64,000 bases of DNA. Source: Parvibaculum sp. (GTDB lineage Bacteria > Pseudomonadota > Alphaproteobacteria > Parvibaculales > Parvibaculaceae). Made by a program: the position numbers and the translations under genes. The notes beneath the pieces were generated by a model. That model did not search any database and was not told where the DNA came from. It was given only the letters and a program-made list of their open reading frames with translations. The DNA lies in assembly GCA_030649335.1 (NCBI GenBank), contig JAUSLL010000119.1:1-64000 (forward strand). Direction: 5' to 3'. Below are positions 1-64,000 of this stretch, in pieces (positions within the stretch are counted from its first letter, which is position 1; each line of letters starts with the position of its first letter).

Positions 1-1062
1 GAGACCAAGCGAGATGCGACGCTTCACCGGATCGACTTCCAGCACAATCACTTCTACTTCCTGCGTGGTCGAAACTATTTTGCCTGGATGCACGTTCTTC
101 TTCGTCCAGCTCATTTCCGAAACATGGACCAGGCCTTCAACGCCCGGTTCCAGTTCGACGAATGCACCGTAGTCCGTGATGTTGGTGACGCGGCCCGTGA
201 ACTTCGCGCTCATGGGATATTTCTGGGCAACGCCTTCCCATGGATCAGCTTCAAGCTGCTTCATGCCAAGCGAGATACGCTGTGTGTCCTGATTGACTTT
301 GATGACCTGCACTTTGACCGACTGGCCGATGGTGAGGACTTCTGTCGGATGGTTCACACGACGCCATGCGATGTCTGTGACGTGGAGCAGACCGTCAACG
401 CCGCCGAGATCAACGAACGCACCGTAATCGGTGATGTTCTTGACGATGCCTTCCAGCACCTGACCTTCTTTGAGGTTCTCGACGAGTTCCTGACGCTGTT
501 CGGCGCGGGTTTCTTCGAGCACGGCACGACGCGAGACAACGATGTTGCCGCGACGCTTGTCCATTTTCAAAATCTGGAAAGGCTGGGCGATGTTCATCAG
601 CGGTGTGACGTCGCGCACGGGGCGGATGTCGACCTGCGAACCGGGCAAGAAAGCCACGGCGCCGTCGAGGTCGACCGTGAAGCCGCCTTTGACGCGACCG
701 AAGATCTGGCCTTCGACACGTTCCTGCTTTTCGAATGCGACTTCGAGACGGATCCAGCTTTCTTCGCGCTTGGCTTTTTCGCGCGACAGAACAGCTTCAC
801 CAGCCGAGTTTTCGATGCGTTCGAGATAGACTTCAACTTCATCGCCAACAACGAGATTGGCGGGGCGACCGGCGGTCGCAAATTCTTTCAGGGCAACGCG
901 GCCTTCAGTCTTGAGGCCGACGTCGATGATGGCGAGATCATTTTCAATGCCAACAACGATGCCTTTGATGACGGCACCTTCCTGCATGTCGTTCGCGCCA
1001 AACGAGGCTTCGAGCATGGCAGCAAAGTCGTCGCGCGTCGGGTTCAACGCAGCTTCATTCAT
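1..1062 (-). CDS. rpsA: 30S ribosomal protein S1 (partial, C-terminus runs off the window)
   Basis: Reverse-strand translation from ATG at 1062: [56 protein letters not shown]..., with S1 repeats such as [20 protein letters not shown] and [21 protein letters not shown]; next to cmk/aroA. Confidence 0.95.
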
Positions 1063-1264
1063 AGCCAATGTGTTCAGTCTCCTGATCGTGCTTTTAATCC
1101 GGCCGACGGTTGTATCCGGCGGTCTTCTCTCTAGGTCGTAAAGCGCCCGAGAGCATGTGGATATTGGGCAGAGGTTTGAGGTTTCAAAAAACGGAGAAAC
1201 AAGCCGGAAACAGGCAAAGGCCAATGGCAAAACCCTCAAAGACCGAAAAACGGCTTCAAGTGGC

Positions 1265-3276
<2,012 letters not shown>

Positions 3277-3546
3277 TCACTTCCAATCGGCAGGGGCATC
3301 GGGCAGACAGCGGGTCGCGGGAAAAGTGCCGCGACCGTAAGGGTCGGCGAAGGCCCTCAAAGCGCCGCAAAGAGGCCCGCGCGCGAATAGGTTTTGACAG
3401 GAGCAACCGAACGTGGCAATGGGAAAAACCTTTTGAGTACCTGCGGTCTTTCGGGGAGAGAGCGCGGTGCGACGCGGGGCGCGGCTGAGGCCGCTCCGGC
3501 GGAGAACGACAGACGATTTACGTGACGCGGGAATGACCCGCAGGGA

Positions 3547-3960
3547 GTGCCAAACTTGACGAAACCTGAACTGGGAACCAAGCGCGACTGCCCGAGCTGC
3601 GCCGCCAAGTTTTATGATCTGGGCAAGAACCCTTGTGTTTGCCCCAAGTGCAAACACGAGTTTGTGCCTGATCAGGTGAGCAAGACCAAACGGGCAAAGC
3701 CCGTTGAAAAGCCCAAGGAAAAGGCACCTGTGCGGCCCAAGGCCCGCGCTGTCGATCCTGATGAGGACGGCAATGTGTCCCTCGACGCGATGCGCGACGA
3801 GGAATTGGCGGATGACGCGGAAGAAGATCTGTTGGCTGGCATCGGCGACGATGTCGAAGACGACGATGATGAAGCCGATGACGCCTTCCTGCCCGACGAT
3901 GATGACGAAGATGATGACGTCTCATCGATCGTGCGCGGCGGCGACGACAAAGACGAATAA
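3547..3960 (+). CDS. TIGR02300-like protein: N-terminal zinc-ribbon-like CPSC...CPKC and acidic C-terminus
   Basis: LTKPELGTKRDCPSCAAKFYDLGKNPCVCPKCKHEF; Asp/Glu-rich tail; probable GTG start. Confidence 0.8.
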   Translation: MPNLTKPELGTKRDCPSCAAKFYDLGKNPCVCPKCKHEFVPDQVSKTKRAKPVEKPKEKAPVRPKARAVDPDEDGNVSLDAMRDEELADDAEEDLLAGIGDDVEDDDDEADDAFLPDDDDEDDDVSSIVRGGDDKDE

Positions 3961-4181
3961 GGCGCAAAACGCCTGACCTCATGTGCGGGGCGCGAGCCCC
4001 AGCACATGAGGGTCAAACGGTCGCGGAACTATTTGCGTTTTGAGCAAGATTAAGTCGAAAACCGGCTTTCCCTTTGCCAGATCATGCTCTAAGTTCCGCC
4101 TCCATTGCGCAAGGCGCGCGGACGGTTTTCCGCCACGCCTTTGCCGGATCCGGGAGCCCCAAACTCCCGTTTGATATCAGT

Positions 4182-4500
<319 letters not shown>

Positions 4501-4921
4501 TACCAAAGAGTCACGTGCAAACCGAAGACCTCTTGCGAGAGGCATTTTGTAGTCTGATTGCTCCGCAAACAGTCACGAGACACAGAGAGGTCGGTCATTC
4601 GATTTCAGTTTCTCCCACCAATCAATCACCAGCACCTTCAAGACCGCTTGGCCGATCACAGAAGTCTCCGTCGTTACGGGGACTTGCGGCGCATATGTGA
4701 ATCGCGTTGTCCTAAAATGTCTCTCTGTGGAGGGGCTCTTTACGCATTTCTGGGGTCTGTTCTCTGTGGGCCTCATAACAAGACCGCTCCAGCTTTATTC
4801 GATGCTCAATGATGCACGGCGATGCTGCTACTTTCTGGCCCTTTTGGTCTGGAACTTTGCGGGACGGATGAAGCCCGCGTGGAGCGCGGGCTTGCTGGCG
4901 CAGGCAGATTTGAGTGGACTT

Positions 4922-6577
4922 CTAGATGAACCCGAGCGCTTCTCGCTGTGCATTCCAGTCGGAAGGCAGCTTGGAGATTCTAACGAGCTTTTGGGAAGTG
5001 AGTCCTGAAGGCTCATTGCCGGTGAGTATGGCCTTCGTGATATCGGGCGCCAAAAATGCAAGCCGAATTGTGCGAGCTACCAAGCGCTCATCGATCCCAT
5101 CGCGAGAAGCGATCTCTTTGTAGCTCAGGCCAGTTTTCAGATCTTCGAACCAGCCGTGGGCGCGAGCGATCGCTTTGATAAGGGATGGATCAGCCCGAGG
5201 TCTGTCGCCATCTTTGATCTGTCCGATGATGAGCTTCTTGCCGTTTCCACACCGCTTCAATTGAAACGCCCTTGCAATGATGTGGGGTTGGTCTGTTTGG
5301 AGAGTGGTGGCGAGTTGTGCTTCTGCCGCAGGCACTAGAAGGTCACGCAGCCCATGTTGATTGACCTCTATCGTTATCCGTCTTTCAGCGATTATGATTT
5401 TATTGATGATGCGGACCATTAGGTCTCTGCGTGGTCGAGCCTTAAGGTCGGCGGCGTATTCCAGGGATCGAATACCTACAGCTTGCATCACATTCGGATT
5501 GTCGATGTGAATGATCTCGCAAAGTTCTCTCTGGTGTTGCAGCAGGCCGACTAACTCTGCCGTTACAAACTCGTCGATCTCGTGGGCAGGCAGGGTACGC
5601 GCTGGATGAAGGTAGTAATGCGTTCGAACGCCAGCCGTTTTCGTGTGGCGAGACGAGAACGGTTTCCCGTCTTCATGTGCGAGGAGCCCTGCGAGAAGGC
5701 ATGGTGATTTCGCATTCTTTTTCGTCCGGTGATCAAATCCATTTGCGGCGAGAAGATCCTGAACCTGTGCCCAGACATCAGGGCCGATGATCGCCTGATG
5801 CTGACCTTCATGGACAAGGTCCTTGTGTTTGATGCGGCCGATATAGATCGGGTTCTGCAGCAGGGTGTAGAGCGCGCCGCGCGTAAAATCACCGCCGCCG
5901 CTTGTTTTGCCTTTTTGAGTAGTCCAGCTCTTTGAGAGGAGTTTGCGACGTTTGAGGTCGTGCCGGAGTTTTATGACGGAGCGAACCTCGAGATACGTTT
6001 TGAATACTTCCCGCACCTCATCTGCCTCGGCTTCGTTGATCATCAGTTTGCGATGATCGACGTCATAGCCGAGCGGTGGCCTGCCTCCCATCCACATGCC
6101 CTTCTCTTTCGAAGCTCGGAACTTGTCCCTGATGCGCTCTGCCGTGACCTCACGCTCAAACTGGGCGAAGGAGAGGAGCACGTTGAGAGTGAGGCGTCCC
6201 ATAGAGGTGGTCGTATTGAACGCTTGGGTCACGGATACGAAGGAGACTTTGTGTTTGTCGAATATCTCGACAAGTTTGGCAAAGTCGGCAAGCGACCTCG
6301 TCAGGCGATCGACTTTGTAGACCACAACAATGTCGACTATGCCCTTTTCGATATCCTGCATGAGTGTTTGCATTGCCGGTCGGTCGAGGCTACCGCCGGA
6401 GAAGCCGCCATCATCATAGCGAGCGGGTAGAGCTTCCCAGCCTTCGTGCGTTTGGCTCATGCAATAGGCGGCGCAGGACTCTCGTTGAGCTTCGAGAGAG
6501 TTGAAGTCCTGGTCCAGTCCCTCATCCGTCGATTTGCGCGTGTAAATCGCACAACGAAGTTTGCCAGAGGTCTTCAT
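4922..6577 (-). CDS. Large serine recombinase
   Basis: MKTSGKLRCAIYTRKSTDEGLDQDFNSLEAQRESC..., VVYKVDRLTRSLADFAKLVEIF, FAQFEREVTAERIRDK: resolvase catalytic domain plus recombinase domain. Confidence 0.95.
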   Translation of the reverse strand: MKTSGKLRCAIYTRKSTDEGLDQDFNSLEAQRESCAAYCMSQTHEGWEALPARYDDGGFSGGSLDRPAMQTLMQDIEKGIVDIVVVYKVDRLTRSLADFAKLVEIFDKHKVSFVSVTQAFNTTTSMGRLTLNVLLSFAQFEREVTAERIRDKFRASKEKGMWMGGRPPLGYDVDHRKLMINEAEADEVREVFKTYLEVRSVIKLRHDLKRRKLLSKSWTTQKGKTSGGGDFTRGALYTLLQNPIYIGRIKHKDLVHEGQHQAIIGPDVWAQVQDLLAANGFDHRTKKNAKSPCLLAGLLAHEDGKPFSSRHTKTAGVRTHYYLHPARTLPAHEIDEFVTAELVGLLQHQRELCEIIHIDNPNVMQAVGIRSLEYAADLKARPRRDLMVRIINKIIIAERRITIEVNQHGLRDLLVPAAEAQLATTLQTDQPHIIARAFQLKRCGNGKKLIIGQIKDGDRPRADPSLIKAIARAHGWFEDLKTGLSYKEIASRDGIDERLVARTIRLAFLAPDITKAILTGNEPSGLTSQKLVRISKLPSDWNAQREALGFI

Positions 6578-7020
6578 GCAGCCTCCTTCCGACGCGCGTT
6601 CTTTTTCTTGAGTCCGAAGAAGAGAGGTCCATTCCAGTGTGTGCCTGTGATCTCGCGAGCGATCTCGGAGAGACTTCGCCAGACTCGATTCTCAAAGACA
6701 TATCCCTTGTCGAGGACCTGCACCTGATAGGTCTTGCCACGCCACTCTCGGACAAGCGTTGCACCAGAGTTGATCTTCTGAGTCGGCTGTGAAGCGCCAG
6801 GTTCTTTGCCTGACCGAAGGTCAGTCATCAGAAGGGTAACGTGCTCACGGATCCCTCGATCATGTCCGCCGTGTGTCTTGCTCTGCTGTTGCCATCCGAC
6901 ACCGAGTTCGAGCAACTCGCGCCCCGCGCGCGGTGGTGGAGGGGTGCCGAAGGCGTTGGTCCAGAAGCTACGTAGGCTTGCGATGGTGAGGCCAGCTAAG
7001 TTGAGTCCCGCGTCCGTCAT
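6574..7020 (-). CDS. DUF2924 family protein
   Basis: LVREWRGKTYQVQVLDKGYVFENRVWRSLSEIAREITGTHWNGPLFFGL; 4-bp overlap with the recombinase ORF. Confidence 0.85.
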   Translation of the reverse strand: MTDAGLNLAGLTIASLRSFWTNAFGTPPPPRAGRELLELGVGWQQQSKTHGGHDRGIREHVTLLMTDLRSGKEPGASQPTQKINSGATLVREWRGKTYQVQVLDKGYVFENRVWRSLSEIAREITGTHWNGPLFFGLKKKNARRKEAA

Positions 7021-7289
7021 TGACGGCCACCCTCGGCAGCAACTTTGGAGAGGCGGTAGACCCGGCCACGATTTTCATCGGTTGCGGCGGTGATCGCCAG
7101 CCCATGCCGTTTCCGAAGCGATCCGCTTATTGCTCCTCGTACGGAGTGGGGCTGCCAACCTGTAGCCTTGATGAGATCGTCAAGCGTGGCGCCTTTTGTG
7201 CGTTGCAACAGGCGGATGATCTGTCCGAGCTTGGAATTTGAGGGAATTGTGGTTTGGGCGTTTGAATTGGGTTTTGCACGCGATGCCAT
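7017..7289 (-). CDS. DUF3489 family protein
   Basis: SKLGQIIRLLQRTKGATLDDLIKATGWQPHSVRGAISGSLRKRHGLAI; ATG at 7289 preferred over the 7385 ORF start; overlaps the DUF2924 gene. Confidence 0.8.
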   Translation of the reverse strand: MASRAKPNSNAQTTIPSNSKLGQIIRLLQRTKGATLDDLIKATGWQPHSVRGAISGSLRKRHGLAITAATDENRGRVYRLSKVAAEGGRQ

Positions 7290-7444
7290 GTTTGGGCTCC
7301 ATTTCTGGCGGGCTCCTGCCGACCAGGCGCCCTCACCCCGAAAAGCCCTGGGTCTTATCCCGAAGGGCCTGTGCGGTGTCCGCACAAGGACATGGATGCT
7401 TCCTTTGCCGTGGAAGTCCAGTCTCGTCTCTCTCTTTGTGGAAT

Positions 7445-8469
7445 GTTGCGGCTGGTCAGCGATTTTCTATCGGCTAAACTCGTATCGGATATCGGGACCG
7501 GATCGGGCGCGTTGCGGCTGGTCCGCGATTTTCTATCGGCTAAACTGACGCCGCTCATTCACTTGCCCTCCTGTGGGTTGCGGCTGGTCCGCGATTTTCT
7601 ATCGGCTAAACTGCTCGGCCTGCGCGCGAGCGATCTGTTCATGTTGCGGCTGGTCCGCGATTTTCTATCGGCTAAACTCGGGCCGGTAATCGACCGGCGA
7701 CATCTTGGGTTGCGGCTGGTCCGCGATTTTCTATCGGCTAAACTCAAACTTACGAAGGACTGAACAATGACAGAGTTGCGGCTGGTCCGCGATTTTCTAT
7801 CGGCTAAACTAAGTGCCAGACACACAACTTATCAGGAGACGTTGCGGCTGGTCCGCGATTTTCTATCGGCTAAACTAGCGTGAAATAAAAACGCTATTCC
7901 GACGCAGTTGCGGCTGGTCCGCGATTTTCTATCGGCTAAACTTTACTGATGCTGTCCCATCTTTGCGAATAGTTGCGGCTGGTCCGCGATTTTCTATCGG
8001 CTAAACTTGGCGAATATGAGTGGCTGGTGATGCGTCAGTTGCGGCTGGTCCGCGATTTTCTATCGGCTAAACTCTCTGCTATCAAGGATGCCTTGTGCCC
8101 AAAGTTGCGGCTGGTCCGCGATTTTCTATCGGCTAAACTTGCAGCAACAAGAGTGAGCACTGCGGCGGCGTTGCGGCTGGTCCGCGATTTTCTATCGGCT
8201 AAACTTCAACAACGCAGCGGGATTAGCCCGCCGCAGTTGCGGCTGGTCCGCGATTTTCTATCGGCTAAACTATACATACTGATACATGCTGAGAGACATA
8301 CGTTGCGGCTGGTCCGCGATTTTCTATCGGCTAAACTAAACCCCGGCGCGGGCAACGGATCGGCAACGTTGCGGCTGGTCCGCGATTTTCTATCGGCTAA
8401 ACTGCACAAAGAGGATTGCATTGTGCCTAAGGCGTTGCGGCTGGTCCGCGATTTTCTATCGGCTAAACT
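7445..8469 (+). CRISPR. Type II-C CRISPR array: 16 repeats of 36 bp, 15 spacers (30 bp; spacer 8 is 29 bp)
   Basis: Repeat GTTGCGGCTGGTCCGCGATTTTCTATCGGCTAAACT at 7445, 7511, 7577, 7643, 7709, 7775, 7841, 7907, 7972, 8038, 8104, 8170, 8236, 8302, 8368, 8434; the first repeat differs (GTCAGC instead of GTCCGC). Confidence 0.98.
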
Positions 8470-8543
8470 CGATGTTGTGCCAAGTCTCTGATTTAAAAGG
8501 AGATTTGGCGCAATTTCCTTTCAAAATCCGGTGATTTTGAGAG

Positions 8544-8882
8544 CTATAGCAGCACATATTGCTTCGGATTCTCATTGGCTTTCTCACGCGTTCGCCCGTC
8601 GAAGGATACAATGGTCTCATATTGGCGGTCGGTGAAACAGAGAATTTGGACCAATCCAGTCTTAGGGAGCGATTTTTCGATCCGTCGCGTGTAGGCCTCG
8701 ACCTGCTCTTTGCCACCGCAAAAGCGCATATAGACCGAAAATTGACTCATCCCGAAGCCTTGGTCGAGCAGGTCGTTTCGGAAGCGTGTCGCGCCACGCC
8801 GCTCTTTCTTTGTCCCGACGGGCAAATCGAAGATTACCATCATCCACATCAATCGGTATCCCGTGAGCATGGCTGTCGACAT
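8544..8882 (-). CDS. cas2: CRISPR-associated endonuclease Cas2
   Basis: YRLMWMMVIFDLPVGTKKERRGATRFRNDLLDQGFGMSQFSVYMRF; next to array and cas1. Confidence 0.95.
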   Translation of the reverse strand: MSTAMLTGYRLMWMMVIFDLPVGTKKERRGATRFRNDLLDQGFGMSQFSVYMRFCGGKEQVEAYTRRIEKSLPKTGLVQILCFTDRQYETIVSFDGRTREKANENPKQYVLL

Positions 8883-9809
8883 CTAGCAGTCGAACTGTCC
8901 GCTGATGTTGGGCAGTTCGAGTGGCAGAAGTGTGCGCGGTAATATCAAGGTTGGTTTCCCTGCTTCAAATGACTGGGCAAGCGAATAGGTAAGACGTTCG
9001 GCGCAGGTTGAGACGGGTGTTGTGCCTTGCTCGGTCGCCATATCGAAGGCGAGGACCTCAGCCAGTACAGCTTTGGTTTCGGGTGACACGTCTGTGGCGC
9101 CGGCCGATTGAAGACGAGAGACGGTGTAGTCAACGATGGGGCGAAAGGGCTCCATCAGATCATCGACAAGACACATGGGATTGTTGCGATTGCTGTGATG
9201 CAGCCCGACAGAAGGGTGCAGCCCAGCGGTGGTGACAGCGCGCGCCACGCCAGCGCGCAATACTGTATAGCCATAATTGAGCATGGCATTGACGCCGCCG
9301 GCGTCACGGTCACGACGAAATGTTTCACCCATGAGCAATGGCCAATAGCGTCGGGCCGCCTGAGCTTCGATGTTTTCGGGGTCGCCGGATTTCACTTTGC
9401 GAGCGAGCAGGTCGAAAGCGCCGTCCGGCTTGCCAAGCCTTTCGAGCACCGCGCCCTGCTGTTCAATTTTCGCACGCACGATGACCTGCCATAGCCGTTT
9501 ACGCAGCGGGGCGCCGACTTCCAATTGATGTCTCATGCGCAGGCTCTGCACATGATGCCCATCAAGCGGCCAGAGCCAGGCAATGGGCATATGGTTTGGC
9601 CCGCATAACACAACGCAAGCGCCGCGCTTGGCCAGTTCGACCATTAGATTATTGGAGTAAGTCAAACCGTGCGCGTGGCAAAGCAGCACGCCAATATCAT
9701 CAAGCGGAATGCGGGCCACTTCTGTTCTGTCATGTGAGACAGTAAGAAAGCCGCGCGAAAGGGCCAGATGTCTGTCGTCGCTGGCAATTTCGACGACGCG
9801 GCCGATCAT
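8883..9809 (-). CDS. cas1: CRISPR-associated endonuclease Cas1
   Basis: GRVVEIASDDRHLALSRGFLTV..., GGVNAMLNYGYTVLRAGVARAVTTAGLHPSVGLHHSNRNNPMCLVDDLMEPFRPIVD. Confidence 0.96.
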   Translation of the reverse strand: MIGRVVEIASDDRHLALSRGFLTVSHDRTEVARIPLDDIGVLLCHAHGLTYSNNLMVELAKRGACVVLCGPNHMPIAWLWPLDGHHVQSLRMRHQLEVGAPLRKRLWQVIVRAKIEQQGAVLERLGKPDGAFDLLARKVKSGDPENIEAQAARRYWPLLMGETFRRDRDAGGVNAMLNYGYTVLRAGVARAVTTAGLHPSVGLHHSNRNNPMCLVDDLMEPFRPIVDYTVSRLQSAGATDVSPETKAVLAEVLAFDMATEQGTTPVSTCAERLTYSLAQSFEAGKPTLILPRTLLPLELPNISGQFDC

Positions 9810-12800
9810 GCCGCTCTCGGTCCGACGGGTGTGCGAGGTCCGGGGTCGGTCAATCTGCCGATTTCATCGACACCGACTTTACGGAAGTTCTTTTTTTGTA
9901 GCCCGCTACAACTTTCGGCTAGATATTTCAGTTCCTTATTTCGTACCCGCGCATCGACATTTCCCTCGTTGTGGTCGGCAAGATAGACGTACTCTTTGCC
10001 GCTCTGGGTGCTCATCTTACAGACGCGCACAATCCTTCGTTCGGGACCTTCACCGATGGCCCCCATGTCGTCAATGTGTAGCCGCATCAGTTTTTTTGCG
10101 GCCGGATGAGGGCGGAAATCGGCTGGATTGAATCCCCGCTGGTTGGCATCAAAACGGCGAACGATCACGGTTCTCCAGCCTCCGTCCGGCAAGGCCCAGA
10201 CTTCGGCAAATTCATTACCGTCCGGTTTATATGCCTTGTAGGGTTTTCCAGTCTTGCGATCCTTGATGGCGATGACACCAAGTTCATCGTATATCCTTAC
10301 GCGCCGTACTTTCTGGATGCGCCCGCTGATTTTTACGCCTTGGGTGGCAACCATTTCGGCGAAAGCGACGGCGAGGTTTTGAGGTTTTTTGCGGCTGTCC
10401 GGGTTGTCAGGATTTGTAGTGTCCGGCGGCGCGAGTTTGAAGGCTTCCCATGCTCCGGTGAGGGCCTCGCGCAGAGCTGCATCGCGGATCGCAGGAAGGC
10501 CATTGTCCATGTCTTTGGGCGTGGAAAACTTGGCAAGCGGCACGCGATAGACGACCTGCGTATTGCCCTTTTTGCCCGGCCCGACAATGCCATAGGCCGT
10601 GTCGTTGTGCAGCGCGCCAGTTGTCATGCCCTTTTTGCCCGGTGAACCGTGATCGGTCTTATGGGCCACCGTCAATCGCGCAAGCTGCGCACGCAGGACT
10701 TCGCGATCAAAATCTTCCCACGGATCGGGTATGGCGTCGATCAACCGCTTTCGGTCCGCATTGGCGTTAAGCTGTGAAATTAATTGCAACAACCGTTGAT
10801 CGGTCATGGCGACGACAAAGGCGTCCAGGGCGTGATGGCGGTGATCATCGCGGTTCTTGCGTGGCGGCGCATCCTCTGCGCCTACGCGGTTGTGACCAGG
10901 CAGCAAGGACGACAGGCCCCATTTGCCACGCAGCATGGCGGTAAGCTTGCCGGGAATGGCACGCACCCGCAGGCGACCTTCGTCTTTTTCATTATAGAGG
11001 TGCGCCAGATAGCTTCTTGCAATGCGTGAAAGATATTTTGTCTCGTTGAGCTGCCGGTCGAGGAACCCACGTTCCTCGTTTTCATAACGCTCCATCGCAT
11101 CGGCATGAAAGCGCCAGCGTTTGTTGCCCTCGAGCTTGTCGGTGCGGAACAATATATCGTCATAGACATATTTGCGGGGTCCGATAGTCGGGTCGTTCTG
11201 GAAGGCTTCAAAAGGGGCGCGATCCCGCTTGGCGCGGTTCGCTTCGCGCAGGCAGATCACCTTGTTGGCCATCGAGTCATCAAGCGTTTTTGAGAAGGGC
11301 AGAATGTGCTCGATCTCAGTCGCATCGGAAATCGCCATTTCGAAGGATATGGCATCACCGGTGAACGGGCAGAGATTGACGGTGCCGACTTTTTGCTCCT
11401 CCCAAAGCCGCAGCTTGCGCAAGAGATGGGGTGAGGGGGCAACGCCTGCGGCGCGGATTTTTTCATCGCGCGCGCGGTTGGCGGCCTCGTTCAGACTATT
11501 CTTTTTGCGCGCCTCGTCCTTTTGTTCCTTATTCATTTTGAGATCGCGGGCAAGCTCGACCACGATTTCCTCCGGTCTGCCGTGAACCTCGATGACACGA
11601 TTAACCGTACGGCGGATCTGATTGAGGCCGATATGAACCGTGGGGTTGGCGAGCCGCCCATAATGCCCCACCTCGTCTTCTTTGGGTTTGGAAGGATCGG
11701 CACCGACGCAATGGCGGGTCAGCACTTCGGCATAATAGGGCAGGTGGTCGCGGACTTTATCTGGCCGAAAGTCGGAGTGATGGCCATATTCCGGCACCTC
11801 GGCCACCGCCTCGGCATAGTTGAGACCTTGCCCCTCCATGATTGGCAACAGACGCGCAATCGCTTTTTCGCTGAGGCGCGCATAGCCCTCGGGCATAGCC
11901 TTGGCGGCAAGCTTTTTGGCGGCGGCTTCATTAAGTCCCCATTCGGCCATAGCGATACGCTCAATCTCTTCGGGTTTTTCCGTTTCGATCAGCTTACGCA
12001 CAATCTCGGTGCGGCGTTCGACCGGAAAGTCGAGCCAGCCTTTGCCGAATATATGATCGCTTTTCAGTCTGTCTGACGCCTCCTCGCCCTTGATAGTCGT
12101 CCGGTGGTCATCGAAAAGATTGACGGTCGATCCGGATGGAAGCTTGAGAAACTTCAGCATCTGCTCAAGTTTCAATTCTTTTCTTGTGCGCAAATGGTCG
12201 AGCACCTTGTCGCGCTCGATCATGGTCAGAGGTCGTGCGGGCTGGCCGGGACATTGAACGCGCAGATTGTTCGCCTCCTGCACCATGCGGAATTCCTGTG
12301 TGAGGGGCAGTGCGCGATGGGCGCGTCGCTCACCTTCCTCCATCAGACACCAACCCGGATCAACCGGCTTCAAGGGGCGCTGGAAAAAGATGATATCGCG
12401 TAAGGCATCCCATTGTTCGGGGCTGAGAGTCTGATGCGGCGCTTGCGTCTCATGGATCGCGGCGAATTCGTCTTCGTACATTTGCCGGTCGGGATAAAAA
12501 CCCGCTTCGGGTCGGGCACGCACCATGCGGCCTTTGACGTGTCGCTTGTGGAAATATTCGCCCAGCGTGCGCGCGCCGGTTTTCTCCATCAGCTTGCGAA
12601 GTTCGTTAATCCGTTCCTTGACGACACCTGTCTCCTTGTCTGCGTCACCACCATCAGTTTTGCGATTGCTCTTGAAACCACGACGCTGATTGAGGTGGAA
12701 GAGGGCGCGGCCCAATTCATGCGGCGCAAGCGGACGGTCAATTGCGGCCGCTCGGAGAATATAAGGATCAAGGTTCTCCAGCGCTTTGCGTTCGGCCTCG

Positions 12801-13060
12801 TCATCCGGCATCAGCCCGAAGGCGACCAGAAACTCCATCAGGCCGGAGCGGCGGTCGAGATAACGGTCGCGTCGCCGCCGCATGCCGCGCGGTACACGCC
12901 GCTGAACCGCCAGCGATGACTGGTCCTTGGGATTGCGGCCGTCGCCGAAAATGCGAGAGCCCCCACCGAGCGAGCTGCGGGGCACGCCGTCCTGATCGAG
13001 TTCCACCGCCCACCAGCCAATGGAATTTGTACCGAGGTCCAGTCCGAGCCTATAGCGCAT
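9806..13060 (-). CDS. cas9: Type II-C Cas9 (about 1084 aa from MRYRLGLDLGTNSIGWW)
   Basis: RuvC-I DLGTNSIGWWAV; arginine-rich RGMRRRRDRYLDRR; RuvC-II EEIVVELARDLKMNKEQK; HNH EIEHILPFSKTLDDSMANKVICLREANRAKRDRAPFE; RuvC-III DHRHHALDAFVVAMTD. Confidence 0.97.
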   Translation of the reverse strand: MRYRLGLDLGTNSIGWWAVELDQDGVPRSSLGGGSRIFGDGRNPKDQSSLAVQRRVPRGMRRRRDRYLDRRSGLMEFLVAFGLMPDDEAERKALENLDPYILRAAAIDRPLAPHELGRALFHLNQRRGFKSNRKTDGGDADKETGVVKERINELRKLMEKTGARTLGEYFHKRHVKGRMVRARPEAGFYPDRQMYEDEFAAIHETQAPHQTLSPEQWDALRDIIFFQRPLKPVDPGWCLMEEGERRAHRALPLTQEFRMVQEANNLRVQCPGQPARPLTMIERDKVLDHLRTRKELKLEQMLKFLKLPSGSTVNLFDDHRTTIKGEEASDRLKSDHIFGKGWLDFPVERRTEIVRKLIETEKPEEIERIAMAEWGLNEAAAKKLAAKAMPEGYARLSEKAIARLLPIMEGQGLNYAEAVAEVPEYGHHSDFRPDKVRDHLPYYAEVLTRHCVGADPSKPKEDEVGHYGRLANPTVHIGLNQIRRTVNRVIEVHGRPEEIVVELARDLKMNKEQKDEARKKNSLNEAANRARDEKIRAAGVAPSPHLLRKLRLWEEQKVGTVNLCPFTGDAISFEMAISDATEIEHILPFSKTLDDSMANKVICLREANRAKRDRAPFEAFQNDPTIGPRKYVYDDILFRTDKLEGNKRWRFHADAMERYENEERGFLDRQLNETKYLSRIARSYLAHLYNEKDEGRLRVRAIPGKLTAMLRGKWGLSSLLPGHNRVGAEDAPPRKNRDDHRHHALDAFVVAMTDQRLLQLISQLNANADRKRLIDAIPDPWEDFDREVLRAQLARLTVAHKTDHGSPGKKGMTTGALHNDTAYGIVGPGKKGNTQVVYRVPLAKFSTPKDMDNGLPAIRDAALREALTGAWEAFKLAPPDTTNPDNPDSRKKPQNLAVAFAEMVATQGVKISGRIQKVRRVRIYDELGVIAIKDRKTGKPYKAYKPDGNEFAEVWALPDGGWRTVIVRRFDANQRGFNPADFRPHPAAKKLMRLHIDDMGAIGEGPERRIVRVCKMSTQSGKEYVYLADHNEGNVDARVRNKELKYLAESCSGLQKKNFRKVGVDEIGRLTDPGPRTPVGPRAA

Positions 13061-13205
13061 CGTGCGTTTCCTATTAAGAAGGCGGCATTTTGCTGATTGG
13101 CCGCACACTCCAACTCAATTGCCGTGATTTGCATTCAGTTCAAATTAGCCATTTTCTAGTCAAAAGGATCTTGTCTTGGCAATCAACCCTCACTAGACTG
13201 ATGAT

Positions 13206-13336
13206 TGTCGATACGATTTATATTTAGCCGATAGAAAATCGCGGACCGTTAGCGAAAGCCTCCGGGCCTAGCAGCCGTTAACAAGCCCTTGGGGCATAAA
13301 ATCAAAGGGTAGGCCACGGCCTACCCTTTTGTTTTG
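13206..13336 (+). ncRNA. tracrRNA (5' end approximate)
   Basis: 13223-13247 TTTAGCCGATAGAAAATCGCGGACC is the exact reverse complement of repeat positions 10-34; followed by hairpins and terminator AAAGGGTAGGCCACGGCCTACCCTTTTGTTTT; possible promoter TTGTCT(13171)-N17-TAGACT(13194). Confidence 0.92.
13304..13335 (+). terminator. Rho-independent terminator of the tracrRNA
   Basis: AAAGGGTAGGCC-AC-GGCCTACCCTTT followed by T-rich tract. Confidence 0.9.
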
Positions 13337-13495
13337 ATTGCAAGGTCTTTGAGGCAATGTGGCTTTGGCGCAATGCGGCCATTCAATATCCGATAATATG
13401 CAGTATGGACAGTTGCCGTATTGGGCAGTTTTGTTTGTATGCTGAGTGAAATTAGTAAGCATGATCGGGAATCTAATTGTATCTACCAGTAGCCT

Positions 13496-14206
13496 CTAAT
13501 CGGGTATCGCCTTGGTAATCATTCTGAGAATCCGACGCTCACTTGCGATGCTATCCGCAATAGCCTTGTTCTTCGGATCCTTTGCCAGTAGCGCCTCCAA
13601 CGCAGCTATAGATTTCTTGAAGCTCTTCTTGCGTTTCCGCAATTCGTCCCAAATTTTCTTGTCTTCGGGTGTCATGGGACCCCTCACCTCTGCCCTGCCC
13701 GTATTCATATCGATAATAATGTCGTCTGGATGGGGGATCATTTCAGGAGCAGGGATACCCAATTTCTTGCAGCGCTCAATTTCTTTCATCCCATCAATTT
13801 TGTATTCGATCATGGTCTTGATGTACTCGTCGTGCAGCGCCTTCTTATCTTCCTCCACAACTCTCAAAAGATCGGTGAACGTTTTCTGTGCCTTTGCATT
13901 TCCCTTCGCAGCCGAGAGTGCTACACCGCGCAAAATAGCCTGAACAACTGGTATCTCGACGAGCTTTTCACCGTCACGCACGCTGATAGTGCGATAGGCC
14001 TCTTCCTGAACAATGTCCTTCATGCGCTCTTCGCTCATGTGTGGAACGCCTGTGGCTACGGCTTTCTTTTTTGGGCGCCCGTTTGGATTTCCAGATTGTC
14101 CAGGCTTGAATCTTGTCGCGGCGGGTGGCTTTCCGTAGCCCACTGCTTCGTCATCCGCATTATTTTCAGTATCAAGCTTTCTCGCTTCTGCTCGACGCAC
14201 ACTCAT
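13496..14206 (-). CDS. DUF5681 domain protein
   Basis: GYGKPPAATRFKPGQSGNPNGRPKKK N-terminal signature. Confidence 0.85.
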   Translation of the reverse strand: MSVRRAEARKLDTENNADDEAVGYGKPPAATRFKPGQSGNPNGRPKKKAVATGVPHMSEERMKDIVQEEAYRTISVRDGEKLVEIPVVQAILRGVALSAAKGNAKAQKTFTDLLRVVEEDKKALHDEYIKTMIEYKIDGMKEIERCKKLGIPAPEMIPHPDDIIIDMNTGRAEVRGPMTPEDKKIWDELRKRKKSFKKSIAALEALLAKDPKNKAIADSIASERRILRMITKAIPD

Positions 14207-15621
14207 GAGCCTTCTCCAAGATTAGTTGGAGTGAGAGTGTCTGTGGGTTCGTTTGAAATCCCCGAAATGTAAGTCTTACTCAGACCAGGCTGATTTTCGG
14301 GGTAGGGCGCTTGTCGAGCGTTGGTAGCTTGATTAAATGTCTCACCGGTCTCCACCAGTATCGCGTCGTCTTTCGCGAATGCTTCCCAACGCCGAATGAT
14401 CCGATCGACATAGATCGGATCAAGCTCAGCGAGATAGGCACGGCGGCTTGTCTTGTGCGCGGCGATCAGCGTCGAACCGCTGCCACCGAACGGGTCGAGC
14501 ACCACATCATTGCGTTTCGACACATCCTTGATGGCGTCAGCGATCATTGCGACTGGCTTGACGGTGGGATGGAGGGCAAGTTCTTCCATGCGTCCTGCCC
14601 GTAATGTGTTGACGCCTTTGTATTCCCAGACATTGGTCCGGTACCGACCATGTTGGCCGAGTTCGAAACTGTTTAGGTGAGGCGCAGTGCCGTTCTTGAA
14701 AGCAAAGACCAATTCATGACGGGATCGATAGAAAGTGCCCATTCCCCCATTGTCCTTTGCCCAGATACATAAGTTTTTGAGTTCACTGAAGACTGTCTCG
14801 CCCGCCGCGAGCATTTCAGACATATGGCGCCAGTCCATGCAGATGAAATGGATCGATCCATCGAGGCTGAAGTTAGCCAAATGCCGGAAGGCCGAACGGA
14901 GAAAGGTTGTAAACTCTTCGTGCGACATCTCGCCGGATGCCATCGCGAACTCGCGATGCTTGATGGCGCCGAGCCCACCAACGTTGCCATCAATCACGAC
15001 ATTGTAGGGCGGGTCAGTGAAGACCATTCTGGCTTTGGTTCGTCCAAGCAAACGCTCGTAGGTGTCGGCTTCGAGCGCGTTGCCGCAAATCAGACGGTGC
15101 GGACCTAATTGCCAAATGTCGCCGGGCTGCGAAATTGCGCTTCCGTCTTCAACCACAGGCAATTGATCCTCTAATGGATCGCCAACTTCCTCTGGGTTAA
15201 GCCCTTCGATCAAATTGTCGATCTCGGGGATCGAAAACCCTAAGACTCCAATGTCGAAGTCGAGATCAATCTCGAGCAAGTGTTGTAGTTCTTCTGCGAG
15301 CAATTCTTCGTCCCAGCCAGCGTTGAGCGCCAGCTTGTTGTCCGCTAGCACGTAGGCTCGTTTCTGGGCAGGTGTCATGCTCTCGAGCCTGATGCAAGGG
15401 ACACAATTCATTTGAAGTTGTCGCGCCGCTTCCACGCGTCCGTGGCCCGCGAGAATTGTGTTCTCGCCATCGATCAGAACCGGATTGGTGAAGCCAAAGG
15501 TCCGCATGCTATCGGCCAGCTGATTGATCTGCTTCTTGGAGTGGGTACGGGCATTGCGCGCCCAGGGCCTGAGCGCCGTGATCGCTATCTTTTCCAGGAC
15601 CAGTTCATTGCTCGTGATCAT
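14203..15621 (-). CDS. ParB-like nuclease domain fused to a site-specific DNA methyltransferase
   Basis: N-term NARTHSKKQINQLADSMRTFGFTNPVLIDGENTILAGHGRVEAARQL; methylase motifs MVFTDPPYNV and VLDPFGGSGSTLIAA. Confidence 0.93.
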   Translation of the reverse strand: MITSNELVLEKIAITALRPWARNARTHSKKQINQLADSMRTFGFTNPVLIDGENTILAGHGRVEAARQLQMNCVPCIRLESMTPAQKRAYVLADNKLALNAGWDEELLAEELQHLLEIDLDFDIGVLGFSIPEIDNLIEGLNPEEVGDPLEDQLPVVEDGSAISQPGDIWQLGPHRLICGNALEADTYERLLGRTKARMVFTDPPYNVVIDGNVGGLGAIKHREFAMASGEMSHEEFTTFLRSAFRHLANFSLDGSIHFICMDWRHMSEMLAAGETVFSELKNLCIWAKDNGGMGTFYRSRHELVFAFKNGTAPHLNSFELGQHGRYRTNVWEYKGVNTLRAGRMEELALHPTVKPVAMIADAIKDVSKRNDVVLDPFGGSGSTLIAAHKTSRRAYLAELDPIYVDRIIRRWEAFAKDDAILVETGETFNQATNARQAPYPENQPGLSKTYISGISNEPTDTLTPTNLGEGS

Positions 15622-15757
15622 CGTTCACCCCCTCAGGCACAGATTCGATTTGTCTTCCATATTCGTAAGATCATAAAAACGATGCTGCTTGTCAACCCTC
15701 ATGCTATGATTCAGTAAGACCAAAAAAACAAAATGGTCATAAAGATGGGGTTTGCAC

Positions 15758-16093
15758 ATGGGATTAGGATGGAAGATAGGCCAGCTCAGGCTGGAGAATA
15801 ATCAATCACTTCAAGAGGTTGCTGATGCCGTGAAAGTATCAAAAGCCCATATTTGGGAGCTAGAGAAAGAACGCACCGACAACCCGTCAATGGCGCTGGT
15901 AACGCGGCTTGCCGACCACTTTGGGGTCTCCGTCGGCTATCTGATCGACGAGGATCTCACATCGCCTGAAGCCGATGACACGCTTATCCGCATGTTCAGG
16001 CAGGCGAAGGAACTCGATCCGGGGGATCTGATGGTCATCGATGATATGATGCAGTCCTTATTGAAACGTCGAAGGGAGAGGCATGGGACTTGA
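15758..16093 (+). CDS. XRE-family HTH regulator
   Basis: IGQLRLENNQSLQEVADAVKVSKAHIWELEKERTDNPSMALVTRLADHFGVSVGYLI. Confidence 0.9.
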   Translation: MGLGWKIGQLRLENNQSLQEVADAVKVSKAHIWELEKERTDNPSMALVTRLADHFGVSVGYLIDEDLTSPEADDTLIRMFRQAKELDPGDLMVIDDMMQSLLKRRRERHGT

Positions 16094-16904
16094 GCTTGAT
16101 CGGATCGCTCTGGATGACTTCAGCGCCCACCCGGAAGGCTTGGCGCGTGCAATCCATGCGCAATTGCCCGGCCATCAAACAGGTGCTGTTCCGGTCTATG
16201 AAATCGCCCGTGCGCTTGATATTGAAGAAATCCGTGAAGAGCGTTTGAGCAAAATCGAAGGTGCTCTAATCACCACGCCTGAAAAAAGCTTTGGGTCCAT
16301 TCTCGTTAACGCGAACTCCTCTTTCAAACGTCGTCGCTTCACGGTTGGCCATGAGCTCTGCCACTTTCTGGATCTGACGCATCAAGCGACAGCGTCCACC
16401 GGATTCCAGTGTGCAAAAGTCAGCTTCGTCATTCCTGAATATATGGTTCGCCATATGAGGCAGGAGAATGAGGCAGATCGTTTTGCTATCGAGCTGCTAG
16501 CGCCCGAAGCTCGCGTGGCTGCTTTTCTCAAATCGACTCCTGATTTGGAGCAAATTATCGCGCTCTCGGAGGGGCTTTGGATCAGCAAGACAGCCGCCGC
16601 TCGCCGCTACGTTGAACTCCACCCGGAACCGCTCGCCGTCGTGTTAAGCCAGCATGGTGTCATTAGCAGCATAGTGCGTCCGCCAAAGTTTCCGTATCTG
16701 CGAGTTTGGAACAATCACGCGCTACCGGCCACTCCTGCGAGGAGCGGCAATGAGATTAGCGATTGGCATGAGGTCCGCGCGACAAGCTGGCTTAGCAGTC
16801 CCTCTCGCAGTTTAGTTCGCACACAGACGCTCTATCAGAGAGACGGTTATGCCATGACGCTTATGCATGCGGATTTACAGCCGAGCCCGCTAATCGTTAG
16901 CTAA
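16083..16904 (+). CDS. ImmA/IrrE family metallopeptidase
   Basis: RRRFTVGHELCHFLDL (HExxH) and RQENEADRFAIELLAPE; overlaps the XRE gene. Confidence 0.9.
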   Translation: MGLELDRIALDDFSAHPEGLARAIHAQLPGHQTGAVPVYEIARALDIEEIREERLSKIEGALITTPEKSFGSILVNANSSFKRRRFTVGHELCHFLDLTHQATASTGFQCAKVSFVIPEYMVRHMRQENEADRFAIELLAPEARVAAFLKSTPDLEQIIALSEGLWISKTAAARRYVELHPEPLAVVLSQHGVISSIVRPPKFPYLRVWNNHALPATPARSGNEISDWHEVRATSWLSSPSRSLVRTQTLYQRDGYAMTLMHADLQPSPLIVS

Positions 16905-16987
16905 CGAAATTTGCGTCGCACGGAATTAGCCGCCGCTGGGAGAGTGCGCGATGAAGGCACAGGTACACCTCTATGTCAGTGAAACAT

Positions 16988-17007
16988 AATTCCTAGTTAT
17001 CGATAGG
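16988..17007. repeat. Dispersed inverted-repeat motif, site 1
   Basis: AATTCCTAGTTATCGATAGG, followed by AGTT. Confidence 0.8.
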
Positions 17008-17247
17008 AGTTTTCGAATTCGGGCTGGTTCGCTCAACCCATGAGGCGATCTCAATTTAAAGCCAGAGGAATCTGCTGGATTTAGATCGCAGATTATACAT
17101 ACCTACCTTGATCGGCGAGGTTCGTCGTTCGCACTCTCCTTCGGGAGGCATCGTGTTCATGATGGCAAGCTATGTCCGCTCGTGGCGCAATGCAGAGTTC
17201 AGTCAGCAAAGACGTTTGTCTCGCTGATGATGTAAATCGGTTTTCGT

Positions 17248-18066
17248 TTAAGCAAAGCTCATCTTCACATCGCCAAGGCCTTGATCGAAGCGGCAGAGGA
17301 TGTTGTCGCCTGCTTTGACCGGAAAGGCGCGCACGAAGGAGCCGGTCAGGATGACGTGGCCCGGTTCAAAGGCGACGCCGAATTCGCCGAGTTTGTTGGC
17401 GAGCCAAGCGACTGACGTCACGGGATTGCCGAGGACCGCTGATGCTTCACCTTTTTGCTCTTCTTTTTCATTGCAAATGATCGAGCCGATGACGCGGCGG
17501 ATATCGATCTGATCGAGACGGCGCGGATTTGCACCAAGCACAACAGCACCGCAGGCGGCAAGGTCGGCAACCGTGTCGATGAGGTTCATGCCTGGCGCGC
17601 GGGCGATACGGAAATCGACGATCTCGATGGCGGGCACGACGAAGTCGGTTGCGCGGATCACATCCATCGGCAGGATGCCCGGACCTTGCAGGCGTTCCTT
17701 CATCACAAAAGCGATTTCAATTTCGATCATCGGATCGAAGAAATGGGATGCTGCGATGGGTGTGTCTTCGGGAAAGAAGAGGTCATCCGTCATGGCACTG
17801 AAGTCAGGCTCTTTCGATCCGGACATTTCCTGCATGGCCTTTGACGTGAGACCGACTTTGTAGCCTTTGATCCGGCGTCCGGCTGCGAGCTGACGCGCGA
17901 CGAACATTTCCTGTATGCGATAGGAGTCTTCGACCTCGATGCATGGATAGGTTTTGGTGAGGAGCGGCATGGGCTTTCGCGTTTCGTAAACACCAACGAG
18001 ATCGTTGACGATTTTCTCGCGGGTTTTCTGATCAAGCATTGCTGCCTCCGTTTTTCTGTGCCGCAC
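17248..18066 (-). CDS. 2-oxo-hept-4-ene-1,7-dioate hydratase / 2-keto-4-pentenoate hydratase family
   Basis: [41 protein letters not shown]; neighbour of an HpaI-like aldolase. Confidence 0.87.
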
Positions 18067-18811
18067 GCACGGTTTGCAAATCGCTGCGTGTCGCCATCTG
18101 GAGTGCGGCGATGTCGGTGGTAACGGAAATCATCTGAAAGCCCTGCTCGATGCGCAGAGGTGCCACTTTCGAATTGGAAAGAACGGCGGTCGCGATCTTT
18201 GCGTCCTTGGCGGCCTTGCTCACCTTCGCGATGGCAGCATCAAAGACGGGCTTGCCGTCATTATCGCCCGGCGGAAGACCCAGCGCGATGGACAGGTCGA
18301 ACGGGCCGACAAACAGCGCGTCAACGCCCGGAACATTGGCGATCTCTTCGACAGCGGCTAAAGCCTCTTTCGTTTCGATCATCGGGATGACGGCAACGCG
18401 CGCATTGGCTTCCATGAAATAGCCTTGTCCGTCTCGCAAGCTCACGCGCACGGGGCCGAAGCTGCGTCGACCATGCGGCGGATAGAGACATGCCTCGACG
18501 GCGCGTTGCGCGTCTTCAACGGTCTGGATCATGGGGATGACAATGCCGAGTGCGCCTGCGTCGAGCACACGACCGATGATGCCCGGATCGTTCCACGGCA
18601 CACGTACAATCGGCACGGCGGATGTGAGGTCAATGGCGCGGATCATGGCGAGGGCGGTCTCGTAATCCATACAGCCATGCTGCATGTCGATGAGAATCCA
18701 ATCGAAGCCGCCGCGGGCGAGCGCTTCTGCACCAAGAGCGCCCGGCATCATGGCCCAGGCGCCGAGCGTGACCTCGTCATTGCTCCAGCGTGATTTGAGA
18801 CTTTCCGTCAT
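18032..18811 (-). CDS. HpcH/HpaI family aldolase (4-hydroxy-2-oxoheptanedioate aldolase-like)
   Basis: [56 protein letters not shown]. Confidence 0.9.
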
Positions 18812-18923
18812 TGTGTTTCCTTCCCTGACGCCCATTGCTTTGACGCGGGCTTGTCTAATAAATGACTGTCATCATAATTGATTAAAGTCAATAAATTGTC
18901 TGTCAGGGAGGGCGTGGAAAGTG

Positions 18924-19646
18924 TCAGGCCTTGCGGGATGTCTTTTTTGCGGGCGAAGGGCGCGATGCCTTTGCCTGATCGATCAGACCTTCAACGCCGA
19001 TGGCAAGTTTGATGCGAAGTCTTTTGAGGAGGCGTGCTTTTGAGCCGACGCCGCTGATCCAATTGAGCAGGCTCAGATAATAGATTCCGAAAAGCGCCTC
19101 GGCCGCCATCAGGGGGTCGACGCTTTGGCGAATATCTCCGGCAGCCTGTCCGGCGATAATGACATCGCCGATGCCTTTGTAGATGCCGCGCATCAGGCGT
19201 GCGAGATCCTCGCTCGGTGTTCCGTCTGCGCGCACCGAAACTTCCTTCAGCAGCGGTCTTGTGAGTTCCCTGTCCTGATCGTGATATTCGATCATCGAGT
19301 TGAAGACGAGCATCAGCTTGTCGAGCAGAGCAGCGGAAGGGGGCAGGTGTCTGAAGGCGTTTTGTGCCTCTTCAAGCATGTCGCCGCTGAAGACCATGAC
19401 CAGCAGTTCTTCCTTGGATTTGGCATAGAGGAAGAGTGTGCCCGTTCCGATATCGGCTTTCTCGGCGATTTCCTGAGTCGTCGTATCGGCGAATCCCTTA
19501 GTGGCGAAAAGCTCTTTTGCGGCAGCAATAATCCGGTCGCGCTTTTCCTGTTTGTTGCGTTCGCGACGACCGGTTTCCGGCGTGGTTTCAACGCGCGAAT
19601 CCTTCGTTTGTTTGCTTGCGGGCTTTTTCGCCAAATTCTTCGCCAC
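18924..19646 (-). CDS. TetR/AcrR family regulator
   Basis: RIIAAAKELFATKGFADTTTQEIAEKADIGTGTLFLYAKSKEELL. Confidence 0.92.
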   Translation of the reverse strand: MAKNLAKKPASKQTKDSRVETTPETGRRERNKQEKRDRIIAAAKELFATKGFADTTTQEIAEKADIGTGTLFLYAKSKEELLVMVFSGDMLEEAQNAFRHLPPSAALLDKLMLVFNSMIEYHDQDRELTRPLLKEVSVRADGTPSEDLARLMRGIYKGIGDVIIAGQAAGDIRQSVDPLMAAEALFGIYYLSLLNWISGVGSKARLLKRLRIKLAIGVEGLIDQAKASRPSPAKKTSRKA

Positions 19647-19752
19647 GAATTGTCTCTTTCTTGAAAATAAAGAAGCACCAACAAATCAACGCGTTAGTGG
19701 TCCTAATGTCCAACGGCTGCCGCGCCAAGTCCAGCTTTGCGGCATTGGCCGC

Positions 19753-19822
19753 TTGACAGTCTGCACTTTGGCAATAAACTGAGTACAGTCATTATTGAGA
19801 CAAATCATAAAATAAGTCTCAA
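19753..19822 (+). promoter_or_regulatory. Putative promoter with downstream inverted-repeat operator for the HpaB operon
   Basis: TTGACA (19753)-N16-TAAACT (19775); then TTGAGAC (19795-19801)-N14-GTCTCAA (19816-19822). Confidence 0.55.
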
Positions 19823-19890
19823 CAGGGTCCAGCCGCAGCGCGCATGTCGTGCCCGACGGGGGACCTGCTCAAAAACGGAGGGAACGCGAG

Positions 19891-21390
19891 ATGGCTGCAC
19901 GTACGGGTGAGCAATTTCTAAAAGGTCTGGTTGATGGTCGCGAGGTCTGGGTCGGCAACGAAAAAGTATCCGATGTGACTGAGCATCCGGCCTTTGCCGG
20001 CGCGGCGCGCGGTCTCGCCGCCACATTCGACTTGCAGCATGAGTTTGCCGACGATTGCCTGATGGCAGATTCGGAAACCGGCGAGCAGATCAATGTCAGC
20101 CACATGATCCCGCGCTCCAAGGAAGACCTGAAGACGCGTCACAAGGGTTTGCAGCGGACAGCCGAATATACGGTCGGTGTTATGGGGCGCTCGCCTGACT
20201 ACATGAATGTGACCTATGCAGGCTTTGCCGGACGTTCCGACGAATGGAGCGCAAACGGCAATGAAGAAGGCGGCGAAAACCTGGTCAAATATCAGAAGTT
20301 CTTGCGCCGTGACGACATCTCGCTGACCCACACCATCATCCAGCCGACCATCGACAAGGCGGAAGGCGATGCGCCGAAGCCCGGTAATAAGGTTTCGTTG
20401 CGTAAGGTGGGCGAAACCGAACATGGCATCATCGTGCGCGGTGCGCGCATTCTGGCGACGCTTGCGCCTTTTGCTGACGAGATTGCCGTCTATCCCGGTG
20501 CGCCGCTCCTGCCGGGCACCGACGATTACGCGCTCGCCTTCTGCATTCCGATGAATACACCCGGCTTGAAATTCATTTGCCGCGATAGCTGTGCAGGCTC
20601 GCGCAATGCTTTCGATCATCCGCTGTCATCGCGCTTCGATGAGCAGGACGCCTATGTGATTTTCGATGATGTCGAAGTACCGTGGGATCGTCTGCACATC
20701 AACTGCAACATGGCCGTTTACAATCAGGTCATGCGCACGGGCTGGTTCCCCAACATCATGCAGCAGACCATGATCCGCGCGCAGACCAAGCTCGAATTTG
20801 CTTGGGGCATGGCCGCGCGCATGGCGGAATCGATCAATGCGGTGCAGCCGATCAACGCGCAAATGCTCGGCGAAATCTGGACCTTTGCCGAACTCGCTCG
20901 TTCGACCATTCAAACTGCCGAAGACAATGCGCATGAGCATGGCAACGGGGTGTGGTTTCCTCAAGGGGCACCATTGGTAGCGCTGCGTGCCTCACTGCCG
21001 CATTGGTTTCCGCGCGTGAACGAAATCGTCCGTCTGATCGGCTCGCATAATCTGTTGGCCGCTCCGACTGCCGCTCAATTTGCGGACCCCAAACTGCGGC
21101 CTCTGATTGAAGAGTTCATGCACGGGGCAGGTGATGTGAGTGCCGAAGCGCGCGCACGCATTTTCCGTCTGGCGTGGGACTTCTCCGGCAGCGCACTTGC
21201 CAGCCGCAACGAACAATATGAGCGTTTCTATCTGGCGTCCGGTGCGCGCAATCAACAATTGGCTCACATGATGGGCGACCGCGCACGGGCCGACCGTCTC
21301 GTTGATCGCTTCATGACGGAACCTTACGGCGAAGCGGACGCTTCCAATGGCGCTTCAAAGAAAAGCAAAAAAGTAGGACAGGCAGCATGA
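19891..21390 (+). CDS. HpaB-family 4-hydroxyphenylacetate 3-monooxygenase-like oxygenase component
   Basis: MAARTGEQFLKGLVDGREVWVGNEKVSDVTEHPAFAGAARGLAATFDLQHE; ATG at 19891 chosen over the 19849 ORF start. Confidence 0.88.
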   Translation: MAARTGEQFLKGLVDGREVWVGNEKVSDVTEHPAFAGAARGLAATFDLQHEFADDCLMADSETGEQINVSHMIPRSKEDLKTRHKGLQRTAEYTVGVMGRSPDYMNVTYAGFAGRSDEWSANGNEEGGENLVKYQKFLRRDDISLTHTIIQPTIDKAEGDAPKPGNKVSLRKVGETEHGIIVRGARILATLAPFADEIAVYPGAPLLPGTDDYALAFCIPMNTPGLKFICRDSCAGSRNAFDHPLSSRFDEQDAYVIFDDVEVPWDRLHINCNMAVYNQVMRTGWFPNIMQQTMIRAQTKLEFAWGMAARMAESINAVQPINAQMLGEIWTFAELARSTIQTAEDNAHEHGNGVWFPQGAPLVALRASLPHWFPRVNEIVRLIGSHNLLAAPTAAQFADPKLRPLIEEFMHGAGDVSAEARARIFRLAWDFSGSALASRNEQYERFYLASGARNQQLAHMMGDRARADRLVDRFMTEPYGEADASNGASKKSKKVGQAA

Positions 21391-22847
21391 GCAACAACAC
21401 AGTCACCGTTGCAGGAGTAGAAATCTCGACAGACCACTTTATCGGTGGAAAGCGTGTCGCCTCAGCCAATCGCTTTGCCAATATTTCGCCGGTCGATGGA
21501 TCGCATCTCGGCGATTTGTCGGCGGGTGGCAAGATCGAAGCCAATGCCGCCGTTGAAGCTGCTCGCAAAGCTTTTCCCGCTTGGGCAGCTCTTGGCCCCA
21601 AAGGGCGGTTGCCGATCCTGAAAAAATTTGCTGAAGGCATTCTCGCCCGCGCCAATGAGCTCGCCGCGGTTGAAACGATGGACAATGGCTCGCTCCTCAC
21701 GGGCAATGTCCATCGCGTCATTCCGCGCGCGGCCCACAACATTGATTTCTTTGCCGAATGGGCGCTGACCCTCGAAGGGCATACGATCGACTCGCCCGAA
21801 GTTGTCAATCACGTCAAATATGATCCTTCCGGCGTTGCCATTCTCATCACGCCGTGGAACGCGCCCTTCATGCTGACGACTTGGAAGGTTGGACCGGCTC
21901 TGGCAGCAGGTAACACCATCGTCATCAAACCGCCGGAGTGGGCACCGCTCACATGCTCGCTCATGGCCGATATTGCCAAAGCGGCGGGTGTGCCCGATGG
22001 CGTGCTCAATGTGGTGCAAGGTATCGGTGAGGACGCGGGCGACGCGCTCGTCAATCATCCGGATGTTGATCGCATCAGTTTCACGGGCTCGACCGACACC
22101 GCCAAGATCATCGGACAGGCGGCAGCCCGCTCGATCACGCCGATGAGCTCGGAGCTTGGTGGTAAATCACCTTTCATTATTTGTGCGGATGCCGATCTAG
22201 ATGCGGCCGCCCAAACAGTGGCCGCCCAATACATGAATGCCGGACAGGTCTGCCTTGCGGGCACGCGCATCATGGTGGAAAAAAAGATCGAGGAACAATT
22301 CCTCGAAAAAGTGCGCGGAGCATCGAGCCACATGATTGTTGGCGACCCCCGCGATAAGGACACCCGCGTCGGACCGCTGATCCACAAAGAGCATTTTGAT
22401 CGCGTTGCCGGTTTTGTCGAGCGTGCCAAGGCGGACGGTGCCGTTCCGGTCTGGGGTGGCGGGAGGTCAAATTTCGGCGACCTCTATTTTGAGCCCACGC
22501 TCTTTGCGGACGTCAACCCGACGCTCGAAATCTCGCAGCGTGAAGTCTTCGGGCCCGTGCTCACCTGGCAGAGTTTCAGCAGCGACGATGAAGTCGTGAC
22601 GCTTGCTAACAACACGAAGTATGGACTTGCGGGCACCTTGTTCAGCCGCAACGAAAAGCGGGCAATGGACATTGCCTCGCAGGTGGCAGCCGGAACGCTG
22701 TGGGTCAACTGTTTCTTTGTCCGTGATCTGGCGGCACCCTTCGGTGGCTCGAGAGATTCCGGCATCGGTCGTGAGGGCGGCAGCTGGAGCTTCGATTTCT
22801 ATTCCGACATAAAAAATATTTCGGTCCGCAAAGGATCGTTCGCTTGA
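21387..22847 (+). CDS. Aldehyde dehydrogenase (HpaE-like 5-carboxymethyl-2-hydroxymuconate semialdehyde dehydrogenase)
   Basis: ITPWNAPFMLTTWKVGPALAAGNTIVIKPPE; SSELGGKSPFIICADADLD; GQVCLAG. Confidence 0.9.
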   Translation: MSNNTVTVAGVEISTDHFIGGKRVASANRFANISPVDGSHLGDLSAGGKIEANAAVEAARKAFPAWAALGPKGRLPILKKFAEGILARANELAAVETMDNGSLLTGNVHRVIPRAAHNIDFFAEWALTLEGHTIDSPEVVNHVKYDPSGVAILITPWNAPFMLTTWKVGPALAAGNTIVIKPPEWAPLTCSLMADIAKAAGVPDGVLNVVQGIGEDAGDALVNHPDVDRISFTGSTDTAKIIGQAAARSITPMSSELGGKSPFIICADADLDAAAQTVAAQYMNAGQVCLAGTRIMVEKKIEEQFLEKVRGASSHMIVGDPRDKDTRVGPLIHKEHFDRVAGFVERAKADGAVPVWGGGRSNFGDLYFEPTLFADVNPTLEISQREVFGPVLTWQSFSSDDEVVTLANNTKYGLAGTLFSRNEKRAMDIASQVAAGTLWVNCFFVRDLAAPFGGSRDSGIGREGGSWSFDFYSDIKNISVRKGSFA

Positions 22848-22882
22848 GGCATCAGTCTACGGCGAAAGAAGGGGAAAACGAA

Positions 22883-23785
22883 ATGGTTCAGGTAACAGAG
22901 CTTGGCTATATGGGGCTTGGCGTTAAGAGTCTGGATGCGTGGAAGGACTACGCGGCCAAGATATTGGGTCTTGAAGTCGTCGATGAAGGTGAGCCCGGCC
23001 GTTGCTATCTGCGGATGGACAATTGGCATCACCGTTTCATTCTTGATGAAGACGGTGCGGACGATCTGAACTATCTCGGTTTTCGCGTTGCCGGCCTTGT
23101 CGAGTTTCGTGAGATGCACAAGCACCTCAAAGACAATGGCATTGAAGTGCGCATTGGTTCGGAAGCGGAAGCGGCGGAGCGTCGTGTGCTTGAAGTGATG
23201 AAGCTGAAGGACTCGAGCGGCTTTCCGATTGAGATTTTTCACGGGCCGCAAGTGCAAGCCGATAAACCCTTTTATCCCGGCCGCCGTATGCACGGGAAAT
23301 TCTTGACGGGAGATGGCGGGCTCGGACATCTGATTCAAAAAGAGACCGTCGGTTTTGAAAAGACCCATGCGTTCTACAGCCTTCTCGGCATGCGCGGTGG
23401 CGTCGAATATCGCATTCCGCTCCCCGGTGCGCCGGCACCATTCGATCTTATGTTCATGCATTGCAATACGCGCGACCACACGGTCGCTTTCGGGCCACCC
23501 GGCGAAAAGCGCATTAACCACCTGATGATCGAGGTGGAAAATTTAGATGACGTCGGCATGGCCTATGAGATTGTGAAACAGGCGGGCATCCCCGTCACCA
23601 TGATGCCGGGACGTCATGCGAATGATCACATGTATTCGTTCTACTTCATGAACCCGTCAGGTTGGATGTGCGAGATCGGCTGGGGTGCGCGCGAGGCGAC
23701 GCATCAGTCTGAGTATTACCAACGTGACACTTATGGCCATGAGCCAAATCAGGAAGTGATGAAGGGCGGCTTGATGGAGGTCTGA
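22883..23785 (+). CDS. VOC-type extradiol ring-cleavage dioxygenase (BphC-like fold)
   Basis: VTELGYMGLGVKSLDAWKDYAAKILGLEV; DGGLGHLIQ...HAFYSLLGMRGG; GRHANDHMYSFYFMNPSGWMCEIGWGA. Confidence 0.88.
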   Translation: MVQVTELGYMGLGVKSLDAWKDYAAKILGLEVVDEGEPGRCYLRMDNWHHRFILDEDGADDLNYLGFRVAGLVEFREMHKHLKDNGIEVRIGSEAEAAERRVLEVMKLKDSSGFPIEIFHGPQVQADKPFYPGRRMHGKFLTGDGGLGHLIQKETVGFEKTHAFYSLLGMRGGVEYRIPLPGAPAPFDLMFMHCNTRDHTVAFGPPGEKRINHLMIEVENLDDVGMAYEIVKQAGIPVTMMPGRHANDHMYSFYFMNPSGWMCEIGWGAREATHQSEYYQRDTYGHEPNQEVMKGGLMEV

Positions 23786-23840
23786 ACGACCCGACCAAGC
23801 TTATTCAACATCTTTCACAAAATTCATCAGGGAGAAAGTA

Positions 23841-24695
23841 ATGTCCGTACTCAAAGGTCCGCGCGAAGAATGGCGGCGCATTTTTTATCAAGGCACGCAG
23901 CAATGGGTGCAGCTGGAGGGCGACGAATTGCGTCTGCCTGACGGTCGCCGCCTTGCCGAAAAAGAGGCGACCTATATGGCGCCATGCGAGCCGAGCAAGA
24001 TTATTTGCATTCACTTGAACTATGATTCACGTCGTGTCGAGTTTCACGCGCCCGAGCTTGTGACGCCGACTTACTTTCAGAAGCCGTTGACGACGCTCAA
24101 CGCGCATCGAGGTTTTGTCAGCCGTCCGGCCGATTGCCAATATCTCAACTATGAAGGCGAAATTGCTGCCATCGTCGGCAAGCCCATGCGCAATGTCGCG
24201 CGCGAAGATGTTTGGGATCATCTGGCTGGTTTTGCGCCCGCCAATGACGTTGGCGCGCAGGACTTCCGTGACACTGACGCAGGCTCAATGCTGCGCGTGA
24301 AGGGTATGGATGGCTTCTGCCCGATTGGGCCTGGTATCGTTCGCGGTGTTGATATTCGTGAGCAGTCGGTGAGGACCTATATCAACGGCAAAGTCGTGCA
24401 GGACGGCCCGGTCAGCGATATGAATTTCCCGATCGACTACATCTTCGCGGATTTGTCGCGCCACATCACGTTCTTGCCGGGCGACGTGGTACTCACCGGC
24501 ACGCCCGCAAACTCGCGTCCCATGAATATCGGCGATGTCGTTGAAGTGGAAGTGACCGGCGTTGGCCGCCTGACGAATACGGTGCAGGAAATTCCGGCTC
24601 CCGCACACAAGGTTGGCCATGAACCCACTGACACTGAAACCGTGCGCCGGGTAGCGCTTGGTCAGTTTCCACCGCGCGGCAACGCCGCTCAGTAA
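23841..24695 (+). CDS. Fumarylacetoacetate hydrolase (FAH) family protein
   Basis: INYEGEIAAIVGKPMRN-like, GFAPANDVGAQDFRD..., FLPGDVVLTGTPANSRPMNIGDVVEVEVTGVGRLTN. Confidence 0.9.
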   Translation: MSVLKGPREEWRRIFYQGTQQWVQLEGDELRLPDGRRLAEKEATYMAPCEPSKIICIHLNYDSRRVEFHAPELVTPTYFQKPLTTLNAHRGFVSRPADCQYLNYEGEIAAIVGKPMRNVAREDVWDHLAGFAPANDVGAQDFRDTDAGSMLRVKGMDGFCPIGPGIVRGVDIREQSVRTYINGKVVQDGPVSDMNFPIDYIFADLSRHITFLPGDVVLTGTPANSRPMNIGDVVEVEVTGVGRLTNTVQEIPAPAHKVGHEPTDTETVRRVALGQFPPRGNAAQ

Positions 24696-24798
24696 TGGTT
24701 GAGCGATCAATACCTGCCGTTTGATGAGTGGCATGCGTTGATCGTCTCCGGTCTGCTCGTCAGGCGAAATCAAAAATATCGAGGAGCAGGAGAAAAAG

Positions 24799-26034
24799 AT
24801 GCCCCGGACTGCGACTTATACGAACATCCTTGATGCCGACATTTTCCCGATGGAAAGAGGCGCTCCGCACGGCCTCTTTGATAGGTGGCGTGAGACAGAT
24901 CCAGTTCACTGGAATCCTGTAGTTCCGACTTATGTCGCGACACAACCTGACTCGACGATGACAAAAGGATTTTGGGTGCTCACCCGATATCAGGATGTGT
25001 TCGATGTCTCGCGCGATCAGGATAGATTTAGCTCTTACGAAGACGGCTTCGTCATTTGGGATCCGGGTCAGGAAGAACTAGCCCGGCAGCGCGCCAATAT
25101 GATGGGGATGTTACCAGCCGATCACAGCGAAACCAAACAAGTCGTACTTCCCGCTTTCGCACCCAAGGCATTGAATACTCTTGGGCCCGAGATCGACAAG
25201 CTGGCGCAAGAGATCGTGGATGAAGTTGTCGGGCAGGGCACGTGTGAGTTCGTGTTCGATGTTGCCTCGAAGCTTCCGGTCTATACATTTTGCGAACTTA
25301 TGGGTATTCCCGAGGAGATGAGGTCCAGAGTTGTTGATTTGGGCAACGCGATGGCTGACGTGGAAACGCCCAGACCGTTGACGTTTAATCCGACCCTGGA
25401 ACTTTTTGCGATCTCCGAGAAGGTCTGCGAACAGAAGCGCCAGCATCCAGACGGGTCGCTTCTGAGCACGCTTGTCCACGATAAGTCCGCAAGCCTTGAT
25501 CAGATGAACATCAACTTACTTTTTCTTGTCTTTGCGATAGCCGGTCACGAGACGACACGAAGCACCGCCGCGCATTTTATGTACCTGATGAAGAGCCATC
25601 CCGAGCAATATCAGTTGCTGCTGAGTGATATCGACAAACATCTCGAAAACGCGATCGAGGAAGTTCTGCGTTATACCTCAACGACAACCAACTTCGCGCG
25701 CACCGCAACAGTCGACACTGAGATCGGGGGGCAGCATGTGAAGAAAGGCGACAAGATTTATTTGTCCTATGCTGCTGCAAACAGAGACCCGGCGGTGTTT
25801 GACGAACCGCATGTTTTCGACATCATGCGCAGCAACGCACGTAAGCACCTTGCATTCGGCACCGGTCCTCATGTTTGCATTGGGGCGCGTCTGGCCAGAA
25901 TGGAACTCAACGCCCTATTGAAACAGGTCGTGACCCGCATCCCGGATTTCCAAATGGCAGGCGAGCCTCAGTGGCTTCGCTCAATCTGGTTTAATGCGAT
26001 AACGCAGCTCCCGATCACGTTTACGCCCGCATAG
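24799..26034 (+). CDS. Cytochrome P450
   Basis: AIAGHETTRS I-helix; EEVLRYTS; heme loop FGTGPHVCIGARLARMEL. Confidence 0.96.
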   Translation: MPRTATYTNILDADIFPMERGAPHGLFDRWRETDPVHWNPVVPTYVATQPDSTMTKGFWVLTRYQDVFDVSRDQDRFSSYEDGFVIWDPGQEELARQRANMMGMLPADHSETKQVVLPAFAPKALNTLGPEIDKLAQEIVDEVVGQGTCEFVFDVASKLPVYTFCELMGIPEEMRSRVVDLGNAMADVETPRPLTFNPTLELFAISEKVCEQKRQHPDGSLLSTLVHDKSASLDQMNINLLFLVFAIAGHETTRSTAAHFMYLMKSHPEQYQLLLSDIDKHLENAIEEVLRYTSTTTNFARTATVDTEIGGQHVKKGDKIYLSYAAANRDPAVFDEPHVFDIMRSNARKHLAFGTGPHVCIGARLARMELNALLKQVVTRIPDFQMAGEPQWLRSIWFNAITQLPITFTPA

Positions 26035-26358
26035 GTGAATGCATAACAGAAGAGCGTTCGCACCCCCTCCGGTGGCGACGCGGCGATAGCTTGTGGTTGA
26101 GCTACCATTATTCGCCTGTAGTTCTTGCGCGGGATCCGAAAATACTCTTGGTGGGTATATCATGCCCGCTATTGGCGCAAAGTAGGCAGGCAAGCCACGG
26201 GCTGCGAGCGTGTCGTGCTTTTAATACGTGCCGCTGAGGTCAAATTTTCCATACTTGAGCTTTATCAGATTCCTATCCAATGGAATCATGTCAAGCGGTC
26301 TAATGCGGCTCATGGGCCTGCCGCCCTACTAAAACGAATTGCCTTTGATGTTGGTAGA

Positions 26359-29300
26359 TCATCTGTTGATAAGCCGTTCGCTCAATTCCTCCAACGCGGA
26401 AAATGCGATAGGCATCGCAAGCAAAACCAGTGGTATCTGTACGATGAGGCCTGAGATAATGGCGATCGCAAGAGGTTGCTGCATAGCGGCGCCTTGTCCA
26501 AGTCCGAGCGCGAGTGGCATTAAGGCTAGAATTGCGGCGAGAGTTGTCATGGCAATAGGTCGAAGACGATTGAGGCCCGCCTTCAAAAGGGCATCCTCTT
26601 TCTCAACACCTGATGCAATCAAAGCCTCATATTCAGAGAAATAGAAGATCGCGATTTCTGTGACAATGCCGACTACCATCGTCATCCCCATCATGGCGGT
26701 GATGTTCAGCTCGATTCCTGTAATCCAAAGGCCGACAAAGACGGCAGACATCGCGGCAAGCGGCATGGCGATGATGGAAACAGCTAGAGAAACGCGCTCG
26801 TATAGAAACAGCAGAAGAAGAAAGACCAGGGCAAAGGCGGCGACAATTACGCGAATGAGTCCCTGAAAGGCCGTTTGCTGCTGCTCATAGAGACCGCCGA
26901 GTTGATAATATGACCCCGGTGGAAAGAGATTTGATTGGTCCAGAAGCGCCTTCACATCGGCGACGGTGCTGCCTAGATCCCGACCTTCAATGCGCGCGGT
27001 CACGGCTACCATTGGTTTCAAATTGTCGCGTGTGATCTGTGGCTGGCCCGTTTCAAGGTCGATCGATGCCACCCGTCCCAGCGCAACCTTGTGGCCGTCT
27101 GGTGCGATGATACGAAGTTGCCTGATATTTTCAGGCGTTGATCTTTGGGCTTCCGGCACCCAGACACGCAGGTCAATCGTCCTATCACCGCGTTGAATTT
27201 TGGTTGCGACAGTGCCTGACAGATAGGCGTTCACTTGTTGATTGATCTGATCAGGGGTTAACCCTTCAAGGCCGGCTTTCACGCGATCAATTTTAATGCT
27301 CAGCGCATCGCCGGCAATGACGACGCCATCTCGGATTTCAGTCACGCCCTGGACGCTTTCAATCGCTTTGGCAACCTGAGGCGCAATGTTCCTCAATTGG
27401 TCTTCGTCATCACCGAAAATTTTAATTTCAATGGGCTGAGGAACCGAGGTGAGATCCCCGATCATGTCTTCCATCAATTGCGCGGTATCGATATCCAGGC
27501 CGGGCACTTGGTCGGCAACCTTGCGGCGTACCTCCGCAGTTATTTCATCGATGGGACGGCGCGGCAGCGACTTGAGTTTGACAAACAGGTCGCCTGTATT
27601 TGTTTCAGTAAGACCGCCGCCTAGTTGGGCGCCAGCGCGCAGAGAATAAGTAGCCACCTCCGGTGTTTCGTTCAGTACCTTTTCGACTTTGCCAAGCAGC
27701 ATCTTCATATCAGGAAGAGACGTGCCGGGCGGAGCGATATAATCGAGAATAAAGCCGCCTTCATCCATGATCGGCATAAAGCCAGAACCGACATTGCGAT
27801 ATGAAAAATATCCCCCCGCCATCAGAACGAACATGCCCGCCACTAGGAGCAGGGGTTTTACCTGAAGATGAGTGAAGGCTCTGCGATACCCCGATGTGAT
27901 ACGTGCAAAAACACGTCCCTCATGCTCAATGTCAGCGTCCTTCTCCGAGATAAGAACATCTGCCAATAGCGGGATGACAAAGAAAGCGACAAAGAACGAA
28001 ACGATCAGCGAGCTAGCCATCGTGAGAGATAGTGCCTTGAAAAAAGCACCCGTCACGCCTGATAGAAAGGCCAGAGGCACAAATATCACCACAGTCGCCG
28101 AGGATGATCCAAGAAGTGGCTTCCAGAACTCTCGCGCCGCCCTACGAATTTTTTCGTGCAGGGTTTTTTCACTACCACCGAGATGGCGCACAATTTGTTC
28201 GATCATGACGATAGCATCATCGATGATCAATCCGATCGCTGCCGCCATGCCGCCCAGAGTCATGATGTTGAAGCTCATGCCAAGCGCATAGAGCAACAAC
28301 ACAGTCGCCGACAGAACCGCTGGCACCACCACTAGTGTGATGATTGTCACTTTCAGATTTCGCAAAAATAGGAAGAGAACGACAGCGGCCAAACCGATGC
28401 CGATCATGATCGCATCGAAAACGGTTTTAGCTGATTCAATAATCAGGTCGCTCTGATTGTACCAATTGGAAACTTTCACGCTGGGTGGAAGCTTTGGTTC
28501 ATAGCTTGCCAATGCCGCTGTCACGTCATTGATAATCTGAACCGTATTACCGCCCGGCTGTTGAAAGATTTGGAACAGTACTGCTGGCTTCCCGTTTGCT
28601 TGGATAATTGTCCAATTGGGCGCCGTAGCCCGAAGTATTTTTGCAACATCAGACAGGCGCACGTTGCCCATAGGGCTAGAGCGAACGACAACGCTTCTAA
28701 TGTCATCAAGATTTGTCAGCTTGGTGTCCGTCAGCGCAAAAAGAAGCTTGTGACGATCTTCAACTCGCCCGGTGACTTGGAGCACATTTGCAGCGGCCAG
28801 TGATTTGGATACGTCATCCATCGTCAAGGCATAGGCAGCCAATTGTCCAGCATCTACGTCTATGCGGATTTCAGGGACATCCCCACCCATCACATTGACA
28901 TTGGCGACGCCGTTGATGGACGAAAGGATCGGCAGCAGTTGATATTGCGCGATTTCCCGCAAATGCACAGGGCTGACGCTCTTAGACGTTAAGCTGTAGG
29001 CGGCAACAGGAAATACAGTCGGGTCCATTCGCCTTACTTCAAAGGCCGTTCCTGACGGTAGGGTCGGCAAGATGCGGCTGATGGCCGACTGCACCTGCAA
29101 AGTGCGCGTCGCCATATTCTCACCCCAAGCAAAATTGAGTGAGAGCTCGGCATTGCCTCTGCTTGACGTGGAGCGCGTTTCCAAAAGTCCAGGAACGCTT
29201 TTGACAGCACTTTCGATCGGGCGCGTCACCTCGGCCACCATCTGCGAAGCAGGGCGATCTCCAGCGTCCACTGAGACTGAGATGCGGGGGAAGCTGACTT

Positions 29301-29415
29301 GAGGAAAGAGCGCCACCGGTAGGCTGAAGCCGTTTGCAATGCCGCCAATCGCGGCGACAAGAAGCAAAAAGAGAATCGAATATCTGTGGCTCGCCGCCCA
29401 CTGCGCGATATTCAT
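26359..29415 (-). CDS. RND efflux permease subunit
   Basis: 1018 aa with RND architecture: VALFPQVSFPRISVSVDAGDRPASQMVAEVTRPIESAV; AAIGLIIDDAIVMIEQIVRHL. Confidence 0.94.
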   Translation of the reverse strand: MNIAQWAASHRYSILFLLLVAAIGGIANGFSLPVALFPQVSFPRISVSVDAGDRPASQMVAEVTRPIESAVKSVPGLLETRSTSSRGNAELSLNFAWGENMATRTLQVQSAISRILPTLPSGTAFEVRRMDPTVFPVAAYSLTSKSVSPVHLREIAQYQLLPILSSINGVANVNVMGGDVPEIRIDVDAGQLAAYALTMDDVSKSLAAANVLQVTGRVEDRHKLLFALTDTKLTNLDDIRSVVVRSSPMGNVRLSDVAKILRATAPNWTIIQANGKPAVLFQIFQQPGGNTVQIINDVTAALASYEPKLPPSVKVSNWYNQSDLIIESAKTVFDAIMIGIGLAAVVLFLFLRNLKVTIITLVVVPAVLSATVLLLYALGMSFNIMTLGGMAAAIGLIIDDAIVMIEQIVRHLGGSEKTLHEKIRRAAREFWKPLLGSSSATVVIFVPLAFLSGVTGAFFKALSLTMASSLIVSFFVAFFVIPLLADVLISEKDADIEHEGRVFARITSGYRRAFTHLQVKPLLLVAGMFVLMAGGYFSYRNVGSGFMPIMDEGGFILDYIAPPGTSLPDMKMLLGKVEKVLNETPEVATYSLRAGAQLGGGLTETNTGDLFVKLKSLPRRPIDEITAEVRRKVADQVPGLDIDTAQLMEDMIGDLTSVPQPIEIKIFGDDEDQLRNIAPQVAKAIESVQGVTEIRDGVVIAGDALSIKIDRVKAGLEGLTPDQINQQVNAYLSGTVATKIQRGDRTIDLRVWVPEAQRSTPENIRQLRIIAPDGHKVALGRVASIDLETGQPQITRDNLKPMVAVTARIEGRDLGSTVADVKALLDQSNLFPPGSYYQLGGLYEQQQTAFQGLIRVIVAAFALVFLLLLFLYERVSLAVSIIAMPLAAMSAVFVGLWITGIELNITAMMGMTMVVGIVTEIAIFYFSEYEALIASGVEKEDALLKAGLNRLRPIAMTTLAAILALMPLALGLGQGAAMQQPLAIAIISGLIVQIPLVLLAMPIAFSALEELSERLINR

Positions 29416-30461
29416 TGGCCTACCTCATGAACCGAAACGCCGTCATCAAGCGCGGCATTGCCGGTCGTAATGACCCGATCACCTTCGGTGATGCCACTTG
29501 CAATCAATGAAAATTTGTCTGTTTCAACCGCGATCACGACATTCTTGCGTTGCGCTTTTCCGCCTTCGTTGACGAAAAGGTATGTGCCCTCTGCATCTTC
29601 CAAGATCGCGGTGCGCGGCACCAGAACACCATCGACGGGCGGCAGGAAAATATGCGCGACCATTGTCGATCCGAGAACAGGCGCAGGCGACATGTCGTCA
29701 TCCATTGAAGCGACGGCGGTCACAAGGCGGCTCTGTGGATCAATCATACCGCCAATAGACGAAAGAGAGCCCGATATCGAGGCGCTATCGTCCAAAGGAA
29801 ATGCCAGCGTAAGTTTGGCGTGTTTCTTCACCTTCATGGCGTCTTCGGGTTCGAGGCCCAGATTGGCAATCAGCCTCGAACGCCCACCAATCGTCGCAAG
29901 CACGCTGCCGGAGGTTTTCATGTCGCCCGGTGTCGCCATGATGGAGGTAATGACACCGGCAAAGGGGGCTTTGATGACGGTCGAATTTTGCGCCGATCCC
30001 ATTTGCCGTTGAGCGCGCAACTGGGCCGCCGCATCGTTCAGCGTTTTTTCGGCGATCGAGAGCTGATCGTTTGAGGCAAGGCCGGAGGTCTTCAGCCGCT
30101 TGAGACGCGCAAGGTCTTTACGCGCCAAAGCATAAGAGCTCTCCGTTTGTGCAAATTGAGCGGCGGCCAGCGGCGTGGAAGATATCTGCAATAAGGGTGC
30201 GTCCTTGTCCACCGCCTCACCGGCATGGACAAGCACATCTTCGATGACGCCGTCCTGTTGCAGGATGATGCTGCGCGTATCGGATGGTTTTGAATCGAGC
30301 GTGCCATAAGCCACCACTGTCTCCGCGAGCGAACCTTGCTTGGCAATTGTCGTTTGAACCTCCGCGCTTGGTTCTGCCCTAGCAACCGAAATACCACCTA
30401 GGGTCAAAGCCGAAAGGAGCAGGAAATTCGATGCAAGAGTTCTGATTTGGCACTTTCTCAT
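29412..30461 (-). CDS. RND efflux periplasmic adaptor (membrane fusion protein)
   Basis: HlyD/CzcB-like: VLVHAGEAVDKDAPLLQISS; STVIKAPFAGVITSIMATPGDMKTSGSVLATI. Confidence 0.9.
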   Translation of the reverse strand: MRKCQIRTLASNFLLLSALTLGGISVARAEPSAEVQTTIAKQGSLAETVVAYGTLDSKPSDTRSIILQQDGVIEDVLVHAGEAVDKDAPLLQISSTPLAAAQFAQTESSYALARKDLARLKRLKTSGLASNDQLSIAEKTLNDAAAQLRAQRQMGSAQNSTVIKAPFAGVITSIMATPGDMKTSGSVLATIGGRSRLIANLGLEPEDAMKVKKHAKLTLAFPLDDSASISGSLSSIGGMIDPQSRLVTAVASMDDDMSPAPVLGSTMVAHIFLPPVDGVLVPRTAILEDAEGTYLFVNEGGKAQRKNVVIAVETDKFSLIASGITEGDRVITTGNAALDDGVSVHEVGQ

Positions 30462-31777
30462 TGTGGAGCGTCCTTGTCGGAAGAGGAGGTATCTTGCATG
30501 GGGGAGGCTAGGAGCGTGTCGAGGGCAATTACATTCGTCCAAAGCGCCTCTCTGAGATCAATCTGTTCATTCTGTCGGTTCAGCCAAGACTGGATAAATT
30601 GCATTTCCGAGGCGGCAGAAAGGTCACCGGATCGCGCGGCTTTGGCGGCATTGAGCGCGCGCGCTTGCAGTAACGCGATTTCAGGTTCTAGGATTTTGAT
30701 GCGATCTGCGATGACAGTGTTCTCGGACCGAAGCTGCGCGGCGCTGCCTTCTGTTTGATTGATCCGGTTCTGATATTCAGCGCGCAATTGTTCACGCGTC
30801 GCGCGTTCAATGGCGATTTGCCCCTGACCACGATCAAAAATGGGCAGGTTCATCGTCACACCAAAGCTGGTGGTATGGACGTTGCTCGTATCGCTGGCCT
30901 TGGTGAACCCGATTTGCAGGTTCGGAAATTGGGAGAGCACGGCTTTGAAGACAGCTTCTTCCTGTGCGTCGTAGCCATCACGCAAGGCAATGAGGTCTGG
31001 GCGGTGAGCGACGACCTGTTTGAGAGCCTGTTTTGTGGCCGCCTCGCTGAGCACCTCCGGTGCCCCCAAACCTTGCAAATCAAGCGGGGCATCGGGCGCC
31101 AAATTCACCAAGGCCCTCAGATCGCCGAGAGATCTCAGCTCCTTGCGCTGCGCTGCGCCAAGTAGGCTCTGGATATCCAGCAAAACCGAAATATCGCCAT
31201 CTGCCTGATCCGGCGCGAGGTCTCCGTTTCTCATCGCGGCATTGATGGAATTCATGTCGAAGTTGAGCGAGGTCCGGGCTTTCGACAGAAGCGACACACG
31301 CAAGCCTGCCATTTGTGATTGCACAAAGAGCAGGCGGGCTCTGGCCACTGTCTGCAACTCTTGCCAAAGCAAATCTTCCTTTGCTTGTTTGGCCTTCGCC
31401 TCAGCAATAGCCGCATTTGCTGGATGCGTAATCAGCGCGAGAAGGTCGAATGTCAGCCCGTAGCTATAGCCGTTAAAGAGGCCCGGACCGTTGTCCGTCG
31501 GGTGATCAATGGTTGCGCTGAATTGTGGGTTTGGCAAAAGACCAGCCTGAAAGGCTTGCGTCTGGGAAACGTTCTTCTTTTTTCTCTCAATCTCCAGGTC
31601 TAGGTTGAAGAGAACAGCACGCTGCGCCACCTCGACCATCGTTAGAGGATGGCTCTCTTTCGCGTGGGTGGGCGTTATGAAATGGGCAGCCTGTGGCAAG
31701 GGGTGCGGAGAATAGACCGCACAACCACCGAGGGCCAACAAGGTGGCAGTTAACAACAGGCCTTTGAATTTCTGCAT
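30458..31777 (-). CDS. TolC-family outer membrane efflux lipoprotein
   Basis: Lipoprotein signal MQKFKGLLLTATLLALGGC; VAHRPDLIALRDGYDAQEEAVFKA...; operon with RND genes. Confidence 0.88.
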   Translation of the reverse strand: MQKFKGLLLTATLLALGGCAVYSPHPLPQAAHFITPTHAKESHPLTMVEVAQRAVLFNLDLEIERKKKNVSQTQAFQAGLLPNPQFSATIDHPTDNGPGLFNGYSYGLTFDLLALITHPANAAIAEAKAKQAKEDLLWQELQTVARARLLFVQSQMAGLRVSLLSKARTSLNFDMNSINAAMRNGDLAPDQADGDISVLLDIQSLLGAAQRKELRSLGDLRALVNLAPDAPLDLQGLGAPEVLSEAATKQALKQVVAHRPDLIALRDGYDAQEEAVFKAVLSQFPNLQIGFTKASDTSNVHTTSFGVTMNLPIFDRGQGQIAIERATREQLRAEYQNRINQTEGSAAQLRSENTVIADRIKILEPEIALLQARALNAAKAARSGDLSAASEMQFIQSWLNRQNEQIDLREALWTNVIALDTLLASPMQDTSSSDKDAPQ

Positions 31778-32118
31778 TGAATTTGGGGCTTGGATGGTTC
31801 TCTGAGACGTCCGGAACCCGAATGATTGCGGATTGCAGAACCGTCTATGCCACAAACAAGATTGCCCTGAGGTTGGGCGTAGATTGGGATTGGGTAATCT
31901 TTGAATCTCGAAAGACGCGGCTATCTACTTGCTAGGTACGACATATGTCCTGTTGCCCATAAAACTGAACATTTAGTGCGTCTCGCGTTGCCACGGTGGG
32001 AACGGTCGTGCGCTATTCCGACAAAACTGTATAGCCTGACCAACCGTACGGCATCCTTCGCGCGTATATGTTTCAACGCGCTGGGGTCATTGAGATGACA
32101 CGAAAAGGATACGACGGA

Positions 32119-32454
32119 ATGAATAGATATATCCCAACGAACAGGGTCCTGAAAAAATCGGCAATGGCGCTTATGTGCGCTGGCTCGTTGATTGCTGTCT
32201 CCCTCCCTGCGCTCGCTTATACCGGTGAGGCTATGGCCAAGGATGCAAAGATCAGCCTGCCTGAAGCACAGGCGATTGCCCTCAAGGCGCAGCCCGGCAC
32301 AATTGTCGACACAGAGCTGGAGAAAGAATCCGGCGGCAGTGGCTTGCGTTACTCGTTTGATGTGAAAAACAGAACAACAACTTATGAAGTTGGTGTCGAC
32401 GCTGAAACGGGCAAGTTGCTTGAGAGCGTTCCTGAAGGAAAAAATCCGGACTAA
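32119..32454 (+). CDS. PepSY domain exported protein
   Basis: Signal-like N-terminus, then ISLPEAQAIALKAQPGTIVDTELEKESGGSGLRYSFDVKNRTTTYEVGVDAETGKLLE; start codon approximate. Confidence 0.8.
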   Translation: MNRYIPTNRVLKKSAMALMCAGSLIAVSLPALAYTGEAMAKDAKISLPEAQAIALKAQPGTIVDTELEKESGGSGLRYSFDVKNRTTTYEVGVDAETGKLLESVPEGKNPD

Positions 32455-32567
32455 ACATTGTGAGGGATGGCAGGAACATACCTGTCATCCCCCCTATGCT
32501 TCGCTTCTGTCTCTGCACGGTAATCGGTTCAAGTTTGTCTGATAACTTCAATCGGAAGGTCGAGAAT

Positions 32568-32879
32568 ATGAAAAATCTGAAAATAGCGCGTTTGGGGTTA
32601 GCACTCGTTGCTACCTTCATTGCGACATCAATGGCACCGGCGTTTGCAGGCTTGCCAACGCCGCACATCTACAATCGTGGCGTTCAGGGACATATGGATC
32701 TGGCAGGAGCTGAGCAACTGCTTGTGCGTTGCCCGGGGCGTGAATTTGGTCAGCTCTATCTTGGCAATGTCCAAAGCAAGAATGAACATTTCAAGCAAAC
32801 AGGCATTGTCCCAGGTGGTTACTACGGTCGCCAAGATCGCGCACGCTTGGAAAGATGTGCGCACCGAAATCACCAGTAA
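32568..32879 (+). CDS. Small exported hypothetical protein
   Basis: MKNLKIARLGLALVATFIATSMAPAFAG signal peptide; no family recognised. Confidence 0.55.
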   Translation: MKNLKIARLGLALVATFIATSMAPAFAGLPTPHIYNRGVQGHMDLAGAEQLLVRCPGREFGQLYLGNVQSKNEHFKQTGIVPGGYYGRQDRARLERCAHRNHQ

Positions 32880-32962
32880 AGCCGGGTGAATAGATTGGCG
32901 CGGCAGCGTTAGAGCAATCCACAAATTCCAGAACGGATTCCCTATGGAGAAGATTCGCCCCG

Positions 32963-33658
32963 ATGTCCTATGATCAGTTTATGAAAATTCTGGTCGTAGA
33001 GGACGATACCCAAACTGCAGCCTATATCGCCCGGGCCTTGCGGGAGATGGGCCATGTCGTTGACCTTGCTGAGAATGGCCGCGACGGCCTGTTTGTGGCG
33101 ACGGAGGCGCAACACGATGTTCTCGTTGTCGATCGTATGTTGCCGGGAATGGACGGACTTTCAATCGTGAAGGCCCTCAGGGCGGCTCAAATCACGACTC
33201 CGGTTCTGTTCCTGACAACTATGGGCAATATCGAAGATAGGGTCGAAGGTCTGGAAGCCGGCGCCGATGACTATCTGGTGAAGCCGTTTGCCTTTAGCGA
33301 ACTGAATGCCCGCATAAATGCGTTGGCGCGTCGTCCCGTTCTGAATACAAGCGAGACGGCTCTCAAGGTTGGCGACCTCGAGCTGGATATTCTCAAACGC
33401 GCTGTCGAGCGCGGAGGAAAGAGAATTGATCTACAGCCACAGGAATTTCGTCTGTTGGAATTTTTGATGCGCCATGTGGATCAGGTCGTCACCCGGACCA
33501 TGTTGTTGGAAAATGTCTGGGACTTTCATTTTGACCCTCAAACAAACATCGTTGAGACAAACATCAGTCGATTGAGATCGAAGGTCGACAAGGCATTTGA
33601 TGTTGAGCTCATTCACACCGTACGCGGGGCTGGATATGCGCTCAGATCGCCTGACTAG
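32963..33658 (+). CDS. OmpR-family response regulator
   Basis: KILVVEDDTQTAAYIARALREMGHVVDLAENGRDGL; VVDRMLPGMDGLSIVKALR; winged-helix ETNISRLRSKVDKAF. Confidence 0.95.
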   Translation: MSYDQFMKILVVEDDTQTAAYIARALREMGHVVDLAENGRDGLFVATEAQHDVLVVDRMLPGMDGLSIVKALRAAQITTPVLFLTTMGNIEDRVEGLEAGADDYLVKPFAFSELNARINALARRPVLNTSETALKVGDLELDILKRAVERGGKRIDLQPQEFRLLEFLMRHVDQVVTRTMLLENVWDFHFDPQTNIVETNISRLRSKVDKAFDVELIHTVRGAGYALRSPD

Positions 33659-35026
33659 AACACTTCGATCGACAGCCTTTCGTCTTGCAGCGGCTTCGAC
33701 GTCTCTTTTTATCGCCTCCTATGTCGTGGTTTTTGCGATCACCTTCTGGGTGGCGAGCGACGCGCTTGAATCTCAGAGGCGGGGAGCGATCGAACAAGAA
33801 CTGGCAACAATGGAGATCCGCTTCACACATGGCGGGCTTTCTGAATTGAAGCAGGCCATCCGCGAAGAAAATACTGCAGTCTCGGGATTTCCGATCTTTG
33901 CTCTTCTGCAGACACCCGCTGGTTCGACCTTTGGAAACATTCCACCGCTAAATGTGAAAATGGGCTGGAGCGACTACCCCGATGCGGACATCTCAACCTC
34001 TCCATTGGAGGATGTCGACGAACGCATACTGACCGGGTTCGCGAAAAAACTCGGAGACGGAAGCATATTGCTGGTGGGGTTTGACCGCTTCAATATTATT
34101 GAAACTCAGGAAGCTATTGTCTCCGCTTTTGGCTGGAGCGCCTTCGCCATACTTTTTTTGCCATCGGTGGAGGCATTTTGATCGGGTGGCGTGCATTTTA
34201 CAGGATCGACTCCTTCAACGGCCAGCTTCATGCTTTTGGAGGGGGGCAACTTGGTAGCCGCTTATCTGTGAATGGAAACGGCGACGAGCTCGATGAGTTA
34301 GCGAAAGGCGTAAATGATACGCTCGAAAGGGTCGAGCAACTCATGGCCAGCCTTAAGCAAGTTTCTAGCGACATAGCGCATGACTTGAGGACGCCGCTTG
34401 CACGGTTGCGCCAAAGATTGGAAGAGGCATCTTTAGACTCAATCTCACGCGAAGATTTTACTCTGGTTTTGGATGACGCTCGCGAGAGGGTCGACAACAT
34501 CCTCTCAACGTTCACTGCACTGTTGGGCATCGCTCAGATTGAATCCGGTACCTTGAGAGAAAAATTCACGTCAATTGATCTAAGTGAACTTTGTCAATCC
34601 GTCGTTGAAGCCTATCGTGCAGCCTTCGAAAATGAAGGACGACACATCAATGTTGCGATTGAATCCGGCGTCAAAATATACGGCGATCGCAACTTGATAA
34701 CCCAAGTGCTAGCCAATCTGCTGGAGAACGTGCTTCGGCACACTTCTACGGGTACTTCGATGAGTCTCAGGCTATTTGCCGAAGGGCAGACAGCGACGCT
34801 CAAAATCAGGGACAACGGTCCCGGCATTCCTGAAGCAGAAAAAGAAAAGATATTTCGGCGTTTTTATCGCCTAGAGAGAAGCCGAACGTCACCCGGTAAT
34901 GGTTTAGGTCTTTCGCTGGTTAAAGCTGTGGTCGACCTCCATTCGGCATATATTCGCCTTGATGCACCGAGTTCGGGATTGGAAACGACAATTCAATTTC
35001 CAGCGCTGTCGCCTCCGGCATCCTGA
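33633..35026 (+). pseudogene. Sensor histidine kinase split by a frameshift (N-terminal frame about 33633-34181, C-terminal frame 34178-35026)
   Basis: N-part has TM plus sensor; C-part has HAMP-like, SSDIAHDLRTPLARLRQRLEEAS and RDNGPGIPEAEKEKIFRRFYRLE. Adding one T to the T7 run at 34153-34159 gives AILFFAIGGGILIGWRAF. Confidence 0.85.
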
Positions 35027-36213
35027 TGATCGATCGCCATTAACAATCCTTCTTCAATCAAGCGACGCGCCAATGTCAGTTTCCCTGATGCATCCAAGTT
35101 CCCTTCGACGTCGACGACACGCAAGCGGTTACCTGAGAGCAGGCATCGAAGACTGACGCTAACGTGCGATGGAAATTCGATTGTCGTGTTCAAATGCTTA
35201 ATGACGATGCGTTCTTCACTTTCCTCGATGAGTTGTATCCTGCTGTCACGCGCGATGACTACGCTGCCGAGAGATAGTTTCTGGAGTTCGACTATTTGGA
35301 AAAGCTGTCCAGACAATCTGCTGTCTCGTGACTGCAAAAATTCGTTCTGAAAACCGTCCGCCGTTTTCAGAAAACTTGCCTCCTCAGTGAGCTTTGCAAT
35401 AAGCATTCGAAACGCGGCTTCTGTGGTCGACCGGTCGAATCGCCCCGTCCCGAAACCGATAGGAAGTGAGCGACGAAATGCGACGTCGCGAAGGCTCAAC
35501 TCCGAAACCGCTTCGATGATCAGTTCCGACCACGTGCGAAGCATTGCCCCCAGGGTGATATGTAGAGATGCATCCGAGCTTGCACGTGCCTTGTGATAAT
35601 ATCCTCGTGGAATATAGGCCATATCGCCCGCGCTCAATGTAAATCGCTGTGTAACCGCGCCGGGTTCGACGCCTGCTGTTTCGTGATTTTGTCCCGGCAT
35701 AGGAAGTTCGATCGGGCTGTCACAGATTTCCCATTCTTTAGAGCCGGCGACCTGCAGGACGAATACGTCATGCGTATCGTAGTGCACTTTGAAACCGCCC
35801 CCGTTTGGGGGAGTAAGGTAGATGTTTGCCTGAAATGGACCGCCAAACTCCGCCTCCATGCCGCCGCAGAGATTGGCGAGTGTTGGGAGGCGTCGTTGCA
35901 TTTGATCAAGGACAATGGTGGCGCCCTTGCTGAAGAGTTTGGTTACCGCGAGAACATCGATGCGGCCGTCGCGCAGCGTGTAGTCATCCGAATTTGGCAT
36001 GTCTTCAGATTGCGCCAAGCGTATTACTGGATGACGGAGATTGAGATCGGTTAGAACTTTGTCGATGCTTTCGATCGAAAGAAGACAGCGGTAGAAGTTT
36101 GGGTCATCCCGATGGATGAATAGTGGTCGTCGCTCCCAAAAATTCTCAAAAAAATCACTTGTGTCGATCGGGGAGATCAACATTCCAAGATGCTTCAGAG
36201 ATTTCGACGCCAC
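34993..36213 (-). CDS. Cupin-4 / JmjC-like 2-oxoglutarate oxygenase
   Basis: FFENFWERRPLFIHRDD; GGGFKVHYDTHDVFVLQVAGSKEWEI (HxD); GDMAYIPRGYYHKARASSDASLHITLG. Confidence 0.87.
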   Translation of the reverse strand: MASKSLKHLGMLISPIDTSDFFENFWERRPLFIHRDDPNFYRCLLSIESIDKVLTDLNLRHPVIRLAQSEDMPNSDDYTLRDGRIDVLAVTKLFSKGATIVLDQMQRRLPTLANLCGGMEAEFGGPFQANIYLTPPNGGGFKVHYDTHDVFVLQVAGSKEWEICDSPIELPMPGQNHETAGVEPGAVTQRFTLSAGDMAYIPRGYYHKARASSDASLHITLGAMLRTWSELIIEAVSELSLRDVAFRRSLPIGFGTGRFDRSTTEAAFRMLIAKLTEEASFLKTADGFQNEFLQSRDSRLSGQLFQIVELQKLSLGSVVIARDSRIQLIEESEERIVIKHLNTTIEFPSHVSVSLRCLLSGNRLRVVDVEGNLDASGKLTLARRLIEEGLLMAIDHQDAGGDSAGN

Positions 36214-36243
36214 AGGCGCAATTCCCAGTGAGCTTTTATGACC

Positions 36244-36642
36244 TCAGTCAGAATCCGATGAACCTTTCGCGTCTCGAAGTCGGCTCTCGTCGGAATCTGT
36301 GTATTTAGAATCGTTACTGTCGCTATCTGTATTTTTCAGATCAGCATTCGACGTTTCGTCGCCATCATTTTCTTTCTTTGGAAAATCATGATGTGTTGGC
36401 GGCTCTCCGCCGCCATCTTGGTCATCGCTGTCTCCACCCGAGTCATTTTCATCGCTGTCTGCGGCGCGCGCTCGAGATATTGTTTGAGATGCACCTATTG
36501 CGGTGATTCCGAGAAGGCCGACGCCGAGCTTGCGCAAGAATGAACGCCGACCAGTCAAACGTTCGGTCTTTATGTCGTCGTCGGAAAGCGTTGCTGGTGT
36601 TTGAGATACTTCGTCTTTCTTGTCATCGTTCTTGTTGGTCAT
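36244..36642 (-). CDS. Tat-signal protein with Asp/Ser/Asn-rich low-complexity mature region
   Basis: RLTGRRSFLRKLGVGLLGITAIGASQTISRARA followed by DSDENDSGGDSDDQDGGG...NTDSDSNDSKYTDSDESRL; start from MTNKNDDKK. Confidence 0.75.
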   Translation of the reverse strand: MTNKNDDKKDEVSQTPATLSDDDIKTERLTGRRSFLRKLGVGLLGITAIGASQTISRARAADSDENDSGGDSDDQDGGGEPPTHHDFPKKENDGDETSNADLKNTDSDSNDSKYTDSDESRLRDAKGSSDSD

Positions 36643-36704
36643 CTGCCACTCCAAGATTGCCAATCGGTAAGATCAACCGTCTCAAGCTGTCATAACCAGT
36701 TCTG

Positions 36705-36968
36705 TTAGTTATTCCCGTCAAAAACCGACCCGGCTTCATCGTGAGCCTTCTCTTCAGACGGTTCTTGAACAGCTTGCTGTGAAGTATCGTCCGCATCATT
36801 GAGCTGTTGTCCCGCATCTTCATCCTGTCCGGATTGATCAGATGCATCGCTTGAATCATCGCCTTGTTGGCTTGTGTCTTGGTCATCTTCTGCGTGGGCA
36901 AGAATAGGAAATGCGAACGCAAGCGAAGCGCCGAGCACCAGCGTAGTCATGCTGAATTTCTTATTCAT
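36705..36968 (-). CDS. Sec-signal small acidic Asp/Gln/Ser-rich protein
   Basis: MNKKFSMTTLVLGASLAFAFPILAHAEDDQDTSQQGDDSSDASDQSGQDEDAGQQ... Confidence 0.7.
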   Translation of the reverse strand: MNKKFSMTTLVLGASLAFAFPILAHAEDDQDTSQQGDDSSDASDQSGQDEDAGQQLNDADDTSQQAVQEPSEEKAHDEAGSVFDGNN

Positions 36969-37450
36969 CGGGTATCTCCCTCTGGGTGCGACGATGCCGA
37001 GCCCAGTGACAGCCCTCACCGTCGTCAGTATTGACTGCCTAACCGCTAATTTTTGCAATCACGAAAGTTCCTAAGCTGATGAATTCGTTTCTAACCATTA
37101 TTCTCCATAGCGAGGGAGTGTCGTTGGGGCTAGGTCGTTGGGACTAAGAAGTGACCGATTTGTGAACTTTGTGCTTTGCTTTTGAACCTGGAACTCGCTG
37201 GGGACCTGATGTACTCGTGGGTTCTTTCGCTGGGTAAAAGACCATCACTACGAATTCACCGGAAACGGGTGCATTGTTCTGGCCGGAGAAATTGAAGTCC
37301 GCCAACGGGCGGCGGAAGTAAGCGCCGACAAGTTGTGAATGGCGTTTCAAGTATAGTGAATAACGTTGCCCGTCCAACGGGCTGGTCAGCTGCCCCATTT
37401 AAAATCAGAATCTTCTTACGGATTCTGAACGAGTCTGAAAAGGCGTCAGT

Positions 37451-38272
37451 CTATCGCAGCAGGGCTATACGTTCCTTGAGGGCTTCAATGCCAACGGCGC
37501 CGGAGAGCACGTCGCTCCCTAGAACATAACTTGGTGTGCCGCCAATATTAAGGGCTTGTGCAAGTTGCGACGACTCATCAAGTGTTGCCGTCACTTCAGC
37601 ACTCGACAGGTCCGCTTCAAGCCGCGTCATATCCAGACCTAGACCTTTGGCAACCACCTTCGCGCGCTCACCATCCGCTGGGCCATGGCCTTCAAGAAGT
37701 TGGCGATGAAACGCCAGATAGAGTTTTCCATCCTTATCCTGCATGCGCACAGCTATCGCGACACGAGATGCTGCCAGCGAGTCAGGGCCAAGGATGGGAT
37801 ATTCTTTCAGAACGATGCGGAGATTCGGATCCGTTTTTAGTAGACCCAGCATGTCGGGCAACGCCCGTTTGCAGTAACCGCAGTTATAGTCAAAAAACTC
37901 CACCAGCGTGATCTGGCCTTCAGGGTCACCCAAAGTCACCTGATGCGGTGAGTGAAGCAGGGCTTGCTCATTCTGTGCGATGGCGACAGCGGGACTGAGT
38001 GACGGCTGTGCTTGCGCTGAGCCGCTTTCCTTTTTCAACAGACTTGAAATCATGTCGGTCAATGCTTCGGGATGCGCTTGCATGTACTTTGAAATGGCAG
38101 GCTGCAACGCATCCGGGTTCGCGGCAAGATAGTTGCCGAACGCATCCTCATCACTGGCGGTTGTTGATGTGGTATGTTGGCCAGCCCAATAGCCAAATCC
38201 ACCGGCGGCCAGCATCAACAATCCCACGATAGTCCAAAGGCGCGGTTGAATAACCAGTGTGATGGGTTTCAC
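37451..38272 (-). CDS. Membrane-anchored DsbA-family thiol:disulfide oxidoreductase
   Basis: N-terminal TM; TLVEFFDYNCGYCKRALPDMLGLLK; GGTPSYVLGSDVLSGAVG. Confidence 0.9.
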   Translation of the reverse strand: MKPITLVIQPRLWTIVGLLMLAAGGFGYWAGQHTTSTTASDEDAFGNYLAANPDALQPAISKYMQAHPEALTDMISSLLKKESGSAQAQPSLSPAVAIAQNEQALLHSPHQVTLGDPEGQITLVEFFDYNCGYCKRALPDMLGLLKTDPNLRIVLKEYPILGPDSLAASRVAIAVRMQDKDGKLYLAFHRQLLEGHGPADGERAKVVAKGLGLDMTRLEADLSSAEVTATLDESSQLAQALNIGGTPSYVLGSDVLSGAVGIEALKERIALLR

Positions 38273-38607
38273 TGCTCACTACCTGACTTGGCGCAGAGGC
38301 AGCGCGACCCCTGCAATTGCCATTTGCAATGTGCGACTTCCTCAATATTGGGGACGAGTTCTGTGATGTCTTTGACATCGGCGCGCCCACAATACCAGCG
38401 CCCGCACCCGTCTTGTTTGACGACACCGGGAATGGCGTCGGTTTTACGTTCGCATTTGTCGCCTGTCCGAGCGGCCGCCTGTCGTTCATCTGCACCATAG
38501 GCAGGCGGCAGAGAGACAGAGAGGGTGAGCATGACGAAAGCGAGACACGCAACGAGGCGTGATGGTGTGACGCTGAAAAAATCGCGCAATGAGATGAACG
38601 GCATCAT
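38269..38607 (-). CDS. Small exported Cys-containing hypothetical protein
   Basis: Signal-like N-term ending PPAYGA; CERKTDAIPGVVKQDGCGRWYCG...HCKWQLQGSRCLCA; overlaps both flanking ORFs. Confidence 0.7.
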   Translation of the reverse strand: MMPFISLRDFFSVTPSRLVACLAFVMLTLSVSLPPAYGADERQAAARTGDKCERKTDAIPGVVKQDGCGRWYCGRADVKDITELVPNIEEVAHCKWQLQGSRCLCAKSGSEQ

Positions 38608-40436
38608 GGTTTACCTGTACTGGGCGGCGCGGTGCGGTAGGAGTTTGGATCATAGCCGGTGCCAGAACCGCCGCTGCGGATACCAGGGTCGGTGGGGTCC
38701 GGCGCGGAACGCTGAGGTGTTGGGGTCGACATGCGCAGGCCCGGCAGGCATTTCTTTTTTGCGGCCGACCAATGCCATCCCATTTTGCACGGCTGCGGTG
38801 GTGTTTCGATTTCGGAGGGCACAGTCACATCAAGATTGCCATTCGGCTTGGGTGTCGAGATGGGCGCGTTGCTGACGCAATTCGCGCCTTGGCGGTTTGT
38901 GCCTTCCGGACACATGCATTGACCGACGCCCGCGCTATTCTTGCCCCACGTCATTGTGCCCGGGCAGCTAGAACACTGGTTGGATGAGGCAACATATTCC
39001 GTTCCCTGAGGGCATGGGGTGCATTTCTGGCTCGTGGCGCTTGCCCCAGAAGTTGCCGTTTCGCTCCAACTCATGCCAGCTGGGCATTTCGCTTTACATG
39101 TCTTCGTCGGGGCGTCCCAGAAATCCCAAGCCCTTGAGCAGAGCGACGTGCAGGAAGCAGCCCCCGCCTTTGAAACGGACCCAGCGGGGCAAACGGTACA
39201 GATGCCATTGAGACTGTAAGTGTTCTCACCACAGGTCGAGCAACTACCGAATTCGCCTTGAATGGCCCAGCCAGAACCCGGCTTGCAAAGCGGCTTGCAG
39301 CTTGCCGTTGCTGTGTCCCAAGCTTCACTTTCCTTACATTTGGAAAAGCAGCTTGAAGAACCCGCAGCCGAGGTCTTACCCACCGGACATTTCTGGCAGC
39401 TGCCGACACTCGTTCCATATGCTGTGCTGGCATAAGTGTTGGCGCTACATTGCAGACATGCGGTCCCAATCATAATCGAGCCTGAAGCGCAGGCGGCGAC
39501 GCATGTTTTGCCATTTGGCGACGCTTTTTGTCCCGCCGCGCAAGGCGTGCAGGTGCCGTCATTTCCCGGAATGGCGCTGGACGGGCAAGCCTTGCATTGA
39601 CCGTTTTTGTATCCCAGCCCAGACGGGCAGCGACAGGCAAATTTGGTACCGTCAGAGTTGCTCACTTGCACGCTTGGCTCAGGGCACCAACAACTCGAAA
39701 GATAATGTGGGCCACCCTGCTGATACTGCTGGCCTGGCACCCAGCCGCCTTCGCAAGGATAAATAGTGACAGTACTTTCTTGCTCTTCCTGAATGCCAGG
39801 TGTGAGGCCCGTGCCTTGCACGAGTTCGCCCCAGCTGTAAAAGAAATTGCCAATGGCGTCGGTGCCGCTTTCCAGAATGCCTCCCGTGCAAGACAGCGTG
39901 TCTTCGACAATTTTGGCGAGTGTTTCGGCGATGCCGCTATAGCGTACAGCGCAGGCGCAGCTCCAATTATTCGAGATGACATTCAAGCCAGGCGTCGAAT
40001 TCATAAACGTTATGAGCCCCTTTGCACCTTCTTCACTTGCATAGGAGGTCAGCTCGTTCTTAACGCTGTCGGGAAGGCCAAGCGCTGAGGCCAGAGCTGC
40101 CAATGCCGCTGCAATGGGTTTGCCAGCAACTCCGCCCAACGCCGCTTCGCAGCTATTGCCATTGTTGTAGGCCCCCGTCGACGCCTCGATGATGACGACG
40201 GCCGCAACAACGGCAAGGAAAGACGGGTTTGTTAAGTCACCCAGACATTGCCCGTGATCGGCAACGAAACTTGCCGCTTTGGCAACGTCACTTAGTCCAA
40301 AATCTGTTGCCAGCGCAACGCAGGCGTCGAGACCGGCCTGCGCTGGAGTGGGGGCTGCAATGGTCGCAGGAATGAGTGTTGCCAGAAAAAATGCAGCAAG
40401 CGTGACAAAACGAATGACCACGCGCGGCATTTTCAT
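38604..40436 (-). CDS. Exported ~610-aa cysteine-rich protein with GCC2/GCC3 (ephrin-receptor-like) type repeats
   Basis: Signal peptide; repeated CxxCPxGxxSxxGxxxC units: CQKCPVGKTSAAGSSSC, CTVCPAGSVSKAGAASC, CTPCAAGQKASPNGKTC; about 42 Cys. Confidence 0.8.
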   Translation of the reverse strand: MKMPRVVIRFVTLAAFFLATLIPATIAAPTPAQAGLDACVALATDFGLSDVAKAASFVADHGQCLGDLTNPSFLAVVAAVVIIEASTGAYNNGNSCEAALGGVAGKPIAAALAALASALGLPDSVKNELTSYASEEGAKGLITFMNSTPGLNVISNNWSCACAVRYSGIAETLAKIVEDTLSCTGGILESGTDAIGNFFYSWGELVQGTGLTPGIQEEQESTVTIYPCEGGWVPGQQYQQGGPHYLSSCWCPEPSVQVSNSDGTKFACRCPSGLGYKNGQCKACPSSAIPGNDGTCTPCAAGQKASPNGKTCVAACASGSIMIGTACLQCSANTYASTAYGTSVGSCQKCPVGKTSAAGSSSCFSKCKESEAWDTATASCKPLCKPGSGWAIQGEFGSCSTCGENTYSLNGICTVCPAGSVSKAGAASCTSLCSRAWDFWDAPTKTCKAKCPAGMSWSETATSGASATSQKCTPCPQGTEYVASSNQCSSCPGTMTWGKNSAGVGQCMCPEGTNRQGANCVSNAPISTPKPNGNLDVTVPSEIETPPQPCKMGWHWSAAKKKCLPGLRMSTPTPQRSAPDPTDPGIRSGGSGTGYDPNSYRTAPPSTGKP

Positions 40437-40726
40437 CTAAATCTCCTGCCGCCCGGTGCCTGGATGCTGAGGATTTCGATGAGTTGGCGCGGCGGTTCAA
40501 TCACATCCTTATCGCCCGGCATGATCAGGGGCGCAGTATATGAAAGTTTGGGCTGCGTCATGAGGATAGACTGGTGACGCATCATGCGTGCGAGATGCGG
40601 ATTGATGCATTTTCCTGAAACCGTTTTCCCCTCACTGCAATCCTTACCCGCAGCGGCCGTGCTGGCGGAGGTCGATGTGAGAAGCAATGCAAGCGACAGA
40701 GCGAAGAAAATGGGGCGCATGAACAT
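40433..40726 (-). CDS. Small exported hypothetical protein
   Basis: MFMRPIFFALSLALLLTSTSASTAAAGKDCSEGKTVSGKCINPHLARMM; in the overlapping operon. Confidence 0.65.
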   Translation of the reverse strand: MFMRPIFFALSLALLLTSTSASTAAAGKDCSEGKTVSGKCINPHLARMMRHQSILMTQPKLSYTAPLIMPGDKDVIEPPRQLIEILSIQAPGGRRFR

Positions 40727-40731
40727 CTCTC

Positions 40732-41994
40732 TCAAAACTGCCAACTGGTGCCGATGGTGGCTTGCCATGCATCGGTGTCAATTTCAGGAATGGCGGAGCC
40801 GGGTCCTAGCAACGTTTTGTCGGGGGTTTGATCCTGCTTCATCCAGATGCGCGCGACGTCCAAGCTTAACGACAGCGCAGGGTTCAGAGCATATTGCCCC
40901 GTGACCCCCACCGACCATTTCGTTTTGGCCGACAGGAATTGCAAATCGGTCGGGCTCCAAGCGTTGTGGTCGCGATAGAGAAAGCCGAGCGTCGGCCCAA
41001 TGATGTAATTCTCGCCGCTATAGGTCACATTGGAATCGAGCTGGATTACATTGCTGTTGGAGTTGAACGCTTCACTCACAAGCGAAGTTGTTCCAACGGG
41101 GAGGATCCTGTTTTTTTCAATATGCGAGAAGGACGCGTTGAGACGCGACGCTATCGCATCGTCCCACGCATAGGATAGGGCAAGCGTTGAGACGATGGTG
41201 CCACCACTTTGGTAATAGGGAGCGCCATTGACGGTTGTCTCAGTCTCCCCGGTATAGGAAAGCTGAGCCTGTGTTGTCAGACTATCGCCCTCATAGCCAA
41301 TGCCGATATTGACGCTATAGGTGTCGCCTGGATCAAGATTGCCCAATGTGGCTCGGTCATATGAGCCGCGGTAGGTGTAGCCGATGCCGAGAGAAGCGAG
41401 CAAATTCTCTGTTAACGGAATATTTGCACCGACTGATGCGCCGCCATTAAAACCTTCACCATACGTGTCGGCCGCAACGATATCCGAATCGCTGCTGGTA
41501 TTGGCCGCGCTCGACGAGCTTGAGTCACCCGTTGGCAAATTTGTGCTGAGAGAGAGAAAGGGCTGGAAGCTGCTGAAGCCGGTATAGGACAAGCTGGTGC
41601 TAAGCGATGTGTCTGTCGTGCCTTTGGTGGAGGAACTCACGCCATTATTTGACTGCCGCGAATAGACATAGCCCGAACGGATCTGGAGCTCGATGTTGAA
41701 GACATCTGCCGCCTGATGCGATAGCTGCAGCGCGATCGGGACATAGACCTGACTGCCGCTGCCGTCTGTGGACGCGGGTGCGGCGGGATAACCCGAAGTG
41801 CTTTCCCAAGAATAATATTGAACCTGTGAACTGAACGAGGCGGCCCATTGACCGGAGGCCTCATCCGTTACGGCAATTGCAGACAAATCATCCGCTAGGG
41901 CCTGTCGGCCCATAGGCAAGCCTAGTGAAGCCGCCAACAAAAAGGCGACGCCCGTTCGGTGCGTCACACATCTTGAATATAAATGCTGCCGCAT
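40732..41994 (-). CDS. Predicted outer-membrane beta-barrel protein
   Basis: Signal peptide; alternating amphipathic strands (LSLSYTGFSSFQPFLSLSTNLPTG; SVNIGIGYEGDSLTTQAQLSYTGETETTV); C-terminal ...WQATIGTSWQF ends in Phe. Confidence 0.75.
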   Translation of the reverse strand: MRQHLYSRCVTHRTGVAFLLAASLGLPMGRQALADDLSAIAVTDEASGQWAASFSSQVQYYSWESTSGYPAAPASTDGSGSQVYVPIALQLSHQAADVFNIELQIRSGYVYSRQSNNGVSSSTKGTTDTSLSTSLSYTGFSSFQPFLSLSTNLPTGDSSSSSAANTSSDSDIVAADTYGEGFNGGASVGANIPLTENLLASLGIGYTYRGSYDRATLGNLDPGDTYSVNIGIGYEGDSLTTQAQLSYTGETETTVNGAPYYQSGGTIVSTLALSYAWDDAIASRLNASFSHIEKNRILPVGTTSLVSEAFNSNSNVIQLDSNVTYSGENYIIGPTLGFLYRDHNAWSPTDLQFLSAKTKWSVGVTGQYALNPALSLSLDVARIWMKQDQTPDKTLLGPGSAIPEIDTDAWQATIGTSWQF

Positions 41995-42298
41995 AACCCC
42001 CCCGGGAAAAGCAGGCACCTGTGGCTCGCATCGGAATTTCAAAAATTGCCGATTGACCTTCGCTAATCTATCCCAAGCAAAAAGAAATGCTATTTGATTT
42101 TATGGGCTGTTTCTGACGAGCTTCCCGGACCTGAAGCCATAAGAGATGCAAAGGTCCAAATTTGTGCCCACGGGCGGGCAAGGGGGGGGGTATATGATGG
42201 CTATCGGCCCGGCAACCGCTTCCCGTCTTCTGTTTTGTGCCGCGCGGGGCCGGCCCGGCGGGCCAATAAGGCACCTGCGAGGTTACGGCTTTGCTCCT

Positions 42299-42739
42299 TC
42301 ACGTTGGAAGGTTTTGTTCAATCCACTGCTTCAGCATAGGTGCGCTCATCGCGCCGCTGTGACGAGCAATTTCCTTGTTGCCGCGCATTAAGATCAGAGT
42401 TGGGATTGCCCGAATGCCAAATTTGGCGGCAATGTCCTGATTGGCTTCAGTGTCCAGTTTGCCAAAGCGCAGGCGAGGTTCGAATTCGGCCGCTGCCGCC
42501 TCGAAGACAGGGGCCATCGCGCGGCATGGGCCGCACCAGGAAGCCCAGCAATCAATGAGTAGTGGTAAGTCTTCGGAGCGTGCATGTTTTTCGAAGTTCG
42601 CGGTCGTAAGCGTCACCGGATGGCCCGTAAAAAGGGCTGACTTGCACTTGCCGCAAACCGGATGAGCGCTCAAGCGATCTTCCGGCAGGCGGTTCGTTGC
42701 GTCGCATTGAGGGCAGGTAATATGAAGCGTCTTGGGCAT
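42299..42739 (-). CDS. trxC: Thioredoxin TrxC (thioredoxin 2, N-terminal zinc motif)
   Basis: ITCPQCDATNRLPEDRLSAHPVCGKCKSALF; LIDCWASWCGPCRAMAPVFE. Confidence 0.92.
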   Translation of the reverse strand: MPKTLHITCPQCDATNRLPEDRLSAHPVCGKCKSALFTGHPVTLTTANFEKHARSEDLPLLIDCWASWCGPCRAMAPVFEAAAAEFEPRLRFGKLDTEANQDIAAKFGIRAIPTLILMRGNKEIARHSGAMSAPMLKQWIEQNLPT

Positions 42740-42846
42740 TTGATCCTCATCAGGTCGAGACATTTGACGCTAATATGACGTTGCCGATTGTCCACCCCAT
42801 CCCGACTGAGTTGGCGGATTGCTGGGTGCGAACATCACGCAGTCGT

Positions 42847-43015
42847 TCCCTGTTATCGGCTAGAAATTCCCTGATCCCCTAGTAAATATTCCCTGTTACT
42901 GTAGTAAGGGAATTGCAGGCTAAGTATTTGAATTTACGCCGACATTCAGGTATATTTGATGCTTCTGATGCCGTATTTCAGAGAAGTTCCCTGTATTTTC
43001 CCTGTTAACAGGGAA
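42847..43015. repeat. Cluster of TTCCCTG(T) motifs ending in an 18-bp perfect palindrome
   Basis: ttccctgtta 42847, ttccctga 42868, ttccctgtta 42890, inverted gggaa 42907, ttccctgt 42987, then TTCCCTGTTAACAGGGAA 42998-43015. Confidence 0.8.
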
Positions 43016-43051
43016 TTTTGGGTGAGGCGGGGCGTCTTAGGACTGCGCACA

Positions 43052-43299
43052 CCACCAATCTACACCCTTATATCTAGGCATATTATCTACATTCAGAATG
43101 TATCAAACTTTTCCGTTGGTTAGCGGGTGGTTGTGCGTCGTATTTGCGTCTCTGGCGGACTAGAGAGAGGGCAATACGGCCCCTTAAATGCCTTTATCTC
43201 TGATGGCCTCAAAAGAAGACCTCTTCACGGAAATGAGCATCCTTAGTGCATCAGATTTGTATCTTTGAAATTCATCAGTTTGCAGATGACTGATCGCTC
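43052..43299 (+). repeat. Long direct repeat, copy B
   Basis: ccaccaatctacacccttatatctagg...gatgactgatcgctc; same orientation as copy A. Confidence 0.93.
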
Positions 43300-43890
43300 A
43301 GGATGACTTCAGCGCAAACCCAGAAGGCTTGGCGCGTGAGATCCATGTGCAATTGCCCGGGCGCTTGATATTGAGGAAATCTGTGAAGAGCGTCTGAGCA
43401 AAATCGAAGGTGCCTTAATCACGACGCCTGAAAAAATCTTTGGGTCCATTCTCGTTAACGCAAACTCCTCTTTCAAACTCGCCGCTTCACGGTTGGTCAC
43501 GAGCTCTGTCACTTTCTGGATCCGTCATGTCACGCGACAGTGCCAACGAGTTCCAGTGTGCAAAAGTCGGCTTCGTCATTCCTGAGTATATGGTTTGCCA
43601 TATGAAGCAAGAGAACGAGGCAGATCGTTTTGCTGTCGAGCTACTCGCGCCTGAAGCTCGTATGGTTGCTTTTCTCAAGCAGGCCCCCGATTTGGAACAA
43701 TCACGCGCTACCGGCCACTCCTGCGAGGAGCGGCAATGAGATTAGCGATTGGTATGAGGTCCGCGAGACAAGCTGGCTTAGCAATCCCCCTCGCAGTTTA
43801 GTTTGTACAAAGACACTGTATCAGCGAGACGGTTACGCCATGACGCTTATGCATGCGGATATACTGCCGAGCCCACTAATCGTTAGCTAA
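43300..43890 (+). pseudogene. Decayed ImmA/IrrE peptidase gene, duplicate of the 16083-16904 gene
   Basis: ggatgacttcagcgc...ctaatcgttagctaacgaa aligns with 16111-16904 but lacks a 40-bp and a 161-bp internal segment, plus other small changes; frame broken. Confidence 0.9.
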
Positions 43891-43973
43891 CGAAATTTGT
43901 GACGCACGGAATTAGCCGCCGCCGAGAGAGTGCGCGGTAAGCGCCTCTGGTCATTTCTTTGTCAGGGACTCAT

Positions 43974-43993
43974 AATTCCTAGTTATCGATAGG
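43974..43993. repeat. Dispersed inverted-repeat motif, site 2
   Basis: AATTCCTAGTTATCGATAGG, followed by TGTT. Confidence 0.8.
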
Positions 43994-44417
43994 TGTTCAA
44001 CGTAAGTATCTGCGAGGTAGAATTGAGGCTTAGTCAAAGGAGGGTTTGGTCTCGTCAAATTGACTAATAAAAGAAGTTGAGAACCAAATCCCGGCGTCTA
44101 AGGCCCGGCTGAGCGACACGCAAACACTATCGCCAAAGATAAGATCGGGATTGTCGTTGATCGACTTCGTGGCGAAAGCAGCATAGTCGAGTTGCTCCGC
44201 TATATGGCTTAGCGCGGCGCTGACCATCATCTGAAATCCGATCAGCTTACATACTATCGATATCTGGTTTCAGCGATTTCTTCGAGCAAGCCAGCACGGT
44301 AGCCTGTTCTTTCAAATGACGATCTGCGAGCTCCCGCACGTTCGGTGGCCAACGCGTCTGCTCTCGTTAGACTATCGGATCGCGGGCCTGACTAATTTGC
44401 GCTTCAGAAAACCCGTG

Positions 44418-44472
44418 TTGACAAACTGCAACCGGCGGGCTTATGTAGGCTTTGATGATGATCATCATCAAA
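44418..44472 (+). promoter_or_regulatory. Putative promoter and operator for the Mo-hydroxylase operon
   Basis: TTGACA (44418)-N18-TATGTA (44442) followed by the perfect 22-bp palindrome TTTGATGATGATCATCATCAAA at 44451-44472. Confidence 0.65.
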
Positions 44473-44518
44473 ATAGATTTTTTGATTTACCCGTTGCTGC
44501 CGAACACGGAGAAAGCCA

Positions 44519-45043
44519 ATGCAGAGTGAACAATCCGCAAGTGCTGAGATGCAGATCTCAATCTCGGTGGACGGTGCCTTACGTAAGCTTGATGTCGAAC
44601 CGAGAATGCTGCTCGTTCAGGCACTCCGGGAGAAATTGAAGGTCACGGGCCCTCACATCGGATGCGAGTCCGGCCGCTGCGGCGCATGTGCCGTGATTGT
44701 GGACGGGCATGCTGTGAAGGCTTGCATGATGCTGGCAGTGCAAGCCGACGGAAAATCCGTCATCACCGCTGCAAGCTTGAGCGACAACAAGCTCGGGAAA
44801 GTTCTGCAGAACAAATTCCATGAACATCACGCATTGCAATGCGGCTACTGCACGCCCGGCATGCTCAGCGCTGCGGTTGACCTCTTAGCCAACAACGCCC
44901 GACCAAATGAAGAAGACGTGCGTCAGGCACTTCGCGGAAACCTGTGCCGGTGCACCGGATATCAGCACATTGTCGACGCCGTGCTTGATGCCGCCACTTC
45001 ACTAAACACGGCGGATAGCCGCGAACATGGAGTTGAGTCATGA
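44519..45043 (+). CDS. (2Fe-2S) small subunit of xanthine oxidase-family molybdenum hydroxylase
   Basis: VTGPHIGCESGRCGACAVIVDGHAVKAC...; QCGYCTPGMLSAA; GNLCRCTGYQHIVDA. Confidence 0.95.
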   Translation: MQSEQSASAEMQISISVDGALRKLDVEPRMLLVQALREKLKVTGPHIGCESGRCGACAVIVDGHAVKACMMLAVQADGKSVITAASLSDNKLGKVLQNKFHEHHALQCGYCTPGMLSAAVDLLANNARPNEEDVRQALRGNLCRCTGYQHIVDAVLDAATSLNTADSREHGVES

Positions 45044-47436
45044 GCGCCATTTCCGAAAGCTCCGCTGCCTCAACAGACACAGGCAAAGAGACAACGTGGA
45101 TTGGAAGACCGCTTCCCAGAATGGAAGACCAGAGATTTCTGGTCGGTAAGGGGAGATATGTCGATGACATCGTGCTGCCAAATCAGCTCTTTGCTGCATT
45201 TGTTCGAAGCCCGCACGGGCATGCGCGTGTTTCGAAGCTCGATCTGTCGAAGGCAAGGAGCGCAAGCGGCGTCGTTGCGGCATATGGCGGATCAGACATT
45301 CAGGGCCTGAAGGACGTTCCCCCCAATTGGGTCTTGCCGGGATCCCACGTCAAAGGGCGTCCTCCGTTGGTGCGGGAAACGGTGCGGCATGTGGGTGAGG
45401 CCGTCGCCGTCATTATCGCGGAAACGCAAGCCGAGGCAGTAGACGCGGCAGCTTTGGTCGATGTGACTTACGAGGTTTATCCCGCGCTGATCGATCAAAA
45501 TTTGGCGTTGGAAGAGGGTGCCCCTCGTGTCCATGCCGACATAAAAAACAACACGGCAACGATCATGCCTGCGGGTGCCGGTGGGTTTGATGCCGCCGCC
45601 GCCGAGGCGTATCTGAACATCAAACTGACCGTGAAAAATCAAAGGCTCATTCCCTTTCCGATTGAGCCACGGGCGGTCAATGCGGATTTCGATGCGGCAA
45701 CCAGTCGGCTCACGTTCTATTCGAGCAATCAAATACCGCACATGTTGCGCCGAATGCTTGCAGCGGCGCTTGAGTTCCCTGAGCATAAATTGAGGGTCAT
45801 TTCTCCCGACGTGGGAGGTGGCTTTGGTCCGAAAATGCACTTCTATCCTGAAGAGCTCCTCCTTGCCTGGCTCACAACCCAATTGGCTCGTCCGGTAAAA
45901 TGGACCGAGACGCGATCTGAAAACAATGTGGCGACAACACACGGTCGCGATCACAATATGGTGGCCGATATCGCGGCGGACGCCGACGGAAAAATTCTCG
46001 CATTGAGAGTAAGAGGTGTGGCCAATATCGGCGCATATCTCTCGTCGATGGGAACCGGTGTTCCGACAATCAATGTCGCTCTGTTTCTTCTCGGTGTTTA
46101 TGCGATCCCCGTTTCTGAAGCCCTGATCACATGCGTGTACACAAACACCACGCCGGTTGATGCCTATCGTGGAGCGGGACGCCCGGAGGCGGCCTATCTG
46201 ATTGAGCGGGCAATTGATCGTGTCGCACTTGAGCTGGGGCTGGACCCCGCTGAAGTGCGTTTTCGAAATTTCATTCAGCCGGAACAACTCCCCTATCGGC
46301 AAGGCGTGGGTACGAAGATTGACAGCGGACAATTTGCAAATACGCTCAATCTTGCTCTCGAAAAAATAAACTACAAAGCGCTGCGCAGGGAACAAGAAGC
46401 AGCGCGAGCTGAGGGTCGCCTTTTTGGCGTCGGCGTAAGCAATTACACCGAGACTTGCGCCATGGGTTTCGGTCCTCTGCTCGGCGCCATCGGCTTCGAC
46501 AGAGGCGGATATGAAAGCGCGCTGGTCCGCGTTCACCCCGACGGGCATGTCTCGGTATTCTCTGGGTCCCATAGCCACGGTCAGGGGCACGTCACGACGT
46601 TCGCGCAGATCGCTGCGGATTCATTGGGGATCACGCCGGATGAAATCGAAGTCATTCAAGGAGATACGGATCAGGTTCCATTTGGAACGGGAACATTCAA
46701 TTCCCGGTCAGTAGCGGTTGGTGGCAGCGCCATAAAAATTGCTGCTGACCGGATTGCGCAGAAAATGAAAAAGATTGCGGGTCATCTCCTGCAATCATCA
46801 CCAGAGAAAATTTTCGTCTCTCAGGGCGTGTTCGGGACAGAAGACGGGCAAGCAACAATAAGGGCTCGCGACGTCGCAAAAGCTGCCTGGACCGGTCACA
46901 ATATTCCGTATGATTTTGGCATCGGGCTCGAAGAAACTGAATTCTATCACCCCGTCGATATGTCCTCTCCCTATGGTGCGCATATCGCCGTCGTAGAGAT
47001 CGACCGCGAGACCGGTGAAGTTGACCTGAAGCGTTACCTCGCCGTGGATGATTGCGGCGTGATCATCAACCCGCTTCTGGCGCGCGGTCAGGTGCATGGC
47101 GGCTTGGCGCAGGGCATCGGGCAGGCACTATACGAAACGGCCGCGCTGGATTCCGATGGCCGCCCGACCGCTGAGCCGTCAATTCCTCGCTCGGACATGC
47201 TTCCGCGGTTCGAAACCGATCATACGATCTCGCCGTCAAACACAAACCCTCTGGGGGCCAAAGGCATTGGCGAAGCGGGAGCTGTGGGCGCACCGCCAGC
47301 TATTGCCAATGCGATCATCGATGCTCTGTGGCCGCTCGGTGTGAAGGAAGTGGATATGCCTTTCACACCCGAGCGTGTGCTGAACGCGATCGAAGAAGCT
47401 GTTGGCCGTGATGCGAAGAAGGTAGCCGCACAATGA
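45040..47436 (+). CDS. Molybdopterin-binding large subunit (CoxL/xanthine dehydrogenase family, form-II-like AYRGAGR)
   Basis: VGGGFGPKMHFYPEELLLAWL; TTPVDAYRGAGRPEAAYLIERAIDRVA; GAKGIGEAGAVGAPPAIANAI. Confidence 0.94.
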   Translation: MSAISESSAASTDTGKETTWIGRPLPRMEDQRFLVGKGRYVDDIVLPNQLFAAFVRSPHGHARVSKLDLSKARSASGVVAAYGGSDIQGLKDVPPNWVLPGSHVKGRPPLVRETVRHVGEAVAVIIAETQAEAVDAAALVDVTYEVYPALIDQNLALEEGAPRVHADIKNNTATIMPAGAGGFDAAAAEAYLNIKLTVKNQRLIPFPIEPRAVNADFDAATSRLTFYSSNQIPHMLRRMLAAALEFPEHKLRVISPDVGGGFGPKMHFYPEELLLAWLTTQLARPVKWTETRSENNVATTHGRDHNMVADIAADADGKILALRVRGVANIGAYLSSMGTGVPTINVALFLLGVYAIPVSEALITCVYTNTTPVDAYRGAGRPEAAYLIERAIDRVALELGLDPAEVRFRNFIQPEQLPYRQGVGTKIDSGQFANTLNLALEKINYKALRREQEAARAEGRLFGVGVSNYTETCAMGFGPLLGAIGFDRGGYESALVRVHPDGHVSVFSGSHSHGQGHVTTFAQIAADSLGITPDEIEVIQGDTDQVPFGTGTFNSRSVAVGGSAIKIAADRIAQKMKKIAGHLLQSSPEKIFVSQGVFGTEDGQATIRARDVAKAAWTGHNIPYDFGIGLEETEFYHPVDMSSPYGAHIAVVEIDRETGEVDLKRYLAVDDCGVIINPLLARGQVHGGLAQGIGQALYETAALDSDGRPTAEPSIPRSDMLPRFETDHTISPSNTNPLGAKGIGEAGAVGAPPAIANAIIDALWPLGVKEVDMPFTPERVLNAIEEAVGRDAKKVAAQ

Positions 47437-48302
47437 TCCCTCATTCATTTGACTATATGCGTCCTCAGACTCTGAATGACGCGCTCAAAGAAATCGAGAA
47501 TCTGACGCCGCAAACCGAAGTGGCGATTTTGGCTGGCGGCCAGAGCTTGCTATCGGCGCTGAAGCAGCGTCGCATCAATCCAAATTTAATCGTGGACCTT
47601 GGCGCAATTTCAGATCTGAGCACGACGCGCGAAGTGTCAGACGGTCTGGAGGTCGGAGCGATGGTGCGGCAGGTGGAATTTGTCGGACATCGTTTTGTCA
47701 GCGCGCATGCCCCGATATTTCAGGATGTCGCCGCCGCTGCCGGTGATCCCATGATCCGTCGAAATGGCACTTTGGTTGGCGCGTTTTGTGAGGTTGACCC
47801 GCGCGGCGATTGGGTCGCTGCGGGTCTGGTGCACGATGCAGTGCTGGAAATTTCAAGTCTCTCGGAGACACGTCGCGAGCCACTGGAATCTTTCGCGGGC
47901 AAACCAAAAGAGAGCCGCCTTAAGAGCAACGAGCTTGTTACCAAATGCATCCTGAACGCCGCGCCTGAGAATTCAATATCTGCCTACAGAAAATGTAAGC
48001 ACAACGCGGTCGGATGGAGCATCGCCGGTGTCGCGGTGGTGCTTGAGCTGGACAAAGAACGAAAATGCAGGGCGATCAAGCTTGCTGTCGCCGGTGCCAC
48101 GACCTTCCCTCAACGGTTGAGAGCGCTCGAGCTTGAGCTGCAAGGTGTCGATCTGTCCGATGAAGACAATCTGGATCAACTTATACGCCCCCATCTGGCC
48201 GCGTTGGAATTTTTTGGCGATAGCTACGCTTCCGCCGGCTACCGCGAAAAACGTCTGGCTATTCAAATCCGCCGAACACTGGCGGAACTCTCCAAAAGCT
48301 AA
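47433..48302 (+). CDS. FAD-binding medium subunit of molybdenum hydroxylase
   Basis: FDYMRPQTLNDALKEIE; AILAGGQSLLSALKQRRINPNLIVDL; AAAAGDPMIRRNGTLVGA. Confidence 0.92.
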   Translation: MIPHSFDYMRPQTLNDALKEIENLTPQTEVAILAGGQSLLSALKQRRINPNLIVDLGAISDLSTTREVSDGLEVGAMVRQVEFVGHRFVSAHAPIFQDVAAAAGDPMIRRNGTLVGAFCEVDPRGDWVAAGLVHDAVLEISSLSETRREPLESFAGKPKESRLKSNELVTKCILNAAPENSISAYRKCKHNAVGWSIAGVAVVLELDKERKCRAIKLAVAGATTFPQRLRALELELQGVDLSDEDNLDQLIRPHLAALEFFGDSYASAGYREKRLAIQIRRTLAELSKS

Positions 48303-48335
48303 TCATACAGTCTGCTGAAGCTCCGCTGCGGGAAA

Positions 48336-49154
48336 ATGAAAATGACCGAAACGATAGTCGAAAGAGAACACAACCGTGACGTCGCCATTTTGACGATGGT
48401 TTACCGACCTCACAATCTGCTTGGGCCAAAGTTGATGAGTGCGCTGAGCCGCGAGATCAAAGCGGCACAGGAAGCGGGCGCGCGCGCCATCGTCTTGCGA
48501 AGCGGCTTGCGCCATTTTTCGGCGGGTGCGGACCTGGACATTTTCGTCTCTGCGATCAGCAAACGCGAGGGTGATAAAGAACCTGCAAGCCAGCCGGTTA
48601 AAGAGAGAGAATATACACCGACAGTTGAGTTTCTTCGCCGGTTCGAACTTCTGCCGATCCCGATCATTGCCAGTATCCACGGGGTCTGTCTCGGTGGTGG
48701 ATTGGAGCTGGCCTTGGCCTGCGATTATGTCATCGCCGCCTCTTCGGCGAAAATCGGTTCCGTCGAAGCTTCATTGGGGTTGCACCCGCTCATGGGCGGG
48801 ATACAGCGCCAAGTGCAGCGCATTGGCGTGGCGCGCGCAAAAGAAATGTCGATGCTGGCCCGTCGTTATGACGCCGAGACCCTAGCACGGTGGGGGCTCA
48901 TCAATCTTGCGGTTCCCGACGACAATCTCCAGGCGGTCACCATGAGTTTAGCCGAGGAGTTCGCGAGTGGCCCGACAGTGGCACACGCCGCCACAAAACG
49001 GCTTGCCTACATCGCCGCAAACGAAGGTGTATTGGCGGCCGACGTCGCCATGGAAGAGATCCAGAAACCTGTCTGGGCCTCGGAAGACCTCAAGATAGGC
49101 TTAGGTTCGTTCCAGAAGAACGGTCCTGGCCTCGCCAAGTTCAAGGGGAACTAG
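48336..49154 (+). CDS. Enoyl-CoA hydratase/isomerase family protein
   Basis: LRSGLRHFSAGADLDIFV; IASIHGVCLGGGLELALACDYVIAASSAKIGSVEASLGLHPLMGG. Confidence 0.92.
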   Translation: MKMTETIVEREHNRDVAILTMVYRPHNLLGPKLMSALSREIKAAQEAGARAIVLRSGLRHFSAGADLDIFVSAISKREGDKEPASQPVKEREYTPTVEFLRRFELLPIPIIASIHGVCLGGGLELALACDYVIAASSAKIGSVEASLGLHPLMGGIQRQVQRIGVARAKEMSMLARRYDAETLARWGLINLAVPDDNLQAVTMSLAEEFASGPTVAHAATKRLAYIAANEGVLAADVAMEEIQKPVWASEDLKIGLGSFQKNGPGLAKFKGN

Positions 49155-49156
49155 AC

Positions 49157-50380
49157 ATGCCCGGACCCCTGCACGGATTGAAAGTTATCGATTTCTCCCG
49201 AGTGCTCGCGGGCCCCTTATGCGCACGCACCTTGCTGGACCTCGGTGCGGATGTTTTGAAGGTAGAACCGCCGCGCCCGGATGTTTCCCGTTTCTCACCA
49301 CCCTCCAACGGTGAAATCTCTGGTTATTACGCCCAGCAGAATGCCGGCAAACGAAATGTCAGCATTGATCTGAACAAACCCGGCGCACGTGAACTGGTCC
49401 TCCGCTTTTGTGAAGACGCAGATATCATTGTCGAGAATTTTCGAGCGGGCGCACTCGGTTTCTTCGGATTGGGATATGAGGAGATTGCGAAGGTCAATCC
49501 ACGTGTGATCTACGCGTCCATCACCGGATACGGCCAAAAAGGTCCGTGGCAGGGCCGAATGGCATATGCGCCGACAGTTCAGGCCGAGACAGGATTTACG
49601 CAAAATAGCCACTCGCACTATGGCGCGGAGACTGCATGGCAAACCGACAGTCTGTCCCACGCAGATGTGTATTCAGGCCTGCAGGCGACGATCGCGCTAC
49701 TTGCCGCTCTTCACGAGAGAGAGAAAACCGGCAAGGGGCAATATATCGACGTCGCAATGGCCGCCACATTGATCGCGATCAATGAAAAAGCGCATCTCGA
49801 ATTGAATGATATTGATTTGGGAGACGAGCCGGGGGTTCTCGGGGCGACCGATTGTCCTTTTTTCAGAGGACCGGATGATGAACTTTTCACGGTGGCAACA
49901 AGCCTGGTAAGCAGCCTTACCTTCCGCCAATATCTTGCTGCTATGCACCGGCCAGACTTGGCCAAGGACGAGCGGTTTTCGTCGGCGTCAGCGCGACGCA
50001 CAAATTTCGACGCACTTCATCGGATCATTCAGGACTGGATGTTGTCTTTTGCCGATATGAAGTCGCTTGAGGCGCAACTGGACGAGTCAAAAATTGCGAT
50101 GGGTGAAGTAAAGTCCCTTCGTGATCTTCGGGAAAGCGAATGGGCGGAGTATTGGGGCGCGGTTCAAGTCGTATCGGATCGCAACGGCGGCGAGATCAAG
50201 TTGCCGGGACGCCCGTGGAAGTTTTCCAGAAGCGAGTTGGAGCCGATCGGCGATCCGGCGCTGCAAGGCGAGCATAATTACGATGTGTTTGCCGAATTGG
50301 GTTTCTCCGCAAAAGAAATTGAAGACTATCACGCGACCGGCGTGCTTGTCGGCCGTGTGAGCGCGTCGCGGTCGGTTTGA
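49157..50380 (+). CDS. Class III CoA-transferase (CaiB/BaiF/Frc family)
   Basis: MPGPLHGLKVIDFSRVLAGPLCARTLLDLGADVLKVEPP; GKRNVSIDLNKPGAREL; start reset to ATG 49157. Confidence 0.93.
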   Translation: MPGPLHGLKVIDFSRVLAGPLCARTLLDLGADVLKVEPPRPDVSRFSPPSNGEISGYYAQQNAGKRNVSIDLNKPGARELVLRFCEDADIIVENFRAGALGFFGLGYEEIAKVNPRVIYASITGYGQKGPWQGRMAYAPTVQAETGFTQNSHSHYGAETAWQTDSLSHADVYSGLQATIALLAALHEREKTGKGQYIDVAMAATLIAINEKAHLELNDIDLGDEPGVLGATDCPFFRGPDDELFTVATSLVSSLTFRQYLAAMHRPDLAKDERFSSASARRTNFDALHRIIQDWMLSFADMKSLEAQLDESKIAMGEVKSLRDLRESEWAEYWGAVQVVSDRNGGEIKLPGRPWKFSRSELEPIGDPALQGEHNYDVFAELGFSAKEIEDYHATGVLVGRVSASRSV

Positions 50381-51630
50381 TGAGCGAACCAAAAAACAAA
50401 TTGGCTTCGTGGGTCCCCGGCGCTGACGGTTCAGGATTTTCTCTGTCGAACCTTTGTTACGGTGTCGCAAAGGTTGGAGACGGAAGCTCGGTCGTCGTTG
50501 CGATCGGTCCCTATGCCCTCAATCTCGGCTCATGCGCCACCGCGGGCCTGTTGGACGCCATAGATATCTCCCAGAATGTCTGGAGCAGTCCTTCGCTAAA
50601 CATGTTTCTCGGTCTGGACCGGTCAAAGCATGCGGCCGTGAGGGTGCGATTGAGAGACCTCCTGTCAGATGCGGTTTGGCGGGAAGCCGTGGAACCTTAT
50701 TTGACACGGGTGGATCAACTCACACTCATGCCGCCGGTCAAGCCGGGCGATTTCGTCGATTTTTATGCCAGCCTGCATCACGCGAAACGGTCGATGAAAG
50801 CCTTTGGCGCGACGGACGGACCAGGTGAGAACTGGTACGCCATGCCAATTGGCTATCACAGCCGGACCGGAACGATTGTCGGCAGCGGCGCACAAATTCG
50901 CCGACCGCGCGGGCAGGTTGCGAAGAAGACGGGTGCCATCCTCTCCAAAACACAGTCTTTGGATTTTGAAGTTGAAATCGGATTTGTCATCTGTGGTTCG
51001 AAGGAATTGGGAGATTCTGTCTCGGTCGGAGAGTTTGCCGGGAACGTGTTTGGTCTCGTGCTGCTGAATGACTGGAGCGCCCGTGACATTCAAGCATGGG
51101 AGGGAAAGCCGCTCGGTCCCCTGCTGGGTAAATCATTTGCGACGCAGATTGGATCATGGGTGGTGCCACTAGAGGCGCTCGACGCCGCGCGACACTCAAC
51201 ACCGGCCCAGCACTCGGCATTGGAATATTTGAGGCATGACGAGGATTGGGGTTTTGATATTCGTCTCACAGTCGGTCTTCAAACATCCGACATGGTGAGC
51301 AAGGCGCAACCACCCGCCATGATCACGGACACCAATATGAAGCACATGCATTGGAGCGGCGCACAGATGCTGGCCCATATGACAGTCAATGGTGCTTCCG
51401 TCAGACCGGGTGATTTATTCGGGTCGGGAACAGTGTCGGGTCCCGAATTGGAAAGTGCGGGATGTCTTTTGGAGCGCACAAACGCGGGGCGCGATCCGAT
51501 CGCCCTGTCCAATGGCGAAGTGAGAGGTTGGGTAGAGGATGGGGATCGCCTGATCATCGAAGGTCGCGCGTTTGCGTCCAACGGCGACCATGTGAGTTTA
51601 GGTCAGCTTTGGGGGGAGGTTTGTGAATGA
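50377..51630 (+). CDS. Fumarylacetoacetase/FAH-family hydrolase
   Basis: MPPVKPGDFVDFYASLHHAKRSMKAFG; IGYHSRTGTIVGSGAQIRRPRGQ; LLNDWSARDIQAWEGKPLGPLLGKSFATQIGSWVVPLEAL. Confidence 0.9.
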   Translation: MMSEPKNKLASWVPGADGSGFSLSNLCYGVAKVGDGSSVVVAIGPYALNLGSCATAGLLDAIDISQNVWSSPSLNMFLGLDRSKHAAVRVRLRDLLSDAVWREAVEPYLTRVDQLTLMPPVKPGDFVDFYASLHHAKRSMKAFGATDGPGENWYAMPIGYHSRTGTIVGSGAQIRRPRGQVAKKTGAILSKTQSLDFEVEIGFVICGSKELGDSVSVGEFAGNVFGLVLLNDWSARDIQAWEGKPLGPLLGKSFATQIGSWVVPLEALDAARHSTPAQHSALEYLRHDEDWGFDIRLTVGLQTSDMVSKAQPPAMITDTNMKHMHWSGAQMLAHMTVNGASVRPGDLFGSGTVSGPELESAGCLLERTNAGRDPIALSNGEVRGWVEDGDRLIIEGRAFASNGDHVSLGQLWGEVCE

Positions 51631-52364
51631 ATGACTTATTGGACATGGCCGTCGAAGCGCATGGCGGCATAGATCGCTGGGATCGCGCCCGATCGCTTAC
51701 CGTGGATGCACAGATAAGTGGTTCGCTGTTTGAATTGAAAGGTCAGCCTGACATCTTCAAGCAGGTGGAAGTGGAGATCAGTTGCACGGACCCCTATACC
51801 GTCTACAGGTCCTTGGGCGGTGCCAAAGAGAGGCATGGCTCGTTTGAACCCGGGCGTGTCGCAATTTTTCATGGCGAAGAGCTACAGGAAGAATTGATCA
51901 ATCCCCGTGCCGCTCTTCATGCTTTGTCGCTTGCGGAGCCGTGGCAAGAACTGCATGCGCTGTATTTTGGGGGTTATGCAATATGGCATTATCTCGCCGC
52001 TCCCTTTGTGTTTACTCGTCAGGGATTTCAGGCCGAAGAGATTGCCCCTTGGAATGAAGGCGACGAGATCTGGCGTCGCCTTGAAGTCACCTTTCCTAAA
52101 AGCGTTCCTTCAAACTGCCCCACTCAAACTTACCATTTCGATCAAAATGGTTTGCTGAGGCGAATGGACTATCACGTCGAAATTCTGAACGTCGAAATCC
52201 CGGTGGCTCACTATTGCGACGACCACAGATCCGTAGATGGAATTATCGTGCCGCACCGTCGGCGCGCGGTGCCCCGGCGCAACGACGGAACCGCTGATTT
52301 TGGCGCTCTGTATGTTGGAATTGATCTGCAGAATGTCGTAATTCAAACCGCTTTCTCCTTGTAA
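51627..52364 (+). CDS. Conserved hypothetical protein
   Basis: 245-aa ORF overlapping the upstream stop codon; MNDLLDMAVEAHGGIDRWDRARSLTVDAQISG...; family not recognised. Confidence 0.7.
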   Translation: MNDLLDMAVEAHGGIDRWDRARSLTVDAQISGSLFELKGQPDIFKQVEVEISCTDPYTVYRSLGGAKERHGSFEPGRVAIFHGEELQEELINPRAALHALSLAEPWQELHALYFGGYAIWHYLAAPFVFTRQGFQAEEIAPWNEGDEIWRRLEVTFPKSVPSNCPTQTYHFDQNGLLRRMDYHVEILNVEIPVAHYCDDHRSVDGIIVPHRRRAVPRRNDGTADFGALYVGIDLQNVVIQTAFSL

Positions 52365-52414
52365 CGCCGATAGTCTCCCCTCATATTACCTTGATATGTC
52401 AAGGTAATGGAAAC

Positions 52415-53158
52415 ATGCAAAGAGAAACCGCGCGTTGTAACGGTATCGACATCGTCTATGACGGTCTTGGTCGGGGCCAGTCGGCGTTACTGCTCCACGC
52501 CGGTGGAGAGCGAAGGCGTGTCTGGTATCCGGTGATGGAATATCTCGACAAGAAGGGATTGCGCAGTATCGCATGCGACCAGCGAGGCCATGGCGACAGC
52601 GGCGGAACCACGGCGGATGGCGTCATCGCCTTTGCAGCGGATACGGCATTGATGGTGGCGCACCTGCGCGGGTGTCCTGTCATTGTCGGCGCGTCACTCG
52701 GCGGATTTGCCGCAATGCTCGCACTCGCGGATTTGAAACTTCAATCCGATGTCGCCGGATTAATATTGGTTGATGTAATCCCGGATCCAGATCCGTCACG
52801 CGTCTGCACATATCTCGCGGGCGAGGAACGACAAGCATTGGGCCGCTCGCCGCTGGTTTCCGATATTCTGGACAGAGCGGAACAATTTCTGGGGGCCACC
52901 GCAAGCCTTCATATCCCTGTTCTGCTGGTGCGTTCCGGAAAAGGCAGTGCAATCACAGATGAAGAAGTCGCCAGACTGAGCATGCTCGTCCCACAACTTC
53001 AAACGACCATTGTCGAAAATGCGGGGCATTTGATTGCCCGCGATGCCCCGACTGAGTTGGCAGAATTAATCGCAGAATTTATGCAAAGCGACAAAGTGCG
53101 GGCGCGCCATATTCAATGGATTGGCAAGTATGCTCATCCGATTCAGGCGAAGAGCTAA
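52415..53158 (+). CDS. Alpha/beta hydrolase
   Basis: ALLLHAGGERRRVWYPVMEYL; GLRSIACDQRGHGDSGG; VIVGASLGGFAAMLA; VENAGHLIARDAP. Confidence 0.88.
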   Translation: MQRETARCNGIDIVYDGLGRGQSALLLHAGGERRRVWYPVMEYLDKKGLRSIACDQRGHGDSGGTTADGVIAFAADTALMVAHLRGCPVIVGASLGGFAAMLALADLKLQSDVAGLILVDVIPDPDPSRVCTYLAGEERQALGRSPLVSDILDRAEQFLGATASLHIPVLLVRSGKGSAITDEEVARLSMLVPQLQTTIVENAGHLIARDAPTELAELIAEFMQSDKVRARHIQWIGKYAHPIQAKS

Positions 53159-53838
53159 GTATTTTTGCTCGCAGATATAGCGGCCGCCGCCTCTTTGAGG
53201 GCGCCTTTAAGGCCCGTCTCCAGTATCTCGCTCCTGAGCTTGTGGTTTGCGGGGACAGCCCGCGCGAGCCCGATCGTGCCTGTCATTTTCGTCAGTAGCG
53301 TAATGGCCAATTGACGCCGCGTTCGTGGCGCTCTCATGCCTTCCGATTGCAGCCGCTTCTCAAGGGATACGATCATTGCCTCAATTCCATCTGCAAATAT
53401 GGACTTAAGTTCGGGAGACGCTCTGGCTGCGTCACTTGACAACGCAGCCGCAGGACATCCTTCATCTGGTCGGTCAATGTGAAGGTCACTGATATACAGA
53501 CGCAAGTGACCTTCTAGGTCTTCTGCCTTCGCCATAGCGGTGGCTCGTTTCTGAAAGGCGTTGACGGTGGCAGCGCGGGCGAGGGTTTCTTTGGAGTTAA
53601 AGTGGTTATAAAAGCCGCCATGTGTGAACCCCGCCGCCTGCATAAGTTCCGCGACAGCGATCCCGTCGTACCCTTTTTCGAGAAAGAGTTTGGTCGCCGT
53701 GTTGAGTACTTGCGCGCGATTTTCCTCTGCCTGCTCTTTAGTAATTCGCAATGCTTTGTCCCTTCGCAAGTCCTGTTGTCTACTATACGTATAAGCGTCA
53801 TTATAGGTTGGACTTCGCGAAAAAAACAGCAAATGCAT
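53155..53838 (-). CDS. TetR/AcrR family regulator (start uncertain, probably internal to the ORF)
   Basis: VLNTATKLFLEKGYDGIAVAELMQAAGFTHGGFYNHFNSKETLARAA. Confidence 0.88.
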   Translation of the reverse strand: MHLLFFSRSPTYNDAYTYSRQQDLRRDKALRITKEQAEENRAQVLNTATKLFLEKGYDGIAVAELMQAAGFTHGGFYNHFNSKETLARAATVNAFQKRATAMAKAEDLEGHLRLYISDLHIDRPDEGCPAAALSSDAARASPELKSIFADGIEAMIVSLEKRLQSEGMRAPRTRRQLAITLLTKMTGTIGLARAVPANHKLRSEILETGLKGALKEAAAAISASKNT

Positions 53839-53913
53839 CTTTTGGCGAGCAGAGAGGTGTTGCCCGCGAACGGACTGACGAAAGCCAGATCGTGAAGCGG
53901 TTATTAGCCAGGG

Positions 53914-54075
53914 CTACAGGGAGCCGTAGTCGCGTTCGTTGAGGTAAATAGATTCAGGCTGCCGGTCACCTGCAACGCGCTTGATTTCGACGAGTTTGGC
54001 CGATTCAAAGAATTGCCGCGCTTCCGCCGGACTTCGCCAACGAGAGAAATGCACAATTCGATTTGCATCATATTG
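53914..54075 (-). pseudogene. Truncated ORF remnant
   Basis: Reverse-strand frame ...IVHFSRWRSPAEARQFFESAKLVEIKRVAGDRQPESIYLNERDYGSL-stop with no intact N-terminus; family assignment uncertain. Confidence 0.4.
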
Positions 54076-54238
54076 TTAGGCGCTACCGTCTATGAAACGA
54101 AATTAATTTCGACGGGAAAATTGAAACTGGGCTTATGCGAGCTGTTGTTCGACATTTTTCTTAGAAAGGTAATTTGCAAACTCGCCAGGCAAAGATCACG
54201 ATTCATTTCATATAGAAGACGATATTCGTCGTTACTAA

Positions 54239-54262
54239 AATTCCTAGTTGACGATAGGAATT
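54239..54262. repeat. Dispersed inverted-repeat motif, site 3 (perfect 8-bp arms)
   Basis: AATTCCTA-GTTGACGA-TAGGAATT. Confidence 0.8.
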
Positions 54263-54680
54263 CTCCATACCTGATCTACCGAGTTCATAAAATCCATTAT
54301 CAGTCGGCTAAACCCAAATCAAAGATCAAAAAAAGTAGGTATCGCATTTTGCCAAATTGATTCTCGGAAAGTATGTTCCGTGCGGTAACTCTGCAAGCTG
54401 TTGCTTTGCGTTCAGCTTAGTATGGATACTTTTAAACTTACCGGCGCGGCGCTGCGGTTCGAGTTTGGCCAAAAAATTCGACGTTGGTCGATGCGACGAC
54501 TCCCGATTCTCTGGCATTTGGTCGTAGTATACGGCTATGCGATCAAGATCGGCTGAATGTTTAAGCCCGCCTGGCCGATCGAAAACCGCTTGGGGCATAG
54601 CCTCCCGCTCCAAGTTATGCGGACGATCTGCAAATTTTTTGGTACGGCCTGATCTGGCAGCACAGTTTCTACCCACCTAA

Positions 54681-54707
54681 GCTTTTTCCAGAGACGCAGG
54701 AAAAAGC
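54681..54707 (+). promoter_or_regulatory. Perfect 9-bp inverted repeat just upstream of the Rieske dioxygenase RBS
   Basis: GCTTTTTCC-agagacgca-GGAAAAAGC, 32 bp before ATG 54739. Confidence 0.6.
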
Positions 54708-54738
54708 GTCGAGAGATATGGGTGGAGGACTGAAATCA

Positions 54739-56139
54739 ATGGATATTCAGGACGAGGGCGGTCGCGCCAATGGCGCGGATCGCACCTGTAACAAAGAGAC
54801 AATCGCATCCTGCTTCGATGAGGAGAGCGGATTGCTTGATCGCCGCATCTTCGCAGATCAAGAAATCTACGATCAGGAAATGAGAAACATCTTCGCGCGC
54901 GCATGGAACTTCATGTGCCACGAAAGCCAGATCCCGAATGTCGGCGATTATTTTATCAATCATATCGGTGAAGATCAGGTCATCGTCGTGCGCGACAAGC
55001 AAGGCGAGGTGCAGGTTCTACTCAACACCTGCCGTCATCGCGGCAACGCGCTCTGTCGCGCTGAGGAAGGCAATGTCAAATCCTTCGTATGCTCCTATCA
55101 CGGATGGAATTATGATCTGAACGGCGACCTCATCGGTGTGCCGGGCATTACGCCCTATTACCGCAAGGATTTTGACAAATCGACCTTGGGCCTCGTCAAA
55201 GCCGCGCAGGTGGACAATCTTCACGGCTTCTATTTTGCAACGCTTGATGCCGACGCGCCATCTTTGCATGACTATCTCGGTGAGGTCGGGCGGATCGGGC
55301 TCGGAATGATGGCGACCAACGGCGAGGTCGCAATCGTCGATGGCATTCAGAAAAATGTGATCGACTGCAACTGGAAGATCGCCGTCGATAATCTCTACGA
55401 CTGGTATCACGTTCAATATAGCCATGCCTCTGCGGGTATTGCCGGTTTCATGGATATCGCGGCGATCCTGCATCCGCAGAACCAAATGATCATGATGGGC
55501 GATTATGGTCACGCGATTAGCGGCCCCGCCATTCCAGAAGACATGCAAGCCGCGATTGACGCCATGTCCGACGAAGAACGTAAAGCCATTGCGGACGAAA
55601 GTTTTGTCGATGGCGAGGCGCCAAGGCTTTTGCCGCGCCTCAAGGTGGCCAGAGAACTCCTTGGGCCGGTTGGTGTGCGCAGCATGGGCCACCCTAATAT
55701 TTTCCCCAATCTCTGGGTGGCGACAAACGGAACGCAGCTGAGTTTGCGTTTACCGCGGGGGCCTTACAAAACGGAGATTTGGTGGTTCACATTTCTGCCC
55801 AAGGATATGCCGGAAGACAAGAGAAAGAGGGCGATCGCGTTCAATTCCCACCTCTTTGGTCCGGCGGGCATGCTTGAACAGGACGATGGTGAAAACTGGA
55901 GCCAGAGCACACGCGCCTCGCGCGGCGTCAAGGCCCGCACCTTCCCACATCATGTCGCGATGGGGCTCGGACATGACGAGGTGCAAACCGACGCAGCCTC
56001 AGGCCAGTCGCGCGTTGAAACGACAATCAGCGAGCACGCCCAACGGTGGCACTACAAATCCTGGACGGATTGGATGCTGGCCGACAGCTGGGTGGACCTG
56101 AAGGCAAACCACACGCCTGCGCCTAAAGGGAGGGTGTGA
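54739..56139 (+). CDS. Aromatic ring-hydroxylating dioxygenase, Rieske alpha subunit
   Basis: Rieske CRHRGNALCRAEEGNVKSFVCSYHGWNYDLNG; mononuclear iron DNLYDWYHVQYSHAS; start ATG 54739 after a GGTGGAGG RBS. Confidence 0.95.
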   Translation: MDIQDEGGRANGADRTCNKETIASCFDEESGLLDRRIFADQEIYDQEMRNIFARAWNFMCHESQIPNVGDYFINHIGEDQVIVVRDKQGEVQVLLNTCRHRGNALCRAEEGNVKSFVCSYHGWNYDLNGDLIGVPGITPYYRKDFDKSTLGLVKAAQVDNLHGFYFATLDADAPSLHDYLGEVGRIGLGMMATNGEVAIVDGIQKNVIDCNWKIAVDNLYDWYHVQYSHASAGIAGFMDIAAILHPQNQMIMMGDYGHAISGPAIPEDMQAAIDAMSDEERKAIADESFVDGEAPRLLPRLKVARELLGPVGVRSMGHPNIFPNLWVATNGTQLSLRLPRGPYKTEIWWFTFLPKDMPEDKRKRAIAFNSHLFGPAGMLEQDDGENWSQSTRASRGVKARTFPHHVAMGLGHDEVQTDAASGQSRVETTISEHAQRWHYKSWTDWMLADSWVDLKANHTPAPKGRV

Positions 56140-56702
56140 TGCCGCAAGCTCAGGAAGCGTCGGCCGTCGATACAGGTCTCAGCCGCCTTTCACTGCAACA
56201 GCGCTTGGAACTGCAATTCGAGATCGAGCAGTTCTTCTATGTCGAGGCCGCGCTGCTGGATGCCCGTGAGTATCGCGCATGGCTTGACCTCTGGACGCAA
56301 GATTGCAGTTACTGGATGCCCATTCGCCGAACCGTGGCGCTCGCCGACATCGACCGCGAATTCACCAAACGTGGCGACATGTCGTTTTATGACGACGACA
56401 AGAAAATGCTCGCCATGCGCATTGCCAAGATGGAATCAGGCTCGTCATGGTCGGAAGACCCGCCCTCCCGCAGCCGTCACTTCGTCAGCAATGTCCGCAT
56501 CGTCAGCATCGAAGGCGACGAGACTTCCGTCGAACTTGCCTTTGCACTTTATCGCAGTCGCCTCAATGACGACGAAAGTATTTGGGTGGGGCGTCGGGTC
56601 GACAGGCTGCGGCGTGTAGGCGGTGATCTGAAATTATGTGATCGCGAAATCTATCTGGATCAAACGCTGATCAGCGCCACCAACATGAGCACCTTGTTCT
56701 AA
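56136..56702 (+). CDS. Aromatic ring-hydroxylating dioxygenase beta subunit
   Basis: LQFEIEQFFYVEAALLDAREYRAWLDLWTQDCSYWMPIRRTV; SRSRHFVSNVRIV. Confidence 0.95.
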   Translation: MMPQAQEASAVDTGLSRLSLQQRLELQFEIEQFFYVEAALLDAREYRAWLDLWTQDCSYWMPIRRTVALADIDREFTKRGDMSFYDDDKKMLAMRIAKMESGSSWSEDPPSRSRHFVSNVRIVSIEGDETSVELAFALYRSRLNDDESIWVGRRVDRLRRVGGDLKLCDREIYLDQTLISATNMSTLF

Positions 56703-56727
56703 GTGATCGGTTGCAGGGAGGGGATTT

Positions 56728-57576
56728 ATGGCAGCGCTTGAAGGGCAGGTGGTCCTGATAACCGGCGGTGGCTCTGGGTTGGGACGCGCGATTGTTGATC
56801 GCTTTGTGGAAGAAGGCGCGCGTGTTGCCGTCTTTGATCGTGATGCGGACAAATTGGCCGCCGTCGACAAAGCCCATGGCGACAAGATCGTCACGGTGTG
56901 CGGCGATGTGCGCTCCGCTGACGACACGGCACGCGCCGTTGAGCTGACGCTGGAACGCTTTGGTGTGCTCGATTGCGCCATCGGCAATGCGGGCATCTGG
57001 GACTATCAGACATCGCTCGACGATATTCCCGCCGACCAACTCGACAAGGCGTTCGACGAACTCTTCAGCGTCAATGTCAAAGGTTATATGCATCTTGCAA
57101 AAGCCTGTTTGCCCGCGCTGGTGCGCTCGCGCGGCAGTCTGCTCTTTACCGTGTCGAACGCAGGGTTTGATCCCAATGGTGGCGGGCCGCTCTACACCGC
57201 GTCCAAACATGCCGTGGTCGGGCTCATTCGGCAGCTTGCATTTGAATTTGCGCCGGTGGTGCGCGTCAACGGTGTCGCGCCGGGCCCGATTGACAGCGAT
57301 CTGCGTGGGCCCGACGCGATGGGCCTTGCCGACACGGCGATCAACACATTCGATCTGGTGGCCAAAGCGGCCCCCATCATGCCTTTGGGTTTGGTCCCCA
57401 CGCCGGAGCAATACGCAGGTGCCTATGTTTTCTACGCCTCGCGTCGCGACAATGTAGCGGCCACCGGCGGTGTTCTTCTGTGTGAAACGGGCATCGGCAT
57501 TCGCGGCATCGGCACGGTGAACGGCGGCACAGGTCTTACCGACAAATATGGATCGGACGGGAGGAATAAAGCATGA
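56728..57576 (+). CDS. SDR dehydrogenase (cis-dihydrodiol dehydrogenase, BphB-like)
   Basis: VVLITGGGSGLGRAIVDRFVEEGARVAVFDRD; NAGIWDYQTSLDDIP; YTASKHAVVGL. Confidence 0.92.
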   Translation: MAALEGQVVLITGGGSGLGRAIVDRFVEEGARVAVFDRDADKLAAVDKAHGDKIVTVCGDVRSADDTARAVELTLERFGVLDCAIGNAGIWDYQTSLDDIPADQLDKAFDELFSVNVKGYMHLAKACLPALVRSRGSLLFTVSNAGFDPNGGGPLYTASKHAVVGLIRQLAFEFAPVVRVNGVAPGPIDSDLRGPDAMGLADTAINTFDLVAKAAPIMPLGLVPTPEQYAGAYVFYASRRDNVAATGGVLLCETGIGIRGIGTVNGGTGLTDKYGSDGRNKA

Positions 57577-58451
57577 GTATTGCATCGCTCGGCTATATCG
57601 GATTTGAGGTCAGCGACATTGGAACCTGGCAAAGCTACATGGAAAATTTCCTCGGCCTCATGCGCGGCGCCGAAGGCAATGGGTGTGAGGCCTATCGCAT
57701 GGACGATCGCGCCGCCCGCATTTTTCTGCTGCACGGAGAGCGCGATGATGTTGCCGTGCTGGGGCTGGAAGTGCAGACCGCAACCGCGCTCGAAACGGTG
57801 AAGGCAAATCTTGAAAAAAAGAAAATCGCCTATACGCAAGGCGACGCTGCGCTGAAAATCCGTCGCCATGTGGTGGATCTGATCTGCCTGCAAGACCCCG
57901 CAGGTCTTGATGTTGAAATTTATTACGGCGCGACGGAGCTCACCAACCAGCCTTTCAATTCACCGGCCGGTGTCTCGCGCTTTTGCACAGGCGATCAAGG
58001 GGCGGGCCATGTTGTGCTGGCTTCGCCTGACATGGACCGCATTCGCGCCTTCTATGTGGAGGCGCTCGGCTTTTCGCTCTCCGACACGATCGGTATGAAG
58101 CTTGGGCCGGATTTTTCGATCACGCTGGAATTTTATCACTGCAATCAGCGTCACCACACTCTGGCGCTTGCTGGCATGCCAGCGTCAAGGCGGCTGCATC
58201 ACTTCATGGTCGAGATGGCGACACTGGATGATGTGGGCTTTGCGCTGGATCGTATCGGCGCGTGCGGTGTCCGGCAGAAGACGACGCTCGGCAAGCACAC
58301 CAACGACCAGATGATTTCCTTTTATGCCGAGACACCTTCGGGCTTCGACGTCGAAGTCGGTTACGCAGGTATTCCGGTGCATGACGAAAGCTGGCGTGTG
58401 ACGCATCACGAAGCAGCGAGCATGTGGGGACACAAGCCGGTCAGCACCTGA
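57573..58451 (+). CDS. Extradiol dioxygenase, BphC family
   Basis: SLGYIGFEVSDIGTWQSYMENFLGLM; GAGHVVLASPDMDRIRAFYVEALGFSLSD; GKHTNDQMISFYAETPSGFDVEVGYAG. Confidence 0.94.
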   Translation: MSIASLGYIGFEVSDIGTWQSYMENFLGLMRGAEGNGCEAYRMDDRAARIFLLHGERDDVAVLGLEVQTATALETVKANLEKKKIAYTQGDAALKIRRHVVDLICLQDPAGLDVEIYYGATELTNQPFNSPAGVSRFCTGDQGAGHVVLASPDMDRIRAFYVEALGFSLSDTIGMKLGPDFSITLEFYHCNQRHHTLALAGMPASRRLHHFMVEMATLDDVGFALDRIGACGVRQKTTLGKHTNDQMISFYAETPSGFDVEVGYAGIPVHDESWRVTHHEAASMWGHKPVST

Positions 58452-58507
58452 ACCGCTGTCTGCCGCGATCCTTTTCTTTTTCGTTCAACAATTTCAAGCG
58501 GGTTTTC

Positions 58508-59359
58508 ATGTCCAAGGTCACCGAACAATCAACCAGTCGTTTCGTCACCGTCGATGGCGTCAAGATGCATTACAATGAAGCCGGTGAAGGCCCCGTGCTT
58601 GTATTGCTGCATGGCTCAGGACCGGGCGCTTATGGCTGGTCCAATTATGCCCGCAACGTCGAACCGCTTTCCAAGCGCTTCCGTGTGATCGTGCCCGACC
58701 TTCCGGGTTGGGGCCAATCAGATGTGAAGCCAGTCGGCAGCCCCATTCCTGAATGGTGGTCAACCAAGGTTGGCCGCTTCTTAGATGCACTCGGCATCGC
58801 GAAAGCGCATTTCGTCGGCAATTCGCTCGGCGGCATGATTACCATGCGTCTGGCGATGGACCGCCCGGACAAGGTGGACCGGATGATCCTGATGGGGCCG
58901 GGCGGCGGCATCCCCATGTTCAGTATTTTTCCAACACCCGCCATCAAATCCATTTTCGGTTTTTATGAAGGTGAAGGACCGAGCTTTGCAAAGCTCAAAG
59001 CCTTCGCGGACCAGTTCACTTACGACCAGTCCGAAATCACTGACGAGTTGCTTCAGGGCCGTCTTGCAAAGGCGATGGAGCCGAAGTTCATCGAAACACC
59101 ACCCATGCGCCAGTCGCCCGACACCAAAGTCGAGCCGGTCTGGAACGACCCGCGCCTTGGCCAGTTGCCGCATGAAACGATGATCGTGTGGGGCCGCGAA
59201 GATCGCGTGATGCCGCTCGACATGGCTTTTACCTTTCTTAAGGTGATCCCCAGAGCGCGCCTCTTCGTGTTGCCGCGCTGTGGTCACTGGGCACAGTGGG
59301 AGCACGCCGACGAGTTCAATCGCATGACCATCTCCTTCCTTGATGGCCACAATGAGTAA
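58508..59359 (+). CDS. Meta-cleavage product C-C hydrolase (BphD-like alpha/beta hydrolase)
   Basis: VLVLLHGSGPGAYGWSNYARNVEPL; AHFVGNSLGGMITMRLAM; MIVWGREDRVMPLDMAF; RCGHWAQWEHADEFN. Confidence 0.94.
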   Translation: MSKVTEQSTSRFVTVDGVKMHYNEAGEGPVLVLLHGSGPGAYGWSNYARNVEPLSKRFRVIVPDLPGWGQSDVKPVGSPIPEWWSTKVGRFLDALGIAKAHFVGNSLGGMITMRLAMDRPDKVDRMILMGPGGGIPMFSIFPTPAIKSIFGFYEGEGPSFAKLKAFADQFTYDQSEITDELLQGRLAKAMEPKFIETPPMRQSPDTKVEPVWNDPRLGQLPHETMIVWGREDRVMPLDMAFTFLKVIPRARLFVLPRCGHWAQWEHADEFNRMTISFLDGHNE

Positions 59360-60164
59360 GGCGGGGAGTAGTGCGGGCTTCATGCAGGCGATAGACCACA
59401 CAGCATTGGCGGATGCTTTGGCGCAGGCGCGCAAAACCCGCCAGCCGATTGCGCCGATCACCGGCACATGTCCCGGCTTTACCGCTGAGGACGCCTATGC
59501 TGTACAGGAGATCGCCACCACCAGACGTTTGGCAAAGGGCGAGCGCATCGTCGGCCGCAAGATCGGCCTGACCTCGCCTGCCGTGCAAGCGCAACTGGGT
59601 GTGTCGGAGCCTGACTTCGGCATGCTGTTTGATGTGGATCAGGTGCGCGAAGGCGAGCCTGTACGGATGAGTGAGTTGATCCAGCCCAAGGTCGAGGCGG
59701 AGATCGCTTTCGTTTTGAAAGCAGACCTTGCCACCGGCCCCGTGGGCAATGACATGGCGGCCAGTGCCATCGACTATGCAGTGGTCGCCGTTGAAATCGT
59801 CGATAGTGCGATTGCTGATTGGAAGATCACACTTGCCGATACTGTGGCCGATAATGCTTCGGGGGCAAAATTTGTCCTTGGGCGTGATCGCTTGCCGCTT
59901 GATCGGGTTGACCTACATCTGGCGGGCATGGAGCTGATCCACAATGGCCGTCAGGCTTCGGTGGGCATTGCGGCAGCGTGCCTTGGCAATCCGCTCAATG
60001 CTGTCAGCTGGCTTGCCAATAAGATGATTGAAGTCGGCCGTCCGCTTGTCGCGGGTGATATTGTCTTGTCGGGTGCCCTTGGCCCGATGGTTACAGTGGC
60101 AAGCGGCGATGACATCACGGTGCATGTGCTGGGTTTCAAGCCTCTCGATCTGTCATTCAGGTGA
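59340..60164 (+). CDS. 2-keto-4-pentenoate hydratase (BphH/MhpD-like)
   Basis: [70 protein letters not shown]. Confidence 0.92.
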
Positions 60165-60168
60165 GGGT

Positions 60169-61122
60169 ATGAAAATGGACCAAGCAAACAAGCAGCGTGT
60201 GAAAACGGCCATTCTGGGGTCCGGCAATATCGGCACGGACCTGATGATGAAAATCACCACCCTGTCGCAGACGCTTGAACTGGCGGCGATGGTGGGTGTT
60301 GATCCAATGTCTGATGGTCTGGCGAGGGCGAGCGCGCTCGGCATTGTAACCACGGCGAAGGGCATTGACGGGCTGGTCGAACTGCCCGTCTTCAAGGATA
60401 TCGAAATTGTCTTCGATGCCACTTCAGCCGGTGCCCATAAAAAACATGACGCGATTTTACGCGCGCATGGCAAACGCATCATCGATCTAACGCCTGCCGC
60501 CATCGGCCCTTATGTTGTGCCAAGCGTCAACATGAACGCGCATATGCAAGCGCCCAATATCAACATGGTGACATGCGGCGGTCAGGCCACCATCCCGATT
60601 GTTGCGGCCATTGGCTCGGTGGCTTCTGTGCGCTACGGCGAAATTGTTGCGTCCATCGCGTCGAAATCAGCAGGGCCGGGCACACGCGCCAATATTGATG
60701 AATTCACAGAGACAACTTCGCGCGCCATTGAACTGGTCGGTGGCGCACGAACCGGCAAGGCAATCATCATTCTTAATCCGGCCGAACCCCCACTCATCAT
60801 GCGCGATACGGTTCATTGCCTGTGCGCGGAGGCCGACCCCGAAACTGTGGCAGCCGCTGTCGCGGCCAAAGTCGCAGAGGTGCAAGCCTATGTGCCAGGA
60901 TACCGCTTGAAACAGGCCGTGCAGATCGAGCGCATCGGCGCGAATAATCCGATCTACCTGCCCGATGTTGATGAAAAATTTACGGGCCTCAAAGTCAGCG
61001 TCTATCTCGAAGTCGAAGGTGCCGGACATTACCTGCCGGCTTATGCAGGCAATCTCGACATCATGACCTCGGCGGCCATGCGAACCGCCGAACATCTGGT
61101 CAGGTTGCAGGGGCGCGCCTGA
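60169..61122 (+). CDS. Acetaldehyde dehydrogenase (acetylating) (BphJ/MhpF-like)
   Basis: [36 protein letters not shown]; start at ATG 60169. Confidence 0.95.
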
Positions 61123-62129
61123 TGACAAAGCAAAAACTTTATATCCAAGACGTGACCTTGCGCGACGGCATGCATGCCATTCGCCATCAATATAGTATCG
61201 AGCATGTTCGCAAGATCGCCAGAGCCCTTGATAGGGCAGGTGTCGATGCCATCGAGATTGCCCATGGCGATGGCTTGTCAGGCTCAAGTCTCAATTACGG
61301 GTTTGGTGCCTGCACGGATTGGGCATGGATCGAAGCGGTTTGCGACGAAGTAAAAAATGCCGTCGTGACAACGCTTCTTCTGCCCGGCATCGGCACCATC
61401 GAGGATTTGCGGCGCGCCCATGAACTGGGTGTCCGCTCGGTGCGGATTGCCACGCATTGCACCGAGGCCGATGTATCCGCCCAGCACATCGCCTTTGCGC
61501 GCGAATTGGGCATGGATGTTTCGGGTTTTCTGATGATGAGCCACATGTCACCGCCCGAAGCATTGGCGCGACAAGCCAAGCTCATGGAATCTTATGGCGC
61601 GCATTGTGTCTATGTGACCGACAGCGGTGGTGCCATGACGATGGATGACACGGTTGCGCGCTTCAGGGCCTACGACGAGGTTTTGAAACCCGAAACCCAG
61701 CGTGGCATTCACGCCCATCACAATCTGAGCCTCGGCGTCGCCAATTCGGTGGTGGCGGTTCAGAACGGGGCGATCCGCGTGGACGCTTCACTGACCGGCA
61801 TGGGGGCAGGCGCGGGCAATGCGCCGCTGGAAGTCTTTATTGCTGTCGCCGACCGCTATGGCTGGCAGCATGGCACAGACATATTCGCTCTGATGGATGC
61901 CGCCGAAGAATTGGTGCGCCCGCTTCAGGACAGGCCGGTTCAGGTGGATCGCGAGACGCTCAGTCTGGGCTATGCCGGTGTATATTCGAGTTTCCTGCGC
62001 CATGCTGAAACGGCCTCGGAGCGCTATGGGGTGGATGTGCGTGATATTTTGATGGAAGCTGGTCGCCGGAAAATGGTTGGCGGCCAAGAGGACATGATCG
62101 TCGATATAGCGCTCGATCTATCGAAGTAA
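61122..62129 (+). CDS. 4-hydroxy-2-oxovalerate aldolase (BphI/MhpE-like)
   Basis: [90 protein letters not shown]. Confidence 0.96.
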
Positions 62130-62189
62130 GAAGACGAACCTGCGTGCAGAAAAATCGGAGATACATTCGGCTCATGTGAGATGACCTAA

Positions 62190-63155
62190 GTGCAAAACAA
62201 GAAATCAACAGTAGGCGAAGAATTTCTCTCTTCTGCCCCGGATGCGTCGTTCAATGTCGATATGGACGGTGTCTATTTCATGCGCGCCGCACCAAAGCTG
62301 CCCTTCCGGATTTCGCTGCCAGCCGGTAATTTTTCATATGGAATCATGGTCAAGGCGGGCACGCTTCGTCTTTGCGTCGACTTTCCATTTTCAAGTGAGA
62401 TCGTACTGCGGCCCGGTGACGTCGTTGGTGTGAGCGGCCTGGTGCCTCATATACTGGAATCGGATGGTTGCCCTGCGACGGTGAAAGCCGGCGCACTCGA
62501 TATGTTCGACATGTCGATCACCGACGATCTTGCCGAACCCGTCAGGCTGATTGTGGGTATTGCACCACAAGAAACGATGGCCTTATCCAATATGATCGTA
62601 GGGCCGGTTTATGTGCCTTTTGACGCCGCAGCAGAACACAGCCGCCGCATATGGAATGCTCTTCGGCTGTTGGATGATGAGGTAGTCGTATCAAGTCCGG
62701 ATTTTCATCATCCGCTTATTGTACGTCGGATTGCCGAAATCATATCGCTGAACATGACGCGCAGCCTTTTAGCGCGCCCCGACGACAACGAACAAAATAA
62801 TGTTGGCTTTGCCGCAAGCACGGCCATCCTGCGCGCACTGCGGGCTTTCATGAATGAGCCTTACAAACCCTGGACAGTAGAACGGCTTGCGCACGTTGCG
62901 GGCATGTCGCGCACGCGTTTTTCCGAGGAGTTTCGGCGTTTGATCGGGCATGCGCCAATCGAAACTATTTCCCGCATCCGTCTGACTATGATTGCGCGGC
63001 AGATGATGGTGAATAATTTTAGTATTGAAGATGCCGCCTTCAGGTTCGGCTATAGCTCTTCGGCTGCATTCGTCCGATCGTTCCAGAAGCAATTTGGTGT
63101 AAGTCCTGCGCGCTGGAAAAAGCAGCAGAATGGGAAGAAGAACCCGATTAGCTGA
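62190..63155 (+). CDS. AraC-family transcriptional regulator
   Basis: C-terminal AraC HTH: WTVERLAHVAGMSRTRFSEEFRRLIGHAPIETISRIRLTMIARQMM...SIEDAAFRFGYSSSAAFVRSFQKQFGVSPARWKKQ. Confidence 0.93.
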   Translation: MQNKKSTVGEEFLSSAPDASFNVDMDGVYFMRAAPKLPFRISLPAGNFSYGIMVKAGTLRLCVDFPFSSEIVLRPGDVVGVSGLVPHILESDGCPATVKAGALDMFDMSITDDLAEPVRLIVGIAPQETMALSNMIVGPVYVPFDAAAEHSRRIWNALRLLDDEVVVSSPDFHHPLIVRRIAEIISLNMTRSLLARPDDNEQNNVGFAASTAILRALRAFMNEPYKPWTVERLAHVAGMSRTRFSEEFRRLIGHAPIETISRIRLTMIARQMMVNNFSIEDAAFRFGYSSSAAFVRSFQKQFGVSPARWKKQQNGKKNPIS

Positions 63156-64000
63156 CAGTTCGTTGATACCTCTGATTTTGCTACAGGCGAAAATTCCAAG
63201 CGTAAAAAAATCCGTGAGAAAAGGCTCAGGCAGCAACTATTCCATCTCCAGACGGTTCCTCAATTTGTAAGCAGATTCGATGACGGGGATTGGCAGTGAC
63301 CTGCCCCGTAGAACTGGACCATTTAAAGCTGGAAAATTCCGATTTGACGTCTATAGAGGAGCGAGGGAATTTCCATACTTGAACATTATCGGGCGGATGG
63401 CCCCCGAGATTGCGACCGAAATTTCCGAATTTCATTGAGCTTGAACTCACCGTCGGTGGTTTGGGTTTAATTGATCCGTTTCCGGATAAACACATCCGCA
63501 GTCTGATCTACTTATTGCGTAATTAGCCAAAAAAGCTGAGAAAACGTCAATAGACTGTATGGGCAATACGGATTGTTGACGTTTGAATTGTCGCCCCTCA
63601 TTTTTATCGCGTGCGATCCTTAGCTCTCCGAACCTCAGAGATTTTTCGATTGTTCCCTGTAATCTGAGCGCGCTTCACTATCCGTCTTCTTCTTGAGACG
63701 AGATCAGCCCAAATCTGGTGGAGTTTGCGGGGCTCAGGTCACACCGGCTCTATTCGGTGTTCAACCCGTCGTCTGAGATAGTTATGAATTTGTTCTGCCT
63801 TATGGGGCGGGAAGACAGAACTGATTCGACGTTGAGTGTAGTCGTCCATTATTTTTATGAGAATGTGATCACGCATTGCTGTCTCCAATCTTCAATTTGA
63901 GGGAAGCTCAATGAGATCTTCTGTATGTCATTGAAATGCGTCAGGCTCTTTTAGCGGGAGGCTATAACGAAGACCATTTCGTCCGCTCCCTGTGCTGTCG

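Follow-up and report, generated by a model that had tools for sequence, protein, structure and literature searches.

A second island in a tandem array at a Parvibaculum tRNA-Ala gene reads as a remnant shortened by deletion at an 8-bp repeat

How did the left end of one genomic island come to stand directly against the interior of a protease gene, when in the neighbouring island the same two sequences lie about 11.6 kb apart? The question is raised by a 64,000-nucleotide stretch of Parvibaculum sp. DNA (GenBank assembly GCA_030649335.1, contig JAUSLL010000119.1, positions 1 to 64,000; hereafter the window), in which two islands, A and B, follow each other downstream of a tRNA-Ala gene. Related genomes are referred to by our own handles (G001 and so on).

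Tandem islands at tRNA-Ala(GGC)

The boundaries of the islands are set by the following features.

4182..4257, + strand: tRNA-Ala(GGC), target gene of the tandem islands (ARAGORN; Rfam tRNA)
4253..4260, + strand: attachment core CACCAATC at the tRNA 3' end
4253..4500, + strand: left repeat, copy A (92% identical to copy B, 81% to G018)
4616..4623, + strand: second core CACCAATC, left end of the serine-recombinase island
42984..43052, + strand: right end of the A recombinase island (TTCCCTG..AACAGGGAATTT..GACTGCGCACAC); the same block precedes CACCAATC in G008, G009, G001, G016 and G018
43053..43060, + strand: third core CACCAATC, start of B
43053..43299, + strand: left repeat, copy B

The core CACCAATC consists of the last five bases of the tRNA-Ala plus three more, and it recurs, flanked by island ends, at contig positions 4253, 4616, 43053 and 69627; only sites with island-type flanks were counted, which leaves out intragenic copies at 29885, 84827 and 100450. 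With a core at every boundary as well as at the tRNA 3' end, the locus is, as judged from its sequence, a tandem array of serine-recombinase islands at tRNA-Ala, and the cores are putative recombinase sites. The tract after 4616 is a typical recombinase-island left end, which five relatives (G008, G009, G014, G016 and G001) carry directly at the tRNA and follow with a reverse-strand serine recombinase. In G008, G009 and G014 the recombinase is backed by DUF2924 and DUF3489 genes; G016 has a DUF2924 gene in this place.

The interval 4616-43060 reads as a single serine-recombinase island, A, of about 38.4 kb. The A copy of the left repeat (4253-4615) would then lie outside this island, adjoining the tRNA, and B would start directly after the right core of A's recombinase island. 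The first-pass annotation had taken island A to be one unit beginning with the left repeat, a delimitation contradicted by the second core and the recombinase-island left end at 4616. The 363-bp piece between the first two cores looks as though it had been left by an element bearing a copy of the tRNA end.

The left tract begins at the core (4253 in A, 43053 in B), and B 43052-43299 matches A 4252-4500 with 92.4% identity and one 1-bp gap. The repeat was found in three places only, A, B and G018: beyond the window, G018 was its sole other location among the genomes searched (27 from the genus, 41 from the order and 387 from the class), and no copy was found in plasmids. In G018 it sits directly before a CRISPR array, and this left end shares one stretch with a recombinase-island-type right end, with no internal core between them; a recombinase match is absent from the 65 kb examined there. 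The left repeat was also considered as a structured RNA and rejected, as it has no Rfam match and folds no better than shuffled sequences.

In G016, two recombinase islands stand in direct tandem at the same tRNA. In the window, about 30 bp before the core at 4616 (4578-4623) weakly resemble the tRNA 3' end, with about 18 of 30 positions matching by an eye count on the alignment. Beyond the window, a terminal-oxidase-like gene (contig 69927-71564) follows the last core at 69627. We considered this gene as the old chromosomal flank and rejected it, as it is not near tRNA-Ala in relatives; its closer homologues (66-75%) are found only in four congeners, and it is apparently accessory.

Island A carries the following genes and elements.

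4922..6577, - strand: large serine recombinase (Resolvase and Recombinase domains, Pfam); homologues right after tRNA-Ala in G008, G009, G014, G016 and G001
6574..7385, - strand: DUF2924 and DUF3489 genes, companions of the recombinase
7445..8470, strand unassigned: CRISPR array of 16 repeats of 36 bp with spacers of about 30 bp
8544..13108, - strand: cas2, cas1 and cas9 (type II)
13496..15621, - strand: DUF5681 gene and N6/N4 DNA methylase gene
15752..16093, + strand: XRE repressor, CapH-like (PADLOC capH model, E=8e-21, 73 bits)
16083..16904, + strand: intact immA, M78 metallopeptidase, CapP-like, 273 aa (PADLOC capP model, E=1.5e-39, 134 bits)
16905..17011, + strand: immA 3' flank, common to A and B

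The CRISPR-Cas locus of G018 is related to that of A (75% DNA identity over the cas region) and has 67 repeats. Positions 13205-13336, which are 89% conserved with G018 and contain an anti-repeat, probably encode the tracrRNA. When CRISPR spacers were compared with the available DNA, no A spacer matched B. One G018 spacer matches 23 of 25 bases at 30160-30184, inside an efflux membrane-fusion gene, a level of agreement that could be due to chance.

The junction in island B and the decay of immA

The junction and its counterparts in A are these.

4493..4501, + strand: GATCGCTCT, left copy of the microhomology word in A
16103..16111, + strand: GATCGCTCT, right copy of the word in A, 20 bp inside immA
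43292..43299, + strand: deletion junction GATCGCTC
43300..43890, + strand: immA (capP) pseudogene, its frame disrupted relative to the intact A homologue
43891..43997, + strand: 3' flank of the immA pseudogene, homologous to 16905-17011

As the first-pass annotation had proposed, the left repeat of B joins immA directly at GATCGCTC, and base-level alignment puts the breakpoint there. B matches the A immA from 16103 (= 43292) onward, and the left-repeat match and the immA match overlap in exactly these 8 bases. On the + strand of the window, GATCGCTC occurs only at 4493, 16103 and 43292, which confirms the two A copies reported earlier at 4493-4500 and 16103-16110, although the word shared within A is actually 9 bp long (GATCGCTCT). 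B has an adenine at 43300, where both A copies have T, and its junction reads GATCGCTC-A-GGATGACTTCAGCGC. When the 365-bp left tract is joined to the 929-bp immA tract in every possible way, a fraction of 1.0e-4 of the joins have at least 8 bp in common. At about 1 in 10,000 random joins, chance is an unlikely source of the repeat found at the breakpoint.

The word thus stands once at the B junction and twice in A, at either endpoint, the pattern left by a microhomology deletion, with A, a paralogue rather than B's own ancestor, serving as the undeleted form. The polarity of the event can be read on both sides. On the left, it follows from the fact that A and G018, a member of the same genus, still align with each other past the breakpoint, their conserved tract running about 60-70 bp beyond 4500 (to about 4560) and including a short stem. 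On the right, it follows from the immA open reading frame, which is intact in A and in relatives while B begins 20 bp inside the gene. The earlier description of B as a deletion derivative, joined at an 8-bp direct repeat, is therefore well supported by the alignments, which place the deletion in B and not in A.

The immA copy of B, which lacks the start codon and the first 20 bases, has been damaged repeatedly. A 40-bp deletion after about 43360 corresponds to A 16172-16211, with GCCCG at both ends, and a 161-bp deletion after about 43690 corresponds to A 16544-16704, with TTTGGA at both ends. Single-base losses near 43478 and 43542 shift the frame, and in-frame stops are present, as in a pseudogene. 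Three short-repeat deletions and two frameshifts thus fall within 0.7 kb of B, and by its sequence B immA is a decaying gene. A comparison of the A and B genes gives 62 codon differences, 31 of them synonymous, as compared with 23% expected without constraint (p=6e-6); the excess is also above the approximately 36% expected if only A were constrained (p=0.015), a value that assumes a dN/dS of 0.1 for A. These proportions are modest evidence that B immA was probably functional for some time after its split from that of A, and would therefore then have had its 5' end.

Taken together, we consider B very probably to be the decayed remnant of an older island of the array at tRNA-Ala(GGC), from which a segment was removed by a deletion between two copies of GATCGCTC. 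Its ancestor would have carried the left repeat, an intervening segment and an intact capP-type immA. Deletion between the two copies of the word would have taken out the segment and the initial 20 bases of immA, leaving a single copy of the word. Replication slippage would end in this way, as would microhomology end joining, and the sequence does not discriminate between the two. This history assumes that everything was lost at once, whereas several steps could end at the same junction. The two further immA deletions, flanked by 5-6-bp repeats, and the two frameshifts would be part of this decay as well. Younger islands inserting at the CACCAATC site would have pushed B away from the tRNA, as suggested by the order of the cores and the greater decay of B.

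A variant compatible with this history is that the deletion fused a left-repeat relic to a neighbouring recombinase island, the two never having been one unit, and we regard it as a realistic possibility that comes close to being evenly balanced. In A, a core preceded by the weak tRNA-3'-end-like tract separates the left repeat (4253-4615) from the recombinase island (4616-43060), and in G008, G009, G014, G016 and G001 the recombinase island adjoins the tRNA, with no left repeat. However, A shows the same composite order, and the composite may have been transferred or copied whole; the uninterrupted stretch of G018, with the left end of one element and the right end of the other, also speaks against a fusion of two elements.

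It is highly unlikely that direct contact between the left repeat and immA is the natural state of one type of island, from which A was derived by insertion of a recombinase/CRISPR block. The left repeat is indeed known in just three copies, and A does have a separate core at 4616 before its recombinase, but the truncated reading frame of B immA already contradicts this order: the gene lacks its start and first 20 bases, as well as the capH gene that adjoins intact copies. Such an insertion would, moreover, need to create both the 5' end of immA and the tail of the left repeat, and the A and G018 sequences agree beyond the breakpoint. Least probable of all is an assembly chimera. Although the genome is a draft of 135 contigs, B diverges from A to the left of the junction (8%, left repeat) as well as to its right (about 10-14%, immA) and is therefore not a mis-joined copy of A, and an overlap of 8 bp is far shorter than those used by assemblers.

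The segment lost from island B

The first-pass annotation had equated the loss with about 11.6 kb, A 4501-16110. The deletion itself stands, but the equation does not: no DNA of A 4501-16102 survives in B or downstream, and 11.6 kb is therefore the interval in A rather than a measured loss in B. The second core and the recombinase-island left end at 4616 also mean that A's equivalent of the deletion crosses an element boundary. Using the left repeat, the immA protein, B immA DNA and the right end as probes, we found no undeleted B in the 27 genus, 41 order and 387 class genomes, in named genomes or in phages, plasmids and viral collections; the B region was not found in phages, nor was there any match among viral contigs. 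B's ancestor is therefore reconstructed rather than seen. Homologues of immA in relatives are near full-length and distant, with about 31-48% identity over most of the gene, and a scan of named genomes returned one relative at 48%.

The surroundings of these homologues indicate what B may have lost. In A, the XRE repressor and M78 protease genes are adjacent and both match PADLOC models, as in the CapH/CapP pair, in which an XRE repressor is likewise followed by an M78 metallopeptidase. All nine immA copies that were examined have capH as a neighbour, and a methylase gene is divergent to the pair in six (A, G004, G008, G009, G025 and G119); a methylase match is absent from G078, G015 and a named metagenome contig within the stretches examined. 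Wherever the sequence extends far enough, a DUF5681 gene adjoins the methylase.

Because of these frequencies (9/9 and 6/9), the loss of capH and methylase is better supported than that of CRISPR-Cas9. Loss of capH from B is very probable and well supported, and loss of the methylase and DUF5681 genes is probable. The recombinase was likely lost as well, since the islands that carry the module in A, G008 and G009 have one, and an attachment core likely went with it; B would then no longer be able to mobilise itself. Loss of a CRISPR-Cas9 locus is possible but speculative: it is possible because the two left-repeat loci that are undeleted, A and G018, carry related type II loci, but the stretches of the other recombinase islands that were fetched showed no cas genes. 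The earlier suggestion that B once had a recombinase or even CRISPR-Cas thus holds as likely for its first part and as conjecture for its second. We consider it doubtful that the left repeat marks a family of type II CRISPR-Cas9 islands at tRNA-Ala and that B had its own locus, lost along with the recombinase. If true, two tandem CRISPR islands would have stood on one chromosome, the older of which was lost by deletion.

The four-gene module (window 13496-16904: DUF5681, N6/N4 methylase, CapH-like XRE repressor and CapP-like protease) is present in A, G004, G008, G009 and G025, and its orientation relative to the recombinase in A is opposite to that in G008 and G009. Its recurrence suggests that a CapH/CapP-type switch may control a methylase. 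Unlike the known CapH/CapP pair, the putative pair described here, identified from gene models, points away from a neighbouring DNA methylase gene and a DUF5681 gene; no CBASS operon was seen adjacent to it, and the B copy is a pseudogene.

Parallels and significance

Loss of parts from tandem islands is already well known, and the junction in B is an instance of ordinary island decay. ICESt1-related elements, which stand in tandem at one site, are said in work by Pavlovic and colleagues to evolve by deletion and by accretion through site-specific recombination. The present locus resembles them in its tandem elements at one site and in the combination of deletion and accretion; it differs in the bacteria and the type of element concerned, and in the endpoints of the deletion, which here are an 8-bp word that a noncoding left end has in common with a protease gene. 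Dehalococcoides has tandem serine-recombinase islands downstream of ssrA, some of them without a recombinase module (PMC3146451, which cites Pavlovic et al. 2004 for the evolution of islands by deletion and accretion). As in our locus, multiple tandem islands lie downstream of one RNA gene, a reverse-strand serine recombinase module adjoins the left end, and some islands lack this module (PMC3146451). The Dehalococcoides islands use ssrA as target, a 20-bp repeat and a CcrB-like recombinase, whereas here the target is tRNA-Ala, the core has 8 bp and the recombinase is accompanied by DUF2924 and DUF3489 genes.

While our findings leave knowledge of the deletion process itself unchanged, they redraw the island boundaries at this locus, which bears on all other readings of the window. 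Island B offers a cleanly polarised example of the decay of a tandem island, in which the attachment core and the distal cargo were kept and the side removed by deletion was the 5' side, the one that in the intact neighbour A holds the recombinase and the defence genes.
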